Origin: a virus
Length of the DNA: 32,626 nt
Strand: one strand, 5' to 3'
IMG/VR virus record: IMGVR_UViG_3300042325_000157
Span: 1-32,626 of that record
A model generated the notes under the pieces. The model had not been told where the DNA came from. It did not search any database and worked only from the letters and a program-made list of their open reading frames with translations. This document shows positions 1-32,626 of this stretch, piece after piece. Both the position numbers and the translations under genes were made by a program. Each line of letters starts with the position of its first letter. The stretch's first letter is position 1.

Positions 1-72
1 TTAGATGCGTTAAGATATGCAGTTAGTTATCAATTAAGTAACCCAAATAAAGGTAAATATGGAATTAGGTAA
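1..72 (+). CDS. terL: Large terminase subunit, 3' fragment (left-end copy)
   Basis: The first 24 codons of the window encode the C-terminus of the large terminase (LDALRYAVSYQ... ending NKGKYGIR, then TAA). They match the end of the complete gene at 31125-32330. The LDALRY segment belongs to the last nuclease motif (HALDALRY). This is not a broken gene: it is cut by the window edge and shows that the sequence closes on itself. The next gene starts inside it at 59. Confidence 0.93.
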   Translation, partial: LDALRYAVSYQLSNPNKGKYGIR

Positions 73-99
73 AAGTTTAAGACAAATGATTAATGAAAG
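1..99 (+). repeat. Left-end copy of terminal overlap, block A
   Basis: Bases 1-99 are identical to 32259-32357. After base 99 the two copies diverge, mostly at third codon positions, and they become identical again at 573 and 32523. The overlap supports a circular map. Because it is not identical throughout, the right end probably carries a different allele from the same phage population. Confidence 0.9.
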
Positions 100-250
100 T
101 AGCGTTAAAGTTGTAGACGCTTACAAGGATGAATACGGAGACAATTGGAAGTTCCAATGTGTTGAGTCAATCGACAATGAAGTAGCGAAAGCTGAGGCAT
201 CGTTGAAATATTGGAAGGGTGTGAGAGCTAAAGTAATGGTGGCAAAATGA
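59..250 (+). CDS. Conserved small protein downstream of terL (63 aa)
   Basis: I do not recognise a family. The protein is small, charged and probably helical, with Trp at residues 30 and 52 and a lysine-rich C-terminus. It starts 14 bp inside the end of terL and overlaps the next gene by ATGA, so it is translated as part of the terminase-tail operon. A second copy at 32317-32508 differs at 17 bases in 16 codons, yet only one amino acid changes (Val to Ile near the end). That pattern of silent changes is strong evidence for a real, selected protein. Its place after terL suggests a packaging or virion assembly role, but that is inference. Confidence 0.82.
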   Translation: MELGKSLRQMINESSVKVVDAYKDEYGDNWKFQCVESIDNEVAKAEASLKYWKGVRAKVMVAK

Positions 251-558
251 AAGGTAAATATTTAATAACAGCAGATAACTGGTTTTTCGCACCTGATGGT
301 CGACAATACAAATCAGTTTGGGGAAATGTAGAAGTTTTAGAAGATTCTTTTTTAGGTGTTAAAACTAATCGTAATTCATCTAATTGGTTCGCTAAAGTAG
401 GCACGGAAGAAAATCATGTAATTATTGCAGGGTGTCAAATTCATTACGCATTAAAGTCAGATATTAAACCAATTGAAGAAATAGTTAACGACCATACAAC
501 AGGTGAGAGTGGGATAGTTCACTACGAAAGACCAACTTATATTTACATAGCAGAATGA
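247..558 (+). CDS. Accessory small protein (103 aa), absent from the right-end allele
   Basis: The function is unknown. The protein is mixed alpha/beta and rich in aromatic residues (TADNWFFAPDGRQYKSVWG, later NSSNWFAKVG and IIAGCQIHYA). It has no transmembrane segment or signal peptide. It resembles small hypothetical proteins seen in Bacteroidetes phages, but I can name no domain. It overlaps the gene before it and the gene after it by ATGA. At the right end of the window the gene is missing and the neighbours are joined by the same kind of ATGA overlap, a net difference of exactly 308 bp. It is therefore dispensable for at least one allele of this phage. Confidence 0.78.
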   Translation: MKGKYLITADNWFFAPDGRQYKSVWGNVEVLEDSFLGVKTNRNSSNWFAKVGTEENHVIIAGCQIHYALKSDIKPIEEIVNDHTTGESGIVHYERPTYIYIAE

Positions 559-1232
559 AGATTGAAATCGAAATACCTTCCAACCTATCCGAAATAAGTT
601 TAGATAGGTACCAAAAATACATGCTTACTTTGAACAATTCAGATGACAAAGAGTTTGTATTCCAGAAAATGATTGAGATATTTTGTGGACTTGAATTAAA
701 GGAAGTTGTTAAGATGAAAGCATCGACCGTTATAGAATTGGTGCAACACTTTGACAAATTGTTTAACGAGAAAACAAAGTTTAAGAATAGATTCAAATTA
801 AACGGTGTGGAGTTTGGATTTATTCCAGACCTTGAAGAAATATCTTGGGGGGAGTACATCGACATTGAATCTAACGTCTGGGACTTTCAAAACATTCACA
901 AAGCACTTGCCGTAATGTACAGACCGATTGTAAAGGACGTTAAGGGCAAATATGAAATAGAACCTTACAAAGGAGATTTAAGTTATGCAGAGGTTCTTAA
1001 ATACGCACCATTAGACGTTGTACTTCCTGCATCTGTTTTTTTTTGGACTTTAGGAATAGAATTAATAAGCAGTACGCTGTACTCTTTGGAGACAACGAAG
1101 AACAAAACCCATATTCAGAGAACGTTCAATTCTCAAAACAATGGGGATGGTATAGCTCAATCTATCATGTCGCTAAAGGAGACATTAGAAGATTTGAAGA
1201 AGTTACAGCGTTGGGACTTCATCAGTGCTTAA
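555..1232 (+). CDS. Putative tail assembly chaperone, short form (gpG-like)
   Basis: This 225-aa protein is the zero-frame product of a gene with a T-TTT-TTT slippery heptamer at codons 161-163. Tail assembly chaperones of many siphoviruses (lambda G/GT type) are made as a short form and a -1 frameshifted long form, and this gene has the same plan. The N-terminal 160 residues are shared by both forms. The zero-frame C-terminus (ending LEDLKKLQRWDFISA) is helical. It sits upstream of the tail completion, tail and tape measure genes, which fits the role. I do not recognise the family by sequence, so the call rests on the frameshift architecture and context. The right-end copy begins MKVEIDIP in place of MKIEIEIP. 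Confidence 0.62.
   Translation: MKIEIEIPSNLSEISLDRYQKYMLTLNNSDDKEFVFQKMIEIFCGLELKEVVKMKASTVIELVQHFDKLFNEKTKFKNRFKLNGVEFGFIPDLEEISWGEYIDIESNVWDFQNIHKALAVMYRPIVKDVKGKYEIEPYKGDLSYAEVLKYAPLDVVLPASVFFWTLGIELISSTLYSLETTKNKTHIQRTFNSQNNGDGIAQSIMSLKETLEDLKKLQRWDFISA
573..676 (+). repeat. Left-end copy of terminal overlap, block B
   Basis: Bases 573-676 are identical to the last 104 bases of the window (32523-32626). The offset between copies is 32258 for block A but 31950 for block B. The 308-bp difference is the 103-aa gene present only in the left copy. Confidence 0.9.
1037..1043 (+). other. -1 ribosomal frameshift slippery heptamer T TTT TTT
   Basis: Nine T residues at 1036-1044 contain a canonical X-XXY-YYZ heptamer at 1037-1043, in phase with the zero-frame codons TTT (1038-1040) and TTT (1041-1043). 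Slipping back one base gives perfect re-pairing and continues as TTG GAC TTT AGG. The -1 frame opens after a TAA at 998-1000 and runs to 1309. I did not find a strong downstream stem by eye. Confidence 0.72.
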
Positions 1233-1309
1233 CATTTTTAACCTTTGAACAACAAAAAAGTAGAATCGAGGTTAAACAATTAAAGCGATCACATGAAAAA
1301 CTATTATAA
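1043..1309 (+). CDS. -1 frame extension of the tail assembly chaperone (T-domain-like)
   Basis: This reading frame of 88 codons overlaps the end of the short-form gene and contains no ATG at all. Translation most likely enters it from 555 by a -1 slip at 1037-1043, giving a fusion of about 251 aa. The sequence looks like a genuine protein, with the segment WGWYSSIYHVAKGDIRRFEE followed by a helical region (LTFLTFEQQKSRIEVKQLK), similar in style to the long-form domains of tail assembly chaperones. It ends 17 bp inside the next gene, which suggests translational coupling. A weak independent start at the TTG at 1043 is possible but less likely. Confidence 0.62.
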   Translation: MDFRNRINKQYAVLFGDNEEQNPYSENVQFSKQWGWYSSIYHVAKGDIRRFEEVTALGLHQCLTFLTFEQQKSRIEVKQLKRSHEKLL

Positions 1310-1751
1310 CCTATCTACATTACTGCATGACTCTATACTTGCAGACCCATTGGTTAATCGAGTAACGAAGGGCAGCCTAGATAAGATTACCAATGCGAAA
1401 CAAGATATGTATCCACTTTGTCACATTATATTTAACGATGTAGCATTTAGAGGCAATACAACGGTGTATAATGTTTCATTGGTTATGATGAGTATAGTAG
1501 ATATTAGCAAAGACGATGTAACGGACATATTCAAGGGTAATGACAATGAGGATGATGTATTAAATACTACGTTAAGCATACTAAATAGAATATTTGAGAG
1601 AGTAAGACGTGGTGATATTAACGATGCAGGCTATGAAGTGTTGGACGACACTGCAAGTTGCGAGCCATTTGTGGACCGTTTCACCGATGCGGTTGCAGGT
1701 TGGACCATGACCTTTGATGTATTAGCACCAAACGAAATGACAATATGTTAG
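1293..1751 (+). CDS. Putative tail completion or terminator-type structural protein (152 aa)
   Basis: No domain is recognised with certainty. The size, mixed alpha/beta character and position between the chaperone and a gp10-like protein fit a tail terminator or head-tail joining protein. A central strand-rich stretch (TTVYNVSLVMMSIVDISKD) is followed by an acidic loop (GNDNEDD) and a helix (LSILNRIFERVRRG). No signal peptide or membrane segment is seen. The ATG lies inside the end of the -1 frame extension, and the stop overlaps the next gene by a few bases. Confidence 0.5.
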   Translation: MKNYYNLSTLLHDSILADPLVNRVTKGSLDKITNAKQDMYPLCHIIFNDVAFRGNTTVYNVSLVMMSIVDISKDDVTDIFKGNDNEDDVLNTTLSILNRIFERVRRGDINDAGYEVLDDTASCEPFVDRFTDAVAGWTMTFDVLAPNEMTIC

Positions 1752-2323
1752 CAGATTTAAGGGAGTCGGGGCTACAAGGCGCATTGGATAAGTTCAAGGC
1801 GTCTGTAATTAAACAGGCTCGTACTAACTTAACTAAAGGACGCGCACCTTTTGGTTCTCATAACAACACACGAAAGCTTTACAACTCTTTAAAAGGTGAA
1901 GCGAAAGTTTATGCTAAAGGTTACTTTTTGAACTTTCAAATGGAGGAATACGGTAACTATCAAGACAAAGGGGTTAAGGGTAAACGTTCAAGTTCGAGAG
2001 CTCCGAACTCACCGTATAAGTTCGGAAGTGGCAAAGGTAAAAAAGGTGGGTTAACAGATGGTATAAACAGATGGGTTAAAGCACGTAAGTTTCAATTTAG
2101 ACAACGTGACCCCGAAACAAAGAAGTCTACAGGTAAATTTTTATCGTACGATGCGACAGCATGGATTATAACACGGTCAATCTACGCTAAAGGAATAAGA
2201 CCAACTTTGTTTTTCACTAAGCCTTTTGAAGCAGCTTATAAACGTTTACCTCAAGAATTAGTAAATGACTTAAAAATAGATTTAGAAAAGATATTTAACT
2301 ACTCAATTAAACAACCGAAATGA
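1745..2323 (+). CDS. Putative HK97 gp10-like tail completion protein (192 aa)
   Basis: The protein is very basic, with a flexible Gly/Ser/Lys/Arg-rich middle (residues about 75-105, including KGVKGKRSSSRAPNSPYKFG). A segment with WIITRSIYAKGIRPTLFFTKPFE follows. The pattern of a basic loop followed by an 'I-x-x-G-I-x-P-x-x-F' segment is typical of the gp10/neck class of tail completion proteins that join head and tail. It is about the usual length of the class or slightly longer. It overlaps both neighbours. The family call is by eye and moderate. Confidence 0.55.
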   Translation: MLADLRESGLQGALDKFKASVIKQARTNLTKGRAPFGSHNNTRKLYNSLKGEAKVYAKGYFLNFQMEEYGNYQDKGVKGKRSSSRAPNSPYKFGSGKGKKGGLTDGINRWVKARKFQFRQRDPETKKSTGKFLSYDATAWIITRSIYAKGIRPTLFFTKPFEAAYKRLPQELVNDLKIDLEKIFNYSIKQPK

Positions 2324-3351
2324 TTAGAGCAAGGTCACCTTATATTATAAGTATTAATGAAACAAGTCAAGTAAGTACAAAGATTGAATTGTTTATCAGC
2401 TTCGGTGCTTTAGGTTCAACTCCTACTTTAAGCTATACTTTAAGTAAGGCAATTCCTGCATCAAATGCTCCAACAACCTACTACGATATCGCGCCATACA
2501 TTCGTGAATACTTTGATCACACGGCATATAGTAACGTTACAAGTTTGACCGCTGCAGTTAGTTATACGTGTGTTGATAAACTTAATGTAAGGGTAAAGAG
2601 ATATAAGACTGTAGGAACAACAGAAACATTAGTAGATACAACTGATTATATTGCTACAGATGGATACTCAGAGTTTTCTAATAGTGTTAATTATAACGGT
2701 GGAAATTACTTATTAGACCAAAAAAACTATTACTATCATAGCGGTTCAAATGCTGGTTTTATTATGCTTTACGCTGCAGCAAATGATAAGATAAGATGGA
2801 CTGATTCGGAGGGTATTGTTTATTTAAGTGCATCTTTAGGGTTGGGTTTTTATTACGTTCCACGTTGCTATAATTCAGAATTCACAAAAGAATACACGGT
2901 AGAGGTTGTAAATAGTTCAAACGTAACGCAAGCTACATGGACGTTCAAGCCTGTTGAAGAATGTTTATATACACCTGTTAAGGTTGACTTCATAAATAGA
3001 CACGGAGCGTTTCAACGTGAATTTTTCTTTAAGGCATCGAACGATAATATCGAGGTAACTAACAAAGATTATAACTTAATGCAACCGTACAATTATAGCT
3101 TAACAGGGGGGCAAAGAACAACGTACAATCAAAACGGAAAACAAAGCATTAAGGTCAATAGCGGATGGGTAGAGGAAGATTTTAAGGATAACTTAAAGCA
3201 ATTAATGTTAAGTGAAAAGGTATTAGTAGATGAAAAGCCTGCAATCCTTAAAACTAAATCAATTGAACTAAACAAGTCGATAAACACAAAACAGATTAAT
3301 TATAGTTTGGAATTTGAATTTGCTTATGATTTAATTAATAGCATTGTATAA
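2320..3351 (+). CDS. Predicted virion structural protein, tail-associated (343 aa)
   Basis: A beta-rich protein of Ser/Thr/Tyr/Asn-heavy composition, as is common for tail and baseplate proteins. It opens with a strand-forming region (ARSPYIISINETSQVSTKIEL) and ends with KSINTKQINYSLEFEFAYDL. No enzyme motif, signal peptide or transmembrane segment is seen. It is joined by ATGA-type overlap to the 725-aa tail protein downstream, which suggests the two act together, perhaps as distal tail and hub components. I do not recognise a named domain. Confidence 0.6.
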   Translation: MIRARSPYIISINETSQVSTKIELFISFGALGSTPTLSYTLSKAIPASNAPTTYYDIAPYIREYFDHTAYSNVTSLTAAVSYTCVDKLNVRVKRYKTVGTTETLVDTTDYIATDGYSEFSNSVNYNGGNYLLDQKNYYYHSGSNAGFIMLYAAANDKIRWTDSEGIVYLSASLGLGFYYVPRCYNSEFTKEYTVEVVNSSNVTQATWTFKPVEECLYTPVKVDFINRHGAFQREFFFKASNDNIEVTNKDYNLMQPYNYSLTGGQRTTYNQNGKQSIKVNSGWVEEDFKDNLKQLMLSEKVLVDEKPAILKTKSIELNKSINTKQINYSLEFEFAYDLINSIV

Positions 3352-5528
3352 TGAGAAAGGTAGACGTATACATAGAAGTTATTACGGATTCAAATAACTA
3401 TGAAAAGCTAGAGTTGTTTAACGATGAAGAAATACAAATAAATAGTTCGATTCAAAACGTTCAAGACCTTGCAAAGGTGTACACTGACTTTACTCAGTCG
3501 TTTACAATTCCTGCATCGCCACGTAACAACAGACTGTTTGAACATTTTTATCAATCTGATGTGAATGCAAACGACAACCCTAATATTAAGCGCAACGGAT
3601 TTATAGAGATAGGTACGATACCATTTAGAAGTGGGAAAATATCAATTGAAAGTTCAAACGTTATTAAGGGCAGAGTTGAAAGCTACTCTATAACGTTTTA
3701 CGGTGATTTAACGAGCCTTAAAGATGCGTTCGGGGATGACACCTTAAAGGATTTAGATTTGAGTTCGTACGGCGAGATTTACACAGGTACAACAGTACGC
3801 ACAAAACTAGTAAACGCAAGTGTTTCAGACATTCGTTACCCTTTAATTTCATCTAATAGAATATGGAGCTATGGAGATGGGTCAAATACGGATATAAGCA
3901 ATAGCAGTTACCCTATTGTTTACAATGAATTATTTCCTGCATTACGTGCAAGTAAAATATTTGAAGCTATTCAAACAAAATACGGTATAACATTTAACAG
4001 TTTATTTTTCAATCAGAAATTATTTACTAATTTATTTTTATTGTTAAAAAACAAGAAGTCATTTCGGGAAGTTTTTTCTGTTGAATTAGATTTTATCAGT
4101 GGTACTTCTACTCCATCAACAGCAACTTATAATTCAACCAATAACACAATGGTAAAAGTTTCGGGTCAGTTTACTATTAAGGTAACTCATTCAACTGTTC
4201 AACAGTGTTTTTTAGATGTTTATTTAGATGGGAAACTTGTAAATACATTTACATTATACACAGCAATAGGCACAAGTGGTGTACCTTATCAATTCCCACT
4301 AGCTAATAGTACTTCAAATTATACTTTTAGATTACGCTCAAATTCACCATTGACAAGTGCTGCACCTTTGATAGTAGTACAAGGAACAGGAGGTGTTTCT
4401 ACAAACACTTTTATAACTTGCGCAAATGTAACAACTACTAACTTTTTAAACCCAAATGACCAAGCTCCTAATATAAAAATTAGTGACTTTTTAAGCGGTA
4501 TATTTAAAATGTTTAATCTTACTTGCTATGCTACATCGGTAGACAACTTTCAAGTAGAACCTTTAGATGATTGGTATACAAAAGGTGCGGTTGTAGATAT
4601 TACAGATTATGTTGACACGGACGAAATTACAATAGAGCGACATAAACTTTACAAAGAAATATCATTTGATTACGAAAACTCAGAAAGTTTTATAAATAAA
4701 GAATATGATTCAAGATTTGCGCGTGAATTCGGAAGTGTAAAAGAGTCATTTCCAAATTATGATGGAGGAGAATATAAAGTTGATTTACCGTTTGAAAACA
4801 TATCATTCACAAAAGAAGATGCAACAAACGCTTCGGAGCCGCCAAAAGCATTTATATTAGACACTATCAATTCTGTTGAAAGTTACGATAATAAACCAAT
4901 ACTTTTGTATTTAGATGCGTTAAAAACAGGTGTGTCTTTTTATTTTGACTCTGGTTCTTCAGTTGCTGTTGTAACTCAATATATGCCTTTGACAAATCAA
5001 GTAACATATAACAACGCTGTTTATTCAAATCATTTTTCAGTAGAAGGTAGTGCATTTGATAGTACGTCAATCAACAACTCATTATATTTAAATTATTACA
5101 ATGCGTATTTACAAAATTTATACAACCAAAAGAACAGACTTACAAACGTTAAAGCGTTATTCCCTATTTCATTACTTACAAGTTTAAAGTTAAATGACCG
5201 TTTGATAATTAGAGACAAACGTTATGTAATTAATGAGATGAAAGTAAACCTTACAAGTGGTGAAGTTGATTTGTCATTGATTAATGATTTTAGAGCGGTC
5301 GCGAATATTAATATTCCTGTTCAAAGTGCTGCAGAAAGCAATGTTGAAATACCTATATTTCTTGAAAATGGAGTTGCTGATATGTTAGGATATGGTGTTG
5401 ATTTTATCACTTACACTACAGAGCAATTGGTTACGGTTACTATACCTGAGAATTTAACAGGATTACCAAAAACATTTAATTATTATAGAAATACTAAACC
5501 ATACTTAACAATTTACCAAGATGCTTAA
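3351..5528 (+). CDS. Predicted large tail/baseplate protein (725 aa)
   Basis: The largest virion protein and the second largest gene of the window. The N-terminal segment (YEKLELFNDEEIQINSSIQN, then DLAKVYTDFTQSFTIPASPRNN, residues about 18-60) is a pattern I associate with tail proteins of Bacteroidetes phages. The remainder is beta-rich with low-complexity Thr/Asn stretches around residues 245-365. The region around 380-480 (FLSGIFKMFNLTCYA, then ITDYVDTDEITIERH) resembles the hub-like domains of siphovirus tail-tip proteins. Its position before the tape measure gene is inverted relative to lambda-like phages. A central tail hub is the best guess; no catalytic motif is visible. Confidence 0.55.
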   Translation: MRKVDVYIEVITDSNNYEKLELFNDEEIQINSSIQNVQDLAKVYTDFTQSFTIPASPRNNRLFEHFYQSDVNANDNPNIKRNGFIEIGTIPFRSGKISIESSNVIKGRVESYSITFYGDLTSLKDAFGDDTLKDLDLSSYGEIYTGTTVRTKLVNASVSDIRYPLISSNRIWSYGDGSNTDISNSSYPIVYNELFPALRASKIFEAIQTKYGITFNSLFFNQKLFTNLFLLLKNKKSFREVFSVELDFISGTSTPSTATYNSTNNTMVKVSGQFTIKVTHSTVQQCFLDVYLDGKLVNTFTLYTAIGTSGVPYQFPLANSTSNYTFRLRSNSPLTSAAPLIVVQGTGGVSTNTFITCANVTTTNFLNPNDQAPNIKISDFLSGIFKMFNLTCYATSVDNFQVEPLDDWYTKGAVVDITDYVDTDEITIERHKLYKEISFDYENSESFINKEYDSRFAREFGSVKESFPNYDGGEYKVDLPFENISFTKEDATNASEPPKAFILDTINSVESYDNKPILLYLDALKTGVSFYFDSGSSVAVVTQYMPLTNQVTYNNAVYSNHFSVEGSAFDSTSINNSLYLNYYNAYLQNLYNQKNRLTNVKALFPISLLTSLKLNDRLIIRDKRYVINEMKVNLTSGEVDLSLINDFRAVANINIPVQSAAESNVEIPIFLENGVADMLGYGVDFITYTTEQLVTVTIPENLTGLPKTFNYYRNTKPYLTIYQDA

Positions 5529-5697
5529 TACAATTATTCAACTATTGAAGTCTAATGATTTCTACGGTCAAAGCGAAATTATCGACATCGCAAAAGGTAA
5601 ATATAAACTTACTAATTCTATTCGTGAAAGCTACAAACAAGCTAAAAGAGAGTTATACTTAAAACAAGCTACAAATGGCAGAAAAGAAAATAATTGA
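5521..5697 (+). CDS. Small protein between tail hub and tape measure genes (58 aa)
   Basis: An ATG at 5521 lies within ATGCTTAA, so it overlaps the stop of the 725-aa gene by 8 bp. The 58-codon frame ends in TGA at 5695-5697, 23 bp inside the tape measure gene. The product starts MLNTIIQLLKSNDFYGQSEI and ends in a basic Lys/Arg/Gln-rich tail. It fills an otherwise empty 146-bp gap in a genome with almost no gaps, and both ends overlap their neighbours, which supports it. The function is unknown; it may be a small tail assembly factor. Confidence 0.6.
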   Translation: MLNTIIQLLKSNDFYGQSEIIDIAKGKYKLTNSIRESYKQAKRELYLKQATNGRKENN

Positions 5698-7387
5698 ATT
5701 AGAGGTTAAGAATAATTTAGGGTCGCTTAAATCACAGCTTAGGGAAGCTCAGTCGGAAGTTGCTAAGTTATCGGAGCAGTTTGGTGTGACGTCTAAAGAA
5801 GCGGCTAATGCAGCGAAAAGAGCAGCGGAACTAAAAGACCAAATAGAAGATGCGAAAGCCTTAACAGATGCCTTTAACCCTGATGCGAAATTTAAAGCAT
5901 TATCTTCATCTTTAGGAGGTGTTGCAAGTGGGTTCGCTGCATATCAAGGGGCTTTAGGTTTAGTTGGTGTTGAAAGTAAGAAAGTAGAAGAGCAACTTTT
6001 GAAGGTTCAAAGCGCGATGGCTTTAGCTGAGGGCTTACAAGCTTTAGGAGGTGCAAAGGATTCGTTTATTCAGTTAGGTTCGGTAATAAAAGACCAAGTT
6101 GTTAAAGCCTTTGGGTCGTTAAGAGCTGCATTAATTTCAACAGGAATAGGAGCTTTAGCGGTTATTTTAGGTAGTATTATAGCTAATTGGAAGGAGTTTA
6201 GCAAAGCAATTACAGATACATTCCCGGGATTTTCTAAAGTAACTGACTTTTTTAAGAACTTTTCACAGGTTGCAAGTGGTACAATCAATAGTGTTGTAAC
6301 TGGATTCAAGACTATTGGACAAGTTTTAGGCAATATATTTAACGGTGATTTTTCAAAGGCTTATGATAACGCGAAAAAGTTAGGGGCAAACATGGCTACA
6401 GCTTACAACCAAGGATATGATAAGAAGGATAAAGAGTTGAAAACAAAACAATCAATCGACAATCAAAAGTTTGAAATTGACTTGATGAAAGCCAAAGGTA
6501 AAAACGTATTGAGCGCACAACTTGAATTGCAGCGTAAAGAATTATCGTTATTAGAAAAAGGAAGTGATGAATACAAAGCAAAGTTAATAGAGATTGAAGA
6601 AAGCAAAACAGCGATAAGGGAAAAAGCAGAACAAGACCGAGAGGCACGTGTGGCGAAAGCTAAAGAGTTAGCAGATAAAAGAGCGCAAGAGCTACAAAAG
6701 AAAAAAGATGAGTTCGCACGTAAACAAGCTCAAGACTTAGAAGACTCTGAAAAGATGAGATTAAAACCGTTGTCATTAGGTGATCCTGCAAAAGAGGCAC
6801 GAGATAAAGGCGATAAGCAATTAAGGGAAGATTACAAAACAAGTCAAGAAAAAGCAAAGTTAGATGAAGAAAATGCAGAACGTGAAAAGAAATTAGCGCA
6901 AGAAGTTAAGGACAAAAAAATACAAATGGGATATCAAGCGTTTGGAATATTGTCAGACCTATCAAGTTTATTTGCAGACGGTAACGAAGCAGACCAACGT
7001 AAAGCGTTTGAATTAAATAAAGCAGCAAGTTTAGGAATTGCAATTATGAATACAGCTCAAGCGGTAACAGGAGCATTAACAGCTGGTGGTAATCCTTTAA
7101 AACTTGCAACAGGAGCGCAATTCTTAGAAGCAGGAATAGCGGCTACAACTGGAGGTATAAACATCGCAAGAATAGCAGCTACACAATTTCAAGGTGGAGG
7201 AGGTGGAGACACTGCAACAAGTACACCAACAGCGCCACGTACACCAAGTTTTGACATTATACAAGCGCAACCACAAATGCAGTTAGGAGCGTTGCAACAA
7301 CAACCTGTTAAAGCATATGTAGTAAGCGGTGAGGTATCAACAGCTCAAGCCTTAGACCGTAATAGAGTAAGAAATGCAACATTTTAA
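5675..7387 (+). CDS. Tail tape measure protein (570 aa)
   Basis: The architecture is that of a short tape measure protein. It has an N-terminal coiled coil (residues about 10-65, LKSQLREAQSEVAKLSEQFG and following) and a Gly/Ala-rich hydrophobic centre with likely membrane-active helices (ALISTGIGALAVILGSIIAN, about 152-171). A long charged coiled coil follows (about 250-420), then a second Ala/Gly-rich region (about 445-505) and a Gln/Pro/Thr-rich tail. Tape measure proteins set tail length and are thought to help DNA entry at the host membrane. If fully helical, 570 residues would correspond to a tail of roughly 85 nm, which is short for a siphovirus. Confidence 0.8.
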   Translation: MAEKKIIELEVKNNLGSLKSQLREAQSEVAKLSEQFGVTSKEAANAAKRAAELKDQIEDAKALTDAFNPDAKFKALSSSLGGVASGFAAYQGALGLVGVESKKVEEQLLKVQSAMALAEGLQALGGAKDSFIQLGSVIKDQVVKAFGSLRAALISTGIGALAVILGSIIANWKEFSKAITDTFPGFSKVTDFFKNFSQVASGTINSVVTGFKTIGQVLGNIFNGDFSKAYDNAKKLGANMATAYNQGYDKKDKELKTKQSIDNQKFEIDLMKAKGKNVLSAQLELQRKELSLLEKGSDEYKAKLIEIEESKTAIREKAEQDREARVAKAKELADKRAQELQKKKDEFARKQAQDLEDSEKMRLKPLSLGDPAKEARDKGDKQLREDYKTSQEKAKLDEENAEREKKLAQEVKDKKIQMGYQAFGILSDLSSLFADGNEADQRKAFELNKAASLGIAIMNTAQAVTGALTAGGNPLKLATGAQFLEAGIAATTGGINIARIAATQFQGGGGGDTATSTPTAPRTPSFDIIQAQPQMQLGALQQQPVKAYVVSGEVSTAQALDRNRVRNATF

Positions 7388-7408
7388 TATAAATTAAGTT
7401 ATAAAAGT

Positions 7409-7975
7409 ATGCAGAATATAGAGCTAACAATTAAAGACGATGACCAAGGGTGTTTCGCTATTTCATTAGTCGATAAGCCAGCAATTGAGGAAGATTTTAT
7501 TTTCTTAAGTGAAATAAGCGTAGAGTTACAAGTTGCCAACGATGAAAAGAGGGAAGTTGTTGGACTTGCATTGGTGCCTAACAAACAGATATTAAGACGT
7601 ATTAAAGATAAGGAGTTTACAATATCATTTAGTGAAGAAACAATCGCTAAGGTTCAAGAACTTTACTTAAAAAAGAATTATAATAACAACGTAACAGTTG
7701 ACCATGACCACAATGTTGAGGGTGTTAGCTTAATCGAAAGTTGGATAGTTGAAGACGAAAAACACGATAAATCTAACATTTATAAATTAGATGCTGTTAA
7801 AGGCTCATGGGTTGTTAAGATGAAAGTTTACAATGAAGAGGTTTGGCAACAAATCAAAGACGGTAAATTCAAGGGGTTTAGTATCGAGGGGAAATTTGAT
7901 GGGTTAGATCAACTTGAAGCAGAAAGCCACGAGGATATAATAAACGAAATTAAGGAACTTTTAAAATCAATATAA
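7409..7975 (+). CDS. Prohead serine protease, XkdF-like (188 aa)
   Basis: I recognise the XkdF-type prohead protease pattern: VVGLALVPNKQILR (residues 50-63), a His-containing strand VTVDHDHN (95-102), SLIESWIVEDE (107-117) and GKFKGFSIEGKFD (152-164). The likely catalytic pair is Ser158 in GFSIEG with His99 or His101. Such proteases cleave scaffold and capsid proteins during head maturation. In this genome the gene lies after the tape measure and about 3 kb before the scaffold and capsid genes, separated from them by appendage genes, which is unusual. The start is preceded by an A/T-rich stretch without a Shine-Dalgarno sequence. Confidence 0.85.
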   Translation: MQNIELTIKDDDQGCFAISLVDKPAIEEDFIFLSEISVELQVANDEKREVVGLALVPNKQILRRIKDKEFTISFSEETIAKVQELYLKKNYNNNVTVDHDHNVEGVSLIESWIVEDEKHDKSNIYKLDAVKGSWVVKMKVYNEEVWQQIKDGKFKGFSIEGKFDGLDQLEAESHEDIINEIKELLKSI

Positions 7976-7976
7976 A

Positions 7977-8705
7977 ATGGGAGTAACAATAATTGACAAC
8001 ACGCAAGTAATTAACAACGCTACATGGAAGGTGCAAGCTGATAAGCTGACAAGTGAAAGCGGAATTGTAAAAGAAGATGGTACGATTCACTATATTGATG
8101 GTAAATTAAAATACCATGCGAACGATAATATCTTTCCGTTAAGTGGGGCTACTGAATACGGAATGGTAGTAATTGACAAAGTAGATTCAACTTTACCTAC
8201 TGGAGCTACCGTTGGGGATAGATATTTGTTAGATACAGGGTTGTCAAATTCTGGAGTTTATGAATATGTAGGAGCGCTTGAAGGGTGGCTTGCAATTACT
8301 CAAAACTCAACGACAATTGAAGGCACATTGGTAACTGTTGCAAAGAATAACGTCACTTACAGATGGAGTGGTACAGTTTGGGCGGTATTCTCAAGTCAAA
8401 GCATCATTGATTTAACATTAGCACGTAAAACAGATTCTTACACACTTGTAGCAGCTGACAACGGTAAATGTATTGAGATGAACAAAGCAACTGCAAACAC
8501 TTTAACCGTGCCTTCAGGAGTTTTTACAATAGGTCAACAAGTATTAATCACACAATATGGAGCAGGTCAAACGACAATTGCTGGATCAGGTGTTACTTTA
8601 AGAAGTGACGGTGGTAAATTAAAAATCAATAGTCAATATTCAAGTGCTACAATTCTGTTTATTTCAGCTACTGAAGCGTATGTGTTTGGTAATTTAGCAT
8701 TGTAA
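7977..8705 (+). CDS. Virion appendage/fibre-like protein (242 aa)
   Basis: A two-part structural protein. The first part has the repeated style of phage fibre linkers (VDSTLPTGATVGDRYLLDTG at about 70-89, then a TYRWSGTVWAVF segment). The C-terminal part from about residue 150 (SYTLVAADNGKCIEMNKATA, then LTVPSG, GQQVLITQYGAGQTTI, GVTLRS, GGKLKI) is a beta-rich module I have seen at the ends of many phage fibre or capsid-appendage proteins. That supports a role in surface binding. It starts one base after the protease stop and overlaps the next gene by ATGA-type spacing. Confidence 0.65.
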   Translation: MGVTIIDNTQVINNATWKVQADKLTSESGIVKEDGTIHYIDGKLKYHANDNIFPLSGATEYGMVVIDKVDSTLPTGATVGDRYLLDTGLSNSGVYEYVGALEGWLAITQNSTTIEGTLVTVAKNNVTYRWSGTVWAVFSSQSIIDLTLARKTDSYTLVAADNGKCIEMNKATANTLTVPSGVFTIGQQVLITQYGAGQTTIAGSGVTLRSDGGKLKINSQYSSATILFISATEAYVFGNLAL

Positions 8706-8935
8706 TGAGCTTAATACCTTCGTTTATAAGGTTTAAAGAAGTCACTACCGCATTGGATAGTGACTCTTTATTTTTACAACCTATTGATAGCGATATACCT
8801 AAAAAAATACTTGTTACAAATTTAAGTGATGAGGATAACGGTATTTTGTTTGGTGGCGTTGGTGCAGATGAAGACGTTTACAGTTTAATCGGTGGCGTTG
8901 GTGCGAGTATTAATTCAGATATATATAATTTATGA
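8705..8935 (+). CDS. Small appendage-associated protein with duplicated GGVGA motif (76 aa)
   Basis: The family is unknown. The protein ends with two copies of a short motif (LFGGVGADEDVYSL and LIGGVGASINSDIYNL). The underlying DNA repeats 14 bases at 8862-8875 and 8891-8904, 29 bp apart. It is encoded between two appendage proteins, with overlaps at both ends, so it is probably a fibre-associated or chaperone-like component. No signal peptide or membrane segment is present. Confidence 0.6.
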   Translation: MSLIPSFIRFKEVTTALDSDSLFLQPIDSDIPKKILVTNLSDEDNGILFGGVGADEDVYSLIGGVGASINSDIYNL

Positions 8936-9960
8936 GCGATATAACAAAACGAATAATAATTAAAAAGGGTAGTGGTATTGCAACTATTCCTGCAACATCA
9001 GACCATAGAGATGGTACGTGGTTAAGCACTGATTTGTACATTGGTGAGTTTTACATGAACACTGCTAACGGTAAGATATACACACGTACATCAAGTGGGA
9101 TTTCGGAAATAATTTATAACGTTGCAGATTTTGAATTATTAGCAAATAAAGCTACAAATTTCACGGTTTTAAATAACACTAAATACCCAACAACTCAAGC
9201 GGTCGAAAACCAAATTGACGCTAAACTTGTAACAACTGGTTATTGGAATGTTGCAAGTTCAGAAATTGCACGTGGATACAGGGCGCAACACAATTCAACA
9301 ACTGTACTTTCTGAAAACATTGCAACAGGAACATTACAAGGTACAGCAACAGCAGTGGCAGTGTCAACAACTTCCATGCAAACGAAAAAGACACGTTTAA
9401 AAATTGGTGTTTCAACTCCTGCAGCTAACGGTGTTTGTGGTTATAGGTCAACAAGTGCGTTTAATATTATAGACATGGGTTGGAGGTTTTGTGTTGCGTT
9501 TGGTGTTTCAGATACTGCCTTAAATACAGGGGCGCGCCAATTCTATGGGATGACATCGGCAACAACTTTACTAGGGATTTCTTCTGCTGTAACAGTTGAA
9601 AGTTTAACGAATATAGTTGGTATTGGATCGGATGCTTTGGATACTAATTTACAAGTATTCCATAACGATGCAACGGGTACGGCTACAAAAATAGATTTAG
9701 GAGTTAATTTTCCTGCAAACAGAACAGGAAGTGCAGCAACTGATTTTTTTGTTTTTGAATTGTACAACCCATTTAATTCAATGACTGTATTTTATAAGGT
9801 TACTTCATTGGAAAACAACGTAACAGTTGAGGGGTCAATAACTACGAATTTACCAAGTGATACAACACCGATAACAATGCAAGCGGTTAGAACTTCGGGA
9901 GCGACATCAAACGCTTGTAGTTTTGATATTTCACAATTAACATTAAACTGTTTGGCATGA
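8932..9960 (+). CDS. Virion appendage/tail fibre protein (342 aa)
   Basis: The N-terminal part (residues 1-60) has a pattern common in phage fibres: KRIIIKKGSGIATIPATSDH, then a short 'DLYIGEFYMNTANGKIYTRT' segment. A linker follows (NNTKYPTTQAVENQIDAKL, about 80-98), as in collar or fibre proteins. The C-terminal 240 residues are beta-rich and Thr/Ala/Asn-heavy, likely the receptor-binding or trimer-forming part. It overlaps neighbours by ATGA. The host receptor cannot be read from the sequence. Confidence 0.65.
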   Translation: MSDITKRIIIKKGSGIATIPATSDHRDGTWLSTDLYIGEFYMNTANGKIYTRTSSGISEIIYNVADFELLANKATNFTVLNNTKYPTTQAVENQIDAKLVTTGYWNVASSEIARGYRAQHNSTTVLSENIATGTLQGTATAVAVSTTSMQTKKTRLKIGVSTPAANGVCGYRSTSAFNIIDMGWRFCVAFGVSDTALNTGARQFYGMTSATTLLGISSAVTVESLTNIVGIGSDALDTNLQVFHNDATGTATKIDLGVNFPANRTGSAATDFFVFELYNPFNSMTVFYKVTSLENNVTVEGSITTNLPSDTTPITMQAVRTSGATSNACSFDISQLTLNCLA

Positions 9961-10106
9961 TAGAGGTATATCAAGAAGTAAGGGGCGCTTACACGTATGT
10001 AGAAAGTAGCTACTTAAATATAATCAGAGTAGGGAATGAGGTTTTAAATGCTGATGTAACAACCGAAATAACAGCTCAAGAAACTATCATAAACAACTAC
10101 ATCTAA
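9957..10106 (+). CDS. Small protein after the fibre gene (49 aa)
   Basis: The ATG overlaps the stop of the fibre gene as ATGA, and the frame runs 49 codons to TAA. The product starts MIEVYQEVRGAYTYVESSYL and is acidic and probably partly beta. The coupling to the fibre gene and the absence of any other gene in this stretch support it. I cannot assign a function. Confidence 0.6.
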   Translation: MIEVYQEVRGAYTYVESSYLNIIRVGNEVLNADVTTEITAQETIINNYI

Positions 10107-10142
10107 TTTACAACAAAGCCCATAAAAAAAGGTTATATAATT

Positions 10143-10757
10143 ATGAATGAAATCAAGTACATTTTAGAGCAAATCAGGAAGATGAAAACAATAGTGCTAA
10201 TTATAATTCTGCTTGCTTTCATTCTTTTTTATTACAAGTCATTGGTTACTCAAGTAGTGGTTAAAAAAATTGAAAGTGTTGACGAGGTGAAAAAAGACAT
10301 TAATAACAATGTTTTAATTCAACAGATGTTAAATGAATTGATGATAAAATATAATGCTGATAGGGCTTATATATTTCAATTTCACAACACGATTAAATAC
10401 TACGATGGTACGCATAGAAACCACCAATCAATGACATTTGAAGTTTGCAACAATGGTATTAGTTCGGAAGCGCATAATTTACAGAATATTCCTGTTAGTT
10501 TATATCCTATGTTTTTGCAGCAAATAATGTTAGAAAAAATGAATTATTGCCAAATAAATAACATCAAAGAGCAAACTACAAAAGCATCGTTATTTAGGCA
10601 AGGAATTCAATCGATATGTATAGCACCATATTTTAAGAAAGGAAGTTTTGTTGCTTATATTGGTATTGACTACGTGAAAGAAAATAAGTGTACAGAGATT
10701 GATTTTAAGGAGTTTAAAGAGTTTACAAATGAAATCGGTAATATATTAATGTTATGA
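10143..10757 (+). CDS. Membrane-anchored GAF-like domain protein (204 aa)
   Basis: One strong transmembrane segment lies at about residues 15-34 (KTIVLIIILLAFILFYYKSL). A short coiled linker follows, then a domain beginning LMIKYNADRAYIFQFHNTIK (about 67-86) and ending VAYIGIDYV. That 'ADRAYIFQFHN...YYDGTH' pattern is one I associate with GAF-like sensory domains, including versions found in phages. A phage protein with a membrane anchor and a GAF-like domain inside a virion gene cluster could act on entry, in infected-cell signalling or in superinfection exclusion; this is inference. It overlaps the next small gene by ATGA. Confidence 0.65.
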   Translation: MNEIKYILEQIRKMKTIVLIIILLAFILFYYKSLVTQVVVKKIESVDEVKKDINNNVLIQQMLNELMIKYNADRAYIFQFHNTIKYYDGTHRNHQSMTFEVCNNGISSEAHNLQNIPVSLYPMFLQQIMLEKMNYCQINNIKEQTTKASLFRQGIQSICIAPYFKKGSFVAYIGIDYVKENKCTEIDFKEFKEFTNEIGNILML

Positions 10758-10915
10758 GAAAAGGAGGAAAAAAAGGTTGTCAATGTAAAGATGGCACGTA
10801 TAGTAAAGAGTGTTGCGATGGTAACTCTCAAGGGGTTGGAAGTACTAACCAACAAACAATTAGTAATGTAAACCATACTATTGAAGTAAGGCAAATTACA
10901 ACAGAAAGAGGTTAA
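10754..10915 (+). CDS. Small Cys-rich protein (53 aa)
   Basis: The ATG at 10754 overlaps the previous stop as ATGA. The product begins MRKGGKKGCQCKDGTYSKEC and continues CDGNSQGVGSTNQ. Four cysteines (C9, C11, C20, C21) in a Lys/Gly-rich N-terminus suggest metal binding or disulfides. The 'GCQCKDGTYS-x-x-CCDG' pattern recurs, in my recollection, in small proteins next to capsid genes of Bacteroidetes phages. The function is unknown. Confidence 0.65.
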   Translation: MRKGGKKGCQCKDGTYSKECCDGNSQGVGSTNQQTISNVNHTIEVRQITTERG

Positions 10916-10938
10916 TAAAGTTATTAAAGAAAAAAGAT

Positions 10939-11505
10939 ATGAATAAAGAAATAAAAGACGCGTTAAAAACTATCAAGACTTTCTTAGGAATGGAAGTGAA
11001 GTTAGAGCAAATGAAATTAGTAGATGGTAACACGGTAATCGAAGCCGATTCATTTGAACCTGGTGCTAGTGTTATGATTGTAGTTCCTGAAGGTGAACCT
11101 GTTCCTTTGGAAGTTGGTAAATACGAGCTTGAGGATGGTAGAGTTTTAATCGTTGAAGAGGTTGGAATGATCGCATCAATTGAAGAGATGCCAAAAGAAG
11201 AGGAAGAGGAAGAGATGCCTGTTGAAGCTGATGTGACTCCAGAAGTTGAAGTGAAACAACCAAAGAAAGTTGTAAGCATCACTGAGCAACACTTCGCTGA
11301 AATGGAATCAAAGATTGCTGAACTTGAAACTAAGTTAGCTGCATTAGAGGTAAAAGAGGAAGAGGTAATCGAGTTGACTGAAGATCCAAAACCAATTCAG
11401 TATAACCCTGAAAACGCAAAACCAATTGAGCATATGGATTTAGCTACAAATACAGGTAAATCAACAAGAGATAAGATCTTAGAAGAAGTATATAACAACA
11501 AATAA
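10939..11505 (+). CDS. Putative capsid scaffolding protein (188 aa)
   Basis: A highly acidic protein directly upstream of the major capsid gene. Residues about 35-80 form a small beta region (EPGASVMIVVPEGEPVPLEV, then ELEDGRVLIVEE). A Glu-rich linker (about 88-112) and a coiled coil (about 118-146, HFAEMESKIAELETKLAALE) follow. Acidic, helical proteins just before the capsid gene are typically scaffolds that direct capsid assembly and are removed by the prohead protease. No catalytic motif is seen. The C-terminus (TRDKILEEVYNNK) could be the capsid-binding part. Confidence 0.65.
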   Translation: MNKEIKDALKTIKTFLGMEVKLEQMKLVDGNTVIEADSFEPGASVMIVVPEGEPVPLEVGKYELEDGRVLIVEEVGMIASIEEMPKEEEEEEMPVEADVTPEVEVKQPKKVVSITEQHFAEMESKIAELETKLAALEVKEEEVIELTEDPKPIQYNPENAKPIEHMDLATNTGKSTRDKILEEVYNNK

Positions 11506-11516
11506 ATAAATAAAAA

Positions 11517-12476
11517 ATGGCTACAACTGCAACAATCACTACATCATATGCTGGGCAAGATTCCAAACTATGGGTAAAAGCTGCTTTATTAAGCGGTAAC
11601 ACTTTGGCAAATGGAGGGATGACTATCATTCCTAACATTGCTTACAAAACAACAATGTTTAAAATCGGAACGGACGACATTTTAAAGAACGCTACGTGTG
11701 ATTTTGACGCGACTTCTACTGTTACACTTTCTGAAAGAAGTTTGACATTAGAGCAGTTTCAAGTTAACTTACAATTGTGTAAAAAAGACTTTTTACCAAC
11801 GTGGCAAGCTGAAGAAATGGGATTCAGTGCAAACAAAGTTTTGGCAAAATCATTTGTTGACTACTTGTTAGCTTACATCACTGATAAGGTTGCTTCATCT
11901 GTTGAGGTTTCTATTTGGAGAGGTGCTAACGCAACTGCAGGGCAAATTGATGGTATTTCTACTTTGTTAGCTGCTGACGCTGCTTTACCAACTGCGAACG
12001 AGGTGGCAGGTTCTTCTGCTATTTCTGCTTCTTCTACGGTAATCGCTGAATTAGGTAAAATTGTTGATGCAATTCCAAACACCTTATACGGTTCACCTGA
12101 TTTAAAAATCTACGTTCCACAAGGTGTTATGAAGGCTTACATTAGAGCTTTGGGTGGTTTCTCAGTAGCTGCTACTTCAAACTCAGGTACAGATGCTAAG
12201 GGGACACAATGGTACAATGGTGGTGATTTAACTTTCGATGGTATTCCATTATTCGTTGCTAACGGATTGGCTGCAAACACTGCTATCGCTGCTGAAACTT
12301 CAAACTTGTTCTTCGGTTGCGGTTTATTAAATGATACAAATGAAGTTTCTTTAATTGACATGGCACCAATGGACGGTTCACAAAATGTAAGATTTGTATT
12401 ACGTGCGGGTATGGCAGTTAATTACCATTCAGTATCTGACATCGTAACTTATAACATTCCTAACTCAGCTAACTAA
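11517..12476 (+). CDS. Major capsid protein, HK97-like (319 aa)
   Basis: Size, composition and position after a scaffold candidate and before a strong terminator identify the major capsid protein. It is Ala/Thr/Ser-rich with a typical N-terminal arm, a domain with DLKIYVPQGVMKAYIRALGG (about 196-215) and a C-terminal part with DGSQNVRFVLRAGMAVNYHS, which fit the HK97 fold. Codon use here looks enriched in C- and T-ending codons (AAC, TTC, GCT) relative to neighbours, as expected for a very highly expressed gene. The start is preceded by a run of AAATAAATAAATAAAAA, which is typical of Bacteroidetes start regions. Confidence 0.85.
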   Translation: MATTATITTSYAGQDSKLWVKAALLSGNTLANGGMTIIPNIAYKTTMFKIGTDDILKNATCDFDATSTVTLSERSLTLEQFQVNLQLCKKDFLPTWQAEEMGFSANKVLAKSFVDYLLAYITDKVASSVEVSIWRGANATAGQIDGISTLLAADAALPTANEVAGSSAISASSTVIAELGKIVDAIPNTLYGSPDLKIYVPQGVMKAYIRALGGFSVAATSNSGTDAKGTQWYNGGDLTFDGIPLFVANGLAANTAIAAETSNLFFGCGLLNDTNEVSLIDMAPMDGSQNVRFVLRAGMAVNYHSVSDIVTYNIPNSAN

Positions 12477-12498
12477 TTAACTAATTAATTAACCAATT

Positions 12499-12532
12499 AA
12501 GGGAGGGGGTTTAACTTCCCTCCTTTTTTTTT
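12499..12532 (+). terminator. Rho-independent terminator after the capsid gene
   Basis: The stem GGAGGG (12502-12507) pairs with CCCTCC (12518-12523), with further G-T and A-T pairs on both sides, followed by a run of nine T. It ends the capsid transcript about 25 bp after the stop codon. It may let capsid mRNA accumulate above that of the downstream genes. Confidence 0.88.
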
Positions 12533-12545
12533 AAACTTTATTTTT

Positions 12546-13088
12546 ATGGCTTGTAATTTAAGTATAGGACGCGCGGAGGCGTGTAAAGAGGCAATAGGAG
12601 GACTGAAAGCGGTGTACTTCATTAATTATCAGATACTACCTGCTGATGTAACATTTTCAAATGACCTAATAACAGCAGTAACAAACGTGGATAACTTGTA
12701 CAAGTATGAGTTAAAATCAAACGAGAATGTGTTTGACCAAGAAATTGTATCGAGCCGTGAAGCGGGTACAACGTTCTTCAGACAAACGTTAACAATTAAG
12801 TTAAAAAAACAAGATGCAACGACTCACAAAGAAGTTAAACTATTAGCTTACTCAAGGCCTCACGTACTTGTGGAAAACAACAACGGTCAATTCTTTTTGA
12901 TGGGCTTGTTTAGAGGTGCTGATTTAACGGCAGGCTCTATAAATAATGGCGGTGCTTTAGGTGACTTCAATGGTTACAGTTTGACTTTTGTTGCGGAGGA
13001 GGCTCTACCGGCACCATTCACAGACATAACAAGCTCAACGACTATTGTTTCTGATTGTTTCACAGGTGCAACAGTAACAACTGCTTAA
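12546..13088 (+). CDS. Putative major tail (tube) protein, paralogue 1 (180 aa)
   Basis: Beta-rich protein with a compact tube-protein-like pattern: MACNLSIGRAEACKEAIGGL at the start, then YKYELKSNENVFDQEIVSSR, GTTFFRQTLTIKLKKQD, HVLVENNNGQFFLMGLFRG and GALGDFNGYSLTFVAEE. The arrangement of an N-terminal cap and alternating strands ending in G-YSLTF-E suggests the tail tube fold. It follows the capsid gene directly. The next gene is a clear paralogue, so the pair probably arose by tandem duplication. The start is the ATG 15 bp after the terminator's T-run. Confidence 0.7.
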   Translation: MACNLSIGRAEACKEAIGGLKAVYFINYQILPADVTFSNDLITAVTNVDNLYKYELKSNENVFDQEIVSSREAGTTFFRQTLTIKLKKQDATTHKEVKLLAYSRPHVLVENNNGQFFLMGLFRGADLTAGSINNGGALGDFNGYSLTFVAEEALPAPFTDITSSTTIVSDCFTGATVTTA

Positions 13089-13090
13089 TT

Positions 13091-13687
13091 ATGGCTTGCA
13101 ACTTAACTATAGGACGTTCAGAGCCTTGTAAGGATACCCTTGGAGGGTTACGCAATGTTTACTTCATCAATGAGAATTTAACATCAGCTAACATTTATAA
13201 AGTTAATCCTGGTGAGGGTGATGCGTTCATTCTTGACACTGATTTTAACGAGTCGATTGATTACGTTAATTTTGTTCAATACATGTACAAGTTTGAATTG
13301 AAATCTAATGAAAATGTTTATGATCAAGAAATCGTAAGTTCACGTGAAAACGGCACGACTTTTTTTCGTCAAACATTGACTATTAAACTAAAAAAACAAG
13401 ACATTGCAACACACAATGCTGTTAAGACATTAGCATACGCAAAGCCAAGAATTTTAGTTGAAAACAACGAAGGTCAATTTTTCTTAGTTGGACTATTGAG
13501 AGGTTGTGATTTAACATCAGGTTCTATTAATAATGGAGGCGCTTTGGGTGATTTTAGCGGTTATTCCTTGACATTCCAAGGTGAAGAGCTACTACCATCG
13601 CAATTTGTGCCTTTAGGAACTAATGCTTTTTATTATGATTTAGATCTACCACCGAACGATGTCGAAACTACAATAGTTACAAGTTAA
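13091..13687 (+). CDS. Putative major tail (tube) protein, paralogue 2 (198 aa)
   Basis: This is a diverged tandem paralogue of the gene at 12546. Both begin MACNL-IGR-E-CK, share Y-ELKSNENV-DQEIVSSRE, GTTFFRQTLTIKLKKQD and GSINNGGALGDF-GYSLTF, and differ mainly in an insertion near residues 28-50 and in the C-terminus. I chose the ATG at 13091 because it aligns with the start of the paralogue and sits 3 bp after its stop; an upstream TTG-type extension in frame is not needed. It may be a second tube subunit or a tail-end variant. Confidence 0.7.
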   Translation: MACNLTIGRSEPCKDTLGGLRNVYFINENLTSANIYKVNPGEGDAFILDTDFNESIDYVNFVQYMYKFELKSNENVYDQEIVSSRENGTTFFRQTLTIKLKKQDIATHNAVKTLAYAKPRILVENNEGQFFLVGLLRGCDLTSGSINNGGALGDFSGYSLTFQGEELLPSQFVPLGTNAFYYDLDLPPNDVETTIVTS

Positions 13688-13693
13688 TACACG

Positions 13694-13723
13694 GAGGGGC
13701 TTAAAACACCCCTCTTTTTTTTT
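13694..13723 (+). terminator. Rho-independent terminator after the tail-tube pair
   Basis: GAGGGG (13694-13699) pairs with CCCCTC (13709-13714) across a 9-base loop, followed by nine T. It isolates the tube genes from the portal operon. The T-run contains the likely TTG start of the next gene. Confidence 0.88.
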
Positions 13724-14075
13724 GCAACAAAAACACTCTTTTTTAGTTATACTATTAATGATAGTATTAACGACATCCACATCTGCCCAAATAGTTTACT
13801 TCGTGCCACGTGAAGGCTCGGGAAACTCAGATAAGATATTCTTAACAGACGAACAGACAAACGTCACCACAACGATTAATATCACTACCTACGCAACTGG
13901 TGACTATTACCATACTGCGACCGCTACCTTTGGATTAATAGAAGGTCATACGTATGTTTGTAAAATTGGCAAAACAAACGACATTAGATTCTACGGTCGT
14001 GTATTCTGCACGAACAACCCAAGCTCAAACTTCACACAAACGGTAACAACAAACGAATTTATAATCTATGAATAA
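13722..14075 (+). CDS. Secreted-type small protein with signal peptide (117 aa)
   Basis: With a TTG start at 13722 the product begins MQQKHSFLVILLMIVLTTST, followed by SAQ. This is a short positive n-region, a hydrophobic core and a plausible signal peptidase site (TSA before Q). The mature part is beta-rich, ending FTQTVTTNEFIIYE. An ATG at 13758 would remove most of the signal peptide and seems less likely. Signal peptides are rare among virion genes, so export to the periplasm or outer surface is possible. It overlaps the portal gene by 8 bp. The function is unknown. Confidence 0.6.
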   Translation: MQQKHSFLVILLMIVLTTSTSAQIVYFVPREGSGNSDKIFLTDEQTNVTTTINITTYATGDYYHTATATFGLIEGHTYVCKIGKTNDIRFYGRVFCTNNPSSNFTQTVTTNEFIIYE

Positions 14076-15801
14076 TAACATTATACAACTATCTTCCTAT
14101 ACAGCTCCCGTAATTGTCGAAAATAATCGCAACGAATGGGTTGAATATGGTGAAGATAATAACTACTATCAATTTTTAATTGACAGATATAGTAATTCAG
14201 CAACTAACAACGCTGTAATTAATAACATTTGTAGACTAATATACGGTCAAGGCTTAACAGCTACGGATAGCGCGATGAAGCCAAACGAATGGGCGCAACT
14301 ATTATCTATATTAAAGGAAGACGATTTAAGACGTATTATCTTTGATTTGTACGCGCTTGGGCAGTGTGCTTTGCAGGTTCATTATGATAAAGGACATAAA
14401 GCAATTACAAGGGCTTTTCATACACCTATTCAATTATTAAGACCTGAGAAATGTAATAAGGATGGTGATATTGTAGGATATTTCTATTCTGACAATTGGA
14501 CGGATCCAAAGAAGTACGTGCCTAAAAGATTTGATTCTTTTGGAACTTCAAAAAAAGAAGTAGAGATTTTGTACTTAGCTCCTTATAGTGCTGGAATGAA
14601 ATACTTTTCAAATGTAGATTATCAAGGTGGAATTGATTACGCGTTACTTGAAGAAAAAATGGCTGAATACCTTATTAATGAGGTTAGTAACTCTTTTTCA
14701 CCAACAAGTATAATAAACTTTAACAACGGCACCCCAACTGACGAGATGAAAGACGAGATTTCAGCTCAAGTAATTAGTAAGCTTACAGGTTCAAAAGGTA
14801 AGAAAGTAGTAATATCCTTTAATGAAAATGAAGCTACCAAAACAACAATTGATTCAATACCTTTAAATGATGCTCCAGACCATTACCAATATTTGAGTGA
14901 AGAATCTACGTTCAAAATATTACGTTCACATAACGTTACTACTCCTTTATTATTTGGTGTATCGGTTGCAACAGGTTTTAGTTCAAATGCAGATGAGATG
15001 AAAACAGGGGCGTTGTTATTTGAAAACATGGTTATCAAACCAAAACAACAAATGATAGTTGAAATGATTAAAAAAGTGTTATCATTTAACGGTGTTTCTC
15101 TTAACCTTAAGTTTAAAACATTAAATCCTTTACAAGGGGATGAGCCACAGCCTGTACAAGAGGTTAAAATGAGCGCGCAAGATGAGTTAGACGTTGCGAA
15201 GTATGGTGAAGACATTGATTTAGATGAGTGGGTATTAGTTGATAGTAGAGATGCGGATTCAGAATTTGAAGATGAGTTGGATGCGCAATTGGAAAAATAC
15301 AATGAACAAACAACACTATCAAAGGTTTTAAACTTTGTGAAAACAGGCACGGCAAGACCAAACGCAAACAGTATTCAAGATGGTAAACTTTTTAAACATA
15401 GATATAGATATGTAGGAGATACTTCTGACAAATCAAGATTGTTTTGTAAGAAAATGCGCCAAGCTGACAAAGTTTATAGAAAGGAAGATATAATAAGAAT
15501 GAATAGTGAAGTAGTTAACCAAACGCGCACACGTTCAGATGGTACAGAGGGGGGGTTCGGACCTTTAGGGGCTACAACATACGATATATGGTTATTCAAA
15601 GGTGGCAAGTCATGCAGACATAAATGGGTTCGTGAAACTTATTTAAGAAAGTCTGATGTTAATTCACCAATTGCTAAAAAATACATGAAGGAGTTTAAGC
15701 CTTCGGTTGCTCGCAAACTAGGTGAAATTGTACCAGTGAATGATAAAAGAGTTTATACAAGACCTATTGACATGCCTAACCAAGGCGCATACCTTAAATA
15801 A
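14068..15801 (+). CDS. Portal protein with fused C-terminal head-morphogenesis-like domain (577 aa)
   Basis: Residues about 1-400 show a portal pattern: NEWVEYGEDNNYYQFLIDRY (about 23-42), NNICRLIYGQGLTA, an ALQVHYDKGHKAITRAFHTP segment and TTPLLFGVSVATGFSSNADE (about 290-310). From about residue 440 a second domain follows (HRYRYVGDTSDKSRLFCKKM, KVYRKEDIIRMN, GFGPLGATTYDIWLFKGGKS, CRHKWVRETYLRK). This portal plus C-terminal domain fusion is familiar to me from Bacteroidetes phages, and the C-terminal domain resembles minor head proteins. The portal normally lies right after terL; here it is downstream of the capsid and tube genes. Confidence 0.82.
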   Translation: MNNNIIQLSSYTAPVIVENNRNEWVEYGEDNNYYQFLIDRYSNSATNNAVINNICRLIYGQGLTATDSAMKPNEWAQLLSILKEDDLRRIIFDLYALGQCALQVHYDKGHKAITRAFHTPIQLLRPEKCNKDGDIVGYFYSDNWTDPKKYVPKRFDSFGTSKKEVEILYLAPYSAGMKYFSNVDYQGGIDYALLEEKMAEYLINEVSNSFSPTSIINFNNGTPTDEMKDEISAQVISKLTGSKGKKVVISFNENEATKTTIDSIPLNDAPDHYQYLSEESTFKILRSHNVTTPLLFGVSVATGFSSNADEMKTGALLFENMVIKPKQQMIVEMIKKVLSFNGVSLNLKFKTLNPLQGDEPQPVQEVKMSAQDELDVAKYGEDIDLDEWVLVDSRDADSEFEDELDAQLEKYNEQTTLSKVLNFVKTGTARPNANSIQDGKLFKHRYRYVGDTSDKSRLFCKKMRQADKVYRKEDIIRMNSEVVNQTRTRSDGTEGGFGPLGATTYDIWLFKGGKSCRHKWVRETYLRKSDVNSPIAKKYMKEFKPSVARKLGEIVPVNDKRVYTRPIDMPNQGAYLK

Positions 15802-15807
15802 TAAGAC

Positions 15808-16308
15808 ATGGCAGAAGCACTATTAATATCAAAAAAAGACTTACAGGAATACACTTCTTTGAACGCAAATACAGACGTTGATAAAGTTATTCAATTCGTA
15901 TTGGTTGCTCAAAACATTTGGATTCAACAATACACGGGTAGTAAGCTATTGGATAAGATAAAAACGGATATTACCAACAATACACTTGCAGGTAACTATA
16001 TAACGCTTGTAAGGTCGTATTTAAAGCCTATGTTGATCCATTTTACAATGGTTGAGTATTTGCCTTTTTGTGCTTACACAATTTCAAATAAAGGGATTTA
16101 TAAGCACCAATCTGAGAATAGTGAAATTGTTTCAAAAGAAGAGGTCGACTACTTAATTGAGAAAGAAAAACGCATTGCAGAAAGTTACTCGCAAAGGTTT
16201 TTAGACTATATTTGCAAGAACAATAGTTTGTTTCCAGAGTATACAACCAACGAAAATGGTGATGTTTACCCACAACATAATAACTACTTAACTAATTGGT
16301 ATCTATGA
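15808..16308 (+). CDS. Putative head-tail connector/adaptor (166 aa)
   Basis: Helical protein immediately after the portal gene, in the usual place of a connector. It starts MAEALLISKKDLQEYTSLNA, followed by VAQNIWIQQYTGSKLLDKIK. The pattern of a short N-terminal strand, then helices with 'LLI-x-x-x-L' and 'Q-YTG--L', is similar to gp6/adaptor-type proteins of Bacteroidetes phages. The C-terminus is Asn/Tyr-rich. No enzyme motif is seen. The ATG is 6 bp after the portal stop. Confidence 0.6.
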   Translation: MAEALLISKKDLQEYTSLNANTDVDKVIQFVLVAQNIWIQQYTGSKLLDKIKTDITNNTLAGNYITLVRSYLKPMLIHFTMVEYLPFCAYTISNKGIYKHQSENSEIVSKEEVDYLIEKEKRIAESYSQRFLDYICKNNSLFPEYTTNENGDVYPQHNNYLTNWYL

Positions 16309-16400
16309 AGAAAAAGAAAGAGTATAAACCAAAGGAAGAAAATATAATTAAACTTAAACAATACTTAAATGATATTAGCAAATCACGGAATAATAAGTAG
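16305..16400 (+). CDS. Very small basic protein (31 aa)
   Basis: An ATGA overlap with the connector stop starts a 31-codon frame (MKKKKEYKPKEENIIKLKQY...). It overlaps the next gene by 32 bp. It is Lys-rich and probably helical. The coupling at the start supports it, but its size means it could simply be a translational bridge. The function is unknown. Confidence 0.45.
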   Translation: MKKKKEYKPKEENIIKLKQYLNDISKSRNNK

Positions 16401-17190
16401 CAGTGGGGGGGTTAGTTTTGACGCGGACGCACTTTCATTCATAACAGCCGCTGCAATTACTGACGACACCCAAAAAACAGCGATTAACACGCTTGTAACT
16501 GATTTAAAAACTTACAACATTTGGACTAAAACGAAGGCTATTTATCCATTTGTAGGTGGTACAGCTGCTCAACATAGATTCAACCTTAAAGACCCAAGAA
16601 CAATAAATGCTGCATTTTACTTGGATTTCAATGGTGGATGGACGCATTCAAGTACAGGGGCTTTACCAAATGGTACTAATGGATTTGCATATACTTACTT
16701 AGTACCATCTGTTGATCAAACATTAGATAGTAATGGTATTGGAATGTATCTTGGTACTTTAAATACTTCTGCGAGTTCAGACCCTATACATATGGGGGTT
16801 TTTAACACTGTAGCGAGAGCATCAACGGTATTTATTAATAAATCAAACACAAATATTAATTCAAGGTTAAATGGTGACCCTATTTCTTCATCAGCGATTA
16901 ATGCATTAGGTTTAATATCTTCGCAAAAAACATCAATCACAACAACTACATTGTATAAAAATTCAACAATTGTAGGAAGTGGGAATAGTGGAGGAACTTT
17001 GCCAATTGTCCAGATAGCCTTAGGCAATATTTCTGCGTCAACTTCTTCTACTTTTTCAATTTATAATAACGGATGGACAAATTCAGAGTTTAGATTATCA
17101 TATATTTCAGATGGTTTAGATTCAACCGATATGATTAACTTATACAATGCTGTTCAAACATTCCAAACCACACTAGGCAGACAAGTCTAA
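16369..17190 (+). CDS. Virion appendage protein, lectin-like beta fold (273 aa)
   Basis: The region FITAAAITDDTQKTAINTLV (about 24-43), then TDLKTYNIWTKTKAIYPFVG and NGGWTHSSTGALPNGTNG, is a pattern I recognise from many Bacteroidetes phage proteins. They likely have a concanavalin/LamG-like fold and act as head or tail decorations. The rest of the protein continues the beta-sandwich-like pattern and ends FRLSYISDGLDSTDMINLYN. Binding of a sugar or polymer is plausible. It precedes the lysis genes. Confidence 0.6.
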   Translation: MILANHGIISSSGGVSFDADALSFITAAAITDDTQKTAINTLVTDLKTYNIWTKTKAIYPFVGGTAAQHRFNLKDPRTINAAFYLDFNGGWTHSSTGALPNGTNGFAYTYLVPSVDQTLDSNGIGMYLGTLNTSASSDPIHMGVFNTVARASTVFINKSNTNINSRLNGDPISSSAINALGLISSQKTSITTTTLYKNSTIVGSGNSGGTLPIVQIALGNISASTSSTFSIYNNGWTNSEFRLSYISDGLDSTDMINLYNAVQTFQTTLGRQV

Positions 17191-17210
17191 CCCATTAAAC
17201 ATATACAACA

Positions 17211-17420
17211 ATGAACGTAAGACAATTAACAATAGAACAAAAAAACACTTTAGTAGGTCAAAGCTATGACGGTGTTCAATTTTTTAACCCTACATTAGAT
17301 GCTAATGGGGTGTGGTTCATTTCAAATGAGGAGTATTTCAATTGCACAACGGATATTTTATTTGGTTGGACATTACCCGAAATAGACTACAACCCAGTAA
17401 TAACAGAATTTCCTATATGA
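17211..17420 (+). CDS. Small protein of the pre-lysis cluster (69 aa)
   Basis: Begins MNVRQLTIEQKNTLVGQSYD and contains VQFFNPTLDANGVWFISNEE. It is acidic, Asn- and aromatic-rich, with no signal peptide or membrane segment. A typical small protein placed between appendage and lysis genes in related phages, perhaps an appendage chaperone; unproven. It overlaps the next gene by ATGA. Confidence 0.65.
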   Translation: MNVRQLTIEQKNTLVGQSYDGVQFFNPTLDANGVWFISNEEYFNCTTDILFGWTLPEIDYNPVITEFPI

Positions 17421-17539
17421 AACGTAAGTTTTACGAAGGGCAAATAATCAACAATAAAGTCGTTCATACAGTATGGAGCGACTCAAGTAATCACATGATA
17501 AAATATAAAGATGGAAGTTTTGAAGTTATTAAAAAATAG
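17417..17539 (+). CDS. Small basic protein (40 aa)
   Basis: The ATGA start overlaps the previous stop. The 40-aa product (MKRKFYEGQIINNKVVHTVW...) looks like a small beta-rich, basic protein. A longer frame in the same phase starts at 17342, but that start would lie well inside the previous gene, so the coupled start is preferred. Function unknown. Confidence 0.6.
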   Translation: MKRKFYEGQIINNKVVHTVWSDSSNHMIKYKDGSFEVIKK

Positions 17540-17717
17540 ATGGAACGCACCAACGCCAAACTTTTGGAAAAAAGTACAAAGTGTAGGAATAGTAATCGGA
17601 GGAATAGGAGCGGTATTAATTGCGCCGCCTTTCGGTTTAGCAATTGCACCTTACATGGTTGCGGTTGGGTCAGTAGCAGGAGTATTATCACAACTTACAA
17701 TAGATGAGCAACGTTAG
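17511..17717 (+). CDS. Holin candidate (68 aa)
   Basis: A small membrane protein starting MEVLKLLKNRWNAPTPNFWK, followed by a hydrophobic stretch with glycines (VGIVIGGIGAVLIAPPFGLA, residues about 24-43) and a second hydrophobic stretch (IAPYMVAVGSVAGVLSQL). That makes two membrane segments. 'NRWNAPTP-FWKK' is familiar from small membrane proteins next to lysis genes of Bacteroidetes phages. Size, topology and the immediately downstream lysis enzyme candidate support a holin that would pierce the inner membrane at lysis. Confidence 0.7.
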   Translation: MEVLKLLKNRWNAPTPNFWKKVQSVGIVIGGIGAVLIAPPFGLAIAPYMVAVGSVAGVLSQLTIDEQR

Positions 17718-18291
17718 AAATTACACAACAGACCAACTACTCGATAGAGTAGAAGAGTTAAAATCATTTAAAACTATTCCATTAGGATATTGGATTCTTG
17801 GAGTTAGAAGCAATGAGGACGCGCCAAACAAGTACGATGACAAATTTTACTTATTCAATGGTGAACAATTTGTTAAAGTTGTTACAGGTACAACCAACCC
17901 TGGGTTGCCTATATTAGAAGGTGGCTATTTGAAGTATAACAAAGTAGGTGCAGCGGTTGTTAAATCAAACGAATGGTACTACGATGTTTGGGCTTATGGT
18001 TTACATCAAGGTAAACAACCAGCATTAAGACAGGTGGGTCCATTCATTGTATACCGTGACGGAGATAGGGATGGTAAATCTGAAGAAATCGGAACACCTA
18101 TTAAAGGCAGTGGTTACGGGATAAACTTCCATAGCATCTCAAATGATTTATCCGTAAAAAAGATTGGAGAAAACATTGGGGGCTATTCAGCAGGTTGCCA
18201 AGTGTGTAATAATGTTGAACAATACAGCATGATTATCAATATGATTAAAAATCAAAATAGAATAACATACTGTTTATTAGAAGAATTTTAG
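17704..18291 (+). CDS. Putative cysteine-type lysis enzyme, L,D-transpeptidase-like (195 aa)
   Basis: Conserved-looking blocks are KYDDKFYLFNGEQFVKVVTG (43-62), NEWYYDVWAYGLHQGKQPAL (89-108) and GYGINFHSISN (137-147), with YSAGCQVCNN (161-170). His143 followed about 19 residues later by Ser-Ala-Gly-Cys165 resembles the His...S-x-G-C catalytic signature of YkuD/L,D-transpeptidase-like folds. A role acting on peptidoglycan would fit the position right after the holin candidate, overlapping it by 14 bp. There is no signal peptide, so it would rely on the holin. The family assignment is by motif only. Confidence 0.6.
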   Translation: MSNVRNYTTDQLLDRVEELKSFKTIPLGYWILGVRSNEDAPNKYDDKFYLFNGEQFVKVVTGTTNPGLPILEGGYLKYNKVGAAVVKSNEWYYDVWAYGLHQGKQPALRQVGPFIVYRDGDRDGKSEEIGTPIKGSGYGINFHSISNDLSVKKIGENIGGYSAGCQVCNNVEQYSMIINMIKNQNRITYCLLEEF

Positions 18292-18312
18292 TATCTTTAT
18301 AGTGTGTTTTGG

Positions 18313-18342
18313 AGCGGTTTAGAAATAAATCGCTTTTTTTTT
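18313..18342 (+). terminator. Rho-independent terminator ending the late operon
   Basis: AGCGGTTT (18313-18320) pairs with AAATCGCT (18327-18334, one G-T pair) across a 6-base loop, followed by eight to nine T. It is placed 22 bp after the stop of the lysis enzyme candidate and just before the next promoter. Confidence 0.88.
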
Positions 18343-18351
18343 GCTTAAAAG

Positions 18352-18390
18352 TTTGCGTATTAATAATAAATGTTTAAATTTGTAACATAA
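18352..18390 (+). promoter_or_regulatory. Bacteroidetes-type promoter P1
   Basis: TTTG at 18352-18355, 19 bp, then TAAATTTG at 18375-18382. This matches the known Bacteroidetes vegetative sigma consensus (TTTG, about 19 bp, TAnnTTTG). The 20-bp block 18371-18390 is repeated exactly at 25625-25644. Transcription should start near 18389 and the first ATG is at 18406. Confidence 0.82.
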
Positions 18391-18405
18391 TTAAAAACAT
18401 ACAAC

Positions 18406-18579
18406 ATGAAAACAGCAGAATTAATTGAAAGTCAAATCACCGAAATCAGAGAGATTTTAGGTTATGGTAACAAATTCGAAAAAATAAAATTTTCGGAACA
18501 GTTAGTAACCGAAACGCAAAAGGTTGTCGGAGAAAACTATTTATTCATCTTAAAAATTATGGGTCATGAAGCACGCTAG
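18406..18579 (+). CDS. Small first gene of the P1 operon (57 aa)
   Basis: The frame starts 24 bp after the promoter's TTTG box: MKTAELIESQITEIREILGY... The protein is helical, charged and ends IMGHEAR. It overlaps the next gene by 14 bp. Being first after a strong promoter suggests early, abundant expression, like host-takeover proteins, but no function can be read. Confidence 0.65.
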   Translation: MKTAELIESQITEIREILGYGNKFEKIKFSEQLVTETQKVVGENYLFILKIMGHEAR

Positions 18580-18718
18580 AACTTTATTATACGCATTGAT
18601 TTGCATTATAATTGTAGGATTTGTTAATCGCTATTGGAACACATCCACAGCAATATGGATTGCATTTGGATTATTAGGTTGTTATTTAATTGGTAGAAGT
18701 TATGAAGATGTTAATTAG
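18566..18718 (+). CDS. Small membrane protein (50 aa)
   Basis: MKHARTLLYALICIIIVGFV starts the protein, and a second hydrophobic segment (TAIWIAFGLLGCYLIG) follows after a short polar turn. With a positive N-terminus and two membrane helices it could be a small inner-membrane protein such as an antiholin or superinfection-exclusion factor. It overlaps both neighbours. Function unproven. Confidence 0.6.
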   Translation: MKHARTLLYALICIIIVGFVNRYWNTSTAIWIAFGLLGCYLIGRSYEDVN

Positions 18719-19031
18719 AAAAATATTCAAGGTCGACACGTTAATTATGCCTTCTGACGTGGAATTTGTAAGTCTTGACAGCGACAGTGTATACGCATCA
18801 TTTGAAGACCTTAGAGAGCGCCTTTACATACAAGAAGGATTAGTCTATGATGAAATAGGTGATCGTATCTGTACAACGATGGAACTTGAACAGTTTGACA
18901 ACTTTAAAGAAATTAACCAATGTACAACGTGTGGCGGCAGCGGTGAATATTACGTTACCGATTACGACCAAGATGCACCATTTCAAAACATTCTAATAAA
19001 CTGCTATTGTGAGAAGCCCTTCGAGTTATGA
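18702..19031 (+). CDS. Small acidic protein with CxxCxGxG zinc-type motif (109 aa)
   Basis: I chose the ATG at 18702, which overlaps the previous gene; an in-frame TTG at 18690 would add only four residues. The C-terminal part has CTTCGGSGEYY, a CxxCxGxG motif like one half of a DnaJ-type zinc finger, with a later CYC pair that may complete a metal site. The N-terminal part is acidic (VEFVSLDSDSVYASFEDLRE). Function unknown. Confidence 0.65.
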   Translation: MKMLIRKIFKVDTLIMPSDVEFVSLDSDSVYASFEDLRERLYIQEGLVYDEIGDRICTTMELEQFDNFKEINQCTTCGGSGEYYVTDYDQDAPFQNILINCYCEKPFEL

Positions 19032-19317
19032 ATACATTTACGAGCGTGTGCGTAACATGCTCGAAGCTGGGTGGATTCAGCTAGACATCGCTAAACATTT
19101 AAACGTACCCATTGCGACCGTTGGACACGCGATCGCAACGTGGGAAGGAAAAAAGTATATAACAAGCCTATATTTTGGGCATAAAAACCAAGCATATTAT
19201 GAAGAAGATTACATTTATCAAACCCCTACTTATGACGAGCTTTCTGATGATGAGCAGTATATCTGGCGCTCAATTGACTTTACAGCAAATCAAGGACAAG
19301 GGGATAAAACATCCTGA
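19009..19317 (+). CDS. Small helix-turn-helix protein (102 aa)
   Basis: Likely starts at GTG 19009, overlapping the previous gene by 23 bp; no ATG is in frame before residue 17. Residues about 21-44 (GWIQLDIAKHLNVPIATVGH, then AIATW) form a good helix-turn-helix with 'I-x-x-x-L-N-V-x-x-x-T-V'. This suggests a DNA-binding regulator of phage genes. The C-terminal third (ending YIWRSIDFTANQGQGDKTS) is encoded over the signal peptide of the following glucosaminidase in another frame, so 119 bp are read in two frames. Confidence 0.65.
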   Translation: MRSPSSYEYIYERVRNMLEAGWIQLDIAKHLNVPIATVGHAIATWEGKKYITSLYFGHKNQAYYEEDYIYQTPTYDELSDDEQYIWRSIDFTANQGQGDKTS

Positions 19318-19564
19318 AATTGTTTACGCACAATACAGACTTGAAACAGGTAATGGAGTGAGTAGAGCGTTTACCGAGTATAACAACGCGTTTGGATTCA
19401 TCTACAAAGGTCGTTTAATGCGTTTTAAGAGCGTTGACGCTTGCGTAGAGTATTACAAGACCTGGCAGGATAAAAGATACGTTAAAGGGGATTATTATGT
19501 ATTCCTGCAAAAGATAGGATACGCAGAGGATGAGGGCTATATTGAAATGTTAAAAAAGTTTTAA
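19199..19564 (+). CDS. Exported glucosaminidase-type endolysin candidate (121 aa)
   Basis: From the ATG at 19199 the product begins MKKITFIKPLLMTSFLMMSS and ISGA-Q, a Sec signal peptide with probable cleavage after Ala24. The mature domain has IVYAQYRLETGNGVSRAF, with Glu49 in an 'LETG' context as in the catalytic site of the glucosaminidase (GH73/Bax) family, followed by NNAFGFIYKGRLMRFKSVDA. Such enzymes cut peptidoglycan glycan strands. I prefer this start over an in-frame TTG at 19175, which would put eight extra residues before the signal. A signal peptide allows holin-independent export. Confidence 0.78.
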   Translation: MKKITFIKPLLMTSFLMMSSISGAQLTLQQIKDKGIKHPEIVYAQYRLETGNGVSRAFTEYNNAFGFIYKGRLMRFKSVDACVEYYKTWQDKRYVKGDYYVFLQKIGYAEDEGYIEMLKKF

Positions 19565-19809
19565 TGGAAACAGTAGAAGAATACCACAACAGACGAATAA
19601 ACGAAATAAACGAAAGGATTAATTATCTTCAAAGTTACATAGATAACACTACAGCTTTAAAACACAATGAGAATGGAGTTGGGGGTTCTTATTTAAAGCG
19701 AAGGAACTCAAGAATATCAGCTAACCATAATCAAAGAGTTAACGAATTTAAATCAGAAATAGAAGGTTTAAAAAGAGTAGTAGAAATGCACATAAATAAA
19801 TTAAAATGA
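19564..19809 (+). CDS. Small coiled-coil protein (81 aa)
   Basis: Starts on the last base of the previous stop (TAATG). METVEEYHNRRINEINERIN and a second charged helix after residue 55 suggest a helical hairpin, with a basic loop in the middle (SYLKRRNSRISANHNQR). No membrane segment is seen, so it is not an obvious spanin. It is the last gene before a terminator. Function unknown. Confidence 0.6.
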   Translation: METVEEYHNRRINEINERINYLQSYIDNTTALKHNENGVGGSYLKRRNSRISANHNQRVNEFKSEIEGLKRVVEMHINKLK

Positions 19810-19846
19810 ATTGTTTTACCTATTAAAAAAAGTTTTGTAACCAACT

Positions 19847-19873
19847 AAACCGACCTAACAAGTCGGTTTTTTT
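19847..19873 (+). terminator. Rho-independent terminator of the P1 operon
   Basis: AAACCGAC (19847-19854) pairs perfectly with GTCGGTTT (19862-19869) across a 7-base loop, followed by more T. A clean 8-bp stem. Confidence 0.9.
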
Positions 19874-20180
19874 GTGATTCGTAAAAAAGTAAAAATTACA
19901 TAAATAATTATTTCGGCTTTTATCCTTTCATTATCAGTATTTTGAAACAAAAAATAAAATATCCAAGTTACATCGCCCTTAGTAGTAGTAGTAAAACATT
20001 TATTTTTTTTCTGAAAAAAAGTTGACAAAGTGACTTTTTGATTATAACACTCTAAACAACAATATTTTAACACCGAAAAAAACCGTAAAAATGACATTAA
20101 AAAATATTTCTAATTTTTCTTATTTGGAATGAATATAAATTAACATTATTTTTTATAATAGTGTATTTAATTAAAATGAT
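19874..20180. other. AT-rich noncoding region; possible origin or regulatory zone
   Basis: No convincing gene lies here. The only long frame (minus strand 20097-19855) runs through the terminator and has low-complexity content. The region is exceptionally A/T-rich, with several A-runs and T-runs. It contains AGTAGTAGTAGTA at 19981-19993 and an inverted repeat AAAAAGT/ACTTTTT around 20016-20039 with a 10-base loop. As the largest gap of the genome, lying just upstream of the primase operon, it is the best candidate for a replication origin. I see no clear iterons, so this is inference. Confidence 0.45.
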
Positions 20181-20200
20181 TGTTTATATTTGTACCATAA
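20181..20200 (+). promoter_or_regulatory. Bacteroidetes-type promoter P2 of the replication operon
   Basis: TATATTTG at 20185-20192 lies in a 20-bp block that matches the blocks at P1 and P3 at 18 of 20 positions (TGTTTAWATTTGTAMCATAA). No good TTTG box is visible 19 bp upstream, so this promoter may be weaker or depend on a phage factor. Transcription should start close to 20199, just in front of the structured leader. Confidence 0.65.
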
Positions 20201-20204
20201 TTAT

Positions 20205-20288
20205 AGTAGTGGTAGCTATATTAAGAAACTTATTAAATTCCTCGAGTTGAAGTGACTACCACCACGGATACTCGGGGTTTTGTTTTTT
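20205..20288 (+). ncRNA. Structured leader RNA with interleaved helices and U-run (candidate attenuator/riboregulator)
   Basis: Two helices can form. Helix A pairs GTAGTGGTAG (20206-20215) with CTACCACCAC (20256-20265), 9 of 10 positions. Helix B pairs CCTCGAG (20240-20246) with CTCGGGG (20271-20277), 7 pairs with one G-T. Their order is A5'-B5'-A3'-B3', so they form an H-type pseudoknot or compete. Helix B is followed by TTTTGTTTTTT and then the ATG at 20289, which resembles an intrinsic terminator directly before the replication operon. The loops are 24, 9 and 5 nt. I do not recognise a known riboswitch or ribozyme class. A role in attenuation or in translational control of the first gene is inference. 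Confidence 0.65.
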
Positions 20289-21221
20289 ATGAACAATTTT
20301 ACATTTGTAAGGAGGGCAACTCCAAAAGACCTTGACATTAGAAAGTCAAGAATTGAAAAGAGTCAAAACAAAGCAACACTTGACCAACTTCAAAAGATTT
20401 CTGATTTAATTATTAAAGTTCATAATTCATATTATGAAGAGAAATTAAACGAGTTCATTAAAAAAGTTACTTTACAAGAAGAGGAACAAAACTTAAAGTT
20501 TAAAACTAACTCTGACAAGTTTAATAGAATGGTTGAAACGATCACATCAGGAGTTAAACCAACTTTGAAATGTAATTGTATGGGTGATTTAATGTATATT
20601 AATAGCACCTATCAAATGATTGGATGTACAAATTATAGAGATGTTAACTTTGAACATTTTAAAATGTACAAACCACAACAGTATAATAGTGAATGGACGT
20701 TAGAAAAAAAGATTGAAGAGTTCCAAGTTTCTAAACATTATTTATCTAATATTTGCAAAGCATTATCAATAAAAGTAAAGGCTTCTGACTTATATGAATT
20801 TTTAATCTTAAACAAAATTAAACTTCATAGAGAGGATATAAATAGAGAATTCTTTTACACTGCAAGAAATGCTCAAGAGTTATCAAGAAAAAGAGAAGAT
20901 TTAATCTATTCAGAACTTTCTAAAAAATATGATAGGCTTGAAAAACAATTAGTGATAGCTTATCAATATTCTTATGAGAATTTTATTAGGTTTGCAATTC
21001 CTGATGTTATTGTTTTTGATGATAAGAACATAATTGTCTATGAACAAAAGAAATCAATAGAAAACATTAACTTGTTACAAACAGAATTGTATGTTGAATT
21101 GATTAAGCAAATGGTAGATGATTCTTATGATGTACTTGTAAAGTATGTTATTGAAGAAGATTATCCATTTATGCCTGAATTTGTAAATAAACATGAAATA
21201 TTAACCTTAAATACTTTATAA
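20289..21221 (+). CDS. PD-(D/E)XK-like nuclease candidate with Cys motif (310 aa)
   Basis: The first gene after the leader. Residues 237-256 read IPDVIVFDDKNIIVYEQKKS, with Asp239, Glu252 and Lys254 in a PD-x(12)-ExK arrangement typical of the PD-(D/E)XK nuclease fold; helices with charged residues precede it. An earlier Cys cluster (C95, C97, C113: KCNCMGDLMYI and IGCTNY) may bind zinc. The start at 20289 is chosen because an in-frame TTG at 20280 lies in the U-run of the leader. It is coupled to the primase-polymerase gene, so DNA processing during replication is likely. Confidence 0.62.
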   Translation: MNNFTFVRRATPKDLDIRKSRIEKSQNKATLDQLQKISDLIIKVHNSYYEEKLNEFIKKVTLQEEEQNLKFKTNSDKFNRMVETITSGVKPTLKCNCMGDLMYINSTYQMIGCTNYRDVNFEHFKMYKPQQYNSEWTLEKKIEEFQVSKHYLSNICKALSIKVKASDLYEFLILNKIKLHREDINREFFYTARNAQELSRKREDLIYSELSKKYDRLEKQLVIAYQYSYENFIRFAIPDVIVFDDKNIIVYEQKKSIENINLLQTELYVELIKQMVDDSYDVLVKYVIEEDYPFMPEFVNKHEILTLNTL

Positions 21222-23563
21222 TGATGATTGATTTTGCTTATGACCTTCTTAATGAAGGTTTAAACCCCCTGCCCTTAAATAGTAATAAATCACCGAAACT
21301 ACCTAAAGGACATAATTATTTATATGAAAAAGTAAAAGAGGAAGATGTAGAAAAATTGTTTGCTTTTGCCGATAAGATTGGAATTGCTTGCGGTTTAGTT
21401 TCTGATGGGTTTTACTGTATTGATTTCGACTGTCATAACGGAGAGGACGTTGGAGCGATATATTCTGATTTTATAGATATACCTTTTGTTTATTCATTAC
21501 TTGAAGAGGGCAAACTTTCGGTTTATAAAACAATGGGAGGAGGTTTTCACGTTTATTTCAGATATACAAAAGACGTTTTAAAAGGGGATGTTTTCTCATA
21601 TTGGGAAACTAAATCTGTAATGATTGAAATACGTGGAAATGGTCAATATTGCGCTTGCTATCCAAGTGAGGGCTATACTCATTTAACAGGAGTTGAATAT
21701 TTAAAACTAACTGAAATTGAATCTGAAAAAGAATGGTTAGCAATTAAAGATTATGCTCATTCATTTAACAGATACAAAGAGATTGTTAGTAGAACAAAGA
21801 TTTCATCCAACGATAAGAAATGGGCGGAATCATGGAAAAATGATACACCTGACGGAAAATACAATTTAGAGTTTGAAGAAGAGGCAAAAGATTTATTGTA
21901 TAAATCAGGATGGCAATTAAGCACGGTAAAACAAGATAATGTTGAATATTGGACAAGACCAAACAAAGACGCAAAAGATGGTTTTAGTGCAACATTTGGA
22001 CATTTTAAAAGTATGTTTTATATTTTTTCTGAAGATGCAAGTTGTGAACCATTTAAATCAAGACAAGCATATAGCCCATTTAATATACTTACTGAATTAA
22101 AGTACGATGGTGATTGGAAAAGAGCAAAAGACGATTTAAGAAAGCGGTTTAACATGGTCGACAATGAAGAGTTTTGGTCGACAACAGAAAAAGGAAACTA
22201 CTCACTTAATAACAAGCGATTCAAGGATTTTTTAGAGTCAAACGATTTCTTTAAAAACTCACCTAACGAGGGCAGTACATTTGATTTTATACATAAAGAT
22301 GGTATATTCTTAAAAATTGTTTACGAAAAAGACATGAAGGATTTTGTTATTGATTGGGTAGAGCGAAATAAATGTGACGAGGGTGTATTTAATTTAATTA
22401 CAGGAAACTTAAAGTTTTTTAAACGTGACTATTTATCACTATTGAAGTCTAAACCTATCAGAACTTTAAAAGACACGAAAGACAATTGTTTTATTTATTA
22501 TCAAAACTGCATTGTAAACATCACAAAACAAGGTAGGTCAGTTATGAGTTATTCTGAGATTGATTCAGGAGTTTGGAGGGACCAAGTAATTAATAGAGAT
22601 TATTTCCCTATTGACCACCACCCATCAGAATACAGGCAATTTATTTGGAAAATATCAGGGCAAAACGAACAAAAATATAAAGCATTTCAAACTGTTATAG
22701 GTTACTTATTGCACTCTCATAAAACGAATTCTAACAACAAAGCGATAGTATTTAATGATGAAGTAATTTCAGAGAATCCAAACGGTAGAAGTGGAAAAGG
22801 TGTATTTTGGAATGCGTTAAAACATTTGCGTAAAGTTCAATCATTGGATGGTAAAACATTTGATTTTAACAAGTCATTTCCTTATCAGAACGTATCGACA
22901 GATTGCCAGGTATTAGTATTTGATGACGTTAGAAAAAACTTTAATTTTGAGAATCTATTTAGTGTTATTACAGAGGGGATAACAATTGAATATAAAGGAA
23001 AAGACTCCATAAAATTAGACGTTACAGAATCGCCTAAAATTATAATTACAACAAACTACACAATTAACGGAGATTCAGCTTCATTTTTAGCACGTAAATA
23101 CGAGGTTGAAATGAGTAGTTATTTTAATGATAAGTATACACCTTTACATGAATTTGGTCATCAGTTGTTTAATGATTGGGATCAAGAAGAATGGTCACGT
23201 TTTGACAACTACATGATGGAATGTGTGCAAATATATTTAGAGAATGGATTGATTGAAATGCCTTTGTTTAATTTAGCTTATAGAAAATTAGTTAATGAGA
23301 TTTCAGATGAAATGTTGATTTTCTTTAATTCAATTGACAAAAACGAATGGTTAAAAGTAAAAACCGTTTATGATAATTTACTTGACTCATTCCCTGAATT
23401 AAGAAAACGAAATATTTCACAAAACATAATGACAAGGAACCTAAAGAAATTTTGCGAGTTTTACGATTTTAATTTTGATAGCTCGTACAGTGGGGGAATT
23501 GGAAAAATAAAAATAGAAGTGATTGATGAACTAACTAAACCTGAAGAGGAATGTCCATTTTAA
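21221..23563 (+). CDS. Bifunctional primase-polymerase and SF3-type helicase (780 aa)
   Basis: The N-terminal AEP/prim-pol-like domain shows a DFDCHNGE motif (68-75) and GGGFHVYF (106-113), matching the 'DxD' and 'sxH' signatures of archaeo-eukaryotic primases. From about residue 500 a D5/SF3-like helicase follows, with Walker A GRSGKG (about 522-527), Walker B VLVFDDV (about 564-570) and a sensor-like IIITTNY (about 607-613). The two domains prime and unwind DNA at the fork. No separate DNA polymerase gene is visible, so the host replisome or this protein must extend the strands. It ends 13 bp inside the next helicase gene. Confidence 0.88.
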   Translation: MMIDFAYDLLNEGLNPLPLNSNKSPKLPKGHNYLYEKVKEEDVEKLFAFADKIGIACGLVSDGFYCIDFDCHNGEDVGAIYSDFIDIPFVYSLLEEGKLSVYKTMGGGFHVYFRYTKDVLKGDVFSYWETKSVMIEIRGNGQYCACYPSEGYTHLTGVEYLKLTEIESEKEWLAIKDYAHSFNRYKEIVSRTKISSNDKKWAESWKNDTPDGKYNLEFEEEAKDLLYKSGWQLSTVKQDNVEYWTRPNKDAKDGFSATFGHFKSMFYIFSEDASCEPFKSRQAYSPFNILTELKYDGDWKRAKDDLRKRFNMVDNEEFWSTTEKGNYSLNNKRFKDFLESNDFFKNSPNEGSTFDFIHKDGIFLKIVYEKDMKDFVIDWVERNKCDEGVFNLITGNLKFFKRDYLSLLKSKPIRTLKDTKDNCFIYYQNCIVNITKQGRSVMSYSEIDSGVWRDQVINRDYFPIDHHPSEYRQFIWKISGQNEQKYKAFQTVIGYLLHSHKTNSNNKAIVFNDEVISENPNGRSGKGVFWNALKHLRKVQSLDGKTFDFNKSFPYQNVSTDCQVLVFDDVRKNFNFENLFSVITEGITIEYKGKDSIKLDVTESPKIIITTNYTINGDSASFLARKYEVEMSSYFNDKYTPLHEFGHQLFNDWDQEEWSRFDNYMMECVQIYLENGLIEMPLFNLAYRKLVNEISDEMLIFFNSIDKNEWLKVKTVYDNLLDSFPELRKRNISQNIMTRNLKKFCEFYDFNFDSSYSGGIGKIKIEVIDELTKPEEECPF

Positions 23564-24756
23564 GAGATTACCAAACTGAGATATCGCACAAAGCGAATAT
23601 TATATTAAAAGAAAAGCGAATAGTTTACCTAATGATGCAAGTACGTACAGGAAAAACCTTGACAGCTTTAGAAACTGCCAAACTATACGGAGCTAACAAC
23701 GTCCTGTTCTTAACGAAAAAAAAGGCTATAAGCTCAATTGAAAGCGATTACAGTAACTTTGGTTATAAGTTTAATCTAACCGTTACAAACGATGAGCAGT
23801 TAGCTAATATCGAAGGAAACTTTGATTTAATAATCCATGACGAGCATCACAGATTCGGAGCATTCCCAAAACCATCAAAACGAGTAAAAGAATTTAAACT
23901 TAAGTTTTCACGTGTACCAATGATTTTTTTAAGTGGTACACCAGCGTCCGAAAGTTATTCTCAAATGTACCACCAATTTTGGGTTAGTTCTTATTCTCCA
24001 TTCAAAGATGTTAATTTTTACAAGTGGTCAAAGACATTCGTAACCGTGAAACAAAAGAACATGGGTTATGCAATGATTAACGACTATTCAGATGCAAAAA
24101 TTGCATTGATTGACGAAGTAATACAACCGTACATTATTAAGTTTACTCAAGAACAAAGCGGATTTGAAAGCAAAGTAAAAGAACACGTGATTTATTACCC
24201 TACATTATGCAGAAACTTAATAGAACGTTTAGAAAAAGACTTAATAATTGAGGGTAAAGAAAACGTAATATTAGCAGATTCGGGAGCAAAATTAATGCAG
24301 AAAGTTCACCAATTAGAGAATGGAACTATTAAGTTTGAGTCGGGCAAATCAATGATTCTTGACACTCGCAAAGCTGAATTTATTAGAGACTACTTTGAGG
24401 GTAAAAAGTTAGCTATATTTTACTATTACGTGGAGGAGCTTGAATTGTTAAAATTAGTTTTCCCTAACTCTACGAGTGATTTAAATGAGTTTAACACAAC
24501 AGGTAAACATTACATTGGACAACAATATTCTAGTGCATTAGGTGTGAATTTAAGTAAGGCTCATTGCTTAGTATTTTACAACTTTGGTTTCTCAGGAACA
24601 ATGTTTATTCAAGCAATTGACAGGCTAACGACTAAAGAGCGAAAAGAAAACGATGTGTTTTTTATATTTGGAAAAGATTCGTTGACCGAAAAGATTTATA
24701 AAACAGTATCACAAAAGAAAAACTTTACACTTAAACAATATGTTAAAAATAACTAA
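23551..24756 (+). CDS. Superfamily 2 DNA helicase, DEAD/DEAH-like (401 aa)
   Basis: Motif I VRTGKT (31-36), motif II DEHH (97-100), motif III SGTPA (128-132) and a motif VI-like QAIDRLTTKER (354-364) identify an SF2 helicase. The first residues (LRDYQTE) give the 'Q-motif'-like start typical of the group. ATP-driven unwinding or branch migration during replication or recombination is expected. The ATG at 23551 overlaps the end of the primase gene by 13 bp, and the stop overlaps the methyltransferase gene by 17 bp. It is a compact version of the family. Confidence 0.88.
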   Translation: MSILRDYQTEISHKANIILKEKRIVYLMMQVRTGKTLTALETAKLYGANNVLFLTKKKAISSIESDYSNFGYKFNLTVTNDEQLANIEGNFDLIIHDEHHRFGAFPKPSKRVKEFKLKFSRVPMIFLSGTPASESYSQMYHQFWVSSYSPFKDVNFYKWSKTFVTVKQKNMGYAMINDYSDAKIALIDEVIQPYIIKFTQEQSGFESKVKEHVIYYPTLCRNLIERLEKDLIIEGKENVILADSGAKLMQKVHQLENGTIKFESGKSMILDTRKAEFIRDYFEGKKLAIFYYYVEELELLKLVFPNSTSDLNEFNTTGKHYIGQQYSSALGVNLSKAHCLVFYNFGFSGTMFIQAIDRLTTKERKENDVFFIFGKDSLTEKIYKTVSQKKNFTLKQYVKNN

Positions 24757-25351
24757 CGAAGACAACATGGAGCTTATGGCTCGTTACCCTGATAACTATT
24801 TTGATTTAGCAATAGTTGACCCTCCTTATGGGATTGATATTGCAAAATGGGATAGTATTGATTTAAAACCAAGTGAAGAATATTTTAAAGAATTATTTAG
24901 AGTCAGTAAAAAGCAAATTATTTGGGGTGGTAATTACTTTAACCTTCCTCACTCTGAAGGTTGGATTTGTTGGGACAAAACATTTAAGTACAACCAAAAA
25001 TTAGCAGTTGGTCATTTTGAATTAGCTTGGTCAAATTTAGATATTAAACATTCATTTATAAGATTTACAAGTTGTGGAAATTTTCAAGGATTTGAAAACC
25101 CAAAAGCAAATTATGAGAAGAAAAAATCATTTCACCCAACTTCAAAACCTATTGAAATTTATAAATTTTGTTTAAAAAATTACGCAAAAGAAAACGATAA
25201 AATACTCGACACGCATTTAGGCTCAGGAAGTATTGCGATAGCTTGTCACGATTACGGATTTGATTTGACAGCTTGTGAATTAGATAAAGAGTATTTCGAT
25301 AAAGCAATGCAACGTATTAATAACCATACAGCACAACAAAAACTATTCTAA
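24740..25351 (+). CDS. DNA methyltransferase, DPPY type (203 aa)
   Basis: Motif IV DPPY at residues 27-30, a HPTSKP block (132-137) and motif I-like DTHLGSGS (157-164) are in the order of the beta-class N6-adenine/N4-cytosine methyltransferases. No cognate restriction enzyme gene is nearby, so this is an orphan enzyme. It probably protects phage DNA from host restriction or marks it for replication or packaging. The recognition site cannot be told from the sequence. The gene begins within the end of the helicase gene. Confidence 0.88.
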   Translation: MLKITNEDNMELMARYPDNYFDLAIVDPPYGIDIAKWDSIDLKPSEEYFKELFRVSKKQIIWGGNYFNLPHSEGWICWDKTFKYNQKLAVGHFELAWSNLDIKHSFIRFTSCGNFQGFENPKANYEKKKSFHPTSKPIEIYKFCLKNYAKENDKILDTHLGSGSIAIACHDYGFDLTACELDKEYFDKAMQRINNHTAQQKLF

Positions 25352-25617
25352 TGAGCGAACAAGAACTACAAAGTAAGTGTATAAAGTACGCTAAAACTAA
25401 AGGTTGGTTTGTTTTAAAAGTGATACGTTGTAACGTTAGTGGATACCCTGATTGCACTCTATTCAAAGACGGTAAAACAATATTTGTTGAGTTTAAAGCG
25501 GAACGTGGGGTTCAATCTGAATTGCAGAAATACGTTGAAAAGCAATTGATTGACCAAGGTTTCAAATATTATTTAATAAAAAGTTTAGAAAAATTTAAAG
25601 AAATAGTTGCAGATTAA
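25351..25617 (+). CDS. VRR-NUC domain nuclease (88 aa)
   Basis: The small core has the VRR-NUC/PD-(D/E)XK pattern: GYPDCTLFKDGKTIFVEFKA (31-50) with Asp34, Glu47 and Lys49 as likely catalytic residues, and a following ERGVQSELQKYVEKQL segment. Stand-alone VRR-NUC proteins of phages are thought to cut branched DNA, in line with Holliday junction resolution. It overlaps the methyltransferase gene by one base (TAATG). It ends shortly before promoter P3. Confidence 0.88.
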   Translation: MSEQELQSKCIKYAKTKGWFVLKVIRCNVSGYPDCTLFKDGKTIFVEFKAERGVQSELQKYVEKQLIDQGFKYYLIKSLEKFKEIVAD

Positions 25618-25644
25618 TTATTAATGTTTAAATTTGTAACATAA
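25607..25644 (+). promoter_or_regulatory. Bacteroidetes-type promoter P3
   Basis: TTG at 25607-25609, 19 bp, then TAAATTTG at 25629-25636. The block 25625-25644 is identical to 18371-18390 at P1. The upstream box overlaps the end of the VRR-NUC gene. The expected transcription start is near 25643, 18 bp before the ATG at 25661. Confidence 0.82.
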
Positions 25645-25660
25645 CTAAACAAAACACACA

Positions 25661-25873
25661 ATGAAAACAAACCTCAGAAAATTAGCATTGATCCTTCGGA
25701 AGGTCGATGCTAGCAAGTTCTTGTACATTAGCACATCAAGACATGATATTGTACTTGGAGCTATGAAACAAGACGTATTAATTGACGATTTAAACATAAA
25801 TTGGGATTCGATTGAATACGATTTAGAAATGACAATCTTTAAGAAAAACAACGTTAAGCTATTTGTATCATGA
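25661..25873 (+). CDS. Small first gene of the P3 operon (70 aa)
   Basis: MKTNLRKLALILRKVDASKF starts a small alpha/beta protein with an acidic centre (DVLIDDLNINWDSIEYDLEM). Its early codons coincide with a strong hairpin at 25683-25712. It overlaps the ERF gene by ATGA. I do not recognise a family. It could be an early regulatory protein or a leader for the recombination genes. Confidence 0.65.
   Translation: MKTNLRKLALILRKVDASKFLYISTSRHDIVLGAMKQDVLIDDLNINWDSIEYDLEMTIFKKNNVKLFVS
25683..25712 (+). promoter_or_regulatory. Strong hairpin inside the start of the first P3 gene
   Basis: The sequence TAGCATTGA, bulged T, CCTT, loop CGG, AAGG, TCGATGCTA folds into a stem of 13 pairs (one G-T) with a single bulge and a 3-base loop. 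It begins 22 bases after the start codon. There is no T-run after it, so it is not a terminator. It could affect translation, mRNA stability or protein binding. Confidence 0.6.
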
Positions 25874-26373
25874 AAAATTTATACAGAGCATTGGCAAACT
25901 TCCAACAGGAGGTTCCAACAATACACAAAGGTACAGCGGGCTATGGTTATTCATACGCAGACCTTACTGCAATCTATAAAGTAATTAATCCATTAATGAA
26001 AAAACATGGGTTAGGTTTTACGCAACCAATCGTAAATAATCAAATGAAAACAATAGTATTCCACATTGAAAGCGGTGAGTCTATTGAAAGCATTGCAGAT
26101 ATTCCAATGAACGTACAACTCAAGGGGATGAATGATTACCAGGTTATGGGGTCTGCGTTTACTTACTTTAGACGTTACACCTTGAGTTCTATGTTAGGCC
26201 TTGTTACCGATAAGGACATCGATGCAAGTGGAGAGCAAACAGGCAAGCGTAAAGAAACAATAACCGACGAACGTTTGGCTGCTGCACTTGCTAAAATCAA
26301 AGACGGGTCTTACACAGTGGAAAAACTAAAAGAGAAGTTTGAATTAACACCTAAACAATTAGAGTTATGTTAG
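25870..26373 (+). CDS. erf: ERF family single-strand annealing protein (167 aa)
   Basis: Residues 1-60 contain LYRALANFQQEVPTIHKGTA and the Tyr/Gly-rich GYGYSYADLTAIYKVINPLM, typical of the ERF family. GSAFTYFRRYTLSSMLGLV (about 97-115) with the DKDIDA segment is the conserved core of that family. ERF proteins anneal complementary strands in phage recombination and genome circularisation. The C-terminus (about 130-167) is a small helical tail. It overlaps its neighbours on both sides. It suits a phage without a RecA-like recombinase. Confidence 0.88.
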   Translation: MKNLYRALANFQQEVPTIHKGTAGYGYSYADLTAIYKVINPLMKKHGLGFTQPIVNNQMKTIVFHIESGESIESIADIPMNVQLKGMNDYQVMGSAFTYFRRYTLSSMLGLVTDKDIDASGEQTGKRKETITDERLAAALAKIKDGSYTVEKLKEKFELTPKQLELC

Positions 26374-26861
26374 AAAAATCACTTTACAAGATAAATGCTG
26401 AATACATGGAGTTATTCGGTAGAATTGAAATGGCTGAAGGTGTATTAACACCAGAGTTAGAAGAAGAGTTAATCATTAACAAATCGGAGTTAGAAGTTAA
26501 ATCTATTGCATACGTTGAAGTTATCAAACAAAGAGAAAGTTTAAACGATAGAATAGACGATGAAATAAAGCGATTACAAGCGATTAAAAAGCATAACGAC
26601 ACATTGGTGTCGAAACTTAAATCAAATCTCTTACAAGCTGTCAATATATTTGGTAATTATGAGGCAGGATTCTTAAAATTTAGCACACGTAAATCTAAGC
26701 AAGTAGTTGTTGATTACGATGTGAATGACTTGCCAAAGCAATATAAAACGGTTAAAGTTACAGAAACAGCAGACAAGGTGGCAATCAAGAAAGCAATCGA
26801 AAACGGACAAGAAGTTTATGGTTGTCGTTTAGTAGAAAACATTAACTTAGCAATAAAATGA
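26367..26861 (+). CDS. Siphovirus Gp157-family protein (164 aa)
   Basis: An N-terminal acidic coiled-coil part (about residues 1-90, with LEEELIINKSELEVKSIAYV) leads to KRLQAIKKHNDTLVSKLKSN and a C-terminal part GFLKFSTRKSKQVVVDYDVN. That layout matches the Gp157 family of siphoviruses, often next to recombination genes. Its exact role is not well defined; a link to DNA metabolism or resistance to superinfection has been proposed for members. It overlaps ERF at the start and a tiny gene at the end (ATGA). Confidence 0.82.
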   Translation: MLEKSLYKINAEYMELFGRIEMAEGVLTPELEEELIINKSELEVKSIAYVEVIKQRESLNDRIDDEIKRLQAIKKHNDTLVSKLKSNLLQAVNIFGNYEAGFLKFSTRKSKQVVVDYDVNDLPKQYKTVKVTETADKVAIKKAIENGQEVYGCRLVENINLAIK

Positions 26862-26941
26862 ATGATTTATATTATGAATCCACTATTGAGATTCAGCAAT
26901 TAGAAAGTGAAGAGTTAGAATATTATTTAAAAACATTATGA
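26858..26941 (+). CDS. Very small acidic protein (27 aa)
   Basis: ATGA overlaps join it to the gene before it and the gene after it, with the 27-codon frame MNDLYYESTIEIQQLESEEL... between them. Such double coupling in a 4-bp pattern is unlikely to be chance, but the tiny size means it may only keep ribosomes on the message. Function unknown. Confidence 0.5.
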   Translation: MNDLYYESTIEIQQLESEELEYYLKTL

Positions 26942-27099
26942 AAAGAAGTATAGTTGACTTTAGCGACATACCTATCGATGAGATAAGGATGCGGTTAAAG
27001 TACCAGAAGAAAAAGTATAATGTAACGGAATGTGTAAAGGAAGCATTTAAAATAGCAAACAATAAAATAAAAGAAGATGAAAAACGAAATGAAATTTAA
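26938..27099 (+). CDS. Small basic protein, possible DNA-binding (53 aa)
   Basis: Starts MKRSIVDFSDIPIDEIRMRL, followed by KYQKKKYNVTECVKEAFKIA. Basic helices flank a turn, similar in style to small ribbon-helix-helix or helix-turn-helix proteins, but no motif is certain. Coupled to the upstream gene by ATGA. It overlaps the SSB-like gene by 23 bp. Confidence 0.55.
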   Translation: MKRSIVDFSDIPIDEIRMRLKYQKKKYNVTECVKEAFKIANNKIKEDEKRNEI

Positions 27100-27370
27100 C
27101 GGAAAAATCACTAACATTTTAGAAGTGATTGAAGTAGGAGCAAACAAAAAGGTAGAGTTTGTAGTAACAGAGACCGAGGGGCAATACCCTCAAGCGGTAA
27201 AGTTTGGAATTTTTGGCACGGAGAAAGTAGATAAGTTTATCCAATACAACAAGGTTGACCAAGAAGTTGAGGTGTTGTTTAACTTCAAGACCAACGAGTG
27301 GCAAGGTAAGTATTTCACGTCAATAGATGCGTGGAGAGTTAATAAAGTTGAATCAACAGAACCGTTTTAA
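27077..27370 (+). CDS. Single-stranded DNA-binding-like protein (DUF3127-like, 97 aa)
   Basis: MKFNGKITNILEVIEVGANK and KVEFVVTETEGQYPQAVKFG are followed by VDQEVEVLFNFKTNEWQGKY and FTSIDAWRV. This is the beta pattern of an OB fold, close to the DUF3127 family. It ends with an acidic tail and a terminal Phe (VESTEPF), like the protein-binding tip of bacterial SSB. It probably coats single strands in replication and recombination, working with ERF and the primase-polymerase. Confidence 0.8.
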   Translation: MKNEMKFNGKITNILEVIEVGANKKVEFVVTETEGQYPQAVKFGIFGTEKVDKFIQYNKVDQEVEVLFNFKTNEWQGKYFTSIDAWRVNKVESTEPF

Positions 27371-27371
27371 C

Positions 27372-27680
27372 ATGAAGAAAGACGTTAAGAGCCTTGCTGA
27401 CTTAAGTGAGGCTAAACGCCAAAGGGCTATAGAATATTACCAACACATAGCACGTGCAATGATGTTATGCCAATCTGCACTGCATTCATTGGATGACGTA
27501 AGCGACAACATGTTTCACAAGCACGAAATTAAACGTACGATTAACCAATTCATTAATGGAGTTGAAAGATTCGCGACTACATTTGTAGAAAATAACAATG
27601 AAACAATGGCTCAGACTTATAGCAATATAATCAAACAGATTGACGAGTTTAAAGAAAACATTAAAGTTCAGATACAATGA
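27372..27680 (+). CDS. Small helical protein (102 aa)
   Basis: I take the ATG at 27372, 2 bp after the SSB-like stop; an in-frame upstream alternative start at 27327 would overlap that gene by 44 bp. The protein is all-helical (SLADLSEAKRQRAIEYYQHI...), with His/Met/Cys-rich patches in the first helix pair. No known domain. It overlaps the next gene by ATGA. Position suggests a DNA metabolism accessory role. Confidence 0.6.
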   Translation: MKKDVKSLADLSEAKRQRAIEYYQHIARAMMLCQSALHSLDDVSDNMFHKHEIKRTINQFINGVERFATTFVENNNETMAQTYSNIIKQIDEFKENIKVQIQ

Positions 27681-27913
27681 TAGAATTTGAAGGAACTAAA
27701 GAACAAGCGCAAGAGTTAGTAGATAAATTTTTATGTGTAGATGACAATGAAGATTTATTTTGCGATGAATGTGGAATGAGTGAGAAGGCTGCTAAATTGT
27801 GCGCATTAATTGCAGTTGATGAACTTATTAAAAGTTGGGATAAAGATTTATATGAGAATTGCGGAGCATCTGAATATTGGCAAGAAGTAAAACAAGAACT
27901 ATTGAAGTTATGA
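27677..27913 (+). CDS. Small acidic protein with CxxC motif (78 aa)
   Basis: MIEFEGTKEQAQELVDKFLC leads to FCDECGMSEKAAKLCALIAV. CDEC and two further cysteines could bind a metal. Acidic, helical second half (ELIKSWDKDLYENCG). Function unknown. Coupled to the gene before it by ATGA and to the gene after it by ATGA. Confidence 0.6.
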   Translation: MIEFEGTKEQAQELVDKFLCVDDNEDLFCDECGMSEKAAKLCALIAVDELIKSWDKDLYENCGASEYWQEVKQELLKL

Positions 27914-28071
27914 CAGAACTTGAAGAATCAGCTCACGACGCCTGGATGGATTTTACTTATGAATCAACAACACAATGTTTATACTCACAGGCTTTTAAAG
28001 CTGGATTTAAAAAAGGATATGAAAAAGGACAACAAGAACAGGAATCGTTGGATGATAGCAATGCAGTTTGA
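27910..28071 (+). CDS. Small acidic protein (53 aa)
   Basis: The coupled ATGA start at 27910 gives MTELEESAHDAWMDFTYEST..., with FKAGFKKGYEKGQQEQESLD at the end. A longer frame from 27877 would start inside the previous gene. The gly/lys repeat 'F-K-x-G-F-K-K-G-Y-E-K-G' resembles small phage proteins of unknown role. It overlaps the next frame by 20 bp. Confidence 0.58.
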   Translation: MTELEESAHDAWMDFTYESTTQCLYSQAFKAGFKKGYEKGQQEQESLDDSNAV

Positions 28072-28171
28072 TATCGACCGTTGGAAGTTTAGAGAGAATC
28101 GCGTTGGCGTCATTAATGTAGGTAGATTAATTAGAAAAGCATTTTATAATAAAGATAACGATGGAAATTAA
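28052..28171 (+). CDS. Very small basic protein (39 aa)
   Basis: Starts MIAMQFDIDRWKFRENRVGV at 28052 (or the second Met at 28061), with a basic C-terminus (IRKAFYNKDNDGN). The same frame continues far upstream inside the previous gene, but only this end looks protein-like. Small and of unknown function. Confidence 0.45.
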   Translation: MIAMQFDIDRWKFRENRVGVINVGRLIRKAFYNKDNDGN

Positions 28172-28334
28172 AGAAAAGATTGAAGAATTAAAATCATTCT
28201 TAACAGGAGATTTATTTCAAGATTTAGAAACTCACCAAAAGATCTACGACTTGAAAAAGCAGCTTAACCCTGAGATAGTAGATAGTCCTGAATTAGATGA
28301 AGATTTTGGAGAATGTGAAGCATGTGGTTCGTAA
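28161..28334 (+). CDS. Small acidic protein ending in CEACGS (57 aa)
   Basis: MEIKEKIEELKSFLTGDLFQ is a helical start; the C-terminus is Asp/Glu-rich with a CEAC pair near the end. The start overlaps the previous frame by 11 bp and the stop abuts the next ATG (TAAATG). It belongs to a run of small Cys-containing genes. Function unknown. Confidence 0.6.
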   Translation: MEIKEKIEELKSFLTGDLFQDLETHQKIYDLKKQLNPEIVDSPELDEDFGECEACGS

Positions 28335-28556
28335 ATGAAAATTTGTTTTAGCTGCAAACGGAATCTACCCTTGTTTTTGTTTTTAAAAGACGATTCAAAA
28401 TACCAAGTAAAAGCCGAAAAAGGTAAAACAAAAGTATGTAGATTGTGTAATATAAAGCGAAGTTTGAAAACAAATAGTATCTTTGCAAGGGTAGACGGGA
28501 AGTTTATAACAATAGAAAAAAGTAAGATTCAAATAATAAAACACTTTTTAAAATGA
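28335..28556 (+). CDS. Small zinc-ribbon-like protein (73 aa)
   Basis: MKICFSCKRNLPLFLFLKDD starts with a CxxC knuckle, and VCRLCNIKR holds a second, so a zinc ribbon is likely. The rest is basic (SLKTNSIFARVDGKFITIEK). This arrangement is common in small phage proteins and in HNH-associated folds, but no HNH motif is seen. Its last codons lie inside the first copy of a 30-bp direct repeat. ATGA coupling to the next gene. Confidence 0.62.
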   Translation: MKICFSCKRNLPLFLFLKDDSKYQVKAEKGKTKVCRLCNIKRSLKTNSIFARVDGKFITIEKSKIQIIKHFLK

Positions 28557-28560
28557 AGAT
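28531..28560 (+). repeat. Direct repeat, left copy (30 bp)
   Basis: Bases 28531-28560 are identical to 28781-28810. In this copy the repeat codes the end of the zinc-ribbon gene (last codons and stop) and the start of the 77-aa gene. Confidence 0.9.
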
Positions 28561-28786
28561 TGACAGACAATTAAAAAGCATTGAGTGGTTTATAGATAAC
28601 ATAGGTAGAATAGTTTACAGTACTTTTGGATGCAGTTGTTCTGTTTGTCATATGCAATACCTTAAAGGTGTTAGAGTATCTGATTTAAACCATGTAAATT
28701 CATTGTATAGTATTCAAAATACTACCAACAGAAGATATTTCACCTCTAAAGAAGAAAGAGTGGAGTATGAACGAAGTTTAAAATAA
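28553..28786 (+). CDS. Small Cys-rich protein (77 aa), flanked by a direct repeat
   Basis: MKIDRQLKSIEWFIDNIGRI leads to FGCSCSVCHMQYLKGVRVSD, with three Cys and a His (C-x-C-x-x-C-H) able to bind zinc. The ending is charged (YFTSKEERVEYERSLK). The gene lies between two copies of a perfect 30-bp repeat that spans its start and the start of the next gene, so it looks like a removable or newly gained unit. Function unknown. Confidence 0.65.
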   Translation: MKIDRQLKSIEWFIDNIGRIVYSTFGCSCSVCHMQYLKGVRVSDLNHVNSLYSIQNTTNRRYFTSKEERVEYERSLK

Positions 28787-28810
28787 TAAAACACTTTTTA
28801 AAATGAAGAT
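28781..28810 (+). repeat. Direct repeat, right copy (30 bp)
   Basis: Identical to 28531-28560, spaced 250 bp. Here the repeat spans the last codon and stop of the 77-aa gene, the 16-bp gap and the start of the kinase-like gene. Confidence 0.9.
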
Positions 28811-29165
28811 AAAAGTTAGTACAAGGGTTGTTTTTATATTCAAGAACCATGTTGTTAAAGTACCCATCAGTTTACGTGGGTACTTACAATGTTTGCAGGA
28901 ACGCGACCTTTGGGATAAGTACAAGCACTTAAACTTATTAGGTGAACTTTACAGTTACAAGCGTGGAATAATCAGAATGAAACGATACGACCCTATTAAG
29001 GCAGTTGATCACTATGACATAGCAATTGTAAAAGAAGCGATTAAAGAGCTTGATATTGACATGTGCGACCTTTACAACAAAGCTAATTGGGGAGAACTGA
29101 ACGGTAAAAGATACCTAATTGATTACGGAATAAATGAAGAAATAAGTAAAATGTATAATTTATGA
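28803..29165 (+). CDS. Minimal protein-kinase-like fold protein (120 aa)
   Basis: Residues 7-25 (TRVVFIFKNHVVKVPISLR) look like the lysine-bearing strand of a kinase N-lobe. Residues 82-110 (ELDIDMCDLYNKANWGELNG, then KRYLIDYGI) look like the catalytic loop and DFG region: an acidic loop, Asn95 and Asp107-Tyr-Gly. The protein is much shorter than a normal kinase (about 250 residues), and the His-Arg-Asp motif is replaced by DID. A reduced kinase or pseudokinase is the best description, not proven. It follows the second direct repeat and overlaps the next gene by ATGA. Confidence 0.55.
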   Translation: MKIKVSTRVVFIFKNHVVKVPISLRGYLQCLQERDLWDKYKHLNLLGELYSYKRGIIRMKRYDPIKAVDHYDIAIVKEAIKELDIDMCDLYNKANWGELNGKRYLIDYGINEEISKMYNL

Positions 29166-29509
29166 AATTAAGATGTATAGAAAAATACTTTGCTAACTTT
29201 ACTTATGGTAAAGTCTACGAAGTTGTCGGGCAAACAAAGAGCTATATTTGGGTGATAAACGACAAAGGGCAAGAACATCAATTTGACACTTTCGAGAACT
29301 ACTTTGAAGTAGTGACCGATAACGCGCCAAGTTATTACAATAATGAGAAAGGTTCACTTTACAAGTTTGCAGAAGACCACGGACTAAATGCGTATGAATT
29401 TGATTTAGTTAAACGTCTGGTAAGATGCAGAAAAAAAGGTAACTTTGTTCAAGACCTTGAGAAAACAAAATTTTTAATTGATTTATATTTAAAAGAATGG
29501 AAGCAATAA
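29162..29509 (+). CDS. DUF3310-like protein with N-terminal SH3-like part (115 aa)
   Basis: Residues 1-48 (MKLRCIEKYFANFTYGKVYE, then VINDKGQEHQFDTFENYFEV) have the pattern of a small SH3-like barrel common in phages. The C-terminal half (KGSLYKFAEDHGLNAYEFDL, then VKRLVRCRKKGNFVQDLEKT) matches the SaV-like/DUF3310 family, with its 'K-R-x-x-R-x-x-K-K-G' core. The two parts appear fused here. The role is not well known. It overlaps the next gene by 13 bp. Confidence 0.72.
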   Translation: MKLRCIEKYFANFTYGKVYEVVGQTKSYIWVINDKGQEHQFDTFENYFEVVTDNAPSYYNNEKGSLYKFAEDHGLNAYEFDLVKRLVRCRKKGNFVQDLEKTKFLIDLYLKEWKQ

Positions 29510-29691
29510 TAATTTTAGCTTATGTGGCTAACGTGTTTTTAAATAGGTGGTTAAATAAAATCGACTACAAAAACTATGGTAGTTCAATAGAACCTTTTTT
29601 ATGGTTTCTGCCTATTATAGGGACGATTGTATTTTTATGTTCTTTAATTGGTGAATGGAAAGATAATTGGTTTACAGGTAAAAATTGGTAA
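29497..29691 (+). CDS. Small membrane protein (64 aa)
   Basis: An N-terminal hydrophobic helix (AIIILAYVANVFLN) and a second one (EPFLWFLPIIGTIVFLCSLI) are separated by a charged loop; the C-terminus is Trp/Lys-rich. Likely an inner-membrane protein. Function unknown. Confidence 0.62.
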   Translation: MEAIIILAYVANVFLNRWLNKIDYKNYGSSIEPFLWFLPIIGTIVFLCSLIGEWKDNWFTGKNW

Positions 29692-29693
29692 GA

Positions 29694-29978
29694 ATGGAAA
29701 GAGAAATAATTAATTGGGCAAAGGCTCGTAAGTTAGACAACCCCGACAATAAGTTTCAACAGCTTGCAAAGGTCATGGAAGAGGTTGGAGAGCTATCCTC
29801 TGCAATACTAAAGCGAGATATTTCAGAAACGATTGACGCCCTTGGAGATACTTACATCACACTTGTAATATTAGCTAATCAAATGGGCTACTCATTAGAA
29901 GATTGTGCAAAGAGAGCCTTTAAAGTTATTGAATACCGAAAAGGTAAAACCGAAAACGGAACGTTTATCAAAGAGTAG
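29694..29978 (+). CDS. MazG-like nucleotide pyrophosphohydrolase (94 aa)
   Basis: From the ATG at 29694, residues 22-52 hold the family signature: QQLAKVMEEVGELSSAILKR with EEVGE at 29-33 and ETIDALGD at 45-52, giving the acidic metal site (E30, E33, D48 or D52). Such enzymes cleave (d)NTPs or related nucleotides, and in phages may clean the nucleotide pool or act on alarmones. It starts 2 bp after the previous stop and abuts the sigma-like gene. Confidence 0.85.
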   Translation: MEREIINWAKARKLDNPDNKFQQLAKVMEEVGELSSAILKRDISETIDALGDTYITLVILANQMGYSLEDCAKRAFKVIEYRKGKTENGTFIKE

Positions 29979-29979
29979 T

Positions 29980-30462
29980 ATGAATTTAAAAGATATCGCG
30001 CAGTATCACAACGAATGGGTACGAATTGTTAAACGATTTGGAGCTAAAACAGATGCAGAAGACATTGTTCAAGATATGTATCTAAGGTTTCACAAGTATG
30101 GCAAAGGTCAGGTAGTAACCAAATCATTCATATGGATTATGCTGCGTAACTCTTTTTACGATTCATGCAAGCGTAATGTTTCAACAGTAGACATTGACCT
30201 TCTGGTTGATCTATCAGAGGACGAAAACAACAAAACGTACGAAATAGAGTTATACTATCAGAGTGTTGAAAATGAAATAAAATCATGGGAGTGGTTCGAC
30301 CAACAACTATTTTTATTATATTTACGAAGCGGAAAGTCAATGCGTGAACTTGAAAAGGAAACTAAGATAAGTTTAACTTCTATTTTTCACACTATTAAAA
30401 AATGTAAACGGAAATTAAAGTTATGGCAAAAAGAATATCAAAAGGATTTGGAGATACAGTAG
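29980..30462 (+). CDS. Sigma-70-like (ECF-type) factor (160 aa)
   Basis: The ATG at 29980 comes 1 bp after the previous stop; a frame starting at 29905 would lie inside the MazG-like gene. Residues 1-60 contain the region 2 pattern (TDAEDIVQDMYLRFHKYGKG). The C-terminus has a region 4 helix-turn-helix (LFLLYLRSGKSMRELEKETK, then ISLTSIFHTIKKCKRKLK). Only about 160 residues, like ECF sigma factors or phage transcription regulators. The terminase genes follow, so control of late transcription is likely, perhaps for promoters that I could not identify. It overlaps the next gene by 40 bp. Confidence 0.8.
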   Translation: MNLKDIAQYHNEWVRIVKRFGAKTDAEDIVQDMYLRFHKYGKGQVVTKSFIWIMLRNSFYDSCKRNVSTVDIDLLVDLSEDENNKTYEIELYYQSVENEIKSWEWFDQQLFLLYLRSGKSMRELEKETKISLTSIFHTIKKCKRKLKLWQKEYQKDLEIQ

Positions 30463-30842
30463 CTAAGTTCACCGAAGTAACAGGGATTGATAAAGCTGTT
30501 AAATTCATTGCAGGGGATGATTGTAACTGCAAACAAAGACAAGAGAAACTTAATAAGATGTTTCCTTACAAAACACCTGAGTGTTTAACAGAGTCAGAGT
30601 TTAATAAGTTGAATGACTTACTTCCACAGATGGCAGTTAAGGTTAAACCATCGCAACAACTTGAGTTCTTAGAAATATACAACCGTGTATTCAAAGCCAA
30701 ACAATTACCAACTACTTGCGCTTCTTGTTTGAATGATATGATCCGCAAAGTTAAGATTGTACACAACGAATACAAACCCGAAGTTGTTGATGTGAAACCA
30801 CATAGAGACTTCTCAGAGGGTGATGGAGCGTTTTTAGGGTAA
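30423..30842 (+). CDS. Small Cys-motif protein before the terminase genes (139 aa)
   Basis: MAKRISKGFGDTVAKFTEVT, then GIDKAVKFIAGDDCNCKQRQ and EKLNKMFPYKTPE, form the N-terminal half; a second CxxC (CASC) lies near residue 100. The 'GFGD-x-x-x-K-x-T-x-x-TGI' and 'GDDC-C' signature is familiar to me from Bacteroidetes phages, near terminase genes. A metal-binding structural role or packaging regulation is possible but unproven. Its start lies inside the end of the sigma-like gene. Confidence 0.7.
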   Translation: MAKRISKGFGDTVAKFTEVTGIDKAVKFIAGDDCNCKQRQEKLNKMFPYKTPECLTESEFNKLNDLLPQMAVKVKPSQQLEFLEIYNRVFKAKQLPTTCASCLNDMIRKVKIVHNEYKPEVVDVKPHRDFSEGDGAFLG

Positions 30843-30865
30843 TTGAATAAACAATACAAAATCAT

Positions 30866-31150
30866 ATGGCAGGACCAGGAGGAGCGAGACCAGGAGCAGG
30901 TCGTAAACCAAAAGACGAAGAGAATAGAATTAGAGACTTAATGATGCCTTATTCACTAGATGCAATACAATGTCTAGCTAATATAGTAGTTAGTGATAAG
31001 TCAAAGGATGCTGATAAAATTAGTGCCTCAAAGATTATCATTGAATACTCATATGGTAAACCAAAAGAAAGAGTTGAATCAGACATTAACATTAACACAA
31101 CAACATTAAAAGACTTAATAAGTTTTGGTAGTACTGAATCCGAAATATAA
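30866..31150 (+). CDS. terS: Putative small terminase subunit (94 aa)
   Basis: Its N-terminus MAGPGGARPGAGRKPKDEEN with the 'ARPGAGRKP' tract is a pattern seen in small terminase proteins and related DNA-binding proteins. A helical middle part follows (SKDADKISASKIIIEYSYGK), then a short C-terminal tail that overlaps terL. The position directly before terL supports the terminase role: it would recognise phage DNA and recruit the large subunit. It is short for the class (usually 130 or more residues). Confidence 0.75.
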   Translation: MAGPGGARPGAGRKPKDEENRIRDLMMPYSLDAIQCLANIVVSDKSKDADKISASKIIIEYSYGKPKERVESDININTTTLKDLISFGSTESEI

Positions 31151-32330
31151 AGCATTTGCAAATGATAGTAGATATTTCATTGTTACAGGTGGTCGGGGTA
31201 GTGGTAAGTCATATTCTATTAATTTACTATTACTACTCCTTACATACGAAAGCAACCATGTTATCTTATTTACAAGGTACACTCTTACTTCTGCTCACAT
31301 CAGTATTATACCTGAATTTATTGATAAGATTGATATATTAGATAAGCATAAAGATTTCCACATTACAAAGGATGAAATAATTAATCTAAAAACAGGAAGC
31401 AAGATACTATTCAAAGGTATTAAAACATCGAGCGGAACCCAAACAGCTAACTTAAAATCTTTGGCTGGGGTTACTTGTTGGATTTTAGATGAAGCTGAAG
31501 AGTTAACCGATGAAGATGTATTTGACAAAATAGATTATTCTATTCGACATAAGGACAAACAAAATAGAGTAATACTTATTTTAAACCCTGCTACTAAAAC
31601 ACACTTCATCTATCAAAAGTTTTTTGAGAGTAGAGGAGTTGAAGCAGGAGTCAACACGGTTAAAGGTGACACAACGTACATTCATACAACGTACCAAGAT
31701 AATATATCAAACCTATCAGAAAGTTTCTTAAATCAAATAAAAACGATAAAAGAACGTAGACCTGATAAGTATAAACACACAATACTCGGAGGATGGTTAG
31801 AGAAAGCAGAAGGAGTTATCTTTACTAATTGGAGGATTGGAGAGTACAATAAAGATAATGGTTCGGTATTCGGTCAGGATTATGGTTTTAGTAACGATCC
31901 ATCCACACTTGTTGAAACATCTATTGACAAAACTAACAAGATTATTTATGTTAGATTGCATATTTATCAAACAGGATTAACCACGTCACAACTTTCACAA
32001 CTTAACAGACAATTTGCAGGACGTGACTTAATAGTTGCGGATAATGCGGAGCCACGTTTGATTAACGAATTAAAGTCTCAAGGTTTAAATATTGTACCTA
32101 CAATTAAAGGTGCGGATTCTGTTAAATATGGAATAAGTTTATTACAAGACTATGACTTAATTATTGATGAAAATTCCGTAGATTTGATAAAAGAATTAAA
32201 TAACTATTGCTGGCTTGAAAAGAAGTCAGAAACACCGATAGATAAATATAACCACGCGTTAGATGCGTTAAGATATGCAGTTAGTTATCAATTAAGTAAC
32301 CCAAATAAAGGTAAATATGGAATTAGGTAA
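31125..32330 (+). CDS. terL: Large terminase subunit (401 aa)
   Basis: Walker A GGRGSGKS at residues 22-29, Walker B CWILDEAEE at 118-126, and the nuclease domain motifs GQDYGF (250-255), VADNAEP (304-310) and HALDALRY (377-384) identify the full packaging ATPase/nuclease. The reading frame has no ATG near its start; TTG at 31125 gives MVVLNPKYKAFANDSRYFIV, in line with the usual 'LNPKYK' opening of the Bacteroidetes phage family. It overlaps terS by 26 bp and the next small gene by 14 bp. The 400-aa length is normal for this lineage. Confidence 0.93.
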   Translation: MVVLNPKYKAFANDSRYFIVTGGRGSGKSYSINLLLLLLTYESNHVILFTRYTLTSAHISIIPEFIDKIDILDKHKDFHITKDEIINLKTGSKILFKGIKTSSGTQTANLKSLAGVTCWILDEAEELTDEDVFDKIDYSIRHKDKQNRVILILNPATKTHFIYQKFFESRGVEAGVNTVKGDTTYIHTTYQDNISNLSESFLNQIKTIKERRPDKYKHTILGGWLEKAEGVIFTNWRIGEYNKDNGSVFGQDYGFSNDPSTLVETSIDKTNKIIYVRLHIYQTGLTTSQLSQLNRQFAGRDLIVADNAEPRLINELKSQGLNIVPTIKGADSVKYGISLLQDYDLIIDENSVDLIKELNNYCWLEKKSETPIDKYNHALDALRYAVSYQLSNPNKGKYGIR

Positions 32331-32357
32331 AAGTTTAAGACAAATGATTAATGAAAG
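32259..32357 (+). repeat. Right-end copy of terminal overlap, block A
   Basis: Identical to bases 1-99. The identity ends at 32358 (C against T at base 100), after which the copies diverge by synonymous changes. It marks the closing point of the map. Confidence 0.9.
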
Positions 32358-32508
32358 CAGCGTAAAGGTTGTGGATGCTTATAAAGACGAATACGGGGAC
32401 AATTGGAAATTCCAATGTGTTGAATCAATCGACAATGAAGTAGCGAAAGCTGAAGCATCATTGAAATATTGGAAGGGTGTTCGAGCTAAAGTAATGATAG
32501 CAAAATGA
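32317..32508 (+). CDS. Conserved small protein, right-end allele (63 aa)
   Basis: The second allele of the gene at 59-250. It differs at 17 bases in 16 codons, with a single Val to Ile change at residue 61. Its stop overlaps the next ATG as ATGA, and the next gene is directly the chaperone gene, without the 103-aa gene of the left end. Confidence 0.85.
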   Translation: MELGKSLRQMINESSVKVVDAYKDEYGDNWKFQCVESIDNEVAKAEASLKYWKGVRAKVMIAK

Positions 32509-32626
32509 AAGTAGAGATTGACATACCTTCCAACCTATCCGAAATAAGTTTAGATAGGTACCAAAAATACATGCTTACTTTGAACAATTCAGATGACAAA
32601 GAGTTTGTATTCCAGAAAATGATTGA
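32505..32626 (+). CDS. Tail assembly chaperone, 5' fragment (right-end allele)
   Basis: Starts MKVEIDIPSNLSEISLDRYQ, continues in frame to the window edge and matches the gene at 555. Only the first six codons differ from the left copy; from 32523 on the DNA is identical to 573-676. The gene is cut by the window end. Confidence 0.85.
   Translation, partial: MKVEIDIPSNLSEISLDRYQKYMLTLNNSDDKEFVFQKMI
32523..32626 (+). repeat. Right-end copy of terminal overlap, block B
   Basis: Identical to 573-676 (104 bases). Confidence 0.9.

Follow-up and report, generated by a model that had tools for sequence, protein, structure and literature searches.

We have found an unnamed, strongly covarying RNA family that stands at early-gene starts in many phages of Bacteroidota. 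Comparative sequence evidence establishes its kissing-hairpin architecture, in which the loop sequence (A1) of a 5' hairpin (P1) pairs with the loop sequence (A2) of a terminator-type hairpin (stem B with an inner stem, P3), behind which come a U-run and the start codon. We read the leader, with moderate confidence, as an attenuator of transcription that acts in cis from the outermost 5' end of early phage mRNAs, and it may be an example of attenuation ruled by a kissing loop instead of competing stems. Little is known of gene regulation in Bacteroidota phages. The loops, which vary freely yet stay self-complementary, amount to a naturally occurring collection of RNA-RNA switch parts that can be exchanged for one another, and the cultured virulent Flavobacterium phages among the carriers make tests of the mechanism practical.

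Genomic setting and promoter

The window, which is the whole stretch of DNA analysed (32,626 nucleotides), makes up a virus record of 32.6 kb. Among its genes are portal, terminase, tape measure, primase-polymerase, helicase, Erf and Gam-like genes; no integrase or repressor was seen among the window proteins scanned. The leader precedes an operon on the + strand, the first gene of which (20289-21221, ATG at 20289) encodes a protein of 310 aa with no assigned function. A primase-polymerase/D5-like primase-helicase gene (21221-23563), a ResIII-type helicase gene (23551-24756) and a DNA methyltransferase gene (24740-25351) follow on the same strand. The gene block upstream is closed by an ordinary intrinsic terminator (19847-19869), and about 330 bp of A/T-rich DNA lie between it and the leader promoter. 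Further downstream, the stretch 29905-30462 weakly resembles sigma factors of phage RNA polymerase (phrog_1740), which suggests that the phage may have its own late transcription.

The promoter was recognized by its -7 element, TATATTTG at 20185-20192 of the + strand, which matches the TAnnTTTG consensus of the Bacteroidota sigma factor, sigma-ABfr. Because transcripts of F. johnsoniae begin 4-5 nt past this element (PMC6847099), the leader RNA is predicted to start at about 20197, in agreement with the proposal of an earlier note on this DNA that the element forms the 5' end of the mRNA. The distance from TTTG to P1 is likewise mostly 4-5 nt in the 48 promoter-linked members of the family.

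Anatomy of the window leader

The earlier note had described two interlocking helices, A (20206-20215/20256-20265) and B (20240-20246/20271-20277), that could form a pseudoknot or two alternative states. Helix B is real, with 7 of 7 positions paired, and extends to 20247/20270 for a total of 8 bp. Helix A also exists (9 of 10 positions paired, with a mismatch at A208/C263), but only a 7-bp core, 20209-20215/20256-20262, is conserved as such. The outer bases of helix A are parts of stems P1 and P3, and helix A is therefore a loop-loop kiss of two hairpins and not a plain H-type pseudoknot.

Read from its 5' end along the + strand, the leader opens with P1 (20202-20220), whose stem TATAG/CTATA (20202-20206/20216-20220) closes a 9-nt loop and is shifted by 1 nt relative to the register of its class; P1 stems covary in relatives. 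The P1 loop holds A1, GTGGTAG (20209-20215). A single-stranded, A/U-rich linker (20221-20239) joins this hairpin to the 5' strand of the terminator-type stem, B1 (CCTCGAGT, 20240-20247). Within the second hairpin, the inner stem P3 (GTG/CAC, 20252-20254/20263-20265) closes the loop that contains A2, CTACCAC (20256-20262), and the 3' strand B2 (ACTCGGGG, 20270-20277) leads directly into the U-run TTTTGTTTTTT (20278-20288). As A1 lies in the P1 loop and A2 in the P3-closed terminator loop, the helix that they form is a kissing-loop helix. The interlocking seen previously stands. Mutually exclusive states are not required by the anatomy, since on paper the kiss can form together with the terminator stem.

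A terminator-like hairpin just before the start codon had also been proposed, and stem B has the expected make-up of an intrinsic terminator: 8 bp, 5 of them G-C/C-G pairs, with TTTTGTTTTTT immediately behind and ATG 20289 next. A simple terminator scanner did not list this hairpin because its loop exceeds 8 nt. Nested thermodynamic folding of the leader region was unremarkable (z = -1.55).

Covariation in relatives

Relatives were fetched through the proteins encoded downstream of the leader. The leader sequence is unchanged in the 6 closest, near-identical contigs. Homologues of the 310-aa gene at 72-78% and about 34% identity are preceded by wholly different leader sequences that keep the same interleaved pairing. 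The A1/A2 pairs in these leaders include AGATCTCA/TGAGATCT, GATCTGAC/GTCAGATC, GGCTTCAC/GTGAAGCC, GTCTTCAC/GTGAAGAC and CATCCACT/AGTGGATG, and the clearest kissing hairpins are found in L017, with GGTT[GATACAG]AACC and GGG[CTGTATC]CCC. Pairing was present in all leaders that had been located solely by the homologous downstream gene; these were chosen by gene position only and therefore provide an unbiased test of the pairing. Two classes of leader were distinguished, one with short loops (7-9 nt, the window included) and one with long loops (14 nt), in which A1 occupies the 5' side of the loop and 6 nt are free. Complementarity between A1 and A2 is exact over 7-9 nt across the family.

Compensatory changes were counted in two alignments, A6 (10 sequences) and A7 (8 sequences, window included). 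The proportion of paired cells was 99.2% in A6 and 94.7% in A7, and both sides had changed in 18 of 26 and 12 of 22 pairs, respectively. The compensatory pairs of A6 include 6/8 in the kissing helix and 5/5 in P3 (0/500 shuffles). The kissing helix is 100% paired in both alignments, as is P3, every pair of which is compensatory in both. No shuffle reached the pairing percentages of A6 or A7, and sliding the partners abolished the signal. Conservation of the pairings in relatives was the refutation test set beforehand, and it came out in favour of the element. Since the members of A6 and A7 were picked partly by a scanner that demands kissing pairing, the counts for P1, P3 and B and the leaders found by position or by model are the cleaner evidence. 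MAFFT misaligned L034 and parts of stem B in A7, which lowered the counts slightly.

The same bias affects an observation that would fit a very different explanation, namely that A1, A2 and the A1 copy of some phages are repeated half-sites for a repressor that binds DNA with a specificity drifting from phage to phage. All changes in the kissing pairs are Watson-Crick double changes, which inverted DNA repeats would also show, but the scanner requires Watson-Crick kisses. A1 and A2 lie exactly in the loops of independently covarying stems, and stem B uses G-U pairs and runs into a U-run, which makes DNA operators very improbable.

Covariance models were built on the nested stems only, with the kiss left out. 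All 9 model-found leaders tested hold a 7-8 nt complement, compared with 5.9% of shuffled leaders (a chance of 0.059 per leader); the nine are not all independent, one of them nearly duplicating the window. The complete architecture was also captured in a descriptor, which was drawn up once the first relatives were known and gave the window element a score of 27.4. When 129 loci (1.07 Mb) were scanned with it, 93 real matches (74 with promoter) and 6 shuffled ones (1 with promoter) scored at least 26, and 62 real and 0 shuffled matches scored at least 28; about 0.03 promoter-linked elements are expected by chance in DNA the size of the window. A U-run (at least 5 T in 8) was present in 48/48 promoter-linked elements. 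Taken together, the leader fold and the RNA family are very likely real. Matches at L089:3022-3200 and L094:3211-3390 proved false, as these non-coding regions hold a long tandem duplication (unit of about 80-90 nt) with an inverted arm, and those in Leef_1 and phiST were rejected as long repeats or as lying inside genes.

The earlier note knew of no named class with this pattern, and the family is indeed without a name: Rfam 15, including C4 and riboswitches, gave 0 matches at the gathering score (best sub-threshold E of at least 2), and no description of the leader was found in the open-licence literature. A compact pseudoknot-like fold before a terminator recalls H-type pseudoknot riboswitches, in which a pseudoknotted leader also stands ahead of a U-run. 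In contrast to these, the family has no conserved aptamer or ligand core, A1/A2 and the stems differ completely between classes, and the unrelated downstream genes share no metabolism. Together with the missing Rfam riboswitch match, this leaves a metabolite riboswitch as the least probable of the explanations considered.

Distribution and downstream genes

About 45 distinct elements were found in Bacteroidota phages, at 1-3 per genome and with differing self-complementary loops, and up to 3 were counted in each of twenty related phage records, again with different loops. Within one genome, 0/16 loop pairs share 5 nt, versus 30/309 between genomes, a difference that hints at trans specificity but is not significant. 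The elements stand directly after a TAnnTTTG promoter and directly before an early gene. The genes behind them encode primases, ResIII-type helicases, NUMOD4-HNH endonucleases, a DUF7666 protein and small ORFs of no assigned function, and the gene downstream in L110 resembles a GIY-YIG endonuclease, as judged by eye. The tie to replication genes drawn previously is accordingly not exclusive, as helicases, endonucleases and small early ORFs also have the leader in front of them.

Among cultured phages, Flavobacterium phage elemoE_6-9C has a leader before its replication gene cluster, and Flavobacterium phage mumin9-1, from a group of isolates that are described in the literature as virulent (PMC7077304), has leaders before endonuclease gp034 and before gp037/helicase gp038, located near 11684 and 12722. 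Olleya phage Harreka_1 is a further carrier, and Bacteroides phage BS-TP2 probably is. The scanner had no match in the phage records P12024L/S, RAP44 and BT-TP2, and a DNA-level search of phage records returned no relatives. Searches with model R2 gave no match in 295 bacterial genomes from the class to which G024 belongs, a weak negative given strict filters and no positive control, or, under the same filters and likewise with no positive control, in 7 genomes with related primases.

Proposed mode of action

The 5' position, the U-run in all members and the adjacent start codon make an attenuator the simplest reading, and on this comparative evidence regulated premature termination is likely. 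A2, on emerging from RNA polymerase, would pair with A1 of the prefolded 5' hairpin to give a compact kissing fold. Stem B and the U-run would end part of the transcripts as an RNA of ~85 nt, and on the remainder the polymerase would continue into the gene. Output would depend on what A2 pairs with: A2 bound to A1 would be permissive, and A2 left unpaired or bound to another site (an A1 copy directly before the start codon in a few phages) would reduce expression. The trigger may lie in the kinetics of the polymerase, in a protein or in short RNA that accumulates and acts in trans. An attenuator of this kind would cap early genes that stand under strong host-type promoters, and the leader probably limits the amount of gene product made.

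A classical two-state switch is not evident, because no conserved anti-terminator helix competing with B was found among the relatives. An attenuator with such a competing stem was rejected, as B1 and B2 have no conserved alternative partner. The exact A1 7-mer recurs at most 16 nt before the ATG in L012, L017 and L036 (permutation mean 0.045, 0/20000), and the repeat, placed after the U-run and directly before the start codon, is seen at L012:3108, L017:3499 and L036:3044 and also in L164 and L172 (for example, GATACAGTATGG). Weaker copies occur in L087, L177 and G020, and the window and most members have none. In the phages with a copy, A2 could mask the start codon whenever it is not bound by A1, which suggests that the A1:A2 kiss is the permissive state.

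Two features suggest that the pairing takes place inside a single RNA: the distance from A1 to B1 is constant (23-27 nt in 33/48 elements across both classes), and the linkers just span the stacked helices. Short-loop linkers have a contour of about 90-126 A and just cover a stacked length of 76-95 A, by a rough estimate that ignores bending. A shorter linker goes with 6 extra nt in loop 1, and the linkers of some long-loop members are not long enough for the fold to be straight.

Cis action is favoured over action in trans, for which the closest model is antisense feedback like that of P4 CI RNA or P1/P7 C4. Under this doubtful alternative, the terminated RNA of ~85 nt would expose A2, which would pair with A1, and with start-codon copies, on other transcripts of the same operon and so exert operon-specific negative feedback or immunity. 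The layout A1 - A2 - (A1 copy) of L012, L017 and L036 equals the seqA - CI - seqC layout of the phage P4 leader (PMC4825925), the 7-8 nt loops are exactly complementary, and loops differ per element within genomes. However, A2 already has a cis partner in the same RNA, the conserved A1-to-B1 spacing favours cis, and trans targets of A2 inside the window were rejected, as the A1 7-mer occurs once on the + strand with no further copy in its sense. In P4, as here, a leader hairpin before replication genes pairs with complementary sites on either side of it within that leader. P4 CI, however, belongs to a temperate satellite and is an immunity RNA that is processed and acts in trans, whereas here the hairpin itself is the terminator, and the downstream site is confined to few members. 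Of the two sites that mark P4 CI and C4, the window has the upstream one and lacks the downstream copy. Nor was a temperate lifestyle with immunity apparent: lysogeny genes were not found, the window proteins scanned included neither an integrase nor a repressor, and the carrier mumin9-1 is virulent (PMC7077304). Virulent carriers do not fit lysogenic immunity, and the downstream site is missing from most members.

The C4 antisense RNA of P1/P7 is also a short 5' leader RNA that pairs with a translation start, which here would apply only to members with an A1 copy; the present family differs in its single 7-9 nt kiss of two hairpin loops, its several copies per genome and its lack of an Rfam match. 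Fully complementary 7-nt hairpin loops are shared with ColE1 RNAI/RNAII-type systems, but here both loops are on one transcript. Unlike type III toxin-antitoxin loci (ToxI), the leader is a single element, and the genes behind it encode primases, helicases, HNH endonucleases or proteins of no assigned function, with no ToxN-like gene. A tentative idea, to which we give a low probability, is that the loops serve as a self-sensing code in which each early operon has a private loop pair; an ended leader would diffuse, kiss and shut only that operon. Were this true, one virulent phage would run several orthogonal RNA feedback circuits.

It is unlikely that the leader is instead a platform for a phage or host protein or RNA polymerase, loaded at the 5' end as in HK022 put so that the polymerase ignores terminators. 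Put, too, consists of two hairpins and lies at the 5' end of early phage transcripts. The position of the leader at the 5' ends of several early operons fits this reading, and its common fold with free loop sequence is what shape recognition would predict. Against this, few unpaired bases are conserved across both classes, the fold holds its own terminator, with a U-run on hairpin 2 that sets it apart from put, and a dedicated antiterminator protein was not identified in the window. Put is not known to have kissing loops.

Additional features of the family

One sub-class of leaders, with long loops and exemplified by L021:366-400, has a short in-frame ATG...stop (MNLEVKPQRI-like) that runs across the A2 loop; the other leaders lack it. 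A leader peptide or uORF was rejected as an explanation, as this ATG belongs to the long-loop class (L021-like) and is found neither in the window nor in the short-loop class. The linker between the kissing hairpins contains an extra hairpin, GGTTAACTTAACC, at L112:2466-2564 and L097:2130-2226. Homing-type endonucleases often stand directly behind the leader (L139:966, L153:3997, L172:10675, L011 at about 7630, L110 at about 6300 and L179:11765), as if leader and endonuclease formed one mobile cassette. Finally, the host label of record OQ791282 (Shigella phage Henu10) may be wrong: in coordinates and identity, its terminase match equals the one of Riemerella phage vB_RanS_PT15.
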